In this document: piece by piece, positions 1 to 64,000 of the stretch
Layout: every line of letters starts with the position of its first letter
Position numbering within the stretch: position 1 is the first letter of the stretch
Source: a virus
DNA length: 64,000 nucleotides
IMG/VR virus record: IMGVR_UViG_3300049855_000609
Span: 28,564 to 92,563 of that record
Strand: one strand, 5' to 3'
Notes under the pieces: generated by a model
What the model was told of the DNA's origin: nothing
Database searches by the model: none
What the model saw: only the letters and a program-made list of their open reading frames with translations
Made by a program: the position numbers and the translations under genes

Positions 1-1
1 A

Positions 2-226
2 AAGGCTGAAGCTGACTGGCATTGGTACTGTAAACAGGCCGGCAACTACTCTAAGATGATCCGGGGAATAGATGAGCATCAGAACTTCCTGGAACAGAGG
101 AGCTACCTGATACCTCACCAAAATCGATACTACGGCTTCTTTGGGAAGCTTTCCAGGCCGGAGAGCAGGAGATTCAATGATCCAAATAATACTACCCAGC
201 ACAGCTCTTACTTCAGAGGATTATGA
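2..226 (+). CDS. C-terminal end of an unrecognised virion-region protein (partial)
   Basis: An open frame enters from the left edge and gives 74 residues before TGA at 224-226. The stop overlaps the ATG of the next gene (ATGA), so the two are probably translationally coupled. The visible part is rich in Arg, Tyr, Asn and Gln and ends in RGL. It has no membrane segment and no motif I recognise. Its position directly before the muzzle-like gene makes a tail or neck component plausible, but that is inference from context only. Confidence 0.75.
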   Translation, partial: KAEADWHWYCKQAGNYSKMIRGIDEHQNFLEQRSYLIPHQNRYYGFFGKLSRPESRRFNDPNNTTQHSSYFRGL

Positions 227-3200
227 TAGACAAGAACACCGATATAAATAAACCCCTCATAGGTCTTTCCACAGACACACATCCTGGGGAACAGCCTAAG
301 CATACATACAGGTATGCCCTGAATGCTGTGGACCAGGCAGAAAATGGAAACAGCCGGGATCTGTCCAATGAGAACGGTTTTGATCTGTGTGGAACTATTA
401 CCTCCGGGTACTACCCTATAGGAAAGGTGTACATGAATGATGATACCCTGGTGATCTTCTCTGCCAATCCTACTATTGATGGCTCTGAGATAGGGATACT
501 GGATAAGAATTGCAACTATACTGCTGTGGTCAATACCCGTTACCGGGAAGTAGTGGTTGATGAAGTGACCACAGTGCTGGAAACCAACTGCCTGAACTTC
601 AGCATAGAGTATCAGATAGATGTGCAATACCGGCTCCGCAGAGGTTGTGAACATACTGTGTATTTTGCCAATGGTAAACATAACCCGGTGAGGTATTTCA
701 ACTTTTCCCGGCTTTCAGATTTTCAAACTGAAGACTATAATACCTGGGTAGCCGGTGGCTCCATAGGAGCTGCTCCGGATCAGAGATGGGACTGTGCTAA
801 GTTCAGGCTATATCCGGAATACAGCATTCCTTCCATGGACTCCGTAGAGCAGATCACCGGAGGTGCTATTCCCAGCTGTACTTTAAACTTCAGTATTCGT
901 TACCTGGATGCTGACTTCAATCCTACTCCCTGGATATACTCCTCTATGCTGGTAGACGTTTACCGCGATAATCAGAACTCCGGATTTGAAAATATATTGG
1001 GATCTTCCAACCTGGCTGCAGATGAGCTGGCAGGAAGCCCTCCTACCAATAAAGCAGTAAAGTTGTTTTTAAGTGATCTGGATACCCGGTATCCGTATTA
1101 CCAGATAGCCGTAGCTGTAGCCAAAGACTCCAATGGCCTGGTCAGCAAGGTTTATCAGAGCCCTTATCAGAACATAGACCGTGAGGAATTTGTCTTTGAT
1201 GGTTTGCTGGAAGGATATTCAGAGATACCACGCGAGGATCTTCTGGTAAAAAGGATAGACTACGATTTTGCAGATCATATTGAGCAGATGGAAAACAGGC
1301 TGTTACTACTGTCCATGTATGGCCGGCAGGTGAATTGGTGTTCTTTTCAGCAGTATGCCTCTAAGATAGCCACCAAGTACATCATTGAAACGGTGCCTTC
1401 CCGGGATCAGTTTTCTGCAGGAAACCCTAAATGTCCGGACACCTATTTTGTAAAAGAAGGGTATATGGGAGATGAGGTATATGCCATGGGCATAGTTTAT
1501 GTTTTCCGGGATGGTTTTGAGTCTCCGGCTTTCCATATTCCTGGCAGGCCCCTGAATAAATACCCGATCCTTGTAGATAATGATGTGACCTGTGAAGATC
1601 TTCCTGATGATGATGAGGAAGAATTATTGTGGTCAGAAGACCTGATACCCTGGTTTGAGGATGAGACGGCCTATAATAATGATGGCCCTATTCCTTTTTG
1701 GAAAGTATTTGACAGCTCTTACAGGACAAGTGGCAGTGCCTCCGGTGATGCCACCGGTGCCATGCAGTACCATGAGAATGAGAATTTTGTATATCCTCCA
1801 AGAACAGATTGTGAAGGCAGTGACTTCTGGGGTGTAGACTTCTGTGGAAATCCCCTGGCCGGAGAAAAGGTCAGGCATCATAAGTTTCCTTCCCGGGCCA
1901 AGGAACCTCATATATCCGGTACCACGACCACTACCAGTGACATGGGAGTGTTTATCAACATCGCGTTGAAAGAAGATGTAGCCTGGGGAGATGTGGGAGC
2001 TGCTTCCGTAGTGTGGACAGTGAACTTTGAACAGCCTATAGGAGTACCTCAGTCCATAGACATTACCATATTCGAAAATGGTGCTGCCCTTCCTGGAACA
2101 GCTGTACCTCCTGATAAGGAAAGCAATGAGCCTGTCAATGAGCTGATGATATACAGCTTCACCGGAGATCTTTTGGATATACAACTGGATGCCAGCACCG
2201 GGGATCTGATAAGTACCTACTCTCAATATTTTGATTTTTACATAGACATCCGGCCATTGAATGAAGCCCATACTGATAACATCAGCCTGAGACCTTTAGG
2301 CATACAGTTCATGGGAGTAGAATATCCTCATCCTGATATTGTAGGACATTACTTTGTCCGGGCAGAGAGAACAGAGGGACAGAGAACTATACTTGACAAA
2401 GGCATCTTTGGAAGGCTCCGGGAAGAGGCTACAGCTTGTAGTGCCAACTACCATACCTTCAGCTATTTCACGAAAGGCAATGATGATGAAAGTAATGCCT
2501 ATCTGTTCTCTCCCAAATTCATGTTCAATAAAGAGGTAGCTAAACCGGATTACATAAAGAATGAATGTAAGTTTGACATAGACCATATAAATCATTCCGG
2601 TAAGAATGTTGATGATCCTGACCATAAAAGGGCCTGGGGTAATGAAACGGACATGATCATAGAAGTCCGGGGACAGGTTTACAGTGGAGTAACGGCTTCA
2701 GATGACGGACATAACTATGCCGTAGACAAAATAGTAGTATTGGATGGCTTGTCCAATGATGAGGTTATCATTCCCGGGGATGAGGTATATAATTTGAGCT
2801 GGACACAGAGAATGCAAATGCTTAAAATGATGACCGGTGTCACTGTACCTTACAACAGTGATGATATTTATTATGCTTCCTTAAAGGTAAACAGAGATGT
2901 CTACGGTGTACTGGATAATATCAAATACTACCGGATACATAACTCTCTCTTTAAAAGGGATGAAGGAACAGATATACCGGAGCAGATTGCTCCTGTAGTG
3001 TATGGGGGAGATACCTTTATCTCTGAACTTGATCTTTCTAACTCTTTGTGGAGAAATCAGAAGAAGGGAATAGGAATGAAGATCTGGCTGATCATAGGTT
3101 CTGTGGTATTAGCTGTAGCTTCTGTATTTACCGGTGGAGCTGTAGTAGGATTAGTAGGTCCTATTTTAGCCGCGGTAATATCTACCACAGCCTTAACTGC

Positions 3201-5088
3201 TCTTGCTGCCAGTGCAGCTACCATAATAGCTGCAACAGTAGAATTGGTACTAAAGAAGTATGATGAGAATTGCCTGGATGAAATGGTGACAGACACTGAT
3301 CTGGCAAGCATACACAATCTTCGAAAATGGAATGGTTATATAAACTTTGCCAATGAGTACCTGAAAGGTATCTATGTTGAAAATGAGATCAATATAGCCC
3401 TTCGGCAGGAACAGGGATATGAGTGTGGACAATTCTATAAAGGCGGGTTATTAAAAGCTACTACTTTTTTCCGTGATCGGTGGTTATATGACAGGGATCA
3501 CAACGGAGAGTACAGGAAAAGAGGGGTCCCTTGTCCGGAAGTATATCAGTATAACAAGGACTTTTCCCGGATGAACAAGGAGTCTGAATACTATGCCCTT
3601 CCGCAGACCTATGATTGCTGTTCAGAATGCCTGGAGGAACATCCTCACAGGGCCATGTACTCGGAGCAGTCTTTTCAGGAAGAGCTGATAGACAACTACA
3701 AGATCTTCAAACCCATGAACTACCGGGATATAGAAGGGGAGCATGGTAAGATCACCGGGGTATTCAGAATGGGAGAGAAGCTGATGATACTCACAGAAGA
3801 GATGCTCTGGGAGATGGTGGCCTCTTTCCAGGAAAAGGTCATTGGAAGCATAGTATCCTATGTGGGAACCGGGGATTTCTTCTCCATTCCTCCACGCAAG
3901 ATGATCGATGACAAGCTCGGCGCCATAGGCACACAGCATAAATGGGGAGTGATAAAGACCCGGCATGGTACCCTGATCCCTTCAGAAAGGGAGAGTAAGA
4001 TGATCCTGCTTTCAGATACCCTGCATGATCTGGGAAGGGAGGGGGAAATAGTAAACGATCTGGAGCTATTGTTGCATGATTACCTGTCCAATCAGATGCT
4101 GACACTGGTAGGTATTCCATTCCCTTTTACCAACAACCCGGCTAACCCTTATGGAGTAGGTATACATTCAGCTTATGATGTAAGGCACAACAGGCTCATT
4201 ATCACTAAAAAGGATTACCTGATCATTGAAGACAATTACTCCCAGGAACCTCTGGAAGGATCTATGACCTGGCTTCCGCTGGGCCATCCTTATGGGGTTC
4301 TCTTCCCGGAAGGAAATGTCTTCATTACAGTAGCCAATAGCCAGGTTCTGACAGTGGCCCTGGGAGATCCTGACTTCTTTGAGAATAAGAGCTGGACCAT
4401 GAGCTACTCTTTCAACACCAACCGGTGGAGGAGCTACCACAGCTATATCCCGAACTTCTATGCTTTTACTCCCAATAACCTGTATTCTTTCATAGACAGC
4501 AATGTATGGAAGCATAATATTCCGGGTATCTACCAGACTTACTATGGTGTTACTTATCCATATATCATAGAGCCGGTGCTTACTCTTTCTGGTGTACAGA
4601 CTGCATTCTGGGAAGACCTGTCCATGCAGACCCTGGCATTTAAGATCTTGGACAACAACCATCCTGTAGAGCAGAGGTTTGTGACCTTCAACAAGATCAT
4701 AGCCTATAACTCCCGGCAGTCAACAGGACTGAAAACCATTACTCCCAAAGACAATGAGACCGCGGCAGACTTCCTGGAAAACCAGATTCTGGACCGGCAA
4801 GGGGATATGCTGGCAGAGAGAAGGGAGAGGGATTGGAGCATCAATGACCTCCGGGACCATGTGATCGATTATGATCTACCTCTGTTTTTGAAGAGCTGGG
4901 ATGACATCAAGGCCCAGTTTCCTATAGATAAGGTACCCAATGCCTTGTCAACAGATGTGGATAAGGAGTGGTATGAGCTGGAGATCCTGAGAGATAAATT
5001 CCTGACAGTCCGTTTTATTTTTGATAATTTTAATGATGTTCAGTTACTTGTGAAATATATTACCTCAGAGCCTCAAATATCAGAGTGA
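223..5088 (+). CDS. Large virion protein, muzzle/tail-stabilization-like
   Basis: This protein has 1,621 residues. The N-terminus (KHTYRYALNAV, then a run of NENGF, a Tyr/Gly-rich strand and LVIFSANP) resembles the large crAss-like proteins annotated as tail stabilization (P22 gp10-like) or muzzle protein, which close the tail and are rich in beta structure. That match is from memory of the family, not from a search. Many short beta-like segments and Cys residues are spread through the chain. The odd feature is a strongly hydrophobic stretch at about residues 953-1010, long enough for two membrane helices, in an otherwise soluble protein. It overlaps the preceding gene by ATGA and the next start by a few bases. 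The following genes (candidate cargo proteins, then RNA polymerase) fit the order known from crAss-like phages. Confidence 0.7.
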   Translation: MIDKNTDINKPLIGLSTDTHPGEQPKHTYRYALNAVDQAENGNSRDLSNENGFDLCGTITSGYYPIGKVYMNDDTLVIFSANPTIDGSEIGILDKNCNYTAVVNTRYREVVVDEVTTVLETNCLNFSIEYQIDVQYRLRRGCEHTVYFANGKHNPVRYFNFSRLSDFQTEDYNTWVAGGSIGAAPDQRWDCAKFRLYPEYSIPSMDSVEQITGGAIPSCTLNFSIRYLDADFNPTPWIYSSMLVDVYRDNQNSGFENILGSSNLAADELAGSPPTNKAVKLFLSDLDTRYPYYQIAVAVAKDSNGLVSKVYQSPYQNIDREEFVFDGLLEGYSEIPREDLLVKRIDYDFADHIEQMENRLLLLSMYGRQVNWCSFQQYASKIATKYIIETVPSRDQFSAGNPKCPDTYFVKEGYMGDEVYAMGIVYVFRDGFESPAFHIPGRPLNKYPILVDNDVTCEDLPDDDEEELLWSEDLIPWFEDETAYNNDGPIPFWKVFDSSYRTSGSASGDATGAMQYHENENFVYPPRTDCEGSDFWGVDFCGNPLAGEKVRHHKFPSRAKEPHISGTTTTTSDMGVFINIALKEDVAWGDVGAASVVWTVNFEQPIGVPQSIDITIFENGAALPGTAVPPDKESNEPVNELMIYSFTGDLLDIQLDASTGDLISTYSQYFDFYIDIRPLNEAHTDNISLRPLGIQFMGVEYPHPDIVGHYFVRAERTEGQRTILDKGIFGRLREEATACSANYHTFSYFTKGNDDESNAYLFSPKFMFNKEVAKPDYIKNECKFDIDHINHSGKNVDDPDHKRAWGNETDMIIEVRGQVYSGVTASDDGHNYAVDKIVVLDGLSNDEVIIPGDEVYNLSWTQRMQMLKMMTGVTVPYNSDDIYYASLKVNRDVYGVLDNIKYYRIHNSLFKRDEGTDIPEQIAPVVYGGDTFISELDLSNSLWRNQKKGIGMKIWLIIGSVVLAVASVFTGGAVVGLVGPILAAVISTTALTALAASAATIIAATVELVLKKYDENCLDEMVTDTDLASIHNLRKWNGYINFANEYLKGIYVENEINIALRQEQGYECGQFYKGGLLKATTFFRDRWLYDRDHNGEYRKRGVPCPEVYQYNKDFSRMNKESEYYALPQTYDCCSECLEEHPHRAMYSEQSFQEELIDNYKIFKPMNYRDIEGEHGKITGVFRMGEKLMILTEEMLWEMVASFQEKVIGSIVSYVGTGDFFSIPPRKMIDDKLGAIGTQHKWGVIKTRHGTLIPSERESKMILLSDTLHDLGREGEIVNDLELLLHDYLSNQMLTLVGIPFPFTNNPANPYGVGIHSAYDVRHNRLIITKKDYLIIEDNYSQEPLEGSMTWLPLGHPYGVLFPEGNVFITVANSQVLTVALGDPDFFENKSWTMSYSFNTNRWRSYHSYIPNFYAFTPNNLYSFIDSNVWKHNIPGIYQTYYGVTYPYIIEPVLTLSGVQTAFWEDLSMQTLAFKILDNNHPVEQRFVTFNKIIAYNSRQSTGLKTITPKDNETAADFLENQILDRQGDMLAERRERDWSINDLRDHVIDYDLPLFLKSWDDIKAQFPIDKVPNALSTDVDKEWYELEILRDKFLTVRFIFDNFNDVQLLVKYITSEPQISE

Positions 5089-7322
5089 TGGCAAAAATAC
5101 TTAAAAACCAAATAAAAATAACCTCTCCAAATTTGTCTCCTCAGCAACAAGCAGAAGTGGGCAGAGAAATGCAGGCATATTCAGAACTGGATGAGATCCT
5201 GAGACCTTATGCAGATCAATTTGACCAGGCAGATATTGCTTACAAAAAAGGAATGAGTGTGGCTGATAAAGAGTATTATTTGGATAAAGATGCTTTGACT
5301 TTAAGTGCTGGTAAATTGAGGGGGGCTAAGGTACCAAAGCAGATGATATTAGATGCTATTGCAGCTGCAGATGCTAATGGAGTTGATAGGGCTGATATGC
5401 TGGCTCTTTTAGCCCGGGAGTCTACTTTTACACAAAGAGATTTTGAAAACGAAAAAGGAACTTACACTAAAGCCAGGGATTCCGTTTCAGGCTGGAATTT
5501 AGATGAAGCCTACAGACCTTATCAATTAACCCGTTTTTTAGCAGATAAAAAAGTACCTGGAGTAGCTTTTAAAAAATCTCCTCATGGCTATTTATATCAT
5601 TTGGAAGAACCTATTAAAGTACTGGAATATTTAAAAGCTAATCCTAATTTGCTTTCTCAGTATGGAGAAAAAATTAAAAGTTATTCTGGAATACCAAAAG
5701 GCTTTAGTTTTTATGATGCAGCAGCAAAACAGTTAAAAACTAAAGGGGTACAAAGTTATAATCCGGGAGACAAGAACTATGTCAATGATTTTAATGCAAG
5801 CCGGACAGAAATAGTGTCTGATCCTATTCTACAAGAGTATTTAAATAATAAACAAGACTGGCCTATAAAAAGAGAGAAAGGTGTTGTATCTCCCTGGAAA
5901 GCTAATTTTCAGCCTCCACAAAAAGGATTTGGAACAGGAGGAACAACAGGAAAAAGATCCATAGATCAGTTCCTTCTTTCAAAACAGGAAGCACAGCAGA
6001 TACTCAGTGATCCGGAGATACAGGCCCTGGGAGTAACTAAGATCAAACACTCTAAAAGATACCAGGGGGTTGTACCTATTCTCTCTCGCGGAAACATGCA
6101 CTTAGTAGAGGTAGATGACGAAGAAGATATTCCACAATATGGTTTTGGAGATTGGTTAGAAAAAACAACAGGTAAAGTAAAAACAGCTATAAAATCTGCT
6201 GCTAATACTATGGTAAAACCTGCAGAAGAAGCTAATACAGCTCCAGAACCAAAAGTTAATTTTCATCCTTGGGGGGTAGTTCCTAAAAATCCTCAAAATG
6301 TAAACAGTTCTCCCAATGATACTGTCTATTTGGATATGCGTACTGGTAGTCTTGAATATGAAAAGCAATTTGAAAAAGCAAAGAAAAATGGACAGTATCC
6401 GGATTACATAATCCAAAATATGCATTCTTCTCATACACCAACAATTCCGGTAAAAAAGAATGGAATATGGGACTATATAGATGCAGGATTATCAGCTCCT
6501 CAAAGAGCTATGGTGTGGGCTTTAACCGGACAATATGAAGATCCTTCAGAAGCTTTAGGTATAGAAAACAAGTGGGCAAAATTAGCTGCAGATATTGTGT
6601 TAGATCCGCTGAACCTGTTAGGTGTTGGCTTTGCTACAAAAACTTTGAAGGGGTTGAAAGGAGTAGATACAGCAAAAGACATAACAAAAGGGTTAGATAC
6701 TGCCGGGGACCTTGGAAAAGGAGTAGGAGGATTTACTGATTTTAGTAAGTACATGAAGGGAGCTCAATTTGAAAAGTATTTAAAACCACAGGATTTTAAT
6801 AAAATACCAGAGTTTAAAAACATACTGAAAGAGTCTATACCTACTTATGAAAAAGTGATAAAACTGGATAAAGCAGGGGCTTCTGCAGCTTTGATTAATG
6901 ATATTATAAAACAAGATCCTGGTGCCAGCGGAGATTATTATTTCTGGAGAACTTTCAGACCACATTACTCTGATAGTAAAATTGATTCCGGAGAGCAAAA
7001 ACAATCTGGAACTAATTTAAAATACACAAAAGAAATTTCAGTGAAAGAAGATCTGAATACAAATAAAAAGAAAGGCATAAAGCCTACACCCTTTGACCTG
7101 GAACCGGAAGCAGGAAGAATAGATTTGATATTAGGAAGAGCAAAAGTTCCTCCTTTAGGATACACTTTTAAAAGAACACCGAAAGGGTATGACAATGTCT
7201 ATTTAAAAGGAAAGTTGGTTGGGTACTCTATAGATGGGAAAAACATGATTCCCGGAGAACCACCTGAGGATATTAAAGTGGATCCGAAGACAGGAAAAAA
7301 GCTGTATCTTGTAAAACATTAA
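5088..7322 (+). CDS. Virion-associated protein with lysozyme/transglycosylase-like N-terminal region
   Basis: I place the start at ATG 5088, giving 744 residues. A GTG three bases upstream overlaps the previous stop and is less likely. Residues about 85-125 read as two helices with GVDRADMLALLARESTF, which resembles the active-site helix of soluble lytic transglycosylases (alanine-rich helix, then A-R-E-S-x-F). The region up to about residue 240, with repeated Tyr and Gly, could complete such a fold. The C-terminal half is Lys/Pro/Gly rich and contains an amphipathic segment around residues 470-550. A cell-wall-degrading protein ejected with the genome would fit the location among virion genes. 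The catalytic assignment is inferred from one motif, so a structural cargo protein without enzymatic activity remains possible. Confidence 0.6.
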   Translation: MAKILKNQIKITSPNLSPQQQAEVGREMQAYSELDEILRPYADQFDQADIAYKKGMSVADKEYYLDKDALTLSAGKLRGAKVPKQMILDAIAAADANGVDRADMLALLARESTFTQRDFENEKGTYTKARDSVSGWNLDEAYRPYQLTRFLADKKVPGVAFKKSPHGYLYHLEEPIKVLEYLKANPNLLSQYGEKIKSYSGIPKGFSFYDAAAKQLKTKGVQSYNPGDKNYVNDFNASRTEIVSDPILQEYLNNKQDWPIKREKGVVSPWKANFQPPQKGFGTGGTTGKRSIDQFLLSKQEAQQILSDPEIQALGVTKIKHSKRYQGVVPILSRGNMHLVEVDDEEDIPQYGFGDWLEKTTGKVKTAIKSAANTMVKPAEEANTAPEPKVNFHPWGVVPKNPQNVNSSPNDTVYLDMRTGSLEYEKQFEKAKKNGQYPDYIIQNMHSSHTPTIPVKKNGIWDYIDAGLSAPQRAMVWALTGQYEDPSEALGIENKWAKLAADIVLDPLNLLGVGFATKTLKGLKGVDTAKDITKGLDTAGDLGKGVGGFTDFSKYMKGAQFEKYLKPQDFNKIPEFKNILKESIPTYEKVIKLDKAGASAALINDIIKQDPGASGDYYFWRTFRPHYSDSKIDSGEQKQSGTNLKYTKEISVKEDLNTNKKKGIKPTPFDLEPEAGRIDLILGRAKVPPLGYTFKRTPKGYDNVYLKGKLVGYSIDGKNMIPGEPPEDIKVDPKTGKKLYLVKH

Positions 7323-7332
7323 ACTCTGTAGT

Positions 7333-9402
7333 ATGGCAAAGAAACTAAAATGGGTAACAGAAGAGGAACTTCAGCAAATGAATGGGGATCCTTCTTTTGG
7401 CTTAGGGGGTAAAATGACCCCGGAAATGGCCAATAACCTTTCAGGAGTAAACTCCATGATCTCCGGGATGAGTACTTCTTTGTTTACAACAGAGCTGGCC
7501 AGCTTGTTTGATACCTTACAAAACCGCGGTAAAAATGATTATGCCATCAATACCAACTCTAACCGGGTGATGGGTATGGGAGGAGAGACAGATGCCAATG
7601 CCATTGTGGAAAGTGGGGAGATGATCCAGCTTCCTGATGGGAATGTGGGTGAAATTCCTAAAGAAGCTGGCATCCATGGAAATCAAAAGCAAGGCCAGGG
7701 AGCTTATAATTTCCCGGAAGGGACCCAGATATTTTCTGATCGGATATCCATAGGTGGGGAAAAGATCTCAGATATTAAAAAGAAAACCGCGGCTTATACA
7801 GCCAGGATCCACAAGACCCTGGATTCCCGGCCTACAGATGCAATAGCTTTATATGGTGCAAAAAGGGCTGCTAAACAGGAAGTGGCCCAGGATAAGATCC
7901 TTTTGGAAACACAGAAAAAGGTAACTGAAAAAGCCAATATGATCAAACAGAATAAAAAGATGCAGAATGCAGTTGCTTTAATGGAGATGCTGAAAGGAGC
8001 ACCACAGTTTGGTGGTGGAGGAAAAATCCCTTCCTATGGCTTAGGAACTGTTTTATCCAATGGCATAGATGTTTCTACAACAGGCCCTAAGGATCTGAAA
8101 GAGTTGCTCTACAGTAATAAAGCTATAACAAAAGAGGATATGGCAATTATTGATGCAGAGCTAAAAAGAACAGATCCGGCTTATGCTGCTTTAGTTGCTA
8201 AAACTACTGTTCCGGCTACTAATATAACAGACCCTTCTGAAGTGCCTGTTTTATCGGGGAATCTTTCTGGTGTTACTTATGGCTCTGCATTAAAATCTTA
8301 TCCGGAAGAAGAAATGCTATCTGGAGAACAAGATTTGATAGATGCTTATTTAGATGGAAGTTATAATAAAGCTCCGGAAGTATTAAATACTTCTGATCCA
8401 AATAGCTTTCTTTTTGCAACTACCACAACTCCTTCAGCAACAACTACTGTTTCTACAGCTCCGCCTAAAGCTGTTGTAGGAAAAATGCCACCTTCTTTCT
8501 GGTCCAATTCCCAGCAAGGAGATCCTGAAGACTGGGTTGATCCTGTTACCGGTTTAAATGTTAATCCTTTACCTGTAACAGCAAAAAGAGGAGGTAATGG
8601 AATCAATGCTTCCAAAGCTGAAGGAACTGTGATACCCCCTAAATTTAAGGTACTCCCTTCTATCGGAGAAAAAGACGGAAAGATGGGTGCAGAAGAGGAT
8701 CCTATGATACCTCTTACTTTAGGAGATAAAATGGGTCTGGCTGGCACTGGAGTAAATCTTATGGGGGGATTTGCTACTACCATGGCCAATGCCGCGAAGA
8801 CCAAAGTGCCTGTAAATCCGGCACTGGGAAAATTTGATGATGCTAAAAGAAGGATGAGTGATGCCTGGGGTTTCTTAGCCGGTCAGCAAGACCTGGCTAA
8901 TGCCGATATCCTTCTTCAGGAAGCCGGAGATAATGCCAAGAACCTGGGCCGGGGATATTCCCAGGTAAGAGCAGGACAGATGGCAAACAGTATGATAGCC
9001 AACCAGGCTCGGGGAAAAGTGGCTGGTACTTATGATGCCATGAGAGCACAGCAATTGACAGGAGAAGCTCAATTCCTGGAAGGAATAGGCAGGGCTATGA
9101 TGGCCGGAGACCAATGGCAACAGGATGCTGAACAGGCTAACATAGACAACCTTTATTCCAATCTGTCACAGAACCTGGTATCAGGAGGAAAGACATTGCA
9201 GGAAGGTGGTGCAGCTTTAAATACCAAAAAGTTGGCTGATGAGTCCATAGCCTGGGCTTCTCAAATAGGTAAGTATGTGGGTATAGATTCTTCAAGAAAG
9301 TCAAAACTCAAAGGTTTTACTCCGGGAAGTACACAAACTCCTATGCCGAATACTGGAAAAAAAGAAGACTGGTTGAAATGGATAGAAGAAAATATGAGCT
9401 AA
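7333..9402 (+). CDS. Virion protein of unknown function (candidate cargo protein)
   Basis: The protein has 689 residues. Around residues 95-140 it has an ESGEMIQLPDG...GIHG...FPEGTQIFSDR pattern that recurs in structural proteins of Bacteroidota phages. A Gly-rich, Met-rich region and a proline/threonine-rich linker (about residues 360-385) follow. The C-terminal third is helical and Gln/Ala rich, which suggests a coiled coil. There are no catalytic motifs. It lies 10 bases after the transglycosylase-like gene and one base before the next gene, so all three are probably one operon. The order resembles the cargo proteins that crAss-like phages package with their RNA polymerase, so I infer a virion or ejection role. 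Confidence 0.65.
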   Translation: MAKKLKWVTEEELQQMNGDPSFGLGGKMTPEMANNLSGVNSMISGMSTSLFTTELASLFDTLQNRGKNDYAINTNSNRVMGMGGETDANAIVESGEMIQLPDGNVGEIPKEAGIHGNQKQGQGAYNFPEGTQIFSDRISIGGEKISDIKKKTAAYTARIHKTLDSRPTDAIALYGAKRAAKQEVAQDKILLETQKKVTEKANMIKQNKKMQNAVALMEMLKGAPQFGGGGKIPSYGLGTVLSNGIDVSTTGPKDLKELLYSNKAITKEDMAIIDAELKRTDPAYAALVAKTTVPATNITDPSEVPVLSGNLSGVTYGSALKSYPEEEMLSGEQDLIDAYLDGSYNKAPEVLNTSDPNSFLFATTTTPSATTTVSTAPPKAVVGKMPPSFWSNSQQGDPEDWVDPVTGLNVNPLPVTAKRGGNGINASKAEGTVIPPKFKVLPSIGEKDGKMGAEEDPMIPLTLGDKMGLAGTGVNLMGGFATTMANAAKTKVPVNPALGKFDDAKRRMSDAWGFLAGQQDLANADILLQEAGDNAKNLGRGYSQVRAGQMANSMIANQARGKVAGTYDAMRAQQLTGEAQFLEGIGRAMMAGDQWQQDAEQANIDNLYSNLSQNLVSGGKTLQEGGAALNTKKLADESIAWASQIGKYVGIDSSRKSKLKGFTPGSTQTPMPNTGKKEDWLKWIEENMS

Positions 9403-9403
9403 T

Positions 9404-11815
9404 ATGGGAAGATTTTATAAAACCGCGATACCTGCTGATACCATAGACTTTATGTATCAGCCTCCACTGGCCCTGGCTATGAAAGCCCAGGAATATAATG
9501 ATCAGCAGATAGAAGAGCAGTACAAACAGCAACAGCTGATGAATGAGCACCTCATTCAGATCAAAAATCTTGCCCAGGATGATGAAATAGCAAAAGCAGA
9601 AATAGAAAAGTGGCAGAAAGGAATTGAGGCTTTGGCCGGGAATCTGAATAAAGATCCCCTGAACTGGAGAAAACAGAGTCCGATAATGGATACTGTTTCC
9701 AAGCAACTGGAGTATGATCTGACAAAAGGAAAGCTGGCCAGCATACAGGCTCAGTATGATACCCGCATGAATTTTGAAAAGAAGATGGATGAGGGTGTAA
9801 AGCTGTGGATGGAAGATCCAAAACATGAAAAGGGGATTTCCCCGGAACAGAAAACCCACATGCTCAATTACTTTGATCAGCAGTACAAGCAAAAGGGGGG
9901 ATTCAAATGGGACGACACCAAAAAGACAACTCTGAATACCTATCAGACAGAAGATCCTACAGCTTACATGGACATCAATAAAGTTCTCTCTGAGGCAGTA
10001 AAAGATTATAAACCTGATGAGTGGGAAAAAACCAGGGATATTGAAACGGGAAAATGGATATACCGCAATAAAGTAAGCAATGAAAGTATTGAAGAAGAAA
10101 AGCTTTGGCTGACAGGATTGCAGTATGCTCAGTCAGATCCTGCTTTTATGGCTTATCTGAAACAAGGCAGTAAAGTAGGATATGCACCAGGGTATTTTTA
10201 TCCGGATGACTATGGAAAGGATGAAACAGATCCGGTTAAAAAAGCTGAAATGGAAAAGCTGGCCGGCACCATGATCAATCCGGTAAAAGTGGTGGAGACA
10301 GAAGTAGAGGATCCAAATGATCCTACTAAAAAGGTCAAGGTACAAAGCCTGGAACTCAACTACGAAACTCCCATGGCTAAAGCCTTATCTGCCATGTCTG
10401 ACAGGGTAGGATACACTAAGACTGTAGACGATGTTACCATACAACGGGCAAATGATTATGGCCTTGCCGGATATAACAGCAGTCTTAGAAAGTCTGAAAA
10501 ACAGTTTGAACATGATCTGAAGATGCAGGAGCAGGAAGCAGAAGCTAAAGCAAAAGCTGAATTGGAAGCACAAACAGCTGCTGGTGATACTACAGGTACA
10601 GGATTAAGTCCCAATGTTTTAAGTCCTTCGGGTTATTCTTCTTCTTTAATGATAGGAGAGAAGTCGGTTCCTTTGGACAAAGAAGAACTGGATAAGCTGG
10701 AGGAGAACCTGGCAGTTGTAAATGGTATTTTGAAAAAAAATCCAAACAACCTGAATGCCAAATTCTTACAGGCCAGGTATATAACCCTGAAAGAGAACCT
10801 TAATGTGGCAGTATCTGAACAGATGAACCCTTCAGAAAGGAACTTATTTAACATGTATCAGAAAGAAGTTCTGAATCCCGGAATCCTGAAAACCTTTGGG
10901 AAGCCTACAGATACCAAGAACTACAATCCAAAGATATGGAAGCCGGTAAACCTGGCTGTAGGAACAGTATGGGACCTTACAGATCTGGGAGAACAGTTAC
11001 AAGATGTCGCGGAAAAATATGAGGACATTAAAAAAGATGTAATAAAGAAAGAGAAAGAGAGCACCTATAACCAGAAAGTCTTTAACTTAGGGGATGATGA
11101 AGTTTCCACAAAAATGAAAACAGAGATCATGGCCCAGATAGAGACTCCGGGAGATGTTGTTTTCATCAACTCTAAAGGAAAGCAGACCACTTTGAAACTG
11201 GATGCTAAAAAATGGGGAGGAGGAGAAACTAAAGATCTCAGTCTGATCACACCTTATCTGGTTCCTCAGACCTATTCTCCCCAAGCCGGAGAGCAGGCTT
11301 ATGTATATTTGAAGTTTGATAAAAGCCTGGTACCTGATGGAACCCGTATTGAAGATGCTGATGGGAATGACCTTAAAGACGGAGAGACATTTAAAGTGGA
11401 AGTAAACAGAAAAAATCTGAATCAAAAAATGATGAGCATTTTAGGACCTGATGCTACTCCGGCACAAAAAGCTATATTTTACAGGACAGATCCTATCTTT
11501 AATAAGGCAGAGTATTTCGTTCACCAGGCTTTAGAAGAGAATCTGGGGAAAGAAGATCTTTCTGCACCAAAGGTAGCAGAAATAGTCCCAGGAGAGTTTG
11601 AGGTTTATATAAAAAATCTCAACGAACAGGGAGTTACTTATGCCATATATGATATGACAACCGGGCAGTTTACTGATGAACAGACTGAAGTTACTACAAC
11701 AGATGCCAATGGAAATATGTACAAAGCTAAGGATAAGTTCTCTGCTAAAATTACAGAGCTTTTATACAATGGTATTGAAGCCCATAAAGCTGTAGCAGCG
11801 AAAAAGAACAAGTAA
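9404..11815 (+). CDS. Virion protein of unknown function (candidate cargo protein, coiled coil)
   Basis: The protein has 803 residues and starts MGRFYKTAIPADTIDFMYQPP. Residues about 20-130 are long, charged and Gln/Glu/Lys rich, typical of coiled coil. A second such stretch, very rich in Glu and Ala, lies near residues 365-395 and is followed by a Gly/Ser/Thr-rich linker. The C-terminal 250 residues alternate short strands and turns and could be globular. I recognise no enzymatic motif. It sits between another candidate cargo gene and the RNA polymerase gene with almost no spacing, which supports co-expression late in infection. Function is unknown. Confidence 0.65.
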   Translation: MGRFYKTAIPADTIDFMYQPPLALAMKAQEYNDQQIEEQYKQQQLMNEHLIQIKNLAQDDEIAKAEIEKWQKGIEALAGNLNKDPLNWRKQSPIMDTVSKQLEYDLTKGKLASIQAQYDTRMNFEKKMDEGVKLWMEDPKHEKGISPEQKTHMLNYFDQQYKQKGGFKWDDTKKTTLNTYQTEDPTAYMDINKVLSEAVKDYKPDEWEKTRDIETGKWIYRNKVSNESIEEEKLWLTGLQYAQSDPAFMAYLKQGSKVGYAPGYFYPDDYGKDETDPVKKAEMEKLAGTMINPVKVVETEVEDPNDPTKKVKVQSLELNYETPMAKALSAMSDRVGYTKTVDDVTIQRANDYGLAGYNSSLRKSEKQFEHDLKMQEQEAEAKAKAELEAQTAAGDTTGTGLSPNVLSPSGYSSSLMIGEKSVPLDKEELDKLEENLAVVNGILKKNPNNLNAKFLQARYITLKENLNVAVSEQMNPSERNLFNMYQKEVLNPGILKTFGKPTDTKNYNPKIWKPVNLAVGTVWDLTDLGEQLQDVAEKYEDIKKDVIKKEKESTYNQKVFNLGDDEVSTKMKTEIMAQIETPGDVVFINSKGKQTTLKLDAKKWGGGETKDLSLITPYLVPQTYSPQAGEQAYVYLKFDKSLVPDGTRIEDADGNDLKDGETFKVEVNRKNLNQKMMSILGPDATPAQKAIFYRTDPIFNKAEYFVHQALEENLGKEDLSAPKVAEIVPGEFEVYIKNLNEQGVTYAIYDMTTGQFTDEQTEVTTTDANGNMYKAKDKFSAKITELLYNGIEAHKAVAAKKNK

Positions 11816-11842
11816 AAAAAGATAAGATATTAAAAATTTTAT

Positions 11843-14800
11843 ATGGCTGGTACTAAATCAGAAGTTGTAACCGAAAAAGGTCAGAAGACTGCAGTAGAGG
11901 TCATGAATGATCTGATGAAAGGGACTGCAGATACTCCAAAACCTGTAGTTAAAACAACAGAGCCTCCTGTACTAAGTGCAGTGGATGTAATGAATAAGCT
12001 GATGCGCGGAGAATCTGTAGAAGTAAAATCTCCGGCTACTTCCGGTTTTCTTTCTGCTGATGCCCCGGTATCTACGTCTTCCACAGGGCATACTCCTGAT
12101 CTCCAAAAGAAACTGGAGGAAGGAATGGATATCAGTAACGACATAGACAACTACTACATAAATAAAGCCCATGACCAGTCTTTTGTAGAGCAGTCTTTAC
12201 TGACTACGGGAAGAATGGTATCTAATTTTTTGTATGGAGCTGTATCAGCAGCAGGAAGTACTTTAGATATGATCGATACTCCTATGATGCTTACTGGGGT
12301 GATCAAAGAGTATGGTAATATCCTGGGAGATGCTGCTAAATCAGCACAAGAATGGGAAGAGGAGAAATATCCTATTTACAAAAAAGATCCAAATACAACC
12401 ATCTTATCCGGAGGGTTACTGGATCCGGGATGGTGGGGAAATATTATGGTAGGGGTATCACACTCTGCCGGTATATGGGGAGAATCTGTGGCTGCAACTT
12501 TAGGTGCTGGAGCTTTGACTGGCCCTACAGGATATCTGGCCGGCATAGGAGCTGGAATAAAAGCTATGAAATCTGCAAAAGGGTTGAGTAATATCTTGAA
12601 AGTAGCCAAGAACAGTGACCAGATCCGGAGATCAATCATGCTCTCTACTGCCCTTCGTGGTATGAATGAGCTTCAAATGGAAGGTGTGGACAGTTATCAC
12701 CAGGTATATAAAGGGATGATAGATAAAGGCATGTCCCATGAGGAAGCTGTCAAATATGCTTCTGTGGCTGCTGCTAATACTGCCAGGCTTAACTTGCCTA
12801 AGGTAGCTTTGGATCTATTGCAAGCCAAGCTCCTTTTGGTGAATCCCATGTCAGGATCCACAGAAGGACTTTTAGAAAGTTTTCTTGGCAAACTACCAAC
12901 AAAAATAGGAACTCCAACAAAGTGGATTGCAAATATGGGTGGAGAGTCTTTTGAAGAATATTACCAGGCTATAGCTCAGAATGAAAGTGTGTATAAAGCA
13001 GAGATGATGGCCGGCTTAACTCCTAAAACCACTTTGGGAGAGAGACTTAAAAAATATAACCGGGATGGTAATACCTGGGATGCTGCTTTCAGTGGCGCCG
13101 TAGGTGGCCTGGTATTAGGTAAACTGCAACAGAGTTTCCAGAAATGGGGAGAAGGTAAAGGAATCAAGGATCTTCGTTCTGAGCAAGAGAAGTTTGTACA
13201 GAATATGTCTGCCGGCATGACCCTGGAAATGGTGGAAAAAATAAGCCAGGCTGTACAGGAAGGGAAGCCGGAGAAAGCAAAAGCCCTTTTAAGAGATCTT
13301 TCAGAACATAAGGCTATCACTGCTACACATCTGGATGCCCTCACGGATAGGGATACTGCCTTCAACTCTTATATGACCTACCTGGATAAGACCATAGAGG
13401 CCGCGGAAAAAGGGGATATGGATGCTTTAGAAGGGTTGATTGTACCAGGAATGGATCTGCAGGATGTAAAGGAAAGATTTAAGGTCTACCGGGAAGATGC
13501 TCTTGCAATCAAAGAGTTATACGACAACAATACAGAAAAACATTCCCGGGAAGCAGTAGTACCTATAACCCGGCTGGAGTATGACATTAAACGCCTGGGG
13601 GAAGAGCAAAAGACTTTTCCTGCAAGACTGGCTGCTGAAAAAGCCAATATAGCCGATTATGACAGCCTTTCTACTATTGGCAAGCAACTGTATGACCTGC
13701 ATGCAGAAAGGGCAGCTAAGAGTGTAAAGGGGCTTCCTGTGGAAGATCTGACCCAAGCTATCAATACTTTAACCCAAACACTCACTCCTGAGCAAAAGGC
13801 CCAGGACCAGAAGATCCTCAATTCCATTTCCTGGAATAATGGATATACCAGAACAGTAGATGCCCAGATAGCCAATCAAAAGGCTTTGGATAACAAAAGG
13901 GAAAACCTGATCCTGTGGAAAGACAGCAAGTACCAGGAGATGTCTGTGGAGCAGAAAGATGAAAAGCTTATCCGGGATGCAAAAAGTTTGAAAGAGCTGG
14001 ATGCCATAAGAATAGCCTTGGCTACTCAAAAGAGGCTTACCCAGAATAAAAGGAATATGATAGGAGAGAAAAGGAAAAACCTTTTATTGGAAGAAAAAGA
14101 CAAGCCTGCCAGTTTAACAGCTTCTCCTACGGTGCCGGCTTTTGTAGCAAACCCAGCTACCATTACTCCTTTGGCCCCTGATGCTTTTGATACAGCTAAT
14201 ACCACGAACTCTATCCCCTCTGTTGAAGATACTACGACAACAGCTACAGCAATACCTTCTCCGTCACCGGCAAATACCTCCATGACACAACCTACTGTGG
14301 AAGAGTTAAGCGCCATATTGAACCAGGCTATTGAACAGGGAGTACAGGAAGAAGATGAAGATAGTGATGACATCTTTGATACTGATGCCATTCCTGAAAA
14401 GGAGTTCCGCGACAAAATGAAAACCCTGGTGAAAAAAAGGGTGGAGGAATTGACAGCAGAACTGGGACACAGACCAAGTTTCACGGAATTCTTCCAGGAC
14501 TTTGTAGACAAGACCTCTGAGCAAAAAGGGGATCAGCACTTTGAGGCTTTAAAAACTGCCTGGCTGGACAATGGATACCCTAAGGTCAACTTTGATGCTA
14601 TCAGGAATGCCATATCCCGGTCCAAAGTCACTTTCAGTGAGTTGTTGGGAACACTGGATCAGCAATCAGGAGAAGTAGTACAACAGCCGGCTTCTCAGGA
14701 AGCTGCCGGAGTAGAGTCTGTGTTATATGATACCAAGCTTTATCCACTTCCGGAGGGCCACAAGAACAGGTACAAGATAGACGATTTTACAAAATATAAA

Positions 14801-17800
14801 CCGGGGACTAAGTTGTCCATGGAAATGATGGAAGATCCGGGAGAAACCATCACTATCTGGGACCAGGAACAGCCACGGGAAGTATCCCTGGCTAAATGGG
14901 TAGCAGAGAGTGGGGGATCTACACAGGATTATGTGGATGATGTTCCTATTTTGGTGAAAGATGAGTCCGGTGAACCTGTTGCCACCATTCCTCAGGTATC
15001 TTTTTTTAAACGAGAATCCTGGGGAAGGGATTTACCTGAATCCATCCGGGAAGCAAAAAGACAGGATGCCATAAACAATGTCCGCAAACTTCGAACAGAG
15101 TTATATGGTGCTCCCTATAAAAAGGTCAGCATAGAGATCACAGAAAGGAATTACGGCACTATGCTTACTTTCCCCGGGAAGGAGAAAAGACAAGTAAGTA
15201 AAGCAGATCCTACAGCTCCTATAGGGGTGAAAAACTCCGGCCCCAGTTTCACTACTACAGAGGGGATCATATCCACAGACCAGATATATAATCCGGGCAA
15301 CACCCTGAAAATATCAGATGGTCACAAATATGAGTTTCGTAAAATGGGGGAGAAAAATGGTAAACCATTCTATTGGGCACAAAGGGTGCACTATGGCAAT
15401 ATCAGCCAGCAGGAAGCCCAGTCTGTTTACTATGCCTGTGCTTCTTATATCTTCCAGGATATCAGCGCGGAGCAAAACCCTAAGGCCAAGGAATTGTCTC
15501 ACAAAATAAAAGACAAAGTAAAAGCTGCAGGAGGAGATGCCGGTATGAATATCCACTGGGTATCTAACCTGGAGACTTACATTTCCCAGTTTGTGGATCT
15601 GTCTAATTTGAGTATTGCAGATGATGAGGCTCTTTTGATAGCTTTACATTCTACTGCAGATCCCAGCCTTTTTAAAACAGAAGAAGAAAAAGAACAAGCT
15701 AAAGCAAGAATAGGAAAACCTTATATCATCACCCAGCATGGAACTATTTTATTTGGAAGGCTTGGACAACAGATACAGGTAGAACAGTATGATAGCAATG
15801 GAGTGAAAAAATGGGTTACTCTTTCTTACCTGGAGAATAACATGAAACTGTTTAAGGTAAGGTCACAGGATACTGCCATACAGGTAAAGAACAAAGGCTT
15901 ATTGCTGGAAGCTTTGCAGAGACTGTTAAATGATACTACGGAAAACGGGTTTAAGCAGGGAATGACCAAAAAGGAAAACCATCTGAAATCAAAGATACCT
16001 GTTTCCCTGATATCCCGTTCTGCGAATAATGTGGTGGATGTTACTACTTATACCGGAACTGATGGTAAAAGTGATTATGCTTCTTATCTGAAGGACACCA
16101 TGTATACAGTACTGGATGCTGTCAATGTGGGAACAAAGGAAGAACCCCGGTTTGTCAGCATGGTGAATAATGAGATCAAATTCAAGGCTTTTGTTCCTGA
16201 GGAAGCCCGGTTAAAAGCTGTACAAAAAACAGAACAGGTGATTGCGGAAGAGGTAAAAACCCCTGAGGGTGTAGCAGACATGTTCACAGAGCAGTACATG
16301 AGGGACCATGGTTACTCTGAAGAAGCTATCAGAAAATTTTTAAGCGGGGATAACTTATATGATGTAGACCTGGAGAACTACAAAAGGGTGACAGATGAGA
16401 TGATGCAACGGGTCAAAAAAAGAATGACCTCCATATCTGATCTGGACTCTTCTGACCGGCAGGAGTTAATCAACTATATTTCTCGTCAGATAGAACAGCG
16501 CTTAGATGGAAAAAACAAAGAGGTGATCTCCCGGGAAGATACCATAGGAGAAGTCACCCACTCTTTTGAGAATATCATACAGCCTAAAATGGATTTCTGG
16601 AGATCGGAGGTCAAGAAGCTGAAAGAGATCCTGGCAGCTAACCCGGCTTCCACCAGACTTCAATACCTCATTGATGATATGGAGTTAAACATCCATAATG
16701 TCATGATGGTCAGAAAGCATTGGAAATCCCTGATGGAAGACGTAGAACTGGAGCTGGAAAGGAATATTAATCTGAAGATAAAGGATTTCTCCGAGGAGTC
16801 TTACTCTAAAACAGCCATGGAAAGAGATCCGAAAAGCTCTGTCAGGCTGATGGTAAAACGTTTTCTTTCCCGGATCCCAAGATATGAGAACGGATACCGG
16901 AAAATAGGCTTCCTTGGTGTAGAGTCTTATCCCGGATTTGACTATTACTTTGATCTCTTGGGAGAAGTGCTTAGTCCTCAGGCTGCAGAACAAGAAGGCA
17001 AAGCTACCAATATCAGTGTCCGGGCAGAGTGGGATGATATTATTGCGCGGTTAAAACAGAACCAGGAGAGGTATCCCTGGATAAAATATCTGTTGGAACA
17101 GCTGGAAACAGCTCCCCAGCAGTTGAAAATACAGTTTACTGTGGGCCTTGCCGGTAAACACAATATCCACCCGGAGTTTGTAATGATCAGCAAACACGGA
17201 ACTGGAGTGTATCTCAGAAGCTGGGAAACCAACTACTCAGATAAGGTAAAGGTAATACGCCGGCAGTGGGAAAGCAACTCCAAAGACATTGATCTGTTCA
17301 CCTATTCTGATGGAGAATACCGTATTAACATTGACCATGCCAAATATCTTTTGGGTCAATACCAGATGTTCCTGAAAAGAGGACTTCATAAACTGAAAGA
17401 AGCTCAGGAGTGGCTGTCAGAGTTTGGTATAAACCTGTCCATGGATGCCATGGAATTCCTTAAAACAGATGGGTACACTTTATTTGATGGGAGTACCCGG
17501 ATGAGGATCAAGGACCTGTTCCCGCAAGCAGAAACAGAAAAGAATAAAACAGCTTTTTCCGAGACAAACAATATCTTTAAAAAGCTGGCCTCTGTGCTTA
17601 CCCTGGCTATAGCAGCTAATGAAGCTAATCCGACAAGGGCACTTTCCATAAGAGAAAGAAAGGACCTGGACCCTTTTGCCGCGGCACATGGCCTCATAGG
17701 AAGGCTGGCTTCTGTAGAAGCAAGGTTTTCCCTGGTAGTATCACCAAATGCTTACAGGGACTCTGGAAAGAATATTTATGCCATTACCCAGAACAAACTG

Positions 17801-20800
17801 GCTTGTCAGCAGGTAGAAGATCTTATCCGTAATGATGAAAGTGGAAAGGCACTGATAGACAGTAAACTGGAGCAGGTATTTGATGGAAAATCCATGATCC
17901 TGAAGCTGATGAAGGAGTCTCCGGAATTTGCTAAAAGCTTCCAGATAAGCCACATCAGCCTGGAGGCCCTGAAAGAAGAAAGACGGGATTCTCCTTTTAA
18001 CATGGAAGTCACCCGGTTATCAGATGCAGATAAGCACATGATGACTATGGGCTTCATGCAAAGCACTACCCAGGGTTCTATTATGGTCTCCGATGAGATG
18101 AAGAAGATCTTCATGGGTATCCCTGTAAGAATGGCCAGGATGCTTCTTCCTACTATGTCAGACAAAGAACTGATGCTGGAGGTGCTTACTGCTATTTTAG
18201 CTCCTAATTCCAATAATTTCCGGGATTTAGAAGGAAATACAGGACTCAGTGATAACCTTCTTCGGCTAATGTACTCCCAAATGGTAGAGCCGGAGCTGGA
18301 TAGGATCATAGACTATCATATCCGCAAGGCCAGGGGAGAACAGTTCAATCAAAAAGACTACGATAAAGCTGCCCAGATATTTCATTTTATCCCGGAAATG
18401 AATAATGTTACCCGGATGGTACATGGGCAAGAGGTCAGGGTGATAGAATATTTGCAGGCCAATGCACACAATATGACTGCAGAGGAGATAGCAAGGGAAA
18501 AACAGAGATTGCAAATAGCCTCTTACAGGAAGATGGAAGATGTAGTTACTGATGAGGTGACCAATGTAGTGCACAACTGGTTCAAATGGGGCTTTGCCGT
18601 ACAGGAGAAAAATGGATCTGTTTCTTTCCCTTATATGGACAAGAACTATGTGAATGATGCCGGGTGGAAAGGTACCTCAGAGGAGAAGCTGATGCACTTT
18701 GCCTATGACTATGTGGTAAATAACATGCTGACCAATGCCAACCACTTCATGATGTTTGCCGGTGATGTAGCCAATTTTGGAAAGGCAAATGCCTTTAGCA
18801 CCAAAGATTTCGAAGACGGGAATCCCACCAGGCCCTTAGGTGATGGCTCTGTTTACAGGATGAACAGTGAGAATATTATTGGCAGAAACGTAGGAAAAAG
18901 GTTGGCCATGCTGATTGCCCCCGGGGATCCCCTGTTCAACAGTGAAAATGACAATTACATACAACTGTTCCTGGAGGATGCTAAAGTAGTGGCCCCTAAT
19001 GCAGAGTACATGATCGATCTGCACTATGAAGGTAAAAGGACAGATAAAGTAAACGAGCTTTTATACCAGGCCAGAAATGAAGATGACAAGAAAAAAAGTG
19101 CCGTGGAAACCTTGTCAAAAATGTTTCCGGACATAGCCAGTTTTTTCAGCATAGAAAATACAGACAGCCAGGAAATGATGACTGCCGGAGAAGCTTTGAA
19201 TGTGGCTTACCGGAGAGGCAATCTTTCAGAAGAAAAATATAAAGAGCTGAAAGGAAAGATAAGAAGACAAAGAGCTGCAGAAAAGGAAGGAAAACCTATA
19301 GCAAAAGCTGATTTCATTTCCCATGAGGATATCAACCTGGTATTCCAGCCACAGAAGCCGGTTTATACAGGATATAAAATGGAAAATGGCAGGACCCGGA
19401 TGGTATACATCAAAACCTCTGCTATCTCTTTACTTCCCCAGTTGACCGGCGCTGATACCCAGCTGTATGGTCTCCGTAGAAAAATGGAGGAAATAGAGGA
19501 CAGTTCAGGGAGAAATGTAAGGGCTGTTTATGTTTCCGGGGCCAAGATAGGTTCTCCACAGAAAGCCTTCTCTGTCTGGAAAGCAAATGGGGATTTTAAA
19601 GAAGATGCCATCAATGTGCAAAGTGTGGTAGACAACCTCAATAGTGGAAATCCGGACTCCGCACTTATTTTACCAAGAAAGTTTTTCCGCATACAACAAG
19701 ATATACCATTTAAATCCCACTATAAAGAAGAAGACCTGACCAAGCTGGGTACACAGATGATGAAGACCATCTTCGGTAACGGAGTTTCAAAAATAAAAGA
19801 AAAAGTCTTCAGCTATAAAGGTGAGATGCTTTCAGGAGAAGAACTCTACAAGGAGTATAATAGCCTGATCGATACCTGGATAAAAACAGAAAAGACAAAA
19901 CTTTACCGGGAACTGGGGGTAGATGAACTTACCGGAAAGCCAAAGAACATGAGAAAATTCTCTGAGAAGCTTCATTCTATGTTGTTGAAAGAGGCCCGGA
20001 AAAGAGATTATCCTTTACAGGATCAGCAGGCCCTGGGACTGGATATAAAAAGAGATGACCTTACCGGAGAAGTTTTAGATGTCCGGTTTACCATTCCTTT
20101 GTGGCTGACACCTAACTCCAACAGATATGAGTCCCTGCTAAACTCTATTGTAGGCAACAGGATGCTGAACCTGGAACTCCCCGGGGTTGGTTTGGTTACA
20201 GCTTCCAGTCAGGGGTTTAAGTGGAAAGCTACTGATGATCTTACAGATGTTCAGAATTTCTCCGACATCATCTGGAGGAAAACCCGGTTCAATGGAGAAT
20301 TGAGGGCCTTTGATACTGATGCCGGCACTAAGGCACAGATACTGGTACCTTCTAAATTTCGTGGCAGAGATGGTAAGCTGATAGATCTTCTGGATCCAAA
20401 AAACGGATACTTTTATGAGGAAGGAGGAAGGAAATTTCTAAATGAAGACCGGATAAAGGCAGAGCTGCTGGAGTCTACCTCTTTCCGTATCCCTACTTCA
20501 GGACATGTGTCTATTGCTTCTGTAGAGATAGTCGGATTTCTGCCTCCACAGAATGGGGATATTATGGTGGTGCCTCCTAACTTTCTTCCTCAAAAGGGAC
20601 TTGACTTTGACGTAGATAAGGAATACCTGTACAACTTATGGCATGCCCTGGATGAAGAGGACAATATTGTTTCCCTGGAAGACGGTATAAAGATGACCTA
20701 CCAGGAAATAGAAATGCTGGAAAAGAACATCAATGATCAGATAGAATCCATGCGGGACTATTACAAGGACAACCAGGAAATGCTCAATGAGATAGATGAA

Positions 20801-23800
20801 TTGAAAACAGATCTGGAAGTCAGGAAGACCCTAAGCTTTGATGGAAAAGAGTCCAAGAAAGCTGTCCGGGAAATACACACCAAGATAAAAGAGCTGAAAG
20901 AAGAATTGCTTGTATTTGGCAATGAGGTATTGGATGAAAAAGTAGGTGGAAAATACTGGGAAGTAAATGATAACCTGAAAAAAGAGATCAAGAAAGCTTT
21001 GACCAAGCTGGCAGAAATGGAAGATTATAAAACCCAATTTCTGCAAAATGACCTGGTTAGAGTATACAGCTCTGTTATGTCTACAAAGGACAAAAGAGTT
21101 CAAAGAAAGATAAACAAGGTGCTGTCTATGGATTTTGTCCGTGACCAGGCTTCTTATATTGAGCAGACAGCTACCGGGAAAAAGACCCAGTTCTCTATGC
21201 TGACTCCCGGATTTCAAACAGAAAAAATGAAACAGGGAGCTGCAGGAAACGGAACCATAGGTGTGTACTCCAACTTCCTGGTAGTACACGGCCTGTCTCA
21301 GCAGACAGAAGCTCCTTTGAGGCTGATGACCAAGATATGGAATGAGGAAAAAGAGAAAATGGAAACGGTCCCTTACAGTCTTGTTATAGGAAAGTTCAAA
21401 TCTGATGGTTACCTGGGCAGAGGTCTTACCCTGGATGGTGCAAGAGATGTCTCTTCTGTTTATGAAGAAAGACAACAGACCTCATTGGATAATGAGAATG
21501 AAGGTATTCTGGGCCGGGTAGGGGTAAGTATGAGTACGATCAATGTAGACTGCATCCTGGTAGGACAAGGATATGACAGGGATACTTTTGAAATAGGGGA
21601 CCTGACAGATGTGAATGTTCAGAAAGAGATCCAGAGTAATCCTTTTGGGGTAATTGAGAAAAATGGAAAAGCTTACAGAGAGGTCAGTATTCCTTACTTG
21701 CTTTTATCTCAGCCACTGGTTAAAAAATATATTCAGGAGGTACAGGATTCAAACTCCATTACCCGGGGATATGAAAAAAATAAAAAGAGAAAGATACTGG
21801 AAAAGCTGATAGAAGAGTATGGTGGACTGGAAAACTTCGAGCTGGCAAAAGAGGATCATATCCGGAGAATGCTTACCGGTGAGAACCTGGCCAGGAACCT
21901 GGAAGGGCTTACAGATAATATGGTACAGCTTTCCGCGCTGGGGATAGTGGAGGAAATAGAAAGACTGTTCTCCAGTTCTATGACCTCTTTACAGCAAAGA
22001 TTGAATATACAGGGGAATGAGCTGGGTATTTCTAATCTGGAAGCCAGGCAGAAATACAAGAATCTCTTCAAGTTCAACAGCAACTTTCCTATCCAAAATG
22101 CTTCTAAGCTGGTAGGAGATTATCTGTCTAAAAAGAAAGCTGCCCAGTTACTTTCTACTGAAGCGGGTAAAGAGCTGATAAGAAAAAATGGATTTATCAT
22201 CCTGGAGTCTCCTGTTCCTGGAGAAAGAGAGGTGGTAATGAGGCCAACTTCATTCTCCGGTTCCCTGATGGTATATGCACCAATAGCCAACAAAGAGCTT
22301 TGGGATAATTTCTTTCCTTATAAGAGTGCTGTAGTGGAGGAGTCTGTTACTGCCCTGCTGAATATTTTCGGTGGTGTGAAAAAAGGATCAGACATCAGTG
22401 ATAAATCCATACTGGATACCACTTACCTCATCATGGAAGAGATGAAAAAATACCTCAACTCCAGTGAGGATCTGGGTACTTTCTCCGGAGATCCACAAAT
22501 GCAAAGGGCCAGGCTTACCATATCGGATGAGAATAATGTCTCTTTACCTAAATACATGCGGGAATTATTCAGCATGAACAAAGAGGGCCTCTCCGTAGAA
22601 GAATCCAAGGGCCTTGACATGGTAAAAAACAATAAGGTCACCTCCCGGCTATTCTACAATTTTGATAAGGGAGCTCCTTCTACCCTGAAATTTGATAATA
22701 ACCGCGGGGAAGACTCCAATGAGTCTTATAAATACCAGGCTATAGTGGAATTGCTGGAGAAGAATTTACCACTGCCGGCTTGGAATAAACAGCCTTATAC
22801 TACCCGGCAGCTGGGCATAGACCTGATCAGCTATGCTTACCTGGAAGGAGGAGTGCAGAAAGCTATCCAGTACATCAAATACATTTCTATACCTGTTCTG
22901 GAAGAGATCGGGTATGCTACCACTTCCCGGAAATGGCAGGAAGCCATAGTCTATGGAGATGAGCATGTCATAGAAGGTCTTTTTGGTGGCCAGGGATATT
23001 ACTCCAATCTGGCAAAGCAGGTGGTACAGCATAACCCCGGAAAGGTAAAATACCAGCTGACCAAAGAACAGATCACAAATACAAAGGATGTGGAAGGTAA
23101 ACCTTCTGTGATCCTTGGAAATACAAACAGTTTTGTTCCGGAAGAGTTTTCCTTCATTGAAGATGATATGGTAGAACCTTATGCTACCATATACAATGAG
23201 CTGGGTACTGGCCGGGATAAGCTGATGCTCTTTCAATGGGATATGGAAAACAGCCGGTATACCAGGATCCCTACTTTCAACTACTTTGGGATGAGCCAGT
23301 ATTCCATGAAGACAAACCATGTGACTCCACTGACTGAAGTCAGATGGACACCGGTGAAGCCTTCTTCAGGACAGGTGCTGCCTACAGAAGATAATACAGA
23401 TCGGTCTTCTTTATTTGAACTGGGTACCGGGGATGCTATTAAGATCCTGGATGCCATTGCTAAAGCTGATTTTGGGACCACCTCTTTTCTGGCTTCTTAT
23501 ACGGCAGGTTTTGTAGACAAGACCCTCAAAATAGATATAGTAGATGAGACTAAAGAGGGAGATACTCCTTTCAGAGCTGTCTACAATCCAAGCAGTAACA
23601 CCCTCAGGATAAGCCGTAAATTCCTCAATAACCATAAATATTCCCCGGAGGAAATAGCTTACACGATAATGGAGGAGATGCTCCACTCTGTTATGAGCAG
23701 GGAGTTGATCAAGTACTTTGATGCAAAAGGAAAACTCCTGGTCCCGGAACAGTATCTTCCTCCACATATACTCCGGTTACACCGGCTTTTACTGGAAACA

Positions 23801-26296
23801 CAATCTTTCTTTGAAAAGATGCCACAGGAGCAAAGAGATGCCCTTTTTGGAGATGATATTTCGAAGGAAACCCGGGATATGCATGAAAGAGAGCTGTTTG
23901 TTTACACGCTGGGTAACATACATGAGTTTGTAGCCAAGATCCTGGCTAAGCCTCATATTCGGGAAGCCATGTCAAAAGTGCCCTATAAGAAGACAAATAT
24001 GAGCCTTTTGGAGAGGTTCTACCAGATCTTCCAGGAGTTCTTAGAGAAAGCCGGCATGAAGTTCGACAAGGATACAGTGGCTTTCCATGCTGTAGCAGAG
24101 ATATTTTCCTGGCTGGAGCAGAACAATGGAGATACTGTACAAAGTAATTCTATACAGGAACAGGTAAAAACTGCTCTCAGTAACAGCATCCTGACAGTAG
24201 AACAGGAGCTGGAAAACCGGAGATTAGAAGCAGAAGAGTTCCGCAAGAGCCTGAAAGGGGCACAGCCTACAGTAAGACAGAAAAAGGAATTCATCGTTTC
24301 CAAGCTGGAAAATGGAGAGGAGATCTTAGGGACTATTCAGCAGGGGTTCAATGGAGGATATGATTTCGTGGACAAGAAAGGCTCCCGGGTAAGGTTCTAT
24401 AATCACTCCGGGAATATTACCCAGGAAGATTACAATAAGACTGTGAGATTGGTACTGGCCCCTGAAGTGAAAGCTGAAGACGGGAAAGTTTTCCGTGATG
24501 TGATACAAGTATGGGCAGGGGATAAATTCTTTGGCAATGTACAGGAAACAGACTGGAAAGAAACTCCTGCTGTTGATCTGCTTAAAAAAATAGATCTGAT
24601 TGAAACCCGCATAGCTAATGGAACAGCTGATCCCCAGGAGTATAAGGATCTGGATGAATACCGGAAACAATTGGGTATGGCTCCCAGATATGGGATAACA
24701 GGAGCTAATTTTGAAACTCAAAGAGAGCAATTACCAAAAGATCCTACCGACAAACTAATCTATGTATTTGAAAAGCTGGGGAAGAAAAATGTAGATAAGA
24801 TTCTGGAAGGCAGAGATGAAGATGGAAATGCTGATTATTTGGTAGCTTATATTCCGGATAACATGACCAAAGAAGAATTTGAAAATACGGATCTTGATGA
24901 GTTTGAATTTGAAGATGCTACTTATGATACAATTATGCGTCTTTTAAAAGGAGTAAAAAAGTTTAACGGAACTGCAAGCTTTTATATAGAAGAGGCTATT
25001 TCTGACCCTGATAATTATAGGTCTATTGCTGCAGAAAATTTTCTTTTACAGATAGCAGATAAAATAAATGAGATCAACCCAACCATACTAAACCCTGATC
25101 AAGGGAGTTTATTTGACCGGGCTTTACCTGAAAAAAGGGATGATTTCCTTTTTGATGTGGATATGCCTGAAATGGGGGCTGCCTTGGAGATCGTTTATGG
25201 TCAGTGGCCTGGATTGGAACAAGAACTCCCTAAAGAAAAGTATATGGAATGGGTTAACACTATCTGGCCGGACTCCTATGTGAAAAGGGTGGTCTATCAT
25301 GGAACAGGTTCAGATATAGAAAAACTGGAACCTTCTCCTAATTCCGGGCTTATCTTCTTCGCGGCTAATCATGAATACAGTGCTGTTTACGCTGAGTGGA
25401 GAAAACAGAATTTGGAGCATGAAAAGTCTTGGAGGAAAGAAACTGCTAAAGTATATGACTTTTGGAATAAAGCTTTATTCCGGACAGATGTAGATGCTAT
25501 TCCTGCACAAATGCTGGTGGATGAGACTATTGATGTTTTACTGAAATACAAGAAAGAAACTCCTGAACGGATATTCAAGGGCCTTTTTGGTGATCTTCCT
25601 TCTAATTTAGTTGAGTTACAAAAAGAGATCATAGAGAACTACAATGAAAAGCAATTTATATGGGATAACGGGGATGAAGATGTTGCAGACTATGAGGACT
25701 ATGTAGAGATGCAGGAAAGACAAAACTGGACAGAAGAACAGTGGCAGGCTTCTTATATAGCAGAACAAAAAGAACTGGAAAAAGAGGCTTTTGTTTATCA
25801 AAGGGATAAGGAAGAAGTATACAGACTGATGAGAAAGAATTTCTATAAATTAGAAAATCAGATCAATGGCCCGGCATACAAGAAGGTAAAAAAATATTTT
25901 GAGGTTCCGGCAAAAGCTAAGGTGCTTCCTGTACTTTTAAATGTAAAAAACCCACAAATAATTGATGAAGAGATCACCACTTACAACATAACAAGTGGTA
26001 TTATCCCTATAGATCCTGCAGCAGATGCCATAATAGGAAAGGATGCTCCTTTATATGCAGACTCTTTTACCGGCAAGGATTGGAAAGAAGAAGAGGTTTT
26101 TGTGATCAAGAACCCGGATCAGATATATTACTTAGGATCCCCGGAGGATATAGCCATGGCCAAGCAGTTTGCTAATGGCAATAAATACATCTCCGTAAAT
26201 GACCCTACTCTGTTCTCTGATAATGTGGAAGATGTGGCTGAAGAGGAAAAATTAAGCTGGAAAGACCGGGAAAATAAAACAGATTGTCCGTTTTAA
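11843..26296 (+). CDS. Giant virion RNA polymerase polyprotein
   Basis: The single open frame has 4,817 residues. The sequence KGLDFDVDKEYLYNLW, with Asp2921, Asp2923 and Asp2925, matches the catalytic DxDxD loop of the virion RNA polymerase of crAss-like phages (phi14:2 gp66 type). It is preceded by a strand-rich segment and by PxNFLPQ. Upstream, around residues 2500-2570, PVYTGYK...VYIKTSAISLLPQL and GAKIGSP resemble the partner double-psi beta-barrel with its conserved lysines, so the polymerase core probably spans about 2200-3200. Near residue 3944 an EEMLHS motif resembles a degenerate HExxH peptidase. From about residue 4484, YHGT...GLIFFAANHEYSAVYA resembles an ADP-ribosyltransferase-like domain of phage polyvalent proteins. 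The N-terminal 800 residues carry hydrophobic Ala/Gly-rich helices and coiled coils. The family is packaged and injected to transcribe early genes. The flanking-domain assignments are tentative. Confidence 0.88.
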   Translation: MAGTKSEVVTEKGQKTAVEVMNDLMKGTADTPKPVVKTTEPPVLSAVDVMNKLMRGESVEVKSPATSGFLSADAPVSTSSTGHTPDLQKKLEEGMDISNDIDNYYINKAHDQSFVEQSLLTTGRMVSNFLYGAVSAAGSTLDMIDTPMMLTGVIKEYGNILGDAAKSAQEWEEEKYPIYKKDPNTTILSGGLLDPGWWGNIMVGVSHSAGIWGESVAATLGAGALTGPTGYLAGIGAGIKAMKSAKGLSNILKVAKNSDQIRRSIMLSTALRGMNELQMEGVDSYHQVYKGMIDKGMSHEEAVKYASVAAANTARLNLPKVALDLLQAKLLLVNPMSGSTEGLLESFLGKLPTKIGTPTKWIANMGGESFEEYYQAIAQNESVYKAEMMAGLTPKTTLGERLKKYNRDGNTWDAAFSGAVGGLVLGKLQQSFQKWGEGKGIKDLRSEQEKFVQNMSAGMTLEMVEKISQAVQEGKPEKAKALLRDLSEHKAITATHLDALTDRDTAFNSYMTYLDKTIEAAEKGDMDALEGLIVPGMDLQDVKERFKVYREDALAIKELYDNNTEKHSREAVVPITRLEYDIKRLGEEQKTFPARLAAEKANIADYDSLSTIGKQLYDLHAERAAKSVKGLPVEDLTQAINTLTQTLTPEQKAQDQKILNSISWNNGYTRTVDAQIANQKALDNKRENLILWKDSKYQEMSVEQKDEKLIRDAKSLKELDAIRIALATQKRLTQNKRNMIGEKRKNLLLEEKDKPASLTASPTVPAFVANPATITPLAPDAFDTANTTNSIPSVEDTTTTATAIPSPSPANTSMTQPTVEELSAILNQAIEQGVQEEDEDSDDIFDTDAIPEKEFRDKMKTLVKKRVEELTAELGHRPSFTEFFQDFVDKTSEQKGDQHFEALKTAWLDNGYPKVNFDAIRNAISRSKVTFSELLGTLDQQSGEVVQQPASQEAAGVESVLYDTKLYPLPEGHKNRYKIDDFTKYKPGTKLSMEMMEDPGETITIWDQEQPREVSLAKWVAESGGSTQDYVDDVPILVKDESGEPVATIPQVSFFKRESWGRDLPESIREAKRQDAINNVRKLRTELYGAPYKKVSIEITERNYGTMLTFPGKEKRQVSKADPTAPIGVKNSGPSFTTTEGIISTDQIYNPGNTLKISDGHKYEFRKMGEKNGKPFYWAQRVHYGNISQQEAQSVYYACASYIFQDISAEQNPKAKELSHKIKDKVKAAGGDAGMNIHWVSNLETYISQFVDLSNLSIADDEALLIALHSTADPSLFKTEEEKEQAKARIGKPYIITQHGTILFGRLGQQIQVEQYDSNGVKKWVTLSYLENNMKLFKVRSQDTAIQVKNKGLLLEALQRLLNDTTENGFKQGMTKKENHLKSKIPVSLISRSANNVVDVTTYTGTDGKSDYASYLKDTMYTVLDAVNVGTKEEPRFVSMVNNEIKFKAFVPEEARLKAVQKTEQVIAEEVKTPEGVADMFTEQYMRDHGYSEEAIRKFLSGDNLYDVDLENYKRVTDEMMQRVKKRMTSISDLDSSDRQELINYISRQIEQRLDGKNKEVISREDTIGEVTHSFENIIQPKMDFWRSEVKKLKEILAANPASTRLQYLIDDMELNIHNVMMVRKHWKSLMEDVELELERNINLKIKDFSEESYSKTAMERDPKSSVRLMVKRFLSRIPRYENGYRKIGFLGVESYPGFDYYFDLLGEVLSPQAAEQEGKATNISVRAEWDDIIARLKQNQERYPWIKYLLEQLETAPQQLKIQFTVGLAGKHNIHPEFVMISKHGTGVYLRSWETNYSDKVKVIRRQWESNSKDIDLFTYSDGEYRINIDHAKYLLGQYQMFLKRGLHKLKEAQEWLSEFGINLSMDAMEFLKTDGYTLFDGSTRMRIKDLFPQAETEKNKTAFSETNNIFKKLASVLTLAIAANEANPTRALSIRERKDLDPFAAAHGLIGRLASVEARFSLVVSPNAYRDSGKNIYAITQNKLACQQVEDLIRNDESGKALIDSKLEQVFDGKSMILKLMKESPEFAKSFQISHISLEALKEERRDSPFNMEVTRLSDADKHMMTMGFMQSTTQGSIMVSDEMKKIFMGIPVRMARMLLPTMSDKELMLEVLTAILAPNSNNFRDLEGNTGLSDNLLRLMYSQMVEPELDRIIDYHIRKARGEQFNQKDYDKAAQIFHFIPEMNNVTRMVHGQEVRVIEYLQANAHNMTAEEIAREKQRLQIASYRKMEDVVTDEVTNVVHNWFKWGFAVQEKNGSVSFPYMDKNYVNDAGWKGTSEEKLMHFAYDYVVNNMLTNANHFMMFAGDVANFGKANAFSTKDFEDGNPTRPLGDGSVYRMNSENIIGRNVGKRLAMLIAPGDPLFNSENDNYIQLFLEDAKVVAPNAEYMIDLHYEGKRTDKVNELLYQARNEDDKKKSAVETLSKMFPDIASFFSIENTDSQEMMTAGEALNVAYRRGNLSEEKYKELKGKIRRQRAAEKEGKPIAKADFISHEDINLVFQPQKPVYTGYKMENGRTRMVYIKTSAISLLPQLTGADTQLYGLRRKMEEIEDSSGRNVRAVYVSGAKIGSPQKAFSVWKANGDFKEDAINVQSVVDNLNSGNPDSALILPRKFFRIQQDIPFKSHYKEEDLTKLGTQMMKTIFGNGVSKIKEKVFSYKGEMLSGEELYKEYNSLIDTWIKTEKTKLYRELGVDELTGKPKNMRKFSEKLHSMLLKEARKRDYPLQDQQALGLDIKRDDLTGEVLDVRFTIPLWLTPNSNRYESLLNSIVGNRMLNLELPGVGLVTASSQGFKWKATDDLTDVQNFSDIIWRKTRFNGELRAFDTDAGTKAQILVPSKFRGRDGKLIDLLDPKNGYFYEEGGRKFLNEDRIKAELLESTSFRIPTSGHVSIASVEIVGFLPPQNGDIMVVPPNFLPQKGLDFDVDKEYLYNLWHALDEEDNIVSLEDGIKMTYQEIEMLEKNINDQIESMRDYYKDNQEMLNEIDELKTDLEVRKTLSFDGKESKKAVREIHTKIKELKEELLVFGNEVLDEKVGGKYWEVNDNLKKEIKKALTKLAEMEDYKTQFLQNDLVRVYSSVMSTKDKRVQRKINKVLSMDFVRDQASYIEQTATGKKTQFSMLTPGFQTEKMKQGAAGNGTIGVYSNFLVVHGLSQQTEAPLRLMTKIWNEEKEKMETVPYSLVIGKFKSDGYLGRGLTLDGARDVSSVYEERQQTSLDNENEGILGRVGVSMSTINVDCILVGQGYDRDTFEIGDLTDVNVQKEIQSNPFGVIEKNGKAYREVSIPYLLLSQPLVKKYIQEVQDSNSITRGYEKNKKRKILEKLIEEYGGLENFELAKEDHIRRMLTGENLARNLEGLTDNMVQLSALGIVEEIERLFSSSMTSLQQRLNIQGNELGISNLEARQKYKNLFKFNSNFPIQNASKLVGDYLSKKKAAQLLSTEAGKELIRKNGFIILESPVPGEREVVMRPTSFSGSLMVYAPIANKELWDNFFPYKSAVVEESVTALLNIFGGVKKGSDISDKSILDTTYLIMEEMKKYLNSSEDLGTFSGDPQMQRARLTISDENNVSLPKYMRELFSMNKEGLSVEESKGLDMVKNNKVTSRLFYNFDKGAPSTLKFDNNRGEDSNESYKYQAIVELLEKNLPLPAWNKQPYTTRQLGIDLISYAYLEGGVQKAIQYIKYISIPVLEEIGYATTSRKWQEAIVYGDEHVIEGLFGGQGYYSNLAKQVVQHNPGKVKYQLTKEQITNTKDVEGKPSVILGNTNSFVPEEFSFIEDDMVEPYATIYNELGTGRDKLMLFQWDMENSRYTRIPTFNYFGMSQYSMKTNHVTPLTEVRWTPVKPSSGQVLPTEDNTDRSSLFELGTGDAIKILDAIAKADFGTTSFLASYTAGFVDKTLKIDIVDETKEGDTPFRAVYNPSSNTLRISRKFLNNHKYSPEEIAYTIMEEMLHSVMSRELIKYFDAKGKLLVPEQYLPPHILRLHRLLLETQSFFEKMPQEQRDALFGDDISKETRDMHERELFVYTLGNIHEFVAKILAKPHIREAMSKVPYKKTNMSLLERFYQIFQEFLEKAGMKFDKDTVAFHAVAEIFSWLEQNNGDTVQSNSIQEQVKTALSNSILTVEQELENRRLEAEEFRKSLKGAQPTVRQKKEFIVSKLENGEEILGTIQQGFNGGYDFVDKKGSRVRFYNHSGNITQEDYNKTVRLVLAPEVKAEDGKVFRDVIQVWAGDKFFGNVQETDWKETPAVDLLKKIDLIETRIANGTADPQEYKDLDEYRKQLGMAPRYGITGANFETQREQLPKDPTDKLIYVFEKLGKKNVDKILEGRDEDGNADYLVAYIPDNMTKEEFENTDLDEFEFEDATYDTIMRLLKGVKKFNGTASFYIEEAISDPDNYRSIAAENFLLQIADKINEINPTILNPDQGSLFDRALPEKRDDFLFDVDMPEMGAALEIVYGQWPGLEQELPKEKYMEWVNTIWPDSYVKRVVYHGTGSDIEKLEPSPNSGLIFFAANHEYSAVYAEWRKQNLEHEKSWRKETAKVYDFWNKALFRTDVDAIPAQMLVDETIDVLLKYKKETPERIFKGLFGDLPSNLVELQKEIIENYNEKQFIWDNGDEDVADYEDYVEMQERQNWTEEQWQASYIAEQKELEKEAFVYQRDKEEVYRLMRKNFYKLENQINGPAYKKVKKYFEVPAKAKVLPVLLNVKNPQIIDEEITTYNITSGIIPIDPAADAIIGKDAPLYADSFTGKDWKEEEVFVIKNPDQIYYLGSPEDIAMAKQFANGNKYISVNDPTLFSDNVEDVAEEEKLSWKDRENKTDCPF

Positions 26297-26312
26297 CCAT
26301 TAAATTTGAACC

Positions 26313-29300
26313 ATGAGTACAGATTGCGGAGGAAGAAAATTACCCTTTAAAACAGCAGAAGCTAATGCTAAATCCTGGATGAGATCCGAGGGTTTTATCA
26401 ATAATTTTTTGGAGATCACAGCAGCCCCGGAGGAAAAAGAAAAGGAGTTTTTCCGGATAGCAGAGAGCCTTAAAAAACAAGGGATTCAGAAGTATGGCAT
26501 TCTGACAGACTGGGTATACATGGCCGGCCAGGGGAAGATAACTGTAAACCGCGAGGCTTTTAAAGCTGCAGATGTACTCAATGGGGTTATCTATAATAAC
26601 GAAGTAGATCCTTCTAAATACCTGGATTCCCGCAAAGATCAGAACCTCTATGATGTGGATGATGAGAACTTTTTTCAGGCCCAGGATACTCCCCAGGATG
26701 ACTTTGATATAGAAAGTACCACAGACACCAATATCAGGGCCAGCCTTCCCCGGTTATTACAGTTAAAGGAAAAGCTTGCTGCTATAATAAGAAGGGAAAT
26801 AGCTGAGATGAACAGCATCATGGAGAATTTCAAGGAAGACAAGGAGGTTTATACCAAAGCTTTGAAGAGAAGAGGAGAGCTTCAAAAGAAGCTGGATGGG
26901 ACTGTTATTGTAAACTCCCTGGGAATAGATCCGGTGATAGAAAAGGGTTTGCTCAAAGAAATAGAAGAACTGAAAGCCTGGAACAGCCATGATCCGGCAA
27001 TGTTTGGGCCCATGATAGAGTCTGAACTGCACAGGCTGGAAAAGATCATGGAACATGACCTGGACTCTTCCGAGAAAATAGAAGAAGCCAACCTGATCAT
27101 TGATTTTGTTCTTGCCATGAATAACTTTGACCGGCAGTTTGTGGAGAAGGATAACCATCCTATCTATCATGCCGGAGAATTGTATGTAGGGGAAACCCTG
27201 GTGCTGACAGATACTGACCGGGAATACTATGCCAGGTGGGCTGTAAGGGCTTATGAAGCCAAGAGTAAACTATTCAGTGCGGAAAAGAGAGAAATAGAAA
27301 GAAGGGTGAACTCTGATGTAAATGTCCAAAAGATGTTTGACGGAAAGCAGTTTACTTTTGAAGAGATCACAGAACTGAAAGATGGGTTAAAAGATATAGA
27401 CTGGATATCCAGTGCCGTGCTGGATATCACTTCCGGGTATATGACCCATAATGGTATGCTGCCCCATGTAATGCTGAAAATGCTCTCTGATGCCCTGGCA
27501 GATGCCCAGATAGAGCAGAGGGCTTTGGAAGAAACCCTGGACCAGACAGTAGAAAAGGCACAGGAAGTGCTTTCCAGTAAGAAATTTGAAGGAGGAAAGT
27601 ATCGATTAGCTTCCCTGGGTATCATTGGAATAAAAGGGGTTTCCTGGAGCCTGTACTGGCAAGAAGGAGAAAATGGCCTGCGGACAGGTTTTCTGGTAAA
27701 CAAACTTTCATCCAAATGGATGAACCTTCAGGAAGAAATAGAAAAGAAATACAGGAAGATGACCTATGGTCCAAAGACAAAAGCAGAGCTGGACCTGGCT
27801 AATAAAAAGAGAAATGACTGGCTGACAGAAAACGCCAAGCTCATCCAGTCTTCTTTGCTCCCGGAGATCAGGGATGAAGTATTCAAAGTCCCTCCTGCCG
27901 GCCAGGAAAATCCCCTGGCTGTTCTTCAGAAATATTTTCAGGCACCGGATAACCAGCAAAAAGCAACCCAGCATAAAGCAGAGCTGATATCCATTATAGG
28001 AGAAGAATATTATAAGGAAAGAGTAGAAAAACAAAAAGAATTACTCTTGGAATTTGTCACCCAGAGGGAGATCTTCATAGAAAGTAAGCTAAAAGAATAT
28101 GCTATTCCAGCAGGGGCCACAGAACAGGACCTGAGAAATCTTTATCCGGATCTGGACAAAGCCATCAATTTCTGGGAAGCAAAATATGATCCTTTTATTG
28201 CAGAAGAGTACTCTAAGACAGGATATCCTTCCAGTAAGGCTGCCGGACAAAACCACTCTTTCCACTCTTATTATACCTATAACCAGCATATTCCTCTCCG
28301 GCATAAGCCGGATGCCTCAGGAAGTATGGTGGAAACAGGTTTTTACGATAATAACTTTGAGCTGATAGAAAATAATCAAGCTCTGCTGGATTTTTACCGG
28401 GTAGCCAGAAAGTGGGCCACTACTATGAGAAATAACTTTGGCCTGGGTATCAAAAAGATGTTGCCGGAAGGCTTTATCCCTTTTATGGAAAGGACCCTGG
28501 GAGAGCAGATATGGAACTCCGGAGAGGTATCTGAAATGCTCACTCTGGCAGGAAAAATAAAAGCAATCTATACCCATGTATTTGATTATTTGAAAATGGG
28601 TATGGGAGTGAGGGAAGAAGATACTTTTGACTATGCGGAGAGAGATCCGTTGACGGGAAAGAAAACTTACAAAATAAACGACACCTTTATAAAACAAAGC
28701 CGGAAGAAAACAGAAAATGCCTTTGCTTTGAACCAGGCTGTTTTTGTAAAGAATTATAAAGGACTACGCGGAAGAGATTATCTGGGGCTTATAAAAAGGA
28801 ACTCAAAAAGAATGGTTTACATAGACCATCCGGATCCTAAATTCAATAATGCGGATGCCATGGCACAGCTTATCTCTCCTTACCTGGGACTGGAGACTCC
28901 TCTTACGGGGAAAGAGCTGATAGAAAGATATGGGGTACTGGAAGACAGGGATAGGTCAGGAGCCATGAAAGCTACTATACCCTTAGGAGAGATCCTTTAT
29001 GATTTTTCCCAGCACCAGGTAGTACAGGAACAGTCTTTTGATTTACCGAAGATCATCCGTTTTTATGGTAAAGCAGCTGCAGATTATAAAGCCCGGACAA
29101 CAGTGTTACCCACTCTGGCCTTTATGAAAAGGTATTATGAAGAGATCAATGATATTGAGACCACGAATACCGGGGAGCAGAAAAAAGGGAATTTCCGGGG
29201 AAGAGAAAAGCCTATTACCCGGGGTTTCAGAAAAAATGCCATAGCCCAGCTGGAAAGCTGGTTCAACATGCGTGTTTTAGGAGATGAAAGTATAGACCAT

Positions 29301-31313
29301 TTTGGTACAACAACCCCTTCTGAGAAAAACATCAATGATGAGGCCAGTGTTGTAAAGAGGACTCTAAAGGGTTTTGGCATAGGAAAGAAAATGATGACTG
29401 CCCGGGAGGTAGAACTCAGCAAACAGATAGATGAGCTCCTTCTTACAGAGAAAAATGTAGAAAGAATTGAAACTCTGAATACTATTAAAAAAGGCTTGGG
29501 AAGGGTAGTTGCAGTTTCTGCTATCCTGGAATCCATAGGTACTTTTCTGAGAACAAAAGGTTTGGCAGTAAACCTGAATTCAGCAACTACCAACTTGGTA
29601 GAAGGACAGCTGGCCAATGGCCTGATGGCAGAGACCTGGGATGATCCGGATTCCATAAACACGGTTACCCTGTCTGAGATAGTGGCTTCAGATCTGAGGA
29701 AAAAAGTAGGGGCAAATGGGATAGAAAAAGTGCTTATTGTACAGCACATGCAGGATTTCTGGAACTTGCTTCAGGACTCTTCCAATGACCTGCAACGGTC
29801 TACTATAAAATCCTCTCTGTCAAAAATAGACAAATATGGTATCTATTATCCGCAAAGAAAAACAGAGAGTTATAACCAGATACCTCTGATAGCTGCAAAG
29901 CTGAAGCAGTTCAAGATAAAAGATAAAGACGGAAACGAAGCTCCTATACTGGATGCCACCGGGGAAAACTCCGCTATGGAATGGAATTTTGAAGAAGGCC
30001 GGCCAAGGTTAAAAGCTGCTTTTCGTACAAAGGAGAATATCGATAACTGGGAGCATGCCAATGGAAAGCAGTTCAAGGACTTTCAATCGGAGACCAGAAC
30101 ACTTATCCGGAGAACACACGGGGATTTTGACCCTATAACAGGACAAAGGATCAAAAGGAATGTCTTTGGTAAGCTGGCCATGATGTTTAAAACCTGGCTT
30201 CCTATGGAGGTCTGGAAGCGTATTGCAGCAGAGCATGTGGATATTATGGGTGGTACCAGATTCAAAGGCCGGTGGAGAAGCCATACCATGATCACGGCTT
30301 CCCTGATGGGGGCCATAGGTGTGGCTCCATTTTTAGGCATTCTTCCCGGGGCTATAACTGCAGGAACCATAGGCGCCATAGCAGGAAGGGCAGTAGGTAA
30401 AAAACCCTCTATTGGAGTTCTTAAAGAGTTGTTATATGTTACAAAGATACAAATCCGGAAGCTGATCGGATTACCTGTCAATTACACCAGCCGGATATTT
30501 GTCAAAAAAGATATTTTAGGGACAAGGCTTACTAAAAAGGAGTTTGCCAAAATGCAAAATGAAGCCAAAAAGCAAGGCTTCGATGAGCTGGATTTTAAGA
30601 ACTGGCAGTCCAATATGCAGGAGATCTCCAATATGCTGGTGTTTTTAGCACTTATTCTGTTTGTCAAAGGGCTTACCTGGGATGATGATGATGATGAAGA
30701 AGATCCGCGGAGATACACCCACAACATGCTGATCAACATGCTCATCAATTTTGCCGGCAATCAGTACAGCTTTATTAACCCGGCTACCTTATACAAAGAC
30801 CATGTAGCCGGAGTAGCCATAGTGCGGTTTATTGGAGATATTGAAAAAACCCTGAGGTTAGTAGAGCCTTACCTCAATGATGAGGACTATGAAACAAAAG
30901 GCATTCACCGGGGAGAGCACCGGTTTCCAAGGCAGTTAAGAAAAACTTTCCTCCCTTCTTTGTTCAGAGAACCATGGACCCTTGGCTTTGGTACTTTGAT
31001 GGAAGACCAGTTCACTCCTTTGCCAATGGATAAGATGTTCTATTCCGAAGACAAAAAAGACAAAACCTGGGTAATGCAGCAAAGGGCAAAATATGATCTG
31101 ATGTTGGAAAAAGAAATGGGTATCACAGATGAGGCAAAGAGAAAGAAGATGCTGGATTATGTCTTTAAAAAGAAACAGGACAAGAAAAAAGACATCAATG
31201 AAAGCTATACAGATGTCAAAAACAGGACAGAGAATGTAGAAGAGGAACAACTTCTGGAAGGGCTGATGATCCTGGACAAGCAAGGTAAATTCGAAAAGAA
31301 AAAGAAAAAATAA
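26313..31313 (+). CDS. 1,666-residue virion protein with hydrophobic segments (candidate cargo/ejection protein)
   Basis: The protein starts 17 bases after the RNA polymerase gene and closes the late operon. Residues 1-1000 are mostly charged helices with coiled-coil character. Two hydrophobic segments stand out. The first, about residues 1325-1360, is Ala/Gly/Ile rich (GAIGVAPFLGILPGA), and the second is at about 1438-1452 (MLVFLALILFV), directly followed by an acidic run DDDDDEED. The C-terminus is lysine rich and ends KKKKK. In crAss-like phages a large protein next to the polymerase gene is also packaged in the head. The membrane-like segments would suit a protein that helps pass genome and polymerase through the host envelope, but this is inference. 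No catalytic motif was seen. Confidence 0.65.
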   Translation: MSTDCGGRKLPFKTAEANAKSWMRSEGFINNFLEITAAPEEKEKEFFRIAESLKKQGIQKYGILTDWVYMAGQGKITVNREAFKAADVLNGVIYNNEVDPSKYLDSRKDQNLYDVDDENFFQAQDTPQDDFDIESTTDTNIRASLPRLLQLKEKLAAIIRREIAEMNSIMENFKEDKEVYTKALKRRGELQKKLDGTVIVNSLGIDPVIEKGLLKEIEELKAWNSHDPAMFGPMIESELHRLEKIMEHDLDSSEKIEEANLIIDFVLAMNNFDRQFVEKDNHPIYHAGELYVGETLVLTDTDREYYARWAVRAYEAKSKLFSAEKREIERRVNSDVNVQKMFDGKQFTFEEITELKDGLKDIDWISSAVLDITSGYMTHNGMLPHVMLKMLSDALADAQIEQRALEETLDQTVEKAQEVLSSKKFEGGKYRLASLGIIGIKGVSWSLYWQEGENGLRTGFLVNKLSSKWMNLQEEIEKKYRKMTYGPKTKAELDLANKKRNDWLTENAKLIQSSLLPEIRDEVFKVPPAGQENPLAVLQKYFQAPDNQQKATQHKAELISIIGEEYYKERVEKQKELLLEFVTQREIFIESKLKEYAIPAGATEQDLRNLYPDLDKAINFWEAKYDPFIAEEYSKTGYPSSKAAGQNHSFHSYYTYNQHIPLRHKPDASGSMVETGFYDNNFELIENNQALLDFYRVARKWATTMRNNFGLGIKKMLPEGFIPFMERTLGEQIWNSGEVSEMLTLAGKIKAIYTHVFDYLKMGMGVREEDTFDYAERDPLTGKKTYKINDTFIKQSRKKTENAFALNQAVFVKNYKGLRGRDYLGLIKRNSKRMVYIDHPDPKFNNADAMAQLISPYLGLETPLTGKELIERYGVLEDRDRSGAMKATIPLGEILYDFSQHQVVQEQSFDLPKIIRFYGKAAADYKARTTVLPTLAFMKRYYEEINDIETTNTGEQKKGNFRGREKPITRGFRKNAIAQLESWFNMRVLGDESIDHFGTTTPSEKNINDEASVVKRTLKGFGIGKKMMTAREVELSKQIDELLLTEKNVERIETLNTIKKGLGRVVAVSAILESIGTFLRTKGLAVNLNSATTNLVEGQLANGLMAETWDDPDSINTVTLSEIVASDLRKKVGANGIEKVLIVQHMQDFWNLLQDSSNDLQRSTIKSSLSKIDKYGIYYPQRKTESYNQIPLIAAKLKQFKIKDKDGNEAPILDATGENSAMEWNFEEGRPRLKAAFRTKENIDNWEHANGKQFKDFQSETRTLIRRTHGDFDPITGQRIKRNVFGKLAMMFKTWLPMEVWKRIAAEHVDIMGGTRFKGRWRSHTMITASLMGAIGVAPFLGILPGAITAGTIGAIAGRAVGKKPSIGVLKELLYVTKIQIRKLIGLPVNYTSRIFVKKDILGTRLTKKEFAKMQNEAKKQGFDELDFKNWQSNMQEISNMLVFLALILFVKGLTWDDDDDEEDPRRYTHNMLINMLINFAGNQYSFINPATLYKDHVAGVAIVRFIGDIEKTLRLVEPYLNDEDYETKGIHRGEHRFPRQLRKTFLPSLFREPWTLGFGTLMEDQFTPLPMDKMFYSEDKKDKTWVMQQRAKYDLMLEKEMGITDEAKRKKMLDYVFKKKQDKKKDINESYTDVKNRTENVEEEQLLEGLMILDKQGKFEKKKKK

Positions 31314-31340
31314 CAGGACACCTGCTGGCATCCTGTTATT
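31309..31340. terminator. Bidirectional terminator between the convergent late and early/middle operons
   Basis: This is a perfect 10-bp inverted repeat (AATAACAGGA / TCCTGTTATT) around a 12-base loop. It begins at the last codons of the + strand late operon and ends six bases before the stop of the - strand ArsR-like gene. It carries an A/T tract on either side, so it can serve transcripts arriving from both directions. Confidence 0.85.
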
Positions 31341-31345
31341 AAATC

Positions 31346-31630
31346 CTATACTATGGTAAGAATGTCTTTGAGGGCATCCAGGGTTCCTCCATTTACGAAG
31401 TACCGGATATTTTTCCCTTCTCTTTCCGTGGTCACCAGGTCAGATCTTCGAAGCTGGGCCAGGAACTGGGAACAGACAGACTGCTCCAGTTTAAGGGTCT
31501 TGTACAGGTCTGTGACTATGGTTCCTGGCTTGTTATCCAGGTAAACCAGGATCTTCTGGTTGGTGGGATGCAGGGCTGCTCTGACCAGCAGTTGCAGTTC
31601 CCGGAGTTTAAGTTGATTTGGCAGTTTCAT
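31346..31630 (-). CDS. ArsR-type winged-helix regulator
   Basis: The protein has 94 residues. It has the layout of a small ArsR-family regulator: an N-terminal helix (LRELQLLVRAALHPTNQKIL), a helix-turn-helix (PGTIVTDLYKTLKLEQSVCSQFLAQLR) and a beta-wing with VTTEREGKNIRYFVN. The family binds operators as a dimer. The metal-binding Cys/His sites of classical sensors are not apparent, so it probably does not sense metal. Its ATG overlaps the stop of the upstream gene (ATGA). It is the last gene before the convergent terminator. A role in switching between early and late transcription is possible but is inference. It ends in TAG immediately before the hairpin, which argues that TAG is a true stop in this genome. 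Confidence 0.8.
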   Translation of the reverse strand: MKLPNQLKLRELQLLVRAALHPTNQKILVYLDNKPGTIVTDLYKTLKLEQSVCSQFLAQLRRSDLVTTEREGKNIRYFVNGGTLDALKDILTIV

Positions 31631-31968
31631 TTGATATTTGTTAGTGGATACGCGTTAAGAATAGATTGTTTTGAAACGGTGATAACCTGAAAAGTACAGT
31701 CTCCGTGTCCGTAGCTGTTGTTTTTGATACAGTCTTTTTCTTCTTTGGAGGATGCAGTCCCATCCTGGGTTTCATAGGTACCATACCCGGACTCTTCCAG
31801 GATCTTGGCTTTTTCACTGGCTTCTTTAAGGGCATCTTGCACACAAAGCTTGGCAAACTCTGCCATCATTTCTATTTCTTGATCTATAGTCAAGGAGCCT
31901 GTATATCTTTTCCCTATTCTGTATCTGTAATTAAAATTCGCCTCTTCTGCTGTTGGTAGTCTACTCAT
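31627..31968 (-). CDS. Small protein of unknown function
   Basis: I use the ATG at 31968 (MSRLPTAEEANF), giving 113 residues, because it lies just downstream of the preceding gene's stop. An in-frame upstream ATG would overlap that gene by 80 bases. Residues 20-60 form a charged helix (DQEIEMMAEFAKLCVQDALKEASEKAKILEE). A hydrophilic Gly/Thr/Lys-rich stretch and a short beta-like C-terminus (CTFQVITVSKQ) follow. I do not recognise the family. Translation is probably coupled to the ArsR-like gene through the ATGA overlap. Confidence 0.6.
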   Translation of the reverse strand: MSRLPTAEEANFNYRYRIGKRYTGSLTIDQEIEMMAEFAKLCVQDALKEASEKAKILEESGYGTYETQDGTASSKEEKDCIKNNSYGHGDCTFQVITVSKQSILNAYPLTNIK

Positions 31969-31972
31969 GTTA

Positions 31973-32218
31973 TTATTTTGTAGTGAGTAATTGGTATAAA
32001 GTTTCAAACGTAAGGCAGTTATAAGCCGGAGCTGCATAGTATAAGACACCATCCATTCCCAGCCTGTAAACTCCTCCTGATATTTTATAAAGACTGTTTC
32101 TCAAACCATTGTTGACAGCAAACCCATGGATATCTTTAGCTGTTCTTACCTGGTCATTAGGCTTCACCTTTCTTGGCCGGCCATTGGTGCAAGAGCCTGT
32201 CCACTGCACATCATTCAT
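31973..32218 (-). CDS. Small protein of unknown function
   Basis: The protein has 81 residues and starts MNDVQWTGSCTNGRPRKVKPNDQVRTAKDIHGF. The pattern of short strands and glycines (SGGVYRLGMDGVLYYAAP) suggests a small beta-barrel-like fold. Its ATG overlaps the stop of the upstream gene (ATGA), so it belongs to the same operon. Function is not recognised. Confidence 0.6.
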   Translation of the reverse strand: MNDVQWTGSCTNGRPRKVKPNDQVRTAKDIHGFAVNNGLRNSLYKISGGVYRLGMDGVLYYAAPAYNCLTFETLYQLLTTK

Positions 32219-32619
32219 GGTACTTCTTTTTTGATTCTCTCAATTGTTTGAGCAACTTTGATGGCTTCCTGCAAACCTTTTAGCAAAGCTTCAGGTCTGG
32301 AATTGACCATTGGCCCAGTTGAAAACTCACAAGCTTCTCCTCTTGTACTGGTTACAGCAATATCCCATTTATTTACAGCATACCTTAAAGATTCCACAGA
32401 CAGGTCATACTTTTCCAGAATAAACCAAAAAGCCTGCTGCCATAGTGGAGCTGGCAGACACCAATCATGTTCAAAGGGCCTGCCTAAAATAAGAATAGGA
32501 CTTTTGAAAACATGATCCATATTATAGTAGGCAAAACAGTGTGCAGTAAACCCCAGTTGCTTTAGAGCCTGTGCCTCTTCCTGAGGCACAAACTCATCTT
32601 TTGGTTCTCTTCCTTTCAT
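32215..32619 (-). CDS. Phage protein of unknown function
   Basis: The protein has 134 residues. The middle is aromatic rich (HCFAYYNMDHVFKSPILILGRPFEHDWCLPAPLWQQAFWF). A two-stranded segment around WDIAVTSTRG and a C-terminal amphipathic helix with RPEALLKGLQEAIKVAQTIERIKK follow. The layout resembles small phage accessory proteins seen repeatedly in Bacteroides phage genomes, but I cannot assign a function. The gene is joined to its downstream neighbour by an ATGA overlap. Confidence 0.6.
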   Translation of the reverse strand: MKGREPKDEFVPQEEAQALKQLGFTAHCFAYYNMDHVFKSPILILGRPFEHDWCLPAPLWQQAFWFILEKYDLSVESLRYAVNKWDIAVTSTRGEACEFSTGPMVNSRPEALLKGLQEAIKVAQTIERIKKEVP

Positions 32620-32643
32620 CTTTAAATTTTTACTGGTTTACAA

Positions 32644-33312
32644 TCAGGATTCTGCGGTGATCAGGCTCTCATATTCCTCCGGACTTAAATGCCTGTCATG
32701 AGAGTTATCAGGCAATTTGGGATCTATCTTCTTGACCAGAATACAGTCTCCTTGTCTAAGTATCCTTTCTATATTTCCTTTGGGTACCGGGGTAGTGATG
32801 GTCCAGGCTATGGCTTCCCGGGCTGTAATAGGTCTTACCCGGTCATTGTATGGCCTCATGGACATAATGGAATTAGGAGAGATCCAGATACGGTATATCC
32901 TGTCTGTGGAGGTGTCCTTACAGCTGATAAAATAGGCATCCTCGGCATATTTATCTTCCGGGAACAGGATTTCCTTAGAAACTTTGAACAGCTCATAGGT
33001 ATCCTCATAATCCCGGCTTTCCAGCCCTCCCTGTTCATTTACCCAGGTGGTGAATTTGTAATAGGTCACACTGTCTGCCAGCTCAGCCCCGGACTCTGCT
33101 ATGAATTTCTCCATATCATAATACAGGAAAGCCACCCGGCGGTGTTCCACATTCTCTATTTTGGCTATCTCGGCAAAGGTCAGAGGCTGTACTTCACTCC
33201 AGATACTCTGGGCCTCAGTTTCAGGAAAAGGACAGTGGTCTCCGAATTTCGTTTTGGCTATGCGAAGCCCGGTGTTAAAATCCATTTCTACATTCTGTAT
33301 GATCGTTTTCAT
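32644..33312 (-). CDS. Phage protein of unknown function
   Basis: The protein has 222 residues, is acidic, and has no signal peptide or membrane segment. Distinctive stretches are WSEVQPLTFAEIAKIENVEHRRVAFLYY near residue 40 and a run of strands near 120-180 (DKYAEDAYFISCKDTSTDRIYRIWI). The residues between 145 and 200, with CKDTSTDR, VRPITAREAIAW and ILRQGDCILVKK, may form a globular beta domain. No known motif was found. Spacing to both neighbours is short, so it is an operon member. Confidence 0.55.
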   Translation of the reverse strand: MKTIIQNVEMDFNTGLRIAKTKFGDHCPFPETEAQSIWSEVQPLTFAEIAKIENVEHRRVAFLYYDMEKFIAESGAELADSVTYYKFTTWVNEQGGLESRDYEDTYELFKVSKEILFPEDKYAEDAYFISCKDTSTDRIYRIWISPNSIMSMRPYNDRVRPITAREAIAWTITTPVPKGNIERILRQGDCILVKKIDPKLPDNSHDRHLSPEEYESLITAES

Positions 33313-33331
33313 GATGATGTTGGTTTAATGA

Positions 33332-34054
33332 TTATTCGGAATCTCTGTATATTCTTCCGGAGTAGCTGACAGAAAGTTTAAGCCATGGATCTCCATTGGT
33401 TTCACTGATAATAAGAGGGGTTATCTCATTCCACTCTCCACCGGTGCTGATGTTTCTTAGTTCCACATCTTCCATTTCCTCATTCACTACTATGGGATTA
33501 TCAGACAGGTCATCCATGAGCCTGTGCAGTTTACCTTCCAAAGAGGTTACTACTTTTTCCTCTTCATCTGTAAGGATGCAATCCCCTTTGTAAACAAACA
33601 GGACCACTCCAGAATTCCCGGATATGGATAACATTTTATCAGTAAGGAACCGGCATTCTTTCTCATCCAGGCAGATACCAGTCTCACAGATCTCAGATTC
33701 ATTGTATTCTGCTTTGGCATCTTTGTAAAACTGTAGTTGTTTAGGCTCTTCATTATCACTCAGGGTAACAGTAACAGTGCCGGCTTCTCCCTGGTAGTAG
33801 CCATCTGAGTTGACGTAGAACTCCACTTTATCAAAGACAAGGTCATCCAATAAAAGTCCCAGGTCCTCATTTTCAATTTCTTCCTCCTCTTCTGTACCAA
33901 AGTGGTCTCCGTAGAATTTCCACTCCATGTTTCCCATGGAGTCCCCTCCACAGTCAAAAGTCAGGATGGCCCTGGTGATGCCGGTCTTTTCCCAAATGGA
34001 TATGATCTCCTGTTCCTCTTCATCCATTTTCTTTTTTTTCTCTAAAACTGTCAT
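33332..34054 (-). CDS. DUF6878-like acidic protein
   Basis: The protein has 240 residues and is very acidic. Two stretches match my recollection of the DUF6878 family: ITRAILTFDCGGDSMGNMEW (residues about 25-44) and FDKVEFYVNSDGYYQGEAG (about 73-91), where the family has a conserved F-D-G-x-G-D-S-G and a Gly-rich acidic strand. DUF6878 members occur in plasmid and phage loci alongside ThiF, JAB and ubiquitin-like proteins of the PRTRC type, which makes the conjugation cassette 8 kb away noteworthy. Family membership is from memory and should be confirmed by profile search. The second half (residues 110-240) repeats an acidic strand-helix pattern without a recognisable motif. Confidence 0.6.
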   Translation of the reverse strand: MTVLEKKKKMDEEEQEIISIWEKTGITRAILTFDCGGDSMGNMEWKFYGDHFGTEEEEEIENEDLGLLLDDLVFDKVEFYVNSDGYYQGEAGTVTVTLSDNEEPKQLQFYKDAKAEYNESEICETGICLDEKECRFLTDKMLSISGNSGVVLFVYKGDCILTDEEEKVVTSLEGKLHRLMDDLSDNPIVVNEEMEDVELRNISTGGEWNEITPLIISETNGDPWLKLSVSYSGRIYRDSE

Positions 34055-34056
34055 GA

Positions 34057-34452
34057 TTATAATTTTTGCATAAGTTCTTTAAATTTCTCTTCTCCTTCAG
34101 GCTGCGGGTTATCTACTGGCTTCACTCCATTGTTCATCCAGGGTTGTACCTCCATGTGTTTCAGGTAATCCTGTGGTGTAGGAATGAACTTCATCCTAAA
34201 GTCTTCTGCCACATGAAGCATGGCTATATCCACGGTGTCCACACTCCGGCCATCAGAATTAGTGATGTTGTAACCAAAGATGCGCGGGATGATATGATAA
34301 CAGAACCAGGTATTGTGGGTAAGTGTCCTGGCTGTGTTGTTGTTCATGGACTCCTTAGGGCTGTCTATTAAAATGTGTATATCTATGTAGTCGCTGATTT
34401 TACCACCCCAGCGCTTGACAGAACTGCGGGCATGAATTTCCGGATTAGCCAT
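34057..34452 (-). CDS. DUF6915-like protein
   Basis: The protein has 131 residues. The order MANPEIHARSSVKRWGGK, DYIDIHILIDSPKE, RTLTHNTWFCYHIIPRIFG, ITNSDGRSVDTVDIAMLHVAEDF, then PxxxDYLKHMEVQPWM follows what I recall of DUF6915: a histidine-containing family with H-A-x-S-S-x-x-x-G-G, I-H, a His pair, I-T-N-S-D-G and H-V-x-E-D. Function is unknown, although the conserved His residues suggest metal binding. The start codon lies within the last bases of the HNH endonuclease gene. A divergent truncated copy of the same N-terminus sits on the other side of that endonuclease. Confidence 0.7.
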   Translation of the reverse strand: MANPEIHARSSVKRWGGKISDYIDIHILIDSPKESMNNNTARTLTHNTWFCYHIIPRIFGYNITNSDGRSVDTVDIAMLHVAEDFRMKFIPTPQDYLKHMEVQPWMNNGVKPVDNPQPEGEEKFKELMQKL

Positions 34453-35059
34453 CTTGTTTTCTTTTTATTTTGTAATTGTATATTTTTTCAATTTGACTTA
34501 GAAAAGCCGAATACTCCTGAGACATTTTCATTCTGTTACATATCTCACAACAGGATACTGAATTACTGTTAGTATATCCTATTTTATTATCAACTCTATC
34601 AACACCATTATAGACAATAGGTATTCCAGCTCTCGTCTCCCCTGTTTTAGAGTTTTTGATATTATAAATGCTGGAAGGACTACTATTACAATAATGACAA
34701 TTTCCTGCTATAAGCATTTTAAACCCCTCTATTGTTAGGACAAAAGATAAGCCTCTATTTTGTGCACCTCTTTTATATGCATTAAATAAACCTTTGTACG
34801 AAGTCTCTATACTTCTTCTTCCCTTATTTGAGGGAATCTTACAGGTGCCAATTCCACAACAGACAGAATGTCCAGCAGCAATATTATTATATTGAACAAC
34901 TTTTTTATTACCACAATTACAAAGAACCTCTATGAGTCTACGAACAGTCTTTCCGTATTTCTTGTACTCAGCATCTTTGATAAATATAAAGCTGGTCTCT
35001 TTGCCCGAATTTGTAAATAGTCGTTGGCCTTCTTGCAGTATGTGTCTCACTCTTTTCAT
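34445..35059 (-). CDS. HNH homing-type endonuclease
   Basis: I start at MKRVRHILQEG (204 residues). The longer in-frame extension overlaps the truncated DUF6915 copy and has no supporting features. The C-terminal half has the phage HNH layout: C-H-Y-C at residues 121-124, GVDRVDNKIGYTNSNS around 152-167, and CCEICNRMK near 170-177. The two Cys pairs form the zinc-binding scaffold and the D-R-x-D-N-xx-G-Y core is typical of HNH homing endonucleases. A Cys-rich N-terminal region (CNCGNKK, CCGIGTC) may be a further zinc-binding DNA-recognition module. The gene ends inside the start codon region of the next gene, leaving no room for intron sequence. It is therefore a free-standing mobile gene and not intron-encoded. 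Confidence 0.85.
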   Translation of the reverse strand: MKRVRHILQEGQRLFTNSGKETSFIFIKDAEYKKYGKTVRRLIEVLCNCGNKKVVQYNNIAAGHSVCCGIGTCKIPSNKGRRSIETSYKGLFNAYKRGAQNRGLSFVLTIEGFKMLIAGNCHYCNSSPSSIYNIKNSKTGETRAGIPIVYNGVDRVDNKIGYTNSNSVSCCEICNRMKMSQEYSAFLSQIEKIYNYKIKRKQDG

Positions 35060-35088
35060 GACACAATATACAAAGATTACTTCAGTTT

Positions 35089-35175
35089 TTAATAATAAAA
35101 GATAGGGAGGTAGTCTTCCACCTTGCCTCCCCACCTTTTTACTGAACTCTTTGAATGGATCATAGGATTAGCCAT
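35089..35175 (-). pseudogene. Truncated DUF6915-like gene (N-terminus only)
   Basis: A 28-codon frame starts MANPMIHSKSSVKRWGGK and continues VEDYLPI before leaving homology and stopping at TAA. About two thirds of its first 25 residues are identical to the intact DUF6915-like protein at 34057-34452. At the DNA level the two differ at many third positions, so this is a diverged paralogue and not a fresh duplication. The break falls directly upstream of the HNH endonuclease, whose arrival probably removed the rest of the gene. A functional short peptide is possible but unlikely. Confidence 0.7.
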
Positions 35176-35191
35176 ACATTTATTTTTTTTT

Positions 35192-35320
35192 AGTTTGAGA
35201 TACTACCAGGTAGCAATACCACTTTCAAAGTGCTTTCGTGTCTGTTCATACGAGGATGAAGTGGTTCAGAAATTTTATCACTACTTTGCACAATGTACTA
35301 CCTGGTAGCGTCAACAAACT
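35192..35320. repeat. Nested inverted-repeat element with paired CTACC(A/T)GGTAG palindromes
   Basis: AGTTTG + CTACCAGGTAG (35192-35213) is mirrored by CTACCTGGTAG + CAAACT (35298-35320). Inside lies a second inverted pair, ACCACTT and AAGTGGT. Each outer arm contains its own 11-bp palindrome. No gene fits within. As RNA it would form one long stem-loop; as DNA the palindromes could be operators or ends of a miniature element. Confidence 0.6.
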
Positions 35321-35322
35321 AA

Positions 35323-35574
35323 TTAGTCCCAGATTTGAGTGATCTCCCTTTTAAAAGGATTGTATTCCACCTGTTTTCCCAGGCTCCAGTTCCCCGGCAG
35401 TACCTGTAAAGGCTGGTGCTCATTGGAGAACTGGCCGAGAGGGGTTTCATGCTTCAGCACAGAGTTGTCTTCCACCAACAGGTCAGTTTCAGAGAGATCT
35501 GTAAAATCTCCATAGAGAGTGTGCTGGTTGGTGCCTTCTCCTTTGAGGAGGACTTTTTTGTTTTGCTCTTTCAT
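35323..35574 (-). CDS. Small protein of unknown function
   Basis: I use the ATG at 35574 (MKEQNKKVLLKGEG), giving 83 residues. An in-frame ATG eight codons upstream is less likely because it overlaps the preceding gene. The chain is hydrophilic with several Asn, Gln and Leu (TLYGDFTDLSETDLLVEDNSVLKHETPLGQFSNEHQ) and ends with IWD. There is no motif I recognise. It lies between the inverted-repeat element and a string of overlapping small genes. Confidence 0.5.
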   Translation of the reverse strand: MKEQNKKVLLKGEGTNQHTLYGDFTDLSETDLLVEDNSVLKHETPLGQFSNEHQPLQVLPGNWSLGKQVEYNPFKREITQIWD

Positions 35575-35584
35575 GTTAGTTGTT

Positions 35585-35797
35585 TTAAGATTTATCAAGA
35601 TTTTTATCTTTGATCAGTTGTTTAAATGATTCTGCTGCATACCGGGAAGCAGTTTCTGTCCCAAAAGCTTTCATGGCATCCATTTCCAGATAGACGGTAT
35701 GCAGGCTCTGCACCAGGGTTTCATCTGTCATGGCCTGGAGGATCCTCTCAAACATCTTGTAGGATCTCCGGGATCGTATTCTTTCTTCATTGCTCAT
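35585..35797 (-). CDS. Small basic helical protein
   Basis: I start at MSNEERIRSRRSYKMF (70 residues), whose ATG lies inside the end of the upstream gene. This 4-base-scale overlap is the rule in the operon. The protein is almost entirely helical with Arg-rich N-terminal residues and a C-terminal KQLIKDKNLDKS. A nucleic acid or protein-binding role would fit the composition, but no family is recognised. Confidence 0.5.
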   Translation of the reverse strand: MSNEERIRSRRSYKMFERILQAMTDETLVQSLHTVYLEMDAMKAFGTETASRYAAESFKQLIKDKNLDKS

Positions 35798-36137
35798 CTT
35801 CCACCTCCTCTTTTGCATTGTTTCTATCCCAGTAAATAATGGTTTCCGGCGTGGACTGCTCTATATAGAACAGCATCAGATCTTTCTTCAAAACTTCCTG
35901 GACAAAGGCCCAGAACATCCTGGCCTGGTAATCGGAGTTTTTTGAACTCTGTGCATACATTTTCACGGTGATCTCCGTGTCATGTATTTGGATATCCTTC
36001 ACCGGTTCTATCCAGGTAGGGAGTTTCTCTTTCTCTTCTACCCATTTGGGAAAGTCCTGTATGGCTCTCTGTGCGTTGATTGCTTCTTGCTGGGAATCGT
36101 AGGTCATGCCTATCTCCAGCTGAGTAAATTGTCCCAT
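35787..36137 (-). CDS. Protein of unknown function
   Basis: The protein has 116 residues from ATG 36137 (MGQFTQLEIGMTYDSQQEA). Residues 45-115 alternate strands and helices (IQIHDTEITVKMYAQSSKNSDYQARMFWAFVQEVL), with an acidic tail. It shares its start with the stop of the 55-residue gene upstream (TGATG), so the two are probably translated in sequence. No motif was recognised. Confidence 0.5.
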   Translation of the reverse strand: MGQFTQLEIGMTYDSQQEAINAQRAIQDFPKWVEEKEKLPTWIEPVKDIQIHDTEITVKMYAQSSKNSDYQARMFWAFVQEVLKKDLMLFYIEQSTPETIIYWDRNNAKEEVEDEQ

Positions 36138-36304
36138 CAATGTATCACGATTTTAAAGATGAATAAAAAGGCAATAATAGTCCTTCCTTGCTGATGATCT
36201 ACGCAAAGTAAAGGATAAACGTCTTCTGTTGTTTCAAAACTGAAAAAGCTGAACCCATACCACCCATAAGAAGAAATGATAAGCAGATCAAATTGTACTT
36301 CCAT
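36137..36304 (-). CDS. Short protein with hydrophobic C-terminus
   Basis: The protein has 55 residues (MEVQFDLLIISSYGWYGFSFF...). The last 14 residues (TIIAFLFIFKIVIH) could form a short membrane helix, and the N-terminal part is aromatic rich. The reading frame fills the gap between its neighbours exactly, with two bases to the upstream stop and a one-base overlap with the downstream start. That supports it as a real gene although it is short. Function is unknown. Confidence 0.5.
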   Translation of the reverse strand: MEVQFDLLIISSYGWYGFSFFSFETTEDVYPLLCVDHQQGRTIIAFLFIFKIVIH

Positions 36305-36306
36305 CG

Positions 36307-36657
36307 TTATTCTCCTTTATCTTTTTCCGGAATGAAGTCTTCTGTGCTCCCATCTTTATTTACTATCCTTATACCAACAATCTCTGTTTTTCCTTTTTTG
36401 TATCCGAGGTTTTCTGAAGGTATAAGTATAGGATGATCTTCAGTTTGAGGTAAAGGATATGTAAGATGCACTCCCTCTTTCTGATTAGCCCAAAGCTTGG
36501 AGAAATCATGATCTGGTTTTAATTCTCCACCAGTACCAGTAATATGAACATTTCCTATCAACTTAGGCTTAATTTCTTCCCAGAGCATCAGGAAAGCCTC
36601 CGGGACACCAACTGCATCCACTATTGGATCCAGTTCATCGTACACTTTTTTTTTCAT
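36307..36657 (-). CDS. Protein of unknown function
   Basis: The protein has 116 residues and starts MKKKVYDELDPIVDAVGVPEAFLMLWEEIKPKLIG. A hydrophilic middle and a strand-rich C-terminus (TEIVGIRIVNKDGSTEDFIPEK) follow. There are no membrane segments or known motifs. It is the last normal-looking operon gene before the AT-richer cassette-like block. Confidence 0.5.
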   Translation of the reverse strand: MKKKVYDELDPIVDAVGVPEAFLMLWEEIKPKLIGNVHITGTGGELKPDHDFSKLWANQKEGVHLTYPLPQTEDHPILIPSENLGYKKGKTEIVGIRIVNKDGSTEDFIPEKDKGE

Positions 36658-36667
36658 AATTCTTTTT

Positions 36668-36765
36668 TAGGTTAAAAATCGGCTTCCTTTGCGAATGTTG
36701 ATATGGTTAGAAATCTATACATGGCGTATATGTTATGGCGTGTAGCGACAAGTTATGTGCAAGGC
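36668..36765. repeat. attC-like flank of the cassette block, left side
   Basis: On the - strand this 100-base spacer holds two closely spaced CATAAC hexamers (GCACATAACTTGTCG and CGCCATAACATATACGC). It also has a short inverted pair GTAGC/GCTAC, directly behind the stop of the 61-residue gene. These hexamers recur next to the 20-bp hairpin at 36997-37071. I read them as degenerate ends of the same kind of recombination site, with modest certainty. Confidence 0.35.
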
Positions 36766-36950
36766 TACGAAACTGCTTCGATTAAAGTTTTTACTTCTTT
36801 CCAATAGCTTTGTTTTGCAGTTCTTCCACCTTCATTCATCCACTCTTTTATCATTTCATCACAAAATGAAGTAGCTAATCTTTTATTTTCATTCAGTAAA
36901 GGAACTTTAAATAATTCCATTAAGTAGTTTGCTTTTTCTTGAGTATTCAT
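36765..36950 (-). CDS. Cassette-like small gene, helical protein
   Basis: The protein has 61 residues (MNTQEKANYLMELFKVPLLNENKRLATSFCDEMIKEW...), helical, ending EAVS before TAG. The coding sequence is richer in A/T and uses different synonymous codons from its phage neighbours. It is bounded on both sides by CATAAC/GTTATG-bearing spacers. Small, orphan, host-like genes separated by palindromes are typical of integron-type cassette arrays, so acquisition from a bacterial chromosome is likely. Function is unknown. Confidence 0.5.
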   Translation of the reverse strand: MNTQEKANYLMELFKVPLLNENKRLATSFCDEMIKEWMNEGGRTAKQSYWKEVKTLIEAVS

Positions 36951-36989
36951 CGTTTCAAATTAAATTTAGTGCTGATAAACCGCCCAGCA

Positions 36990-37080
36990 CATAACAGCGT
37001 ATAAAAGATATGGCACATTTGGCTTTGTACCTTGATTAAACATTCGTATAAGTGCCACATCTCTTATACGCAACCCGTTA
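36990..37080. repeat. attC-like imperfect palindrome
   Basis: The 20-base arms at 36997-37016 and 37052-37071 pair at 18 of 20 positions and enclose a 35-base loop. They are flanked by CATAAC on one side and GTTA on the other. An AAC...GTT frame around a long imperfect stem is the general architecture of integron attC recombination sites. Similar GTTATGTGC-bearing palindromes are common between small genes in Bacteroidota chromosomes. The exact R'/R'' boxes do not match the classical consensus. Confidence 0.5.
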
Positions 37081-37089
37081 CCAGCAATG

Positions 37090-37326
37090 CTAAAACAGTA
37101 AGTCTATTGTTTCTTTATCGTAATATCTAACCGTGTTTTTACTTCCACAATTTCCACATTCATCCTCAAACGGAATATTACATCCTTCCATGTGGCAATC
37201 TTTACACCAAGTAAAAACACTATGTATATTTCTACCAACAAGTTTTTGCTCCCAAGCACTGCTGGTAACAACAGGTTTATTCAATGCGGGTTTCCTGCTT
37301 TTAAAAATCTTTTGTAGTAAATTCAT
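37090..37326 (-). CDS. Cassette-like small gene, zinc-ribbon protein
   Basis: The protein has 78 residues. After a basic N-terminus (KIFKSRKPALNK) come WCKDC and, about 20 residues later, CGNCGS, with an additional His-x4-Cys in between. That is a plausible zinc ribbon. The ending YYDKETIDLL is hydrophobic. Composition is A/T rich relative to the flanking phage genes, and attC-like spacers lie on both sides. It is probably host derived; its function in the phage is unknown. Confidence 0.5.
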   Translation of the reverse strand: MNLLQKIFKSRKPALNKPVVTSSAWEQKLVGRNIHSVFTWCKDCHMEGCNIPFEDECGNCGSKNTVRYYDKETIDLLF

Positions 37327-37457
37327 ATTTTCTGCTTTTAAGTTAATTCATCTGTAAAATCCCGCACTAAATAAACCTGCGGACGTTATATGAAATTTTA
37401 TTTTTTCCCACCCTCTCCGTTCATCCAAGTATTCCATGCCTTATTATAGTTTTCGTG
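37327..37457 (-). other. Spacer carrying a coding remnant and a CATATAACG site
   Basis: Directly after the TAG of the upstream gene the same frame stays open for 19 further codons (HENYNKAWNTWMNGEGGKK) to TAA. CATATAACGTCCGCAGG and a mirrored CGCGGGA-like segment follow. This looks like the missing C-terminus of that gene plus another degenerate cassette boundary. Confidence 0.4.
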
Positions 37458-37667
37458 CTATAATTTTTGCAACCTTACATCTTCATCACTCCAATTATGT
37501 TTTGCTTTTAATTCGGCATAGGAAGCATCATCCCAACCCATTACAATTGCATACATAAAGGCAATCATTTTGTCCTCACTGCAATCTCTTGAAGTAAAAG
37601 CAAATGTTTCCCTTAATCTTTGTAATGGGTTTGGCAGAAGAAACAGGACAGAGTATATTAATTTCAT
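37458..37667 (-). pseudogene. Cassette-derived gene fragment with in-frame TAG
   Basis: The frame gives 69 residues to TAG at 37458-37460. The first nine codons (MKLIYSVLF) overlap the end of the DnaA-domain gene and may be phage-derived. From about residue 15 the sequence reads like the interior of another protein (LQRLRETFAFTSRDCSEDKM...GWDDASYAELKAKHNWSDEDVR). Beyond TAG the frame continues with clearly protein-like codons for 19 residues. I therefore read it as a host gene fragment with both a lost original start and a nonsense codon. Suppression of TAG is the alternative, but TAG serves as a normal stop elsewhere in the window. Confidence 0.45.
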
Positions 37668-38170
37668 TCGTTTTCTTTTTTAAATTTTGTATTGGCCATC
37701 TGGTTCAGGTGTTCACACAGATCCCGAAACCTGATCCGGTAACTTTCATCTGTATCTATGGAATTGTCATGTGCCCTTATCTGATTCATTATAGTGGCAT
37801 GGTCTCTTCCTCCCTGTATATCTCCAATTTGCTGGAAGATCAGCTTCTTTATCCTGCGAAGAAGGACACTGAGGGCAAACCTGGCAATCATGATAGTATG
37901 AACCCGGATAGGAGAGGATATCTGCTCCCGGGTAACCTGGAAATAAGAGCAGACCCCGTCTATTATTTCCTGGGAGGTGAGGCTTTCCATATCCAAAACA
38001 GGGATAAAGGAACTTTCAAAGTCTTCTTTTCTCCTGACATAGAATTCCTCCGGCTTCTCCTGGTTCCTGTAGATGATCACAACCTCCCAGGTCTTTTCAT
38101 CAATCCGGAATTTTCCCTCTCCTACCAGGACATAAAGATTTTTCTTGTGCTCGTATTTTTTCTGTAACAT
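37664..38170 (-). CDS. DnaA C-terminal (domain IV)-like DNA-binding protein
   Basis: I start at MLQKKYEHKKNL (168 residues), ten bases after the upstream stop. An ATG 12 codons earlier would overlap it. From about residue 75, VCSYFQVTREQISSPIRVHTIMIARFALSVLLRR and then QQIGDIQGGRDHATIMNQIRAHDNSI follow the order of DnaA domain IV: the R-x-x-x-I-x-x-A-R helix, the IG-x2-xGGRDH-[AS]-T signature and its recognition helix. Domain IV binds DnaA boxes. There is no AAA+ ATPase domain. The N-terminal 70 residues are a small strand-rich region. It could mark the phage origin, act as a regulator at host DnaA boxes, or compete with host DnaA; the choice is open. Confidence 0.8.
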   Translation of the reverse strand: MLQKKYEHKKNLYVLVGEGKFRIDEKTWEVVIIYRNQEKPEEFYVRRKEDFESSFIPVLDMESLTSQEIIDGVCSYFQVTREQISSPIRVHTIMIARFALSVLLRRIKKLIFQQIGDIQGGRDHATIMNQIRAHDNSIDTDESYRIRFRDLCEHLNQMANTKFKKENE

Positions 38171-38180
38171 GGTTTTAGAT

Positions 38181-38462
38181 TTAGTCGAATAATGATAATT
38201 GAACATGAGGAAGCCAGGTAACCAGCCTGGATTTATGAATGCCTATGGGAAGAATGTATTCTCTTTGAACCACCTCTTCTCCTATCCATTCTCCATGGCC
38301 ACTTTCCTCTAACCGAGAGACAAAAATATCATCCGTCTCTCCTATGATGGTGTAAACTTCTTCTTTCAGCACCCATCCATCTGGGCCATATTCATCGGTG
38401 GTGATCTGGAAGACCCCTGATCTGGGAGCAGGATATCTCTTGAAGTCATATAGTATTTCCAT
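38181..38462 (-). CDS. Small beta-rich protein of unknown function
   Basis: The protein has 93 residues with many short strands: FKRYPAPRSGVFQITTDEYG, EEVYTIIGETDDIFVSRLEESG, EYILPIGIHKS. It is acidic and has no membrane segment. It lies five bases from the dUTPase gene and is co-transcribed with it. No family was recognised. Confidence 0.5.
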   Translation of the reverse strand: MEILYDFKRYPAPRSGVFQITTDEYGPDGWVLKEEVYTIIGETDDIFVSRLEESGHGEWIGEEVVQREYILPIGIHKSRLVTWLPHVQLSLFD

Positions 38463-38467
38463 AAGAA

Positions 38468-38968
38468 TTATTTAGTTCCTGTACTTCCAAATCCTCCTTC
38501 TCCCCTCTCTGTTTCAGACAGATCTGTGATGATCTCAAACTCTGCCTGTGGTGCCGGAATAATACCAGCCTGTGCTACCCTGTCCCCCAGGTCTATCTTG
38601 GCCAGGAAAGGGGTAGTGTTCATCAGGATGAGGTGCAGTTCCCCGCGGTAATCAGAGTCTACGGTCCCTGGCTGGTTGGCAATGACTATTCCGGTCTTTA
38701 AAGTGGTGCCACTACGACTTTTTATTTCCAGCTGATAGCCTTCCGGGATCTCCATGAACAGGCCAGTGCCGGCAAGTAATCTTTCTCCCGGCCTCATCTG
38801 GATGAAACCCTGACGGATAGAGTGCCTCAGGGTGGTGGCAAAATCCACTTCCTGGTCTCCCTTATACAGCTTTTTGAAGCTGTGGATGTGCAGATCAAAA
38901 CAGGCAGCACCCTTGCTCTGGTACTTGGGCATGATAGCCCCTTCCAGCAATTTTATCTTGATGATCAT
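38468..38968 (-). CDS. dut: dUTP diphosphatase (dUTPase)
   Basis: The protein has 166 residues, a normal length for trimeric dUTPases. All five conserved motifs are visible in order: SKGAACFDLH (motif I), KSRSGTT (II), GTVDSDYRGEL (III, with the catalytic Asp), GDRVAQAGI (IV) and the Gly-rich arm RGEGGFGSTG (V). The enzyme hydrolyses dUTP to dUMP and pyrophosphate. That keeps uracil out of phage DNA and supplies a thymidylate precursor. It sits in the replication-gene half of the - strand operon. There is a 23-residue insertion between motif I and the next strand (KLYKGDQEVDFATTLRHSIRQG) that is somewhat longer than usual. Confidence 0.95.
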   Translation of the reverse strand: MIIKIKLLEGAIMPKYQSKGAACFDLHIHSFKKLYKGDQEVDFATTLRHSIRQGFIQMRPGERLLAGTGLFMEIPEGYQLEIKSRSGTTLKTGIVIANQPGTVDSDYRGELHLILMNTTPFLAKIDLGDRVAQAGIIPAPQAEFEIITDLSETERGEGGFGSTGTK

Positions 38969-39003
38969 AAACGATTTTTAGATGTTTAAATATAATAAAT
39001 TTC

Positions 39004-39465
39004 TTATACAATAGCACTCACTCCCAGCTGAACCCCTTCTTTATGCAGGGATAATATCTGCAGATTGGGATCTGCTTTCAGGTACTTTCTAAGCTTATGA
39101 GTGTATACATCCAGGCTCCTCCGGTAAATACCCTCTTCATCTTTCCAGACCTTTTCCAGAAGGTAGTCATAGGTAAAGAGCTTGCCCGGTTGTTTCATCA
39201 GAAGAAGCAGGTATTCGAATTCTATGCGGGTGAGGTTGGTGATGAAGGTTATCTCATCAATGTCAGAATAATAGGATAGCCTTCTGGTATTCAGCTCCAG
39301 TATTATCTTTCCTATTTGAAGAAAGCCGTGATTGTTGCTGATGGCTATGGCCTCCAGTTCCTTTTGCTGCTTAATCTGAAGCTGTATCCTCTGTGCTGTC
39401 AGCTGCAGTTCCAGCAGTTTCTCTCTCACTTCCTGCAGCCCACTGATCAATTGTTCCATCTCCAT
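39004..39465 (-). CDS. Winged-helix (OmpR/PhoB C-terminal type) protein with coiled coil
   Basis: The protein has 153 residues. Residues 1-40 form a heptad-like helix (LQEVREKLLELQLTAQRIQLQIKQQKELEAIAI), probably for dimerisation. From about residue 70, LTRIEFEYLLLLMKQPGKLFTYDYLLEKVWKDEEG...RRSLDVYTHKLRKYLKADPNLQILSLHKEGVQL closely follows the DNA-binding domain of OmpR/PhoB response regulators, including the recognition helix (R-x-x-D-V-x-x-x-x-L-R-K). There is no receiver domain, so it is not controlled by phosphorylation. It is a candidate phage transcription factor. Its first 95 bases are also coding in another frame for the preceding small gene. Confidence 0.8.
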   Translation of the reverse strand: MEMEQLISGLQEVREKLLELQLTAQRIQLQIKQQKELEAIAISNNHGFLQIGKIILELNTRRLSYYSDIDEITFITNLTRIEFEYLLLLMKQPGKLFTYDYLLEKVWKDEEGIYRRSLDVYTHKLRKYLKADPNLQILSLHKEGVQLGVSAIV

Positions 39466-39634
39466 AACTTTTAAATTTAGGTGTTAAATATTCGATCAGG
39501 TATTTGGCATAGCCGGTCACCAGTTCTCTCTCTTTAAACAGGAAGCTTTCTTTTTTTTGCTCTACTGCTTTTTTGTATTTGGAGACCAGCTTTTTATAGT
39601 CCCCATAACTCACTGTCATTGTTTCCGTTGTCAT
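39371..39634 (-). CDS. Small charged protein overlapping the winged-helix gene
   Basis: The protein has 87 residues (MTTETMTVSYGDYKKLVSKYKKAVEQKKESFLFKEREL...). The first 60 residues form a convincing Lys/Glu-rich helical protein. The last 27 (WAAGSERETAGTAADSTEDTASD) lie inside the start of the winged-helix gene in another frame and look like a run-on tail. The overlap of 95 bases is unusually long for this genome. Function is unknown. Confidence 0.5.
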   Translation of the reverse strand: MTTETMTVSYGDYKKLVSKYKKAVEQKKESFLFKERELVTGYAKYLIEYLTPKFKSYGDGTIDQWAAGSERETAGTAADSTEDTASD

Positions 39635-39666
39635 GTTGTTGTTTTATGATTGGTAAATCAGCTTTC

Positions 39667-39697
39667 ACTTCCCGGAGCCTTTATGGTCCCGGGAAGT
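39667..39697 (-). terminator. Strong hairpin after the 203-residue gene
   Basis: A 9-bp perfect inverted repeat (ACTTCCCGG / CCGGGAAGT) encloses a 13-base loop directly behind the stop of the gene at 39709. It lacks a long U-run on the - strand, so it may be a weak terminator or an mRNA-stabilising 3' hairpin. Confidence 0.5.
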
Positions 39698-39708
39698 TTA
39701 GCTATGGG

Positions 39709-40320
39709 TTAACTTTTCTTTTTGTGGCCATTGGTCAGATGGGCATTGAATATCTCATCTTCCTTTCTCAGGGGCATGTCCAGCTCCCCTTCAAACTCTT
39801 CAGGGTCTACCGTAGTGCCAAACATCTCATTAAGGCTTTTGACAAACTCTATACGGTAGCTGTGATCTTTGATCAGCACTTTTTTGATCTCCGGTCTCTT
39901 GTTGAAGAACTTATCCAGGTCCTCCTTGTCGTACATCTTGGAGAACTGGCTCATCCTGAAGGTCTCGTAAGTGTAATAGTATTTCTCGGGCAGCTTTATG
40001 ACAACCATGTGAAGGTGGCCTTTTCGGACATCATCAAACACATAGTCATCCTCATACATCATCTCATCGCGGAGCCAGTCCAGGAATTTCTTGAACTCCC
40101 TTTTACCGGTTCCCTGTGGCTTTGGTGATGTATCGATGAGGATGAAAATGTGTTTCTCAAAGCGGATCCCGCTTTTTATGGTGATGATGTCCCCTATGCC
40201 TATGGCTACTTTCACTACTCCGTTCATTCTCTTCTCAAACTCCTGTCCATACTCACGGATACAGGGAGTGAGGTACTTCTTGGTCCTGTTCAACAGGATC
40301 TTTCCTACCTGTAGTTTCAT
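39709..40320 (-). CDS. Protein of unknown function in the recombination-gene cluster
   Basis: The protein has 203 residues. It contains a conserved-looking core of alternating strands and helices: VKVAIGIGDIITIKSGIRFEKHIFILIDTSP around residue 36-66, then FKKFLDWLRDEMMYEDDYVFDDVRKGHLHMVVIKLP. The charged C-terminal half ends in KKK. The GHLHMVVIKLP strand with its two His residues is distinctive. I recognise no family. Its position next to two nucleases hints at a nucleic acid-related role, which is inference only. Confidence 0.55.
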   Translation of the reverse strand: MKLQVGKILLNRTKKYLTPCIREYGQEFEKRMNGVVKVAIGIGDIITIKSGIRFEKHIFILIDTSPKPQGTGKREFKKFLDWLRDEMMYEDDYVFDDVRKGHLHMVVIKLPEKYYYTYETFRMSQFSKMYDKEDLDKFFNKRPEIKKVLIKDHSYRIEFVKSLNEMFGTTVDPEEFEGELDMPLRKEDEIFNAHLTNGHKKKS

Positions 40321-40331
40321 AGGCTGACGGA

Positions 40332-41387
40332 TTAAGGATAATAAGAATCGAAGCTCAGGGGCAGATCTCCATTACACTCTGCCACTATTTTCTCCGTATT
40401 AAAGCCGTTTTCCACATACCACTCATACAGGTTCAGGGCCTGCTCAAAGCCACTGGTCTGTCTTTGCAGCAGTCTCTGCTCTTCATGGATGACAGCCCCC
40501 CTTCCCCACCTGCCAATCTTCAACAGGTCCCGGGTACAGGTGTATACCAGTGGCTTCCCCTGTGCTCCGGCCTTGGTGGTCTCCACTATGAACTTGAATG
40601 GCAGTACATCGTAATCCGGGAAAGTGATCTGCAGTCCCAGGGTATAGAAAGCTGCCTGTATGTCATACCGGAATTTCTTCATCTCTCCGGGGAACTGCAA
40701 AGTAGCCCTGCCGGTGCTCTTGGCATCTATTGGCTGTATCTGCTTTTTGTTGTGGTCTATGATGACCTGGTCCAGCAGCATCTTGCATTCATGGCCCCGG
40801 TAGGTGAAGAAAACAGGATATTGGAATTCCACCTCTACTCCCTCTCCACCCATCATGGTCAGGTATTTGGAGGTGTTGTCACTGGTCAGCAGGCTGTCAT
40901 GAATAGCCTCTGCTATGTCCATCTCTTCCCCGCTGAGGATACTTTTCCCCTGGGCCAGGTACAGGTCACTCCAGTATTCATGTCCTTTTTCAATGAGGTT
41001 CTTTACCCGGGTCTCTGCTTTCCAGTTGGTGGCAAACTCATGGCTGTTAGCAGCCTCCAGTATTTCTGTACCATAGTTCTCTGCAGTAAAGGCTCTGGTT
41101 TTATCCACCACTTTGGCAAACACTTCCTGTACTATGGACATGACGGCATCTGAGGGTTTCTCTGCCCGGGAGACATAGAACATGGCTTCAAAGGCATCCT
41201 TGCTCTCCGTGATCAGCATGTCCACTGCTGTGCCGATGAGCAGGTGTGTCTTCTCCTCATAGAAAAGCTCACTTTCTTCTTCTTTTCCCCAGTTCTCCAC
41301 TCCCAGCAGGAGGGCTTTCAGGGAACTCTGGTTGAGGCCGGCATGAGATCTGTACTCTTCGCGCCTCTGTTGTATGGAATTGATCAT
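40332..41387 (-). CDS. PD-(D/E)XK exonuclease, RecE/exoVIII-like (DUF3799-like)
   Basis: The protein has 351 residues. The opening YRSHAGLNQSSLKALLLG and HLLIGTAVDMLI, followed by CKMLLDQVIIDHNKKQIQPIDAKST (Asp206, Asp221, Lys223) and YDIQAAFYTLGLQ (Gln244, Tyr248), is the arrangement of phage RecE/exodeoxyribonuclease VIII-type nucleases. These share the PD-(D/E)XK fold and resect double-stranded ends for single-strand annealing. The Sak4-like ATPase at 48.4 kb could be its recombination partner. The gene overlaps the following nuclease start by four bases. The catalytic triad looks complete. Confidence 0.8.
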   Translation of the reverse strand: MINSIQQRREEYRSHAGLNQSSLKALLLGVENWGKEEESELFYEEKTHLLIGTAVDMLITESKDAFEAMFYVSRAEKPSDAVMSIVQEVFAKVVDKTRAFTAENYGTEILEAANSHEFATNWKAETRVKNLIEKGHEYWSDLYLAQGKSILSGEEMDIAEAIHDSLLTSDNTSKYLTMMGGEGVEVEFQYPVFFTYRGHECKMLLDQVIIDHNKKQIQPIDAKSTGRATLQFPGEMKKFRYDIQAAFYTLGLQITFPDYDVLPFKFIVETTKAGAQGKPLVYTCTRDLLKIGRWGRGAVIHEEQRLLQRQTSGFEQALNLYEWYVENGFNTEKIVAECNGDLPLSFDSYYP

Positions 41388-41782
41388 AGATATTCTTTGT
41401 TTGGATATGCTTTATTAAAAATGATGATGAAATCTTCCAGGGTCATGTGCACCAGGCTCTGGTAAGGGGTCTTTTTCTTTCCTCCCTTGCTCCTTTTCAG
41501 GTGTATCAGCACCTTGGGGGCTTTCAGCCTGGGGCCTTCCAGGAGCTCATTCATCCTGTCCTGTATGTACTGCAGTTCCCCTCCCGGGTTCAGCCCTTTG
41601 TGAATGCCTGTCTTGACCTGGATATTGACCGGGATAAAATCCAGGTCAATACCGCAGTCGTCAAGCAATTTGGAGCTTAACCTCGTAGTCTTGCATTTGT
41701 CAAATACTGTGTTTTCCCGGAACAGGATGGCCATCTCCCGTTCTCCGTTGTGTCCCTTGGTTCTGTTAGTATTACTGCTCAT
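41384..41782 (-). CDS. PD-(D/E)XK nuclease, Holliday-junction-resolvase-like
   Basis: The protein has 132 residues. The N-terminal part has the archaeal Hjc-like order of active-site residues: Glu14 in KGHNGEREMAILF, Asp46/Asp48 in CGIDLDFIPV, and Gln55-Val-Lys57 in IQVKTG. The length fits small junction resolvases. The second half is Lys-rich (LKRSKGGKKKTPYQS) and could hold DNA. Branch resolution before packaging is the expected role. A repair nuclease of the same fold cannot be excluded. It is coupled by short overlaps to the nuclease downstream and to the ubiquitin-cassette gene upstream. Confidence 0.7.
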   Translation of the reverse strand: MSSNTNRTKGHNGEREMAILFRENTVFDKCKTTRLSSKLLDDCGIDLDFIPVNIQVKTGIHKGLNPGGELQYIQDRMNELLEGPRLKAPKVLIHLKRSKGGKKKTPYQSLVHMTLEDFIIIFNKAYPNKEYL

Positions 41783-42413
41783 AGATCAGATTTTGCTGTT
41801 GTGTCATGTATTCCGTTTGTTCTTTTACAGACCTAAAGTTAGGAGCTTTGAAGGAACTCTGGAATATCCACTGGTCTACATTATCGGTCTCGAGCATATT
41901 TAACTTTTTTATCCTGGCCTCCCTGATATAAGACATAAAGACCCTCTTCACCGGAAGCAGGGCCCTGTCTTCCAGTAGCCGGTAATTCCAGATCAGGGCA
42001 AACTGGGTGTGGTCCAGAGGGCTGTCTTTTTTGATGTTGAAAACATAGTCTCCCCGGACAGCCAGGCTGAGCAGGGTGTGCTTGATCTTCTGATGTTCCT
42101 CTGTGTAGGTCTGGGCCATATAGCCTTTCATGGCCATTATCTTGTACTGCTGAGTATTATTCCACAGGCCATGAAACACCATTTTATTCATGAATGAATC
42201 CGGAAGTAAGCTGTAGACTGTATTAACCCTGCCGTAACTGGCCTTTGGTTTTTGCCACATCAGCAGTTTATCCTTGTAATCCAGCTCTACAGTCTTGCCG
42301 GTGAAGGCAGCAAACCAGGGAACATACAGGCAGGCAGAGCTGTCATACCACTGCTCTCCCCAGGTGATAGGCTGCCCACTCTCATTTTGCTGTTCAAAGC
42401 TTATTATCTCCAT
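41772..42413 (-). CDS. Protein of unknown function downstream of the E1-like gene
   Basis: I choose ATG 42413 (MEIISFEQQNESG), giving 213 residues. It overlaps the E1-like gene by 20 bases; a longer in-frame version would overlap by over 100. The chain is aromatic rich in the first half (WGEQWYDSSACLYVPWFAAFTGK, LLMWQKPK, VFHGLWNN) and helical in the second (RALLPVKRVFMSYIREARIKKLNML). No catalytic motif was found. Because it directly follows the E1, JAB and E2 genes with overlapping ends, it may be an accessory or substrate-recognition factor of that system. That is a guess from position. Confidence 0.55.
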   Translation of the reverse strand: MEIISFEQQNESGQPITWGEQWYDSSACLYVPWFAAFTGKTVELDYKDKLLMWQKPKASYGRVNTVYSLLPDSFMNKMVFHGLWNNTQQYKIMAMKGYMAQTYTEEHQKIKHTLLSLAVRGDYVFNIKKDSPLDHTQFALIWNYRLLEDRALLPVKRVFMSYIREARIKKLNMLETDNVDQWIFQSSFKAPNFRSVKEQTEYMTQQQNLIYEQ

Positions 42414-43122
42414 AGCTCGGGATTTCAGAGGTGAGTAAATCCAGCGGGATATGGTACTTCCACGAAAAGGGAAGCTCCCTGCTGTCTGGTTCTTCTTCAT
42501 TGGTCAGCCAGTTTGTTATAAAGGCTGTCATGTGGGAGGCTATCATGGCTGCTGCATGCGAGGTCTGCTTCATGGTGCATGGATCATCAGGAACATCACT
42601 GCTGTCAAACAGGGTAGCTTCATACAATTCTTCTCTTCCGGGAGTGACCAGGTAGATCTCCATGTGCTCGGCGCCAAGCCTGCCATCTATGAACAGTCCC
42701 CGATCCCCCTCTTTTTTCCATACATTGAACATGTCCCTTCTGGCCTCCATGTTGTCAAAGCAGGATGCCATTACAGGAGAGTAGATACCATGAACTTCAT
42801 CAAACCGGACTGTATAAGTGTGTATAACCTTTTCTGCCAGCATGGATACATGCTCCAGCAGGGCAGAGGTCTTTCTTTTCCCGAGGTCATCCCGGCAATA
42901 CAGCTGTCCTCCTATGTTATGCACTTCCACGGTGTCCATGTCGTAGACATAACAGCTCAGTCCTGCCCGGGACAGCAGCAGTGTCAGCCAGGATCCTATG
43001 CCTCCAGCACCACCTATGACAATCTGGGTATCATAGGCTTTCTGGAACCAGGGGGCATCCTTGAACCTGGCCCTGGTGGTACTGTGCGTGTACATCATAG
43101 CATCTTGTGGTGCTTCTCTCAT
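42394..43122 (-). CDS. E1/ThiF-like adenylyltransferase of the ubiquitin-like cassette
   Basis: The protein has 242 residues, a single ThiF/MoeB/E1-type Rossmann domain. The nucleotide loop GGAGGIGS is at residues 37-44, the acidic end of strand two is YVYDMDTVEVHNIGGQLY (Asp61/Asp63, then Asn69), and CFDNMEARR near 121-129 is the family's D-N-x-x-x-R segment. Cys182 in PDDPCTMKQTSHAAAMIASHM lies where the thioester or persulfide cysteine of E1-like enzymes is found. The expected reaction is adenylation of the C-terminal glycine of the modifier followed by transfer. The start overlaps the JAB gene stop by ATGA. It lacks the CxxC zinc pairs of MoeB, as do several minimal phage and plasmid E1s. 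Confidence 0.88.
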   Translation of the reverse strand: MREAPQDAMMYTHSTTRARFKDAPWFQKAYDTQIVIGGAGGIGSWLTLLLSRAGLSCYVYDMDTVEVHNIGGQLYCRDDLGKRKTSALLEHVSMLAEKVIHTYTVRFDEVHGIYSPVMASCFDNMEARRDMFNVWKKEGDRGLFIDGRLGAEHMEIYLVTPGREELYEATLFDSSDVPDDPCTMKQTSHAAAMIASHMTAFITNWLTNEEEPDSRELPFSWKYHIPLDLLTSEIPSYGDNKL

Positions 43123-44429
43123 AGTATACCCTCCCTTAGTTTTTGTTGAGTTAATAATTTTTCACGGAATTTTTCCAGCCCATCCACTATATCCAGCAGC
43201 ATGGGATAGGTATCCATGTTGTACTCCATATCCGATATCACAGCCTCCAGGAACTCTATAAAGAAATTCATATCGTCTTTGAAAGGAGCCCGGTTCATGG
43301 TCATGAAGGTGTCATAACACTCCGTATATTTCTGCAGGACAAAAGCTGCCGGAGAGATGATGTCTAATCTGTCTTCCAGGGCACTGGTAGCATAGTAGAG
43401 GTTATCATACAGCTCCTCTTCTCCTCCCCTCAGAAGAAACAGGATAAACTCCTTTGCCGTTTCCTCTATATCTGTCAGGTCTTTTTTCTTCTCTACCTCT
43501 CTTTCCATGTCCCTGTTAAAACTGGACAGCAGGCTGCCGGCAGTGAACCGGGGATCCTTTCTGGAGAAGTCTGTGTTTCCTACAGGTGGAAGGTCCTTGT
43601 CATCTTCGAATATCCTTTTCTGCCCCGGTTTTGATTTTGACTTATTATTGTATCCACTCTTCTTTGGAAATACGGCTTTCTCATACCCCATCTTCTTATA
43701 CCAGTCCAGCTCATCCCCCACAGCAAAAGTCTTCTTCTCTGCTTTCTCACAGACCTCTGTAACTTTCTTACGAAAGGTTTCCGGGACCAGCAGAGCCTCC
43801 TGCTCTACGATGATATTGCAGTCATAGACATACATCCTGTCCTTTTTATAGGTCAGCTCCACAGTGTCCAGCTCATAAGGCTGTCCCTGTTCATCTTTTG
43901 CCAGCCAAGGGACAGTCACTTTATCCAGCTCCACTTTGGAGTGTATGGCTATCTTCGCAGTGAAGTCCATGAAGTTGTTGACGATCAGGGACAGGTAATA
44001 AAAGTGGTTCACGCAGTTGTCTTCCAGCTCTTCCATGTCTGTGCCACTGAAAAACACCCTCATTACATTATGGGAGTGGATGTGGCCGATGCTGAGCTTT
44101 CCATCCTGGTAATCTTTTTCCACCTGGGGATCACATTCATCGAAATACTGCATCAGCTCTCCCATGTTCTCATACTCGGTATAGGCAGAGCTTCCCTTGT
44201 CCATGGGGATGATGTCCTCCAGGATGATCTTAAATTCCCCAGGATTCTTGATACTCCCCACTGGCCGGAATAGTAGTATCCCAGACCACTCCTCCTTCGG
44301 TATCATGTGGCACAGGTACTTCACTTTCTGCAGGAAGCTTTCCGGCATCTGGATATCTACGATAGGCTTTAATTGCACTGTTTCTATAGAGGTTGAAGTC
44401 GGTTTCCTCTTTGATTCTGTTGTTGACAT
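43119..44429 (-). CDS. JAMM/JAB-domain metalloprotease of the ubiquitin-like cassette
   Basis: The protein has 436 residues. The JAB domain occupies about residues 25-190. Glu46/Glu47 lie in PKEEWSG, and the metal motif GHIHSHNVMRVFFSGTDMEE gives His118-x-His120-x7-Ser128-x2-Asp131, a perfect H-x-H-x7-S-x2-D. Such enzymes cleave after the C-terminal glycine of ubiquitin-like proteins, either maturing them or removing them from targets. About residues 255-300 form a Lys/Ser-rich linker, and the C-terminal 150 residues are helical and acidic with no recognised fold. The first 200 bases are also read in another frame as the end of the E2-like gene, and that overlap includes the JAMM glutamates. 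Confidence 0.9.
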   Translation of the reverse strand: MSTTESKRKPTSTSIETVQLKPIVDIQMPESFLQKVKYLCHMIPKEEWSGILLFRPVGSIKNPGEFKIILEDIIPMDKGSSAYTEYENMGELMQYFDECDPQVEKDYQDGKLSIGHIHSHNVMRVFFSGTDMEELEDNCVNHFYYLSLIVNNFMDFTAKIAIHSKVELDKVTVPWLAKDEQGQPYELDTVELTYKKDRMYVYDCNIIVEQEALLVPETFRKKVTEVCEKAEKKTFAVGDELDWYKKMGYEKAVFPKKSGYNNKSKSKPGQKRIFEDDKDLPPVGNTDFSRKDPRFTAGSLLSSFNRDMEREVEKKKDLTDIEETAKEFILFLLRGGEEELYDNLYYATSALEDRLDIISPAAFVLQKYTECYDTFMTMNRAPFKDDMNFFIEFLEAVISDMEYNMDTYPMLLDIVDGLEKFREKLLTQQKLREGIL

Positions 44430-45585
44430 AACTTACAAGATTAGGATTGATTAAATAGTTGGGTCTTTGCTGGTTCTGATGATCTTCAAAGTCCTCCGGA
44501 ACAGAGACAGAGAAGATGACCTCTTTTCCCTGGAAATACAGGAAGTTCTGGAAATGAGACAGATCAGGGATGATGCTGTCACCCTGGCTGTCGTTCATAG
44601 TACGATACTCTCCACCTACCATAATGCACAGGGGATTTATTCCCACTGCTTCTTCATAGGCTTCCGATATCATGTCTACTCCATAGAGTTGGTAAGCCTC
44701 CTGGTTCTGTGCTACTGGATAAACAGTTATACAGGTCTCCGGCCCCTCTCCTTCAGAGAAATCTATGACCTCTACATGAACATTGGTCCTTATTGCAGGA
44801 ATACAGCCATGAGCAACAACCTCTGTTGTCATCAGCATTTTCCAGTGCTGATAATAATTCTCCATTTGATCCCTTGTAAAATAAATAAGGCTTCGCGTTT
44901 TCATATTGGCATTTATATTTCCAAGTTTGTCTATGTTCCGGTAAGGTACTCCTTCCAGGGACTCCCACTCCATCATATCTTTTATGTGGATCAGGATCAT
45001 CTGAAAGAGGTCACAGTCAAAGTCATTGCCTATGTCCACCATCATATCCCGGATATGGCCCTCTCCCAAACAGAAGTTACACCATTCATTCTGGTAATTA
45101 TGATAAGGACGATCTGGATCATCGGAGTCTTTATACCAGGAAATATGAGAATGAAAGTAGTTGTTTATCCACTCCGCTATAGTGACTGTCCCCCGGGTTC
45201 CTGACAGGTTCAGCATGGAAAGCTGTCCCTCATTTATGTCCATGTGGATCCTGACATACAGATCCCGGATAACATGCTCATTGCCATTTGAATTGGTGAT
45301 ATGCAGCTCATCAAAGTAGATGACCGGGTGAAACTGGATGTTTACCTGTCTTCTCTCCAGTACCTCATACTTGTATCCTACCAGGTTGGTCTTTTTGACT
45401 GTCTCTACTGTAGTACGGCATTCTACTGCAAGATCCCAGTTGCCGGGATAGATGTCTTCCAGGCAGGAGATGATCTGTGGGAGCAGGGTTATCCACAAGG
45501 GGTTCATGGAGCCGTCAGAGGCTTTTTCTTTTATCCATTTGCCGCTTTTCCAGACTTGCTGTAAAGTTAAATCTTTGTCTATCAT
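44230..45585 (-). CDS. E2-like (UBC-fold) candidate of the ubiquitin-like cassette
   Basis: I use ATG 45585 (MIDKDLTLQQVW), giving 451 residues. The longer frame would start inside the upstream terminator. Residues 80-180 resemble a prokaryotic E2: paired strands (NIQFHPVIYFDE, LYVRIHMD), then SGTRGTVTIAEWINNYFHSHIS (His145, His147), and 25 residues later WCNFCLGEGHI with Cys172. In E2 enzymes an H-P-x-[IV] motif precedes the catalytic Cys-Leu in the same way. The HSHIS...FCLG version is one I associate with Bacteroidota phage proteins. The C-terminal 270 residues are mostly strands and have no motif I know; they may recognise targets. The fold call is inference, while its place between Ubl and JAB genes supports it. 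Confidence 0.7.
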   Translation of the reverse strand: MIDKDLTLQQVWKSGKWIKEKASDGSMNPLWITLLPQIISCLEDIYPGNWDLAVECRTTVETVKKTNLVGYKYEVLERRQVNIQFHPVIYFDELHITNSNGNEHVIRDLYVRIHMDINEGQLSMLNLSGTRGTVTIAEWINNYFHSHISWYKDSDDPDRPYHNYQNEWCNFCLGEGHIRDMMVDIGNDFDCDLFQMILIHIKDMMEWESLEGVPYRNIDKLGNINANMKTRSLIYFTRDQMENYYQHWKMLMTTEVVAHGCIPAIRTNVHVEVIDFSEGEGPETCITVYPVAQNQEAYQLYGVDMISEAYEEAVGINPLCIMVGGEYRTMNDSQGDSIIPDLSHFQNFLYFQGKEVIFSVSVPEDFEDHQNQQRPNYLINPNLVSYVNNRIKEETDFNLYRNSAIKAYRRYPDAGKLPAESEVPVPHDTEGGVVWDTTIPASGEYQESWGI

Positions 45586-45599
45586 GGCTGTTAAATAAA

Positions 45600-45628
45600 A
45601 GGGATGCCGCACATTATACGGCATCCCT
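45600..45628 (-). terminator. Rho-independent terminator behind the ubiquitin-like gene
   Basis: A perfect 10-bp GC-rich stem (AGGGATGCCG / CGGCATCCCT) has a 9-base loop and is followed on the - strand by TTTTATTT. It lies 18 bases after the stop of the Ubl gene and before the E2-like gene. It should make the modifier message more abundant than the enzymes behind it. Confidence 0.88.
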
Positions 45629-45646
45629 GTGATAAAATCAGGTTTG

Positions 45647-46189
45647 TTATCCTCCCATTTCCATTCTGAGGTCTTCAGCTTCCCTGGCCAGCTGTTCCAT
45701 GGTCAGCTCAGCAGCTTTTTGGGCCACTTTCTGCATGGAATCTTTTTTGGGTGCTTCCTTTACCACCGGTGCAGTGGGTTTCAGGGAAACAGCACCAGGA
45801 AAGGTGTTCACCAGTTTACGGAGTTTCTCCGTAGATTTCCTGGTATAGTTGTCTCCCTTGTTAAAATGCTTCAGGGCAGCATCTCCATATTTTTCAATGG
45901 CAGCCTGGATGAACTGCTTGCACTGCTTGTGAGGCCATGTGGAGGCATCTACACCGGACTTGGTCTTCTCCGGCATCAGATAGATGAGGAAATCCCCTTC
46001 CGGCAACACAGACTCGTTTACCGTGAAGGCATTCTTGGAGGTCCTCTCTACAGCAGTCATGCCGTCATAGGATACACCGTTGTCATCCATGTCATTTTTG
46101 AGGTCTCCCCAGGTTTTGGCAGAGGACGGGAAAGTTACCTTTCTGTTATTCCCTCCCGTAGAGAATACAGTTACATTACGTTGTGCCAT
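45647..46189 (-). CDS. Ubiquitin-like modifier with C-terminal Gly-Gly
   Basis: The protein has 180 residues from ATG 46189. Residues 1-78 have beta-grasp character: RNVTVFSTGG and KVTFPSSA strands, a helix KTWGDLKNDMDDNG, then strands MTAVERTSKNAFTVN and GDFLIYLMPEK. A region with Cys90 and a Lys/Ala-rich helical segment (residues 85-170) follows. The last residues read RMEMGG and then TAA, so the chain ends exactly in Gly-Gly, as mature ubiquitin-like proteins do and without needing processing. Directly downstream lie E2-like, JAB and E1-like genes. The long linker before the Gly-Gly is unusual; most modifiers end soon after the beta-grasp fold. A strong terminator follows the gene, suggesting high expression. 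Confidence 0.82.
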   Translation of the reverse strand: MAQRNVTVFSTGGNNRKVTFPSSAKTWGDLKNDMDDNGVSYDGMTAVERTSKNAFTVNESVLPEGDFLIYLMPEKTKSGVDASTWPHKQCKQFIQAAIEKYGDAALKHFNKGDNYTRKSTEKLRKLVNTFPGAVSLKPTAPVVKEAPKKDSMQKVAQKAAELTMEQLAREAEDLRMEMGG

Positions 46190-46222
46190 GGGCAAATAAA
46201 ATTTAGTGATTATAAAAATGGA

Positions 46223-47176
46223 TCAGATCGATTGGAGAAACTCCATAAGCAGGGCTTTATCTGTCTTGTACAGCTGTGCAGGATCTTTACCGGGCAGAGT
46301 GAGTATCTCTGTGGGATGGATGGCTGATAGGTCTTGGTGGACCCTGAGTGCAGCCTTGATCCCGGCTTCATCTCCGTCAAAGAGGATCTTCCAGGTCTTG
46401 AACCCCATAAGCGGGGTCAGCAGGTCTGTATGAGGGATCATACCCTCATTCTGGAACCAGATCACACTGTGGACACCGAGGTTTCTGAGTACCCGGCAGT
46501 CCTTGTAGGACTTGGTGATGACCAGGACCTCTCCGTACTCCTCTATGTTAGTAATATTTCCGATGTCATCCTGTGTGCAGTTGGTCAGAAACCGGTGATC
46601 CCTGTTTGTGGGCCGGTATACTTTGGTGTGGACACCGAATTCGGTATAAGCATAGCATATGTCCACCGGCCTCACTACTATAAAGGTCTTCAGCTTCCGG
46701 CTGAAGAACTTATACCATACCAAGGCAAATACCCTGTCTTCCATGAGCTGTGCGGTGGTGATGTCATACTTCCCCCAGTATTCGATATCCCGGGGTTCCC
46801 AGAGCCTGGTCCTGAAAGTAATAGGATGGGACTGTGCCTTTTCTTTTTCCGTGGGGATAACAACAGGGAACTGCTGTCCCCGGAAGCTATCTGAGATCAG
46901 CTTCAGTGTCTTGTCAAAGGGGAGATGTCCGTATTTACGGCTTACCATGTCAAAACAGTCTAAAGGCTTTCTCAGGAAGGCAAAGTCCTTGAACATCAGC
47001 TTGCCGCCTACCCATTCAAAGAAACAACCAGGGTGTTTGTCTTCCCTGATCGGGGAGTACACCTTCTCATAGCAGACTATGGGATAGCCGGTGACCAGCT
47101 TCTCCAGGATCAGCTCCTGGGGGATGGTATCCAGTATCTCCTGCTTGCTTAGGGAGGATTCTTCGTATGAGTACAT
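46223..47176 (-). CDS. dnaG: DnaG-type primase with TOPRIM domain
   Basis: The protein has 317 residues, much shorter than bacterial DnaG. The N-terminal part has YSPIREDKHPGCFFEWVGGKLMFKDFA (residues 40-66), the primase P-x-R-x-D-x-x-P-S-F region without the zinc-binding CHC2 cysteines. The TOPRIM core follows: EEYGEVLVITKSYKDCRVLRNLG (Glu at 216, with Lys222 where the usual E-G-x-x-D lies), ILFDGDEAG (Asp267, Asp269) and GKDPAQL. It would lay RNA primers at the phage fork together with the DnaB-like helicase. The domain set matches crAss-like phage primases. The E-x-x-[KR] variant at the first motif is slightly unusual. Confidence 0.88.
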   Translation of the reverse strand: MYSYEESSLSKQEILDTIPQELILEKLVTGYPIVCYEKVYSPIREDKHPGCFFEWVGGKLMFKDFAFLRKPLDCFDMVSRKYGHLPFDKTLKLISDSFRGQQFPVVIPTEKEKAQSHPITFRTRLWEPRDIEYWGKYDITTAQLMEDRVFALVWYKFFSRKLKTFIVVRPVDICYAYTEFGVHTKVYRPTNRDHRFLTNCTQDDIGNITNIEEYGEVLVITKSYKDCRVLRNLGVHSVIWFQNEGMIPHTDLLTPLMGFKTWKILFDGDEAGIKAALRVHQDLSAIHPTEILTLPGKDPAQLYKTDKALLMEFLQSI

Positions 47177-47192
47177 GACAGCAGTTTAATGG

Positions 47193-47221
47193 AAGAGGCC
47201 CCAATGCTATCAGGGCCTCTT
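47193..47221 (-). terminator. Hairpin behind the 251-residue SSB-like gene
   Basis: A 9-bp perfect stem (AAGAGGCCC / GGGCCTCTT) with an 11-base loop lies between the SSB-like gene stop and the primase start. The U-tract on the - strand is weak (TTCCATT), so it probably attenuates rather than ends transcription. Confidence 0.7.
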
Positions 47222-47233
47222 TCCGGTTAAAAA

Positions 47234-47989
47234 TTATTCTGTTACTGCGACTTCCCACGGAAAATCACCTGTGGACTCCGGATTGGCTGTGGTAGTAGCC
47301 ACTGCCTCTTCTCCGTCACTCTGCAGTTTGGCATAGTTGGAGTTCATGTACCACCCTGTCCGGGTGAACAGGTGCATGTTGCCGGCATCATCCTTGTACA
47401 TCAATGCCCGGGATTCCTTGTTATCGGGGTTCTCGGACTTGATCTCATTCCATTTACCTATTGCCTCCATGGCCTTGCAGATCCATTTACCCTGCTTTAC
47501 CTTTCCGGGTACCTGGAGGTAAGTCCTGGTACTCTCTCCGGAGGGTTGCCACTGGTATTCCATGAAGATGTCCAATGGGATCTCAGCATGGTTAGGTGGT
47601 ATCAGCGCAGTGATGAGGTCACAATACTGCTTGAAGCTGGTGATCTCCCTGCTCAGCGCTTTTTTGATGTCCTCTTCGGACACATAGCACTTTACAATGG
47701 ACACCACCCAGGCACTCAGTTCGGCATAAGCCTTGGCAAAAGCTTCCGGGGCTTCACTTTCATCTGTTACTTCCCTGCCTTCCACGAACACCTTGTTCAC
47801 CGGGAACTTCCGGCAACTGACATCTCTTCCATTGATGTCAAATACTACATCCAGAGCCTGCATAGCTGCTCCTTCTTTTCCTCCTTTGTCGGTGTACTCA
47901 AACTTTTTCAGCTTTGCAGCACCCGCGTTTAATCCAAAGTGATAAGGCGAGGATTTCACCTCATCACTGGCATAGCCATATCCTGACAT
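47234..47989 (-). CDS. Candidate single-stranded DNA-binding protein
   Basis: The protein has 251 residues. The N-terminal half is strand rich (KLKKFEYTDKGG, MQALDVVFDINGRDVSCRKFPVNKVFVEGREV). The second half contains YQWQPSGESTRTYLQVPGKVKQGKWICKAM and TGWYMNSNYAKL. The C-terminus is acidic and ends GDFPWEVAVTE, reminiscent of the acidic, Phe-containing tails by which SSBs bind replication partners. It sits directly before the primase gene and is followed by a strong hairpin, as expected for an abundant protein. The assignment is by position and tail type. No OB-fold motif can be proved by eye. Confidence 0.5.
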   Translation of the reverse strand: MSGYGYASDEVKSSPYHFGLNAGAAKLKKFEYTDKGGKEGAAMQALDVVFDINGRDVSCRKFPVNKVFVEGREVTDESEAPEAFAKAYAELSAWVVSIVKCYVSEEDIKKALSREITSFKQYCDLITALIPPNHAEIPLDIFMEYQWQPSGESTRTYLQVPGKVKQGKWICKAMEAIGKWNEIKSENPDNKESRALMYKDDAGNMHLFTRTGWYMNSNYAKLQSDGEEAVATTTANPESTGDFPWEVAVTE

Positions 47990-48011
47990 AATTGTAGATC
48001 GGTTTTAGTGA

Positions 48012-48299
48012 TTAAATATTGTTTTCTGATAGGGGGGCTTCAGTTACCCGGGTAGCTTTGGTTGGAGGAGCCACAGTGCCGTCAAAATCATCTACCAGCT
48101 CGAAGCCATCTTCGATCTCCTTGGCTGTCTTACGGCCTTTGAGTTGTGGGTTCTGGAAGATCTTCTTCACTTCCTTCATTTTGAGGCCATACTTCTCAGC
48201 GATAGCTTTTCTGTCTAAACCTGCTTTCAGGTCCAGGAGGATTCCGTTCACGGTTACTTTTACCTTTTCCGTGGTTGTTGGTGTTGTTACTGTTGACAT
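48012..48299 (-). CDS. Small helix-turn-helix-like protein
   Basis: The protein has 95 residues. Residues 28-60 (GLDRKAIAEKYGLKMKEVKKIFQNPQLKGRKTAKE) read as a helix-turn-helix with a basic recognition helix, as in small phage regulators or adaptor proteins. The flanks are Thr/Pro-rich and flexible. It lies between the Sak4-like ATPase and the SSB candidate. DNA binding is inferred from the pattern only. Confidence 0.55.
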   Translation of the reverse strand: MSTVTTPTTTEKVKVTVNGILLDLKAGLDRKAIAEKYGLKMKEVKKIFQNPQLKGRKTAKEIEDGFELVDDFDGTVAPPTKATRVTEAPLSENNI

Positions 48300-48361
48300 G
48301 ATGTCTTTACAATTTAAGAATTAAAATAATAACTTATAGCGCTTTTCAGCTTCGCCTCTTC

Positions 48362-49093
48362 CTATTGTCCTTCGTAATACTTTTTGATGTCTGCTACCAG
48401 CACCCCTAAATCGTTGGGGATGGTTATTGGCAGCATACCCGGGGCTGATTTGGCTCCGGGAGTCTCTCCATCGTCATTGGTCACAAAATACCTTTCCACC
48501 TTTTTATCGGCACCGGTTCCTGTTACCCTGGATTTTCCCACCAGGGTAATGTCAAACTTGCCACCGGGAGTCAGGTATTCATCCACCATCTTGCCGGTGG
48601 TCTTCATCTGGTACTCCATCCTGGTCTCATCCACACCGGTTTTTACTGTTTGGTAGTGGGCCAGAACAATAACATTCTTGTTGTCGATCTTCTCCAGGGT
48701 CTTGAATATGGCCCCGATGTCATAACCGATCTTTTTGGGTGCATCCCAGCCCTGTTTGAGGGCATTGTCCATGAACCAGTCCTGCATGATGTAGTTGAAG
48801 TCATCCAGCACGATATTCTCTATCGTGGGATGTACAGCCAGCAGGGACAACACTTTGGTTATCTCCGCGGCATTGTTGGAGATGAATCTCCTGGCTTTGT
48901 TCAGAGATGCCGGATCTGAGTTCCTGGTGGATGGATACTGTTTTGCTGAGCCGGGAAACGGAAGCTCTTTGGAGGTTACAGTGATGAGGTAGGTCTTCTC
49001 CGGGTCTAACCCGACAATTCCCAGGGCCTCATTCTTACCTATGGAAGTGGATTTCCCGAATCCACTATGAGCTAAGACTAAAATTTTGGACAT
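48362..49093 (-). CDS. RecA-like ATPase, Sak4/AAA_24 type
   Basis: I start at MSKILVLAHSGFGKSTSIG (243 residues); an upstream in-frame extension overlaps the helicase gene by over 100 bases. The P-loop SGFGKST carries the key Lys14. IENIVLDDFNYI (about residue 95) is the Walker B strand, and NKNVIVLAHYQTVKTG is a sensor-like strand. The layout matches phage ATPases of the Sak4/AAA_24 group, which promote single-strand annealing recombination with SSB. A RecE-like exonuclease is encoded at 40.3 kb, so a two-component recombination system is plausible. The gene overlaps the DnaB-like gene by 29 bases. Confidence 0.8.
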   Translation of the reverse strand: MSKILVLAHSGFGKSTSIGKNEALGIVGLDPEKTYLITVTSKELPFPGSAKQYPSTRNSDPASLNKARRFISNNAAEITKVLSLLAVHPTIENIVLDDFNYIMQDWFMDNALKQGWDAPKKIGYDIGAIFKTLEKIDNKNVIVLAHYQTVKTGVDETRMEYQMKTTGKMVDEYLTPGGKFDITLVGKSRVTGTGADKKVERYFVTNDDGETPGAKSAPGMLPITIPNDLGVLVADIKKYYEGQ

Positions 49094-50090
49094 GTTGTTC
49101 AGCTTTTTTGTTATGAATGCTCTCGAATGTGTTCCTGTTTCCGAACATATTGGTCTGGATATGCCGCGGGCATTCTGTGTCACGGCTGTCTACCAGGTGT
49201 ATGCTTCTGTACTTCGGATACAGCAGTTTTCCTCCTTGTCCTACCAGGTTCAGGCCAAAGTGCTTGGCCAAATTGTACTTGTCGTCATTGGGGTTGAACA
49301 TCGTGATCAGGTAGTTGGCCTCTTCACTGATATTACCCGAATCCTTGACATCATCCCCATTCGGATACAGGCAGTCCTTCATGTACTTGATCCTTTCAAT
49401 GTTGGACATGCTCCTGTTCAAATGGACAATGTCCACGAAGATGAATTTACACCAGTTGCGGAGTTCCACCTGGTATTCCACCATCTTGTCCATGTTCTCT
49501 TTGAGAGTATACCCTCTTTCTTTATTCATCTTTCGAATGTGGTCTAAGATGACTATCAGGGTCTTGTCCGGATCATGGGGCTTATAGCCTACTATCCTGG
49601 CTCTCTCTTCCTTTTTCTTGTTCTCTCCTACATGAATGTACTTCTGCTCGATAAACTCCCCATGTTCCCTGGCATAGGAAAGCAAATAATTACGGATACC
49701 GGTGGGATTATCCCTCTGCTCTATGAAGTCCACTCTCCCTCTTTTCAGCTTGATCCCATTGTCATCATATTCTCCGAACAACGGGATTATCCTGTCTTCA
49801 TAGATCTTAAACAGGATCTCTCTGTGTTCATCCATCACCGGCACCAGTTCCTTGGTCTTGGGGTCTACCAGCTTCCCCATCAGGTAATCCGGCCCTATCT
49901 CATAGGTCTGGCCATTGTAGTGCCTGAATGCTGTCAGGTCATGGTCATGCCAGAAGAAGAAGCCGGCCAGCTTGAATTCCTTCTGTACCCGGTCAATCTC
50001 AAAGGAATAGTAGATCCAGTCCACATCCTTCTCCGGTGCCAGCACATAGGGTGACAGCAGAAAAGCAAAGTCTACCAGGGTGGTCTTACC
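49065..50090 (-). CDS. dnaB: DnaB-like replicative helicase, exon 2
   Basis: Exon 2 supplies 341 residues beginning GKTTLVDFAFLL, the second half of the P-loop. Downstream, DVDWIYYSFEIDRVQKEFKLA corresponds to the helicase strand and acidic H1a motif (Y-F-S-L-E-M in DnaB). CKFIFVDIVHLNRSM holds a Walker B-like Asp, and VKDSGNISEEANYLITMF matches the D-S-G-x-I-x-x-[DE]-A-D-x-V-[IL] motif H4. Joined to exon 1, the spliced protein has 387 residues, about the RecA-like C-terminal domain of DnaB without the N-terminal primase-binding domain. It should unwind DNA ahead of the phage polymerase. The reading frame is preserved only by precise removal of 824 intron bases. Confidence 0.85.
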   Translation of the reverse strand, partial: GKTTLVDFAFLLSPYVLAPEKDVDWIYYSFEIDRVQKEFKLAGFFFWHDHDLTAFRHYNGQTYEIGPDYLMGKLVDPKTKELVPVMDEHREILFKIYEDRIIPLFGEYDDNGIKLKRGRVDFIEQRDNPTGIRNYLLSYAREHGEFIEQKYIHVGENKKKEERARIVGYKPHDPDKTLIVILDHIRKMNKERGYTLKENMDKMVEYQVELRNWCKFIFVDIVHLNRSMSNIERIKYMKDCLYPNGDDVKDSGNISEEANYLITMFNPNDDKYNLAKHFGLNLVGQGGKLLYPKYRSIHLVDSRDTECPRHIQTNMFGNRNTFESIHNKKAEQHVQNFSLSS

Positions 50091-50914
50091 CAGTGTGTTA
50101 TCTTGCAAGCTCTTTATCCTGCAATTCTGTGGCTTCTTGTTAAGTTATTACCACAGCTCAGACTATATCATCAACTACTTTCATTGTAGTTGTTGGGCGC
50201 TCTTGTCAGCTTCATCACCGTTCTGGTGGTATGCTGTTAGTCGTTGAACCTTCTAAACATTCCTGTTTAGCTTGGCTGCTGATTGACCTCTCCAGGTTTT
50301 TCCAGCAATTCACCCAATTTTACAAGGTCAGTGTATTGTTGTTTAAAATACCACTTATATCCCTTCATTTGTTGGTAGATTCCTCTCAGTACCCTTTGTA
50401 CAGCACTTTTGTCAATACTATGTGCAGTACAGGCCTTTCTAATAGACTCATACTCCACAATTTCTCCTGTTGCAATGTGTACCCCTATTACTGCTTTTGC
50501 GCAATTAGGCTTTAACCCCTCCTGATACAGCCGCAGTCTTGTTTCTGACATCTTCTTTTTTGAAGCCTCAGATGGGGTATTGTTTATTACATCAGTAGTG
50601 ATATTAAACTCTGGTTTATACAAATTGACAAAGAACTGTTCTCGTACTACAAGATCCTCTGTAAACTCTAAGATGAATAGCTTAAAAGCTTTCATTCCAT
50701 GAATTATAGCTGATCCCTGCAGCCTCGAGTTTTGATGTTTGCCATGCTTCAACAAGCTAAAATGTTTGTCTCTTCTTCCTCCAATATTAGTGGAGCTTCC
50801 GATATACATCTGACCTGTTATTACATTTTTAATGGCATATACACCTTTGTTTTGAAAATCTACCATCTCGTAAAGGTAATACTAATAGCAGTACCAAACA
50901 AGTTTTCTTCTTTT
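50091..50914 (-). other. Group I intron in the P-loop of the DnaB-like gene
   Basis: The 824-base insert separates PKV from GKTT. On the - strand it carries the group I core signatures GGTTCAACGACTA (50238-50250, R element with one P7 strand) and GATATAGTC (50161-50169, S element with the other P7 strand), about 70 bases apart. It ends with G directly before exon 2, and exon 1 ends in T, as group I splicing requires. A GIY-YIG endonuclease gene occupies its 5' two thirds. Exact ends are inferred from the restored frame; the P1 pairing could not be fixed unambiguously. Confidence 0.88.
50267..50866 (-). CDS. GIY-YIG homing endonuclease (intron-encoded)
   Basis: The protein has 199 residues. 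GVYAIKN (8-14) and MYIGSSTN (20-27) are the two name-giving motifs, with Arg31 (GGRRDKH) and HSRLQG-type residues further on. The C-terminal part holds a NUMOD-like DNA-binding repeat (HIATGEIVEYESIRKACTAHSIDKSAVQRVLRG...GYKWYF). The enzyme would cut intronless copies of the helicase gene at the P-loop codon junction and so spread the intron. Its stop lies just before the group I core, which keeps coding and ribozyme sequence separate. Confidence 0.92.
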   Translation of the reverse strand: MVDFQNKGVYAIKNVITGQMYIGSSTNIGGRRDKHFSLLKHGKHQNSRLQGSAIIHGMKAFKLFILEFTEDLVVREQFFVNLYKPEFNITTDVINNTPSEASKKKMSETRLRLYQEGLKPNCAKAVIGVHIATGEIVEYESIRKACTAHSIDKSAVQRVLRGIYQQMKGYKWYFKQQYTDLVKLGELLEKPGEVNQQPS

Positions 50915-51052
50915 AACCTTGGGGGCAGCAGCTATACCATAGATGGAGGATTTCTGAATACCATTCAGGGCTGCTTCCAGCTCCGGGATACCCATAGGCA
51001 GTCCCACGGCTTTGCCCTGCTGGCCTCTTTGAAAGGCTGTCTTGAAATTCAT
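50915..51052 (-). CDS. dnaB: DnaB-like replicative helicase, exon 1
   Basis: Exon 1 has 46 codons, from MNFKTAFQRGQQGKAVGLPMGIPELEAALNG to GIAAAPKV, the first half of the P-loop. G-L-P-x-G-[IF]-P-x-L-x-x-x-L-x-G followed by a strand and A-A-x-P is how DnaB C-terminal domains begin. Without splicing, translation would run ten codons into the intron and stop. The ATG overlaps the stop of the upstream gene (TATGA). Confidence 0.85.
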
Positions 51053-51642
51053 AGGTCCTCCTCTTTAATAAGCCCTGACTGAAACCGGTTCTGTTCCGTG
51101 ATACCCTCCTTCTTGTTCCTCCTCGCGATCTCGATGTACTGTTCCAGCCTGGAGGATTTGGCTGAAGTCCCCGCTGCCCTGTTCATCTTGGAGATAAAAT
51201 ACTCCGCATTCTGCATGTAGGTAAGCCTTGCTGTGTCATACCTGAATTCCTCCAGGTACAGATCTGCGGCCTCCATTACTTCTTCCTTTCTCACATCGGG
51301 GTTGGCAGCAAAGAACTTCTTCATCTTCTCCACACAGCTACTGTAGGAACCACCTGCATTGGTCCTCAGTCCCATGAACAGCTCCCGGTAATCCTGGATC
51401 CAGCTCCAGGCATCTGTCGCGGTGACTCCTATGAACAGGGGGAGGTTCCACACCACCTCATTTCTCTGCTCATCCTCATAGGATCTGTCAATAATACGGC
51501 TGAAGTTGACCTGTTTCATGGTCTTCTCCGGGATGATGTCGGTTTTTATGTCAAAGAACAGCGCCAACAGGTACAGCAGACCTTCATCTGCCTCAATGTT
51601 GTGCCTCTCCAGGGTCTGAATGATCTCAGGATTGATCTGCAT
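51049..51642 (-). CDS. Replication-operon protein of unknown function
   Basis: I start at MQINPEIIQTLERHNIEADEGLLYLLALFFD (197 residues). A longer in-frame form would overlap the helicase gene by 100 bases. It is nearly all helical. Residues 70-100 (NLPLFIGVTATDAWSWIQDYRELFMGL) are aromatic rich, and the C-terminal third is basic (KMNRAAGTSAKSSRLEQYIEIARRNKKEG). Because it is translationally coupled to the DnaB-like gene, a helicase loader or primase adaptor role is an attractive guess. No motif proves it. Confidence 0.55.
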   Translation of the reverse strand: MQINPEIIQTLERHNIEADEGLLYLLALFFDIKTDIIPEKTMKQVNFSRIIDRSYEDEQRNEVVWNLPLFIGVTATDAWSWIQDYRELFMGLRTNAGGSYSSCVEKMKKFFAANPDVRKEEVMEAADLYLEEFRYDTARLTYMQNAEYFISKMNRAAGTSAKSSRLEQYIEIARRNKKEGITEQNRFQSGLIKEEDL

Positions 51643-51655
51643 TTCAGATAGGTTT

Positions 51656-52936
51656 TTAGAATGATAAATTCTGGTTTCCCGATACCAGATTTGAAAGCCT
51701 GATGAACCTGACCTTTTCCGGATCCAGGTTCTCCAATGCACTCTTGGCCCATTTCTCATCCACAGTATTTGCTACCGTCAAGATGACTATTCTGGCCTCA
51801 TGCCCTTTTCTGTACCTGATCAGCCTTCCTATTCTCTGTACCAGGTTTCTCTCCTTGCTTGTCAGCTGGACTACCAGGGCATTGTCCAGCTTCACGTTGA
51901 TGTCATGGCCCTCATTGATGCTCTTCACACAGGAAAGACGGTTTATCATCCCCCTTTTGAAGAGCTGAAAGCTGTGATCACTCTCGGAGTCACTGTGAAA
52001 GCTGTGCCTGCACAGGGCTTTGGCCTGCTCAATACTGCCACAGAATATCAGGGTCTTCTCCTCTGCAGGGAGGAGGTTCTCCAGGATAAACTCCGCGGCT
52101 TTCTTTTTGCTGGCCAGGTTGTAGATGAACCTCATCCTCTCCAGGATACGGAACTTCAGGGCAGTCTCATTCTGCACCGTTTTCACCGGGTTAAACATGA
52201 TCCGGTTGATGGTTTGGGTGAGATAATCATACTGCTTCTTCTCCGTGGTCATGAAGGGCTTTGCCTTACTGCCGGCTTTTACATACCTGACAGTATCATC
52301 GAGGTCCATCTCCACCACATACACCTTATAGGGAGATACCAGCCTCAGCTTGACAGCCATATCCAGTGGCAGCTCATATACCACCGGCAGTTCCCTGTCC
52401 CGCAGAAGCTCTTTTTTCAGTTTCTCTACAGGAGGGGTAGCCGTCAGGGCTATGCATCTCTCCACTTCATTTTGCTTGAAGAACTCCGCATTGGCTTCCG
52501 TGATATTGTGGGCCTCATCGAAGACCACCAGATCATAGTGCTGGTCTTTTATCTTGGCCATGGAAACATGGCAGGTCCTCTCCACATTTTTGGTGTAAAT
52601 TTTTGTGAGCTTCCACTTCTTGAACTCCTGTTTCCAGTTCTCATCGCGGAGCTTCTCCGTGGGTACACAGATCAGGATCCGGGCATCTTTTTTCATGGCC
52701 ACCTCTTTCTGGATGGCATTAATGGCTATCTTGGATTTCCCTACACCGGTGGCAGCTACTATCATACCCCAGCCACCCTCTACTTTCCAGTAGCTCAGGG
52801 CATCCTGCTGTATCTTGTCTTTGATCCCGGAGGCCATTTCATCTGTGAATTCTCCATTCATGGAGGAGATGAGGGTATCCAGAGCATCAGCATGATCTCT
52901 GAGATCCGGCTGTTGCATGTAATAATTGATGTCCAT
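51656..52936 (-). CDS. SF2 DEAH-type helicase
   Basis: The protein has 426 residues from ATG 52936. Motif I is AATGVGKS (Lys67), motif II is VVFDEAH (about 140), motif III is TATPP, and motif VI is QRIGRLIRYRKG. A second RecA-like domain holds TLIFCGSIEQAKALC and CVKSINEGHDI. The order matches the small SNF2/UvsW-like SF2 helicases found in the replication module of crAss-like phages. Expected functions are branch migration or origin-to-fork switching. It shares its start region with the stop of the small gene upstream (TAATG). Confidence 0.88.
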   Translation of the reverse strand: MDINYYMQQPDLRDHADALDTLISSMNGEFTDEMASGIKDKIQQDALSYWKVEGGWGMIVAATGVGKSKIAINAIQKEVAMKKDARILICVPTEKLRDENWKQEFKKWKLTKIYTKNVERTCHVSMAKIKDQHYDLVVFDEAHNITEANAEFFKQNEVERCIALTATPPVEKLKKELLRDRELPVVYELPLDMAVKLRLVSPYKVYVVEMDLDDTVRYVKAGSKAKPFMTTEKKQYDYLTQTINRIMFNPVKTVQNETALKFRILERMRFIYNLASKKKAAEFILENLLPAEEKTLIFCGSIEQAKALCRHSFHSDSESDHSFQLFKRGMINRLSCVKSINEGHDINVKLDNALVVQLTSKERNLVQRIGRLIRYRKGHEARIVILTVANTVDEKWAKSALENLDPEKVRFIRLSNLVSGNQNLSF

Positions 52937-53169
52937 TAGCAAATGTCTATTTTAACTGGTTTTATCATGTGTATGTATCCGATGATCTCCCCATATTTCT
53001 CGGGAAGACTGTTCTTCGCAACTGCAGTCAGATTCTCATCCGGGTGAATACTTCCTGCTACATAATAGTGAGGGAAAAATCCTTCTTTGGCTCCTTGTTC
53101 CACATGAAAGTCCTGGGGAGTTTTCTCAGTGACTATGCACACAGGACCAAAGTAAATGTGTTCGAACAT
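52936..53169 (-). CDS. Small protein of unknown function
   Basis: The protein has 77 residues (MFEHIYFGPVCIVTEKTPQDFHVEQGAKEGFFPHYYVAG...), His/Tyr/Phe rich and ending KIDIC. It is compact and beta-like. It is coupled by overlap to the SF2 helicase and lies 35 bases behind the DNA polymerase gene. It may be a small accessory of the replisome; no motif was recognised. Confidence 0.55.
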   Translation of the reverse strand: MFEHIYFGPVCIVTEKTPQDFHVEQGAKEGFFPHYYVAGSIHPDENLTAVAKNSLPEKYGEIIGYIHMIKPVKIDIC

Positions 53170-53203
53170 GGGGTATTAAATTTAAGAAAAAGTGATGAAT
53201 TAT

Positions 53204-55060
53204 TCAATGAATTTCAGCATAATTATTGCCGAATTGTACAGATATTCCCAGCTTTATATTGAGCTTCAGCATCCTGTTGACCTCATCTATACAGTCCTGC
53301 AGTGTCTGCTCTGTTTTCTTGATATCGTATTTAAAAACAGGAAATATGACCTCATCATGAAACTGCCCACATATAAGATAACTTCTTCTTACCTGGCTTA
53401 CCCAGGCATCAAAGCAGAACACTCCAGTACCCTGGTTCAAAGTAGAGAATTTGTCCTTTTCAAACCTGAGGGAATACCAGTACCGGGACACGGGATTGAA
53501 TATCCACATCTGAGAGTCTGAGGTCTTCTTCATCACAGTCAGCCTGGCTATCTTTTTTATGGCCCAGTTCCTTTCCCAGTATACCTTATGCAGTTTCTCA
53601 GCCTTGGCCAGCGGCATTCCTGAGCTGGCAGAGATCTTGGGTGGCCCTGCACCATAGGTGGCAGAGAAATTCACCTGCTTGGCATCCTTTCTGATCTTGG
53701 AGTAGTCCATCCTTTTGGCTTTATGGTCTTCCACCTGCTCATGGGTGAGCATTTCTGCCCTTTCCGCGATATCCAGGTGGGGATCGAATCCGGGTGTATT
53801 CATCTCCTCCACATATTTGGGATCATGGAAGTAGATGTAGTGCTGCTTGGTCTTATCTTCCAGGGCACTCATGTCAGCCCCACAGAGCACCATATCTTCT
53901 CCGGGAGCTATCAGACACCCTCTTACCTCCCTGCCATAGGGTTTATATATCCCCGGCAGGTTTACTATGGTGGTATGCTGGAATCTTAAAGTATTTGTGA
54001 AGCCTTTAATTTCTGCCTTTAAAAAATCATCACTGTCCCTGTTTTTCAGAAAACCTTTAAGGATCCCTATCCGGTGCCCGATGATGAAGAGGCTCTCCAG
54101 GTTTGCCAGCCTGGGTTCTTTTTCGAACAACAGCTGTACACTGGGACAGAGGCCATCCCCGGAGCTGTTGGAGATCTGCTCCACCTTTTTCACTTCATGG
54201 GTCTTCTTGTTCTTCACCATCTTATAGGTAGCCGGCTTCCATCCCAAAGAATACAGCCACTCTTTCAGCTGCTGGTGGGAAGCCGGGTTAGGCTCCTCAG
54301 GGGTGTCGGCTATTTCTATGGTATCTTCCGTGTCCAGTGGCAATCCCAGCTCTTCCAGCAGGGCTTTCCATTTTCTGCCTATGGCCGTCAGGGATCCGTC
54401 TATCTTATGGCATTTCACCGGCTTGGATATCTGCTTGTATACGGTCTTGGATGGCATGGCGGATTTCAGGAGTTCTATCCTCTTATCCTTCTCTTCCTCC
54501 AGGAATTTCAGGCTCTTCTCACAGGCTTTCACATCCAGCTTCCATTTCAGCTCTTCCTGTTCCCTAGCACATTTCATTTTGAAAGAAAGATAATCTATAA
54601 TGGAAGTGTAATTCTCTCCATATAATTCTGTAAGCAGTATCCTGCAGGAAAAGAACATCCTCCAGTTTATCTCCACATCAGCGCGGCATCTCTGTACATA
54701 TACGGTGATGTCTGCCTCTTTCCAGTCTTCCACTGCCGGTTTCTGCACATTTACCCGGTCTCCCCAGGCTTCCAGGCCATGCTTGTCATAGGAAGAAAAC
54801 AGGTACCAGCTCAGTGCCAGGGTATCGATCAAAGTCCCCTGCAGTTTGATGCCCAGTATCTTCTCTATTACCGGGCAGTCATACCTGATCAGGTTATGGG
54901 CCACCCAGACAGCTTTCTGGGAGAGAAAGGAGAACATCTCTTTAGGATCTGTGATAACCCCTTCCCGGTTATCCTGGTCCTTCCAGCACAGGCAGTGAAT
55001 AGTGGTAGCCTGTTCTATGAGGCCATCGGCTTCAATGTCTATGATGTAGTATTTATCCAT
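53204..55060 (-). CDS. polA: Family A DNA polymerase with 3'-5' exonuclease domain
   Basis: The protein has 618 residues. The proofreading domain is intact in outline: motif Exo I IIDIEADG (Asp8, Glu10), Exo II AHNLIRYDCP (Asp61) and Exo III CRADVEI. The polymerase domain has motif A GADMSALEDK (about residue 395), motif B RKDAKQVNFSATYGAG (about 450-466) and motif C QFHDEV (His568-Asp569-Glu570). There is no 5'-3' exonuclease domain, which is normal for phage enzymes. It replicates the genome with the DnaB-like helicase and DnaG-like primase encoded downstream. The motif A residue order (D-x-S-x-x-E) is conventional. Confidence 0.95.
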   Translation of the reverse strand: MDKYYIIDIEADGLIEQATTIHCLCWKDQDNREGVITDPKEMFSFLSQKAVWVAHNLIRYDCPVIEKILGIKLQGTLIDTLALSWYLFSSYDKHGLEAWGDRVNVQKPAVEDWKEADITVYVQRCRADVEINWRMFFSCRILLTELYGENYTSIIDYLSFKMKCAREQEELKWKLDVKACEKSLKFLEEEKDKRIELLKSAMPSKTVYKQISKPVKCHKIDGSLTAIGRKWKALLEELGLPLDTEDTIEIADTPEEPNPASHQQLKEWLYSLGWKPATYKMVKNKKTHEVKKVEQISNSSGDGLCPSVQLLFEKEPRLANLESLFIIGHRIGILKGFLKNRDSDDFLKAEIKGFTNTLRFQHTTIVNLPGIYKPYGREVRGCLIAPGEDMVLCGADMSALEDKTKQHYIYFHDPKYVEEMNTPGFDPHLDIAERAEMLTHEQVEDHKAKRMDYSKIRKDAKQVNFSATYGAGPPKISASSGMPLAKAEKLHKVYWERNWAIKKIARLTVMKKTSDSQMWIFNPVSRYWYSLRFEKDKFSTLNQGTGVFCFDAWVSQVRRSYLICGQFHDEVIFPVFKYDIKKTEQTLQDCIDEVNRMLKLNIKLGISVQFGNNYAEIH

Positions 55061-55062
55061 TT

Positions 55063-55485
55063 TTATATCAATTCTTTTAAAATGTAATCAAGTGCTGCTG
55101 AGTAGGCTTTTTGTGGTGTATTATAAGATTTAGTATAACCTGATATTCTTTGTTCTGGTTCTATATTTTCTAAAGTCATTACTATATAATGACAAGTATA
55201 ACTTATACCTGAATTTGTCATTGTAGTACCATCACACATAGTAATCATTAAATGAATAGTATGATTAACCCTTAACCATTCAACTACTTGCCATTGTTCT
55301 GGTGCTGTAAAGTATTCTGAATTACCTGTCATATCAGTAAAATTATTCCAATCTGTCAATGAACAAATCTCTTGTCTTTCTGATAATTTAGGATAATGAT
55401 ATTTTGATTTTAAATCAAATCCTTTTTCTTTAAGCAATTTAGCTGTATTAAAATCCACATAATGTGGCTTTATTTCATTGTTCAT
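55063..55485 (-). CDS. Phage protein of unknown function
   Basis: The protein has 140 residues with MNNEIKPHYVDFNTAKLLKEKGFD, APEQWQVVEWLRVNHTIHLMI and YNTPQKAYSAALDYILKELI. These patterns are frequent in small proteins of phages from diverse gut bacteria, where the family has no assigned role. Codon use is markedly richer in A and T than in the polymerase gene next to it, which suggests that this gene and the next two arrived separately. Confidence 0.6.
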   Translation of the reverse strand: MNNEIKPHYVDFNTAKLLKEKGFDLKSKYHYPKLSERQEICSLTDWNNFTDMTGNSEYFTAPEQWQVVEWLRVNHTIHLMITMCDGTTMTNSGISYTCHYIVMTLENIEPEQRISGYTKSYNTPQKAYSAALDYILKELI

Positions 55486-55709
55486 AATATATTAGTTTCA
55501 GGGTAAGCGTTATCAATTGATTCTTCCATTTTATCTTTATAGCCTGATAAGTTCCCATACTCATCAGAATCTACTTTGATATTTTCTTTAATAGCTTCTC
55601 TTTGTGCTTTAAGATGAAGTTTAGCGAATTCTATCAAATCAGATTCAGACATAACTTCTGATAAACCATAGTCTTGTAAATATTGTTTTGCTGTTGGTAT
55701 CTTATCCAT
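55482..55709 (-). CDS. Small acidic protein of unknown function
   Basis: The protein has 75 residues (MDKIPTAKQYLQDYGLSEVMSESDLIEFAKLHLKAQREAIKENI...), helical and acidic. It is linked to both neighbours by short overlaps and shares their A/T-rich codon use. No motif was recognised. Confidence 0.55.
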   Translation of the reverse strand: MDKIPTAKQYLQDYGLSEVMSESDLIEFAKLHLKAQREAIKENIKVDSDEYGNLSGYKDKMEESIDNAYPETNIL

Positions 55710-55887
55710 ATCTTATAATTTTATAAAGTTCTTTAAAAAAGTAAGGAATGGCTTCTAAGAGAATAAATCTTAGCCAAACAATTGGAAACAATATTGCTCT
55801 TACAAAGTTGTCTGTTGCAAATAAAGTAAGCAATACACAAATCATGTAAAATGGAAAAATTATTGCTATTTGTTCTGGTTGTATCAT
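55702..55887 (-). CDS. Small membrane protein
   Basis: The protein has 61 residues and two probable membrane helices (AIIFPFYMICVLLTLFA and AILFPIVWLRFILLEAIPYFF) joined by a short polar loop. There is no signal peptide. It overlaps the next gene by eight bases and begins the trio of A/T-rich genes. It may act in the host membrane; its function is unknown. Confidence 0.55.
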   Translation of the reverse strand: MIQPEQIAIIFPFYMICVLLTLFATDNFVRAILFPIVWLRFILLEAIPYFFKELYKIIRYG

Positions 55888-56597
55888 AATTTTAAATTTT
55901 TATTAGCACCCTCTTTCTTATCCTTTCCTGCGATTAAATCCAGGAGCCTCACAGACATTATAAGCCTGCCTTCCTAAGAGTAGGGTCACACAATGATGGG
56001 AAAACCAACGCTACTATTGAGTCTGCCTTCCAGGTTACATAATTCCACTCTTAACCCTTATCTTATACCTCAATCGCTTGACATCATTATTTGCCGAGAA
56101 CTCATTTGTGTTATATCAGATTATTGATATACCCTTTCGGGTTCTCCCCCTCTGGTTGGGAAAACTTTAAAGTCCTTTCTCAAGGGACAACAACACATAC
56201 AGACTTACATCTGTAATCTTTATGTAAATTAGAGCAAGACAAACTCTACTGGACTAATCGTAGATTTATAGTTACTTGACCTATTATGTGGTATTTCCAA
56301 AGCCCACCACTAACTTACAAAGGTATTCAATGTTTAACCTTTTATGTAGACTATAGAGGCTAAATACGTTAGCTTATAATCACTTCACTTTATTTTTAAA
56401 AAGAACTGACTGTCACCTCCAGATTGTGTGAATAATACGCAGTAGCCTTCTGTTTTATACAGCTTATTTAATTTCCTCATTTATCCCTCTATGAACAACT
56501 CCCTTCTGGTTGGGATTATAACAATTAACCCTACATACGTTCTTATGGTTGTAAAGGATATTTCGAGTTATTCGTTCACTTCAGGCAGTCAGCCTTT
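55888..56597 (-). ncRNA. 710-base region without convincing genes; candidate large structured RNA
   Basis: No frame longer than about 30 codons is convincing, although genes are packed tightly on either side. On the - strand a GAGAAC / GTTCTC stem (near 56110-56160) encloses CCCGAAAGGG and ATATCAATAATCTGATAT hairpins, a possible three-way junction. A second stem of eight pairs joins AAGAGTGG to CTACTCTT near 55970-56045. The hairpin CCCAACCAGARGGG occurs twice (near 56145-56160 and 56505-56520). No tRNA could be built from any part. The length and repeat content suggest an RNA, possibly of the large ornate class found in phages; that is inference. Confidence 0.4.
56385..56480 (-). CDS. Possible 31-residue peptide
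   Basis: A frame from ATG 56480 (MRKLNKLYKTEGYCVLF...) to TGA has a GAGGGATAA leader just upstream. It lies inside the otherwise non-coding region and may be fortuitous. Confidence 0.22.
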   Translation of the reverse strand: MRKLNKLYKTEGYCVLFTQSGGDSQFFLKIK

Positions 56598-57065
56598 CTA
56601 TAATAAGCCTTCTCCCCGGAAGGAATAATAACTCTCATCGGTGATGATCATGAAATCGATGACTGCTATTTCCAGTATCTTCCCCCCTTCTACCAGCTTT
56701 CTGGCCAGGTCCTTGTCTTCCCTGGATGGCTGGGTATTTCCTGAAGGATGGTTATGGGCTACGATGATACCTGATGTCCCCGGAACCTTCAATGCCAGGG
56801 AGAATATCACCTTAGGATCTACAATAGCGCCGGCAGTTCCTCCTGTGGATATCTTACAGAATCCCAGCATGGCATTTCTCCGGTTGACAAAGATAATGAA
56901 AACCTCCTCTATCCAGTCCATAGTGTCCTTGTTGAATACAGAACGGACAACAGTAGCTGCATCCTCATTGCTGACCACCTTGAATAGCTGGCTTTTCTTC
57001 ACCTTCTTGTCAAAGGATACAGAGAAAGTGATCTCCGGTATATATAGGTCTTGTTGCTTTGTCAT
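56598..57065 (-). CDS. radC: RadC-family JAB-domain protein
   Basis: The protein has 155 residues, a complete RadC/JAB domain lacking the N-terminal helix-hairpin-helix part of chromosomal RadC. The metal motif AHNHPSGNTQPSREDKD gives His105, His107, Ser114 and Asp117, with Glu53/Glu54 as the upstream acid. The middle strand FVNRRNAMLGFCKISTGG is typical of the family. RadC-like proteins are common on plasmids and phages, but their substrate is unsettled. This is a second JAB-type protein in the window. It differs clearly from the one in the ubiquitin-like cassette and is not linked to E1 or E2 genes. Confidence 0.9.
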   Translation of the reverse strand: MTKQQDLYIPEITFSVSFDKKVKKSQLFKVVSNEDAATVVRSVFNKDTMDWIEEVFIIFVNRRNAMLGFCKISTGGTAGAIVDPKVIFSLALKVPGTSGIIVAHNHPSGNTQPSREDKDLARKLVEGGKILEIAVIDFMIITDESYYSFRGEGLL

Positions 57066-57223
57066 AACAGTTGATTACAGGCGTTAATAAATATCTCCCT
57101 CTCATTGCTTTCACTTTCTCCCTGCTCTACCTCATCAAAGTAAAGCTGTAAAAGATCATGCACTTCTGATTGCAGTTCAGGATGCTTTATCAGGAACTCT
57201 GTGGCAAAATCCTGTGCTGTCAT
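57062..57223 (-). CDS. Small acidic protein of unknown function
   Basis: I start at MTAQDFATEFLIKHPELQSEV (53 residues), whose ATG overlaps the upstream stop. The chain is helical and ends with FINACNQLL. It is joined to the RadC gene by an ATGA-type overlap. Function is unknown. Confidence 0.5.
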   Translation of the reverse strand: MTAQDFATEFLIKHPELQSEVHDLLQLYFDEVEQGESESNEREIFINACNQLL

Positions 57224-57501
57224 AATAAAGACCTTATTTGTTCCATGATATCTTTTCCCCATTTCTGTTCTATGAACTCCGCAGTAGATACTCCATCCGG
57301 AACACCCAGTATTTCATCCAGTTTGATAACATCGATAGCAAAGCTTCCCATGGAACAGACCACTCCATCCAGGGGAATACCCATATTTATCTTCTTCTGC
57401 ACTTCCATCCAGGTTTTTCTCTTTGCCAGGAACTCTTCTGTCATCTGGTCTTTTTTCATTTTTGCCAGCACTTCGCCAGCAGCTTCTATAGCTTCTTTCA
57501 T
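57220..57501 (-). CDS. Small protein of unknown function
   Basis: The protein has 93 residues. A charged N-terminal helix (EAIEAAGEVLAKMKKDQMTEEFLAKRKTWMEVQKK) is followed by a more hydrophobic globular part (MGIPLDGVVCSMGSFAIDVIKLDEILGVPDG) and a C-terminal helix. Its start overlaps the stop of the membrane protein gene upstream. No family was recognised. Confidence 0.55.
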   Translation of the reverse strand: MKEAIEAAGEVLAKMKKDQMTEEFLAKRKTWMEVQKKINMGIPLDGVVCSMGSFAIDVIKLDEILGVPDGVSTAEFIEQKWGKDIMEQIRSLL

Positions 57502-57677
57502 GATTCAAATTTTAATCCGTAAATCAAACAAAATATTCCCCAGGCCCAGTATCCGTAGACAATAAGAGCCATCTTTTTATCCCGAAACTTGTATCCGTCT
57601 TCTATCAGGTCTTCAAAAGAGAAAAACAAATACCCCTGGACTATAGCGGTAATGAGAAAACAAATTATTCCTATCAT
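57498..57677 (-). CDS. Small two-helix membrane protein
   Basis: The protein has 59 residues (MIGIICFLITAIVQGYLFFSFEDL...). Two hydrophobic helices (residues 2-20 and 37-54) flank a charged loop EDGYKFRDKK. The stop overlaps the next ATG (TCATGA), which supports it as a real gene in the operon. A role at the host membrane is likely; the specific function is unknown. Confidence 0.6.
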   Translation of the reverse strand: MIGIICFLITAIVQGYLFFSFEDLIEDGYKFRDKKMALIVYGYWAWGIFCLIYGLKFES

Positions 57678-58350
57678 GTTGTTGTTTTTAATCGTTAATA
57701 AAAAGGAAGAACAGGGAATTGCAGCTTTGCCTTTTCAGCTCAGGGCATCTTGTGCGATGTAAGTTCCCCAAACATACAGACAGTAATGGTGGCTATTATT
57801 CCAATTACGTCTTCATCCCTGTTCTTCAGAAGGCATGTGGCATAAAGATCCTAAGATAGTTACGGCATCATGGCTCCCTTTCTCCTCCTCGGCCTGCATA
57901 GATGAAACATCTCTACAAGTTCAGAGTACTACCCTCACCAATAACCGCGGAAACAACCGCTGATTGGAATCCTGGGTAATAACACCCGGCCAGGTATATC
58001 GCCATGTCAAATTTAAAATAAAATAATTTCTAAGCTTTGTTTTATCAGGCTCACTAAGATATAATTCTCCCTATATATCGGGATCATTGCATCTCTTTTA
58101 CAGGATATGTTTTCCATATCATTTGCCAGACAGGAATAAACTCAGCCGTCTTTCCTCTTTATGCCGGTACTTAGAAATCATACTCCCCCAAGGGATCAAG
58201 ACCTACCTCGTGGCTCTATAGTAGTGGTAGGAGTCTAAGACCCTGTCACAAAAGTGATCATGGCCATTACTCCCGGAATAAATCCGGAAGCCATCAGAAC
58301 TTTTATCCGTCTTTGGAACGGCATCCTGATGTGACAGGAGAGCAACAACC
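57678..58350 (-). ncRNA. 670-base region without convincing genes; candidate structured RNA(s)
   Basis: Perfect long-range pairs stand out: GAAGAACAGGG (57706-57716) with CCCTGTTCTTC about 100 bases further on, and CCTGTCAC (near 58243) with GTGACAGG (near 58332). The second pair encloses local hairpins such as CCGGATTTATTCCGG. An A/T-rich break at about 58010-58040 splits the region into two halves. The only frames are 20-34 codons long. One hydrophobic frame (near 57750-57850) lacks any start codon. No tRNA or known riboswitch was recognised. Confidence 0.4.
58013..58117 (-). CDS. Possible 34-residue peptide
   Basis: MENISCKRDAMIPIYREN... to TAA. Its start overlaps the end of a 20-codon frame (58119-58181, MISKYRHKEERRLS), as operon genes here do. 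It may equally be chance coding inside a structured RNA. Confidence 0.22.
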   Translation of the reverse strand: MENISCKRDAMIPIYRENYILVSLIKQSLEIILF

Positions 58351-58794
58351 CTACTTAGACTGTTCCACTACCGGTTGCTCTTGTTGGGTTTCATCTTTTC
58401 CGGGATCTACCCCGGATTTTCCTTTTGCCGGATCAAAGGCGTCTTTTACCTCATCCATAACCTTACCCAGCATGGCTAATTTCTCTTCATTCATCTTGAA
58501 GTAAAGGTCCTGAAGCTCTTTTATAGCCCGGAGCTTGTCTTCTTGCTCTTTCAGCTGGGTCTTCATGATAACCAATAAAAAGGCTATTTCCCTGACGGAA
58601 AGCCCCTTTTCTATTTCTTCCACCTCTATGGAAACTTTGGTTTTCCCCATTCCTTCTTCTGAGATACCACTTCTTTCTCTGATCTTCTCTTCAACAGCCT
58701 TCAGGTTTTGTATAAACTCTTCTTTGTCGATGCCTATGGCTTCGAATGCATCTTTTGCCTCATGATTGTAAGGCTTTGGTTCATTGTTGCTCAT
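58351..58794 (-). CDS. Acidic coiled-coil protein of unknown function
   Basis: The protein has 147 residues. Residues 20-120 are long amphipathic helices (DEFIQNLKAVEEKIRERSG-like, then VREIAFLLVIMKTQLKEQEDKLRAIKELQDLYFKMNEEKLAML) and the tail is Pro/Gly/Gln rich. It is preceded upstream by a strong terminator, so it probably has its own promoter in the A/T-rich leader (58800-58850). Function is unknown. Confidence 0.55.
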   Translation of the reverse strand: MSNNEPKPYNHEAKDAFEAIGIDKEEFIQNLKAVEEKIRERSGISEEGMGKTKVSIEVEEIEKGLSVREIAFLLVIMKTQLKEQEDKLRAIKELQDLYFKMNEEKLAMLGKVMDEVKDAFDPAKGKSGVDPGKDETQQEQPVVEQSK

Positions 58795-58858
58795 GTCTGC
58801 TTTTTTAATTTGAAATAATAAATTATAATTTGAACACCTGTTGCCGTAGGCGTAGCCG

Positions 58859-58891
58859 AAAAAAATCAGAGTGCCAATAATGACACTCTGA
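58859..58891 (-). terminator. Rho-independent terminator
   Basis: An 8-bp stem (TCAGAGTG / CACTCTGA) with a 10-base loop is followed on the - strand by a run of T. It lies 23 bases behind the stop of the 218-residue gene, closing the transcription unit that enters from the right. Confidence 0.88.
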
Positions 58892-58913
58892 CTTTTACTT
58901 TAAGCCGGTTGGC

Positions 58914-59570
58914 TTATAAGCTTTGGTCTGCCTTCAGTCCGGGTACAGAGATACCCTCTCCCAGTTCTTCCGCGATCTCCGGGCTTGCATAGAAATCCGA
59001 AGGGTCTGCAGTACGCATGTCCTTCATGTCTGCATTTTCAGCAGCTTCGGCCACAAATACGTTCACCTTGTACATCGGCTTGTTGTTGAACAGGATGAGT
59101 TCACCGCTGTTCTCATGGTCTTCCGGATAACGCACTACCTGGCGGTTTGCAAATACATCCAAAGTTGTCAGACCACGGTCTATGCCGTTCTTCTGATTGT
59201 CTGTCAGGATTGGATGATTGGACAGTACTTTCACGATCCTGGCCTTTTTCAAAGCTTGCAGTTTCTTCATGACATCAGCCTCTGTAGCTGTGTCCGGAAC
59301 ATCCAGCCAGCATACCCGTGTTTCCACTGATTCGAAATCCGTGGTTCCGATATTGAAATCGGATACATCATACAGGCCCCCGGATTTTACCTGTGCACTG
59401 GGATAATGGCTGATCACAGACACTTTCTGCTCCAGTTCCGCAGTCAGTGTGTTCTTCTTTTGAAAATCAGACTTGTAAACCCGGCGAAGAGCTACGGGTT
59501 GAAAAGTTGTTTGTTTGGTGATCCGGTTTGCACCTGTGGCATTCCCGATCATGGTGGCTGTTGCTTCCAT
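58914..59570 (-). CDS. Protein of unknown function, probably highly expressed
   Basis: The protein has 218 residues with a beta-rich middle (SVISHYPSAQVKSGGLYDVSDFNIG, VETRVCWLDVP, KARIVKVLSNHPILTDNQKNG). An acidic C-terminal part follows (EAAENADMKDMRTADPSDFYASPEIAEELGEG). It is bracketed by its own leader and a strong terminator, which usually marks an abundant product. It has no membrane segment and no motif I know. A DNA-binding or nucleoid-type protein is possible but not supported by sequence evidence. Confidence 0.6.
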   Translation of the reverse strand: MEATATMIGNATGANRITKQTTFQPVALRRVYKSDFQKKNTLTAELEQKVSVISHYPSAQVKSGGLYDVSDFNIGTTDFESVETRVCWLDVPDTATEADVMKKLQALKKARIVKVLSNHPILTDNQKNGIDRGLTTLDVFANRQVVRYPEDHENSGELILFNNKPMYKVNVFVAEAAENADMKDMRTADPSDFYASPEIAEELGEGISVPGLKADQSL

Positions 59571-59666
59571 CTTTTAAATTAGTTTTTTGAGTTACTCAAT
59601 ATTGAGTTAGACTTGTATCTGATATACAACTCTAACCCAAGGGACTGTGTCCCGTGAGTATGCACC

Positions 59667-59747
59667 TTAACTGGCATTGTGCAGAATGAATTCTGCTCCT
59701 GCGGCCAGCATCATACTGATGTGCATCAAGTACTGATCCCTTTTCAT
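59667..59747 (-). CDS. Micro-gene, 26 residues
   Basis: MKRDQYLMHISMMLAAGAEFILHNAS from ATG 59747 to TAA. It is followed by a short GGGAC/GTCCC hairpin at 59641-59653 and preceded closely by the 56-residue membrane gene. The methionine and alanine-rich helix could insert in a membrane. It is real only if the tiny-gene style of this region holds. Confidence 0.38.
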   Translation of the reverse strand: MKRDQYLMHISMMLAAGAEFILHNAS

Positions 59748-59769
59748 GTGACAAACGGTTAAAGGTTAA

Positions 59770-59940
59770 TTAATCAATTTCATACCCTCCATCATCTTCC
59801 GATAATGGTTTACTCTCGTTAGCTATCTGCATGATCCTGTATAAACAGAATACCGCTATGGCTGTCATCCCAAATGTTAGCATATATTGGAAGTTTGATT
59901 TCAAAATAAAGGAACTAACCGGTGCTTTAGTGACATTCAT
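59770..59940 (-). CDS. Small single-pass membrane protein
   Basis: The protein has 56 residues (MNVTKAPVSSFILKSNFQ...). One clear membrane helix at about residues 20-40 (MLTFGMTAIAVFCLYRIM) is followed by an acidic tail (SKPLSEDDGGYEID). It is the first good gene downstream of the C-rich element at 60074 and probably belongs to that unit. Function is unknown. Confidence 0.55.
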   Translation of the reverse strand: MNVTKAPVSSFILKSNFQYMLTFGMTAIAVFCLYRIMQIANESKPLSEDDGGYEID

Positions 59941-60073
59941 ACCACCGGTTAGCCCTTGTTTATTGCGTTTGCTCTAATTGGCTACCTTTACAGGCCCGCA
60001 ACAAATCCATTGCCACAACTCTTTCTCACCGTTTGTCTTGAATACCGAAGTTCCCGATATTCGTCTGCATGGC

Positions 60074-60093
60074 CAAAATTCGTGGGGGGTTTC
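60074..60093 (-). promoter_or_regulatory. C-rich early-unit element, copy 1
   Basis: The - strand reads TTTGAAACCCCCCACGAATT followed by TTGGCCAT. It lies 130 bases before the 56-residue gene and 34 bases after a terminator. Only very short frames (14 and 16 codons) fall between it and that gene. Confidence 0.7.
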
Positions 60094-60126
60094 AAAGAGT
60101 AGGAGGGTAGACGGTAGAAGAAAAAC

Positions 60127-60164
60127 CCTGACAGACCACCACTGTAAATGGTGTATCTGTCAGG
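60127..60164 (-). terminator. Rho-independent terminator (second of a tandem pair)
   Basis: CCTGACAGA / TCTGTCAGG, nine pairs, with an inner CACCA/TGGTG stem. It is followed on the - strand by GTTTTTCTT and lies just before the C-rich element copy 1. Confidence 0.85.
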
Positions 60165-60202
60165 TTGTTTATCCTTTATCTGTATTTATCTTTGAAAAAA
60201 AA

Positions 60203-60232
60203 CACCGGAGACGCTTTTACCTGTCCCCGGTG
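60203..60232 (-). terminator. Rho-independent terminator (first of a tandem pair)
   Basis: A CACCGG / CCGGTG stem is followed on the - strand by eight T. It ends the five-gene unit that starts at the C-rich element near 61576. An 18-codon frame (MTTGTTTTRISS...) lies between the last solid gene and this hairpin. Confidence 0.85.
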
Positions 60233-60333
60233 CTGAATCATACTATCCAAACCACCTTTATTAATTTACCTACTGATACAGTATTTTACAAGAGCTTATC
60301 CTTGTGGTAGTGGTTCCTGTCGTCATAGCACAA

Positions 60334-60606
60334 TTATACTTTTCTGCTGAAGAAACTCTTTACCCGGCTGGCTGCAGCCATCAGCTTGTTTTTCATACGA
60401 GCCAATATCCCGGTTTTCTCTTTGGCTTTGCCAATTTGCGGAATAGGTTTCTCCTGGGCCATCCTGGCAAAGGATTTGGCTACCCGGATACGGGTATTTA
60501 TCTGGCCACTGCCCATCCACCTTACTCTGCCGGAATTGTCTGCTACCGGTTGCAGGCTCTTATTGCCTTTAAGCATCTTTCTGGTTTCTGAATATGCAAT
60601 ACTCAT
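60334..60606 (-). CDS. Small basic protein
   Basis: The protein has 90 residues and is strongly basic: SGQINTRIRVAKSFARMAQEKPIPQIGKAKEKTGILARMKNKLMAAASRVKSFFSRKV. The C-terminal amphipathic helix is rich in Lys and Arg. Nucleic acid or membrane-surface binding would fit. It is the last solid gene of its unit, upstream of a tandem terminator. Function is unknown. Confidence 0.55.
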   Translation of the reverse strand: MSIAYSETRKMLKGNKSLQPVADNSGRVRWMGSGQINTRIRVAKSFARMAQEKPIPQIGKAKEKTGILARMKNKLMAAASRVKSFFSRKV

Positions 60607-60621
60607 TTTATCCTCCTTTTT

Positions 60622-60906
60622 TTAAAAATTATTACTGATATTGTACGGATCCTTGTGATAACCTATGCTGTACTTTATGGTCTTATAACCACTCTGCCAA
60701 TAATCCCTGAAACCAGGACTCTCTTCCCATCCCAGGTCAAAATAAAAAGCCGCATCTACAGTCTCTATGTCAGAGTCTGTGATATTGGTAGTCTTCCATA
60801 TTACCCGGGTAGCCATAGCAAAATTACACCACCCCATAAATGCCGGGGTTAACAGCATAAACAGCAGGATGATCACCGGCCATTTGTAATTAATTACCTT
60901 TTTCAT
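60622..60906 (-). CDS. Small exported or membrane-anchored protein
   Basis: The protein has 94 residues. A basic start (MKKVINYKW) followed by a hydrophobic helix (PVIILLFMLLTPAFMGW) looks like a signal anchor. The remaining 60 residues are polar and aromatic (AAFYFDLGWEESPGFRDYWQSGYKTIKYSIGYHK) and would lie outside the cytoplasm. It overlaps the preceding short gene by 17 bases. Superinfection exclusion would be one plausible role for such an early membrane protein, but nothing specific supports it. Confidence 0.55.
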   Translation of the reverse strand: MKKVINYKWPVIILLFMLLTPAFMGWCNFAMATRVIWKTTNITDSDIETVDAAFYFDLGWEESPGFRDYWQSGYKTIKYSIGYHKDPYNISNNF

Positions 60907-60997
60907 ATTTGTCTGGTTTTGTGCCGTGGTATATGCACACGACTAAGTTAAGAAATAATGAGTAACTGACTGTTTGGTTTAAAATGTATATTTCCAT
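60890..60997 (-). CDS. Micro-gene, 35 residues, hydrophobic
   Basis: MEIYILNQTVSYSLFLNLVVCIYHG... ends in KYEKGN, and the last 17 bases overlap the next gene. A single short membrane helix is possible. An A/T-rich leader and a perfect CATAGGTACA/TGTACCTATG hairpin (61014-61041) lie upstream. Confidence 0.35.
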   Translation of the reverse strand: MEIYILNQTVSYSLFLNLVVCIYHGTKPDKYEKGN

Positions 60998-61025
60998 AAA
61001 ATTGGTTTTGGTTCATAGGTACAAC

Positions 61026-61166
61026 CTAAGCTGTACCTATGAGCCGGGAGATATACTCCCAACCCAATCTTAATAGTCGTTTACTGTTATCAGCTTTAAT
61101 TAACTCATATCGATGAATGGTTACACGGTCTATTAAGTTTTGGCTATTAAATGCTATCTGCCTACC
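61026..61166 (-). pseudogene. Start-less coding fragment
   Basis: The frame reads IAFNSQNLIDRVTIHRYELI and continues KADNSKRLLRLGWEYISRLIGTA to TAG. It looks like a genuine protein C-terminus, but the frame has no ATG, GTG or TTG before the preceding stop. It overlaps the end of the 61154 gene. It is probably the remains of a decayed small gene. Confidence 0.35.
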
Positions 61167-61429
61167 CAGTTGTCTTCAAAGTCTATTTCATCTCTCATCT
61201 CTTCTGTTATCTCCATATCTACACTCATCTGGGCCATATCACCATTTAAACTCGGCCAATAGCCTACTTTCCAGCTCTTCAGTATCCCCTCTGCCTCCAA
61301 TTTCCGGATCCTGGCCTCTTCTGCCCTGACCAGCATCTTTAATGTGTTCCGTAAATGGGTAATATCCATTTTGTCAATGTCTATTTTATTCCCATCTCGC
61401 ATTGTCCAGTATACTTTGTTCCCTAACAT
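61154..61429 (-). CDS. Small charged protein of unknown function
   Basis: The protein has 91 residues (MLGNKVYWTMRDGNKIDIDKMDITHLRNTLKMLVRAEEARIRKLEAEG...). The ITHLRNTLKMLVR and IRKLEAEG helices followed by an acidic C-terminus (DMEITEEMRDEIDFEDNW) resemble a short phage-family protein that recurs in gut phage genomes without known function. It is the first sizeable gene downstream of the C-rich element copy near 61576. Confidence 0.6.
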   Translation of the reverse strand: MLGNKVYWTMRDGNKIDIDKMDITHLRNTLKMLVRAEEARIRKLEAEGILKSWKVGYWPSLNGDMAQMSVDMEITEEMRDEIDFEDNWVGR

Positions 61430-61481
61430 GGCTTTTTCTTTTTGGCTATTTACACAATATTGTGGTTTTTGCTACTTTCTG

Positions 61482-61544
61482 TTATTGCAGGTTATAGGGT
61501 AAATGGGTCCTAAACAGCTTTTTCAAGCCTGTTTTATCATCCAT
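61482..61544 (-). CDS. Micro-gene, 20 residues
   Basis: MDDKTGLKKLFRTHLPYNLQ then TAA. It is the first frame after the C-rich element at 61576 and lies in its transcript leader. It is short and basic. It could be a leader peptide rather than an independent product. Confidence 0.35.
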   Translation of the reverse strand: MDDKTGLKKLFRTHLPYNLQ

Positions 61545-61575
61545 AACCCTGTCATAATCAATAATTTAGGGTGCT

Positions 61576-61595
61576 ATAATTCGTGGGGGGCTTCA
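61576..61595 (-). promoter_or_regulatory. C-rich early-unit element, copy 2
   Basis: The - strand reads TGAAGCCCCCCACGAATTAT. It precedes the operon running from 61544 to the tandem terminators at 60232-60127 and lies downstream of no other gene for 160 bases. Confidence 0.75.
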
Positions 61596-61756
61596 GGGGG
61601 TAATTGGTAGAGTAAAAGTGGTAGAGAGTGAGGTAGAGAGGGGGCAAATTTGGGGGTTTCAGCCAGTATTTTTTATCTGGAGGGCTGTTTTCAACTCTAT
61701 TTTGGTCACTCAGGCTTATCTGGGAGGGGTTTATCTTAAAGAAAGCCGAAAAAAAG

Positions 61757-61786
61757 GAAACAGACCCCGGTTAGGGGGCCTGTTCC
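61757..61786 (-). terminator. Rho-independent terminator
   Basis: A GGAACAGGCCCC...GGGGTCTGTTTCC stem (one mismatch) is followed on the - strand by seven T. It lies directly behind the 61797 gene. Confidence 0.8.
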
Positions 61787-61796
61787 TGGATCAGGA

Positions 61797-62135
61797 TTAG
61801 AATTTCAGCCAGTAAGCCTTCATTGGTTTACCGAAGTTCTTGCTCTCTTCCCTGTCACAGATGTAATCTCTGCAATCACAGTTTTCTTCCGGGACATATT
61901 CAGCTGGGATTTGGAGGATTTCACCCACAGTTGGAGGTGTGCAATCCAGATCCACGCTGTAATGCCGGTATGTGAATACAGGTTTTGTGCTTGTACCCAG
62001 TCCCATAGGCAGGATCTTGACCACGGTTTCCGTGTTCAGGATAGATACATTGTACACAGGCTGGTGTTTCGTACCAGGAGACGGGTTTGAAATCGAGACT
62101 TTCTCGACCACAAACGGGATTGTGTTGTTATTCAT
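61797..62135 (-). CDS. Early-region protein, member of a paralogous pair
   Basis: I start at MNNNTIPFVVEKVSISNP (112 residues). An in-frame ATG 12 codons upstream lies inside the C-rich element and is probably not used. The protein is beta rich. The C-terminal half (LGTSTKPVF, VGEILQIPAEYVPEENCDCRDYI, EESKNFGKPMKAYWLKF) is clearly related to the partial protein at the right edge of the window: same order, with P-A-E-x-V-x-E-E-N-C and S-K-N-F-G conserved. Function is unknown. Confidence 0.65.
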   Translation of the reverse strand: MNNNTIPFVVEKVSISNPSPGTKHQPVYNVSILNTETVVKILPMGLGTSTKPVFTYRHYSVDLDCTPPTVGEILQIPAEYVPEENCDCRDYICDREESKNFGKPMKAYWLKF

Positions 62136-62151
62136 TTTGTATAAATGTCCC

Positions 62152-62171
62152 AAACTCGTGGGGGGTTTCAT
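62152..62171 (-). promoter_or_regulatory. C-rich early-unit element, copy 3
   Basis: The - strand reads TGAAACCCCCCACGAGTTTG, then GGACAT. The start codon of the 112-residue gene lies 17 bases further on. Confidence 0.78.
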
Positions 62172-62226
62172 CTGGGTATATCTGGTAGACGGCAGCTGTT
62201 ATCTGTAGATGGTAACAGAAAAGGGA

Positions 62227-62247
62227 TGCAGGCATTATCTGCCTGCA
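62227..62247 (-). terminator. Rho-independent terminator
   Basis: A perfect TGCAGGCA / TGCCTGCA stem with a 5-base loop is followed on the - strand by CCCTTTT. It lies behind the GPKGG-repeat gene. Confidence 0.8.
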
Positions 62248-62253
62248 CTGTCC

Positions 62254-62541
62254 TTAATTCTTGGGAATGTAGATCTTAGTCCCGGATTCTACAATAATGT
62301 AGTGGCCACCTTTGGGGCCTACTTGCACCGGATACTGTTTCCCCTTGTATGTAGCCGTATTACCGGCAACTACAGGTTTAACTGTGGAGGAAATGTACAC
62401 TTTACCAGTTGGGGTGAGGATGTATTTTCCTCCTTTGGGTCCTATTTCCACTTTATAAGTGGTACCCTTATAGGTATAGGTAGTCTGGCTGAAACCTTCC
62501 AGGCACAATATGGCCAGGATAATGAACAAGTACTTTTTCAT
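62254..62541 (-). CDS. Secreted small protein with two GPKGG repeats
   Basis: The protein has 95 residues. The N-terminus MKKYLFIILAILCLEGFSQ is a clear signal peptide. The mature part contains two tandem units of about 33 residues: YKGTTYKVEIGPKGGKYILTPTGKVYI and YKGKQYPVQVGPKGGHYIIVESGTKIYI. Each has Y-K-G-x-x-Y-x-V-x-x-GPKGG-x-Y-I. Short G-P-[KR]-G-G-x-Y modules occur in secreted Bacteroidota proteins and in phage-associated basic domains, without a firmly known role. Export early in infection suggests action on the cell surface or periplasm. Confidence 0.7.
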   Translation of the reverse strand: MKKYLFIILAILCLEGFSQTTYTYKGTTYKVEIGPKGGKYILTPTGKVYISSTVKPVVAGNTATYKGKQYPVQVGPKGGHYIIVESGTKIYIPKN

Positions 62542-62574
62542 GATCAGTGATTTTGATTAAGGCAGTATTGCCCC

Positions 62575-62593
62575 AAATACGTGGGGGGCTTCA
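62575..62593 (-). promoter_or_regulatory. C-rich early-unit element, copy 4
   Basis: The - strand reads GTGAAGCCCCCCACGTATTT, then GGGGCAAT. It lies 34 bases before the start codon of the GPKGG-repeat gene. Confidence 0.75.
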
Positions 62594-62620
62594 CAAGAGG
62601 GTAGCTGAAGAGAGAAAAGA

Positions 62621-62639
62621 GCAGGCCATTACAGCCTGC
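62621..62639 (-). terminator. Rho-independent terminator
   Basis: A GCAGGC / GCCTGC stem with a 7-base loop is followed on the - strand by TCTTTTCTC. It lies just behind the 62645 gene. Confidence 0.75.
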
Positions 62640-62644
62640 ACTTG

Positions 62645-62866
62645 CTACACATAATGGGTTACCTCCCTAATACGGAATTTGAAAGTAGCCTCATTAGGGT
62701 ATGTTACCCGGAACTCGGTATCATTGAGCCAGACTATTTCAGCCTCTGTTGCCCCCCATTCCTTTACCTTTTCTATTACATCCTCCTCAAAGTCAAATAC
62801 TCCCAGTACTTCAGCCCCATATTTTCCTTCTCTGGTCAATACCAGTTTCTTTCCTGCATTTTCCAT
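62645..62866 (-). CDS. Early-region protein of unknown function
   Basis: The protein has 73 residues (MENAGKKLVLTREGKYGAEVLGVFDFEEDVIEKVKEWG...). Alternating strands and one helix give a compact alpha/beta outline. It sits alone between a C-rich element and a terminator, so it forms a one-gene unit. No family was recognised. Confidence 0.6.
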   Translation of the reverse strand: MENAGKKLVLTREGKYGAEVLGVFDFEEDVIEKVKEWGATEAEIVWLNDTEFRVTYPNEATFKFRIREVTHYV

Positions 62867-62903
62867 AAATAGATTGATTTAGCAGTTAATGACAATATCG
62901 TCA

Positions 62904-62922
62904 AAAACTCGTGGGGGCATTC
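62904..62922 (-). promoter_or_regulatory. C-rich early-unit element, copy 5
   Basis: The - strand reads GTGAATGCCCCCACGAGTTT, then TTGACGAT. It has one C fewer than the other copies and lies 38 bases before the start of the 73-residue gene. Confidence 0.65.
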
Positions 62923-62974
62923 ACTGCCTGGAGTATCCCGGTAGATGGTAAAAGGAAAAAAGAAAGGAGGGTTT

Positions 62975-63115
62975 TCAGTAGTCGGAGAACTCCAAAGGTT
63001 TCCCCTCGTGCTCCCCTTCCAATAGGGTTTCTTTTAAGATGAAACCTGTTTTCCTAAGAAGGATGCACAAAGCTAAAGTTTTCCAGACATACTGTCAATA
63101 CCACTTTACTAACAT
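62975..63115 (-). pseudogene. Small gene with in-frame TGA at codon 7
   Basis: ATG 63115 opens MLVKWY, then TGA (63095-63097). The same frame continues without interruption for 39 codons (QYVWKTLALCILLRKTGF...GKPLEFSDY) to TGA. There is no other start in frame. It follows the terminator of the upstream unit and has no C-rich element of its own. The reading is a nonsense-inactivated small gene; programmed reading of TGA is the less likely alternative. Confidence 0.4.
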
Positions 63116-63138
63116 TTTGACTTAACTTATAAACAAAA

Positions 63139-63165
63139 AACAGGGAGCACTAATGGCTCCCTGTT
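63139..63165 (-). terminator. Rho-independent terminator
   Basis: A perfect 10-bp stem (AACAGGGAGC / GCTCCCTGTT) is followed on the - strand by a run of T. It lies eight bases behind the 63173 gene. Confidence 0.88.
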
Positions 63166-63172
63166 CTCTGGA

Positions 63173-63487
63173 TTAGAGGATGTTCTCATCTACGGCCTCT
63201 TCTTCGGGTATCCTGTAGGCATCCCAGTTCTCCTTCAGGATATTGGCAATCAGGCTCCGGGTGTTGATGAAGTTGAGGGCAATCTGCTCAGCTTCCTGTA
63301 CTTTGCGGTTATCCCTTGCATCCTTCAGCTCATCAATGAGTTGGCTGATGATAGCATAAGGAGTAGCCCCTGATAAGGACCTTGCCAGGAGTTGCAGGGC
63401 CATCTTGGCAATACCTGCAGGCATGAGTGCTAATGGTTGGTCTTCCACAGCTTTGTTGGTGGTGAAATCAAATTGAATGTTCTTCAT
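63173..63487 (-). CDS. Early-region protein of unknown function
   Basis: I start at MKNIQFDFTTNKAVED (104 residues). The upstream in-frame ATG lies inside the C-rich element. Hydrophobic and charged helices predominate (MPAGIAKMALQLLARSLSGATPYAIISQLIDELKDARDNRKVQEAEQIALNFINT). It forms a one-gene unit with element and terminator. The family resembles short helical phage proteins of unknown function. Confidence 0.6.
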   Translation of the reverse strand: MKNIQFDFTTNKAVEDQPLALMPAGIAKMALQLLARSLSGATPYAIISQLIDELKDARDNRKVQEAEQIALNFINTRSLIANILKENWDAYRIPEEEAVDENIL

Positions 63488-63525
63488 GGTAAATGCATTT
63501 AATAATAAGGAAAGTGAATGTCTAA

Positions 63526-63544
63526 AATTCGAGGGGGGATTCAT
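63526..63544 (-). promoter_or_regulatory. C-rich early-unit element, copy 6
   Basis: The - strand reads TGAATCCCCCCTCGAATTTT, then AGACAT. It lies 40 bases before the start codon of the 63173 gene. Confidence 0.75.
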
Positions 63545-63565
63545 CTATAAATAGGAGAGAAAAAA

Positions 63566-63585
63566 GGAACAGCACTGAGCTGTCC
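63566..63585 (-). terminator. Rho-independent terminator
   Basis: A GGACAGC / GCTGTTCC stem (one bulge) is followed on the - strand by six T. It closes the unit that contains the 23-residue frame. Confidence 0.75.
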
Positions 63586-63596
63586 CTACTGCTGGG

Positions 63597-63668
63597 CTAT
63601 ACCTTATCCCATTCCAGGAAATCCTGAAATGACATCAGCATGCCACAGTATATAACTGTCCTTTTCAT
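63597..63668 (-). CDS. Micro-gene, 23 residues, alone in its transcription unit
   Basis: MKRTVIYCGMLMSFQDFLEW continues DKV to TAG. It is the only frame between the C-rich element copy 7 (33 bases upstream) and a rho-independent terminator (12 bases downstream). That placement argues that it, or the RNA itself, is the product of the unit. It has one Cys and an amphipathic aromatic C-terminus. Confidence 0.45.
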   Translation of the reverse strand: MKRTVIYCGMLMSFQDFLEWDKV

Positions 63669-63701
63669 AGGTCACACTATTTAAGGATGATTGCAATATT
63701 G

Positions 63702-63722
63702 CAAGAATTCGCGGGGGGTTTG
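63702..63722 (-). promoter_or_regulatory. C-rich early-unit element, copy 7
   Basis: The - strand reads TCAAACCCCCCGCGAATTCT, then TGCAAT. It precedes the 23-residue micro-gene. Confidence 0.72.
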
Positions 63723-63732
63723 AAAACAAAGA

Positions 63733-63757
63733 GGGAGCACCCTAAGATGCCCCCTCC
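63733..63757 (-). terminator. Rho-independent terminator
   Basis: GGGGCA pairs with TGCTCC (one G-U) around a short loop and is followed on the - strand by CTCTTTGTTTTC. It lies ten bases behind the gene at the right edge. Confidence 0.65.
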
Positions 63758-63767
63758 TTTACCCCTG

Positions 63768-64000
63768 CTACCACTTGATCCAGTGGCACTTGAAGGTTCT
63801 GCCGAAGTTCTTGCTGGATTCATCATCCACCAGGAATTCCTTCAGCTCACAGTTCTCCTCTGCCACATGCTCAGCAGGGATATCCAGTACTGTGCCCACT
63901 GCCGGAGGTGTTGCCGCTTTCCCCTCTGCATCCACCATATCCTGGTAGAAGTAGCGGAATGTCGGGATATTATCCGTGGTGGTGCCTAACCCGGCAGGCA
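63768..64000 (-). CDS. Early-region protein, second member of a paralogous pair (partial)
   Basis: The gene runs off the right edge; 76 C-terminal residues are visible. PAGLGTTTDNIPTFRYFYQD, then PPAVGTVLDIPAEHVAEENCELKEFLVDDESS, KNFGRTFKCHWIKW and TAG. It aligns along its whole visible length with the protein at 61797-62135, including V-G-x-x-L-x-I-P-A-E-x-V-x-E-E-N-C and S-K-N-F-G. It has a slightly longer loop where the paralogue has LDC. Function is unknown. Confidence 0.65.
   Translation of the reverse strand, partial: PAGLGTTTDNIPTFRYFYQDMVDAEGKAATPPAVGTVLDIPAEHVAEENCELKEFLVDDESSKNFGRTFKCHWIKW

Follow-up and report, generated by a model that had tools for sequence, protein, structure and literature searches.

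Recent work has interpreted bacterial ubiquitin-like (Ubl) pathways chiefly as immunity against phages. The Bil system is a four-gene set of a Ubl, an E2, a JAB protease and an E1, in which the JAB trims BilA before its activation; BilA contains two Ubl domains, and BilB carries a CEHH motif with the catalytic histidine after the cysteine (PMC11354881). In the PRTRC loci of plasmids, the genes run in the order ParB-E-C(Ubl)-F-B(E2-like)-A(JAB)-ThiF. This arrangement is apparently the type 6d operon described by Iyer et al., 2006, whose E2-like proteins are without the classical histidine before the cysteine (PMC1779556). For the TAPI/TAPK proteins of phage tail assembly, JAB cleavage at the conserved glycine of the Ubl has been proposed (PMC1779556). 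Here, we describe a gene set in which a phage itself would be the user of such a pathway.

The window analysed is a stretch of 64,000 nucleotides from a virus record of 92,563 bp (IMG/VR record IMGVR_UViG_3300049855_000609). Its virus is a crAss-like phage, as shown by genes elsewhere in the record: those for terminase, portal and major capsid protein match PHROG families of head and packaging, and the capsid protein shares 61% identity with that of Flavobacterium phage FpV4, with further matches to crAss001, crAss002 and numerous other crAss-like phages. An earlier note on this DNA had claimed that the replication region contains the complete set of Ubl, E2, JAB and E1, a claim well supported by synteny and the conservation of catalytic residues. 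As the note had it, the genes for the Ubl modifier, the E2-like protein, the JAB and ThiF follow one another in this order; they lie on the minus strand (Table 1). For the Ubl start, the ATG at 46189 was preferred over the TTG given in the list of open reading frames. The genes had also been described as overlapping, which holds for the E2-like and JAB genes (200 nt, window 44230-44429) and for the JAB and ThiF genes (4 nt), but not for the Ubl and E2-like genes. Across the first of these overlaps, one stretch of DNA encodes both the end of the E2-like protein and the beginning of the JAB; in relatives, the E2-like/JAB overlap has a median of 62 nt and long overlaps are common. The span given for the four-gene set, 41772-46189, holds all four genes but also includes a fifth, unnamed one, which is fast-evolving and comes next after ThiF in many relatives. 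Beyond it lie the genes for a RusA-like resolvase and then an exonuclease. The toprim primase at the other end marks the replication context and is outside the pathway itself.

Table 1. Positions of the gene set and its sequence features in the window.
Feature	Position	Strand	Evidence or remark
Toprim DNA primase, directly upstream of Ubl	46223..47176	-	PHROG 12622, E 1.2e-45
Ubl modifier precursor, 180 aa	45647..46189	-	Open reading frame, AlphaFold2 (AF2) fold, Foldseek, conservation, PHROG 15560
Ser78-Gly79 codons of Ubl	45953..45958	-	Invariant Gly, likely mature C-terminus
C-terminal Gly179-Gly180 codons of Ubl	45650..45655	-	Motif of the earlier note, not conserved
E2-like protein, 451 aa	44230..45585 (alternative start 45624)	-	HSH 145-147, Cys172 (codon 45070-45072), AF2 model
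JAB/JAMM metalloprotease, 436 aa	43119..44429	-	Prok-JAB; E47, H118, H120, S128, D131; PHROGs 16107, 21448
ThiF/E1-like enzyme, 242 aa	42394..43122	-	Pfam ThiF; GGAGGIGS loop, K84, D123, R148, Cys182 (codon 42577-42579)
Fifth gene, after ThiF	about 41772..42413	-	No Pfam family; profile present in 85 four-gene loci

A search with the ThiF gene gave matches in 78 phage records, and the same gene order behind a primase is present in crAss001 (gp80-gp74), cr85_1, cr111_1, cr106_1, cr126_1, cr128_1, DAC15, FpV4 and Dulem virus 41. Loci were gathered by scanning IMG/VR twice, with ThiF and with the E2-like protein as the respective query, and by an iterative profile search. This survey, which the earlier note had suggested as a check, found the Ubl, E2-like, JAB and ThiF genes in order in 148 loci of fetched crAss-like phages and IMG/VR contigs, some of which share one contig; a primase lies upstream in 140 of the 148. 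Where a member of the set is absent, the locus is cut by a contig end, except for one jumbo-phage locus (L011) and perhaps L163. After discounting contig ends, there are almost no free-standing members. The four proteins show correlated pairwise distances (Spearman 0.47-0.60), which fits joint inheritance. Profile searches of crAss002 (Intestiviridae) and cr56_1 (Suoliviridae) detected a primase but none of the four genes. The cassette is real and conserved, yet not universal in crAss-like phages. A ThiF scan of genome contigs returned one Spirochaetia MAG contig (3.7 kb, 36% identity), which is likely phage DNA.

Of the 124 loci with enough flank, 88 have a uracil-DNA glycosylase (UDG) gene close to the cassette, and profile searches found no UDG in two crAss-like genomes without the cassette (among L175-L178). 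We considered UDG as an obligate partner or target of the pathway and rejected it, because the window and 35 other well-flanked loci (36/124) have no detectable UDG.

The AF2 model of the Ubl (pLDDT 87) shows a beta-grasp in residues 1-73, built from strands 4-10 and 17-22, a helix (27-36) and strands 44-48 and 67-73, followed by a loop bearing Gly79 and a helical C-terminal extension. The best Foldseek matches of this model are SUMO2, ubiquitin and SUMO1 (probability 1.00), with modest E-values (best 1.4e-3) and a target-normalised TM of about 0.5-0.68. The predicted fold agrees with the beta-grasp-like N-terminus read from the sequence earlier. PDB sequence searches with the Ubl profile and with the E2-like profile returned nothing useful.

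The Ubl had further been said to end exactly in Gly-Gly, and loss of this terminus in relatives had been named beforehand as grounds for rejecting the pathway. The window's protein does end in Gly-Gly, but among 130 distinct homologues it is the only one to do so, which rules the pair out as the working end of the modifier. Relatives with the same type of tail end in ...LAREARELGY or ...AAEAAKIKRELGL, so the ...LAREAEDLRMEMGG of the window is a chance variant. Only one residue never varies in the Ubl family, Gly79 (123/123), preceded by serine in 110 of the 123. It is an internal residue immediately behind the beta-grasp, within the motif K-x-K-S-G, at a position that corresponds in the model to the terminal glycine of ubiquitin. 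A predicted beta-grasp fold (AF2, Foldseek) with a conserved glycine at its end, as looked for in a modifier of Ubl conjugation, is found in this family. Twelve homologues end 1-5 residues past Gly79 (...KIKSGK, ...KMAAGY, ...KVKSGTSI) and are essentially a bare Ubl with this short tail; the others continue for 22-213 residues. Because the invariant glycine is internal in most homologues, a processed precursor is implied. The anatomy of the Ubl suggests a protease-trimmed precursor, for which the JAB is the obvious candidate protease, and Gly79 is likely the mature C-terminus.

Many of the precursors, for example those of L003, L004 and L009, finish with a short motif of acidic and hydrophobic residues (EIDEMF is one case), and the pattern [DE][ILV]xx[MLIF][FIVL] occurs near the C-terminus in 43 of 123 homologues. 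As a speculation, these endings recall sliding-clamp-binding peptides. In cr106_1 (L006:2731-3934), an HNH endonuclease gene lies right after ...KKIKSGKF*, parting the Ubl domain from the C-terminal extension.

Both enzymes with recognisable families have intact active sites, as the earlier note had read them. ThiF, with its GGAGGIGS loop, matches Pfam ThiF (E = 4.8e-18), and its profile finds UBA5, MccB, E. coli ThiF, MoeB and Cap2 in the PDB. Residues G38, G40-S44, K84, D123, R128, R148 and Cys182 are conserved at 94-100%, with K84, D123 and R148 at 100% and Cys182 at 98%; the enzyme has both the ATP site and the conserved cysteine of an E1 for Ubl conjugation. In the JAB, the motif H118-x-H120-x7-S128-x2-D131 is accompanied by E47, and all 11 aligned relatives match Prok-JAB. 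The five JAMM residues are complete in 108 of 118 JABs, as a protease of Ubl conjugation would require; in the remaining ten, the reading frame is broken or only partly there.

Interruptions of the JAB gene at or beside the JAMM active-site codons (HSHN...FFSG) occur in at least eight relatives (L060, L068, L123, L132, L139/L142, L144, L153, L161 and probably L094). Rfam places a group I intron in the JAB gene of L060, L068, L144 and L153, and in L161 a LAGLIDADG gene lies between the JAB exons. Elsewhere in the window, another group I intron (Rfam 50142-50368, 76.9 bits) interrupts a DnaB-like helicase gene (49065-51064, minus strand) ahead of the GKTT motif; this intron contains a homing endonuclease of the GIY-YIG type.

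The designation of the remaining protein as E2-like stands in part. Its HSH motif lies before Cys172, and Cys172, His147 and Glu208 are 100% conserved in relatives; loss of Cys172 or of the ThiF cysteine Cys182 had also been named as grounds against the pathway, and both residues are kept. The order of elements in the AF2 model (helix, four strands, HSH, Cys, helix, helix) is that of a UBC enzyme. However, a Foldseek comparison of the model with the PDB gave no UBC match, and none of the family members matches a Pfam E2 family, so that we name the protein E2-like only. In the viral Foldseek library, the model matches mainly uncharacterised phage proteins, crAss-like ones included.

A protein with a similar motif is encoded by the jumbo phage Xanthomonas phage PhiXhv-12 (L011:3748-7624), in which ThiF adjoins an 892-aa protein with an E2-like HPH...SLCLG motif and a 140-aa protein ending in ...AKASGG is located upstream. 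Erwinia phage Ep032 has a near-identical E2-like protein, and no relatives of this protein were found in IMG/VR. The PhiXhv-12 locus is possibly another phage Ubl-E2-E1 set, divergent from the first and with no visible JAB.

Taken together, we favour a phage-encoded ubiquitin-like conjugation pathway and put its probability at roughly two in three. The modifier would first be made as a precursor, which the JAB would cut after Gly79, exposing the ...K-x-K-S-G end. ThiF would adenylate the exposed glycine using ATP and then probably take the modifier onto Cys182, from where it would move as a thioester to Cys172 of the E2-like protein. The E2-like protein would attach it to a target amine, and the JAB could also take it off again. 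The location of the genes, behind a primase and surrounded by genes for replication and recombination, makes DNA-replication and repair proteins of the phage or the host the likely targets. Synteny, residue conservation, the SUMO and ubiquitin matches, the true E1 enzymes matched by the ThiF profile, the bare-Ubl homologues, the gene order of PRTRC and the trimming of BilA argue for this pathway; the E2-like protein without a UBC match, an end in a single glycine instead of Gly-Gly and the modest E-values of the fold matches argue against it.

The same genes could alternatively serve sulfur transfer. ThiF would then adenylate the Gly79 end for conversion to a thiocarboxylate, the E2-like cysteine protein would pass the sulfur onward to a nucleotide, a nucleic acid or a protein, and the JAB would only mature the carrier. 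JAB proteases trim sulfur carriers in some bacteria, the E1 is of the ThiF/MoeB type without a separate cysteine domain, and the UBC fold of its partner is unproven. Among the neighbours examined, however, none was recognisable as a gene for a rhodanese, a sulfurtransferase or sulfur metabolism, and the HxH...Cys motif and strand order of the partner suit an E2 better. We consider a sulfur carrier unlikely, at about one chance in eight.

Slightly less likely again is a role in counter-defence, where the set, or the JAB alone, would strip host conjugates or divert the machinery of Ubl immunity (CBASS Cap2/Cap3, Bil). Host Ubl systems act against phages (PMC10097602; Hor et al., 2024, as cited in PMC12660748), and JAB-type de-conjugases have been proposed as counter-defence in Borgs (PMC12660748). 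Yet a full E1-E2-Ubl set exceeds the needs of de-conjugation, and the genes are part of a replication operon and kept in more than 100 phages, whereas the usual anti-defence genes are patchy. The least probable alternative is that the 'E2' is another cysteine enzyme or a scaffold that uses the activated modifier differently, as its missing Foldseek counterpart in the PDB, its length of about 450 aa and its extra C-terminal domain might suggest, but the UBC-type order of its model, and the HPH...SLCLG of the jumbo-phage protein beside ThiF at the aligned place (in an alignment that is not significant), speak against it.

If the conjugation pathway is real, a full Ubl pathway exists outside any known defence context in phages related to a dominant group of the human gut. 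A more far-reaching version, to which we give somewhat less than even odds, is that crAss-like phages possess their own complete and reversible tagging system, in which a JAB-matured modifier with a single-glycine (SG) end regulates replication and repair proteins of phage or host. If true, control of the SUMO/PCNA type would have a counterpart in viruses. Trypsin would leave a Ser-Gly remnant (+144.05 Da, calculated) on a modified lysine, so that a search for Gly-Gly would miss it. Cultured members exist (crAss001, DAC15), which makes direct testing possible. GenBank mostly lists the E1 genes as 'thiamine biosynthesis protein' and their partners as 'hypothetical protein'; other labels in the records examined are 'metalloprotease domain' and, once, 'E1 enzyme family protein'. 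Neither the crAss001 paper nor the 2021 survey of crAss-like genomes mentions ubiquitin or ThiF, and in the open-access library searched we found nothing linking crAss-like phages with ubiquitin-like genes.

Compared with the known systems, the cassette resembles TAPI/TAPK in that a phage Ubl has a conserved glycine and a C-terminal extension, but the tail-assembly genes come without an E1 or E2, while the cassette lies in a replication operon with an E1 and an E2-like gene. With CBASS it shares the E1 fold and the JAB, and weak PADLOC matches to E1-E2 proteins are confined to the E1 part; the phage E1 and E2-like proteins are encoded by separate genes, in place of the E1-E2 fusion looked for in type II CBASS. 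A PADLOC scan of 10 nearby proteins found no CBASS or other cyclase, in line with the earlier note, and no Bil partner. The composition of Ubl, E2 (here E2-like), JAB and E1 is that of Bil, and maturation of the Ubl by the JAB would be a further shared trait, but the phage Ubl has one beta-grasp domain, its E2-like partner has HSH before the cysteine and the genes belong to a phage replication operon, which sets them apart from Bil loci.

PRTRC has the Ubl, E2-like, JAB and E1 genes in the same relative order, likewise on mobile replicons. Its ThiF (hhalign 99%, 8e-18) and JAB (E 7e-5) are related to those of the phage, and PRTRC-C tails also have a glycine with a short tail, ...GAKGSYA. Alignments by hhalign of the Ubl with PRTRC-C and of the E2-like protein with PRTRC-B were not significant, though Cys-x-Gly aligned, and no protein related to PRTRC F was found. 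In contrast to PRTRC, no ParB, E or F accompanies the phage set, whose neighbours are the primase, resolvase, exonuclease and others, and in contrast to type 6d, the phage E2-like protein has HSH before its cysteine. In the PRTRC family tests (TIGR03736, TIGR03738), phage ThiF scored 42.9 bits with the PRTRC_ThiF model, far below the cut-off of 144.75, and PRTRC_C had no match in the genome record. PRTRC is the nearest known gene set without being a family match. The cassette belongs to neither PRTRC nor Bil, nor to CBASS by the tests above, but would by analogy work through chemistry like that of PRTRC or Bil.
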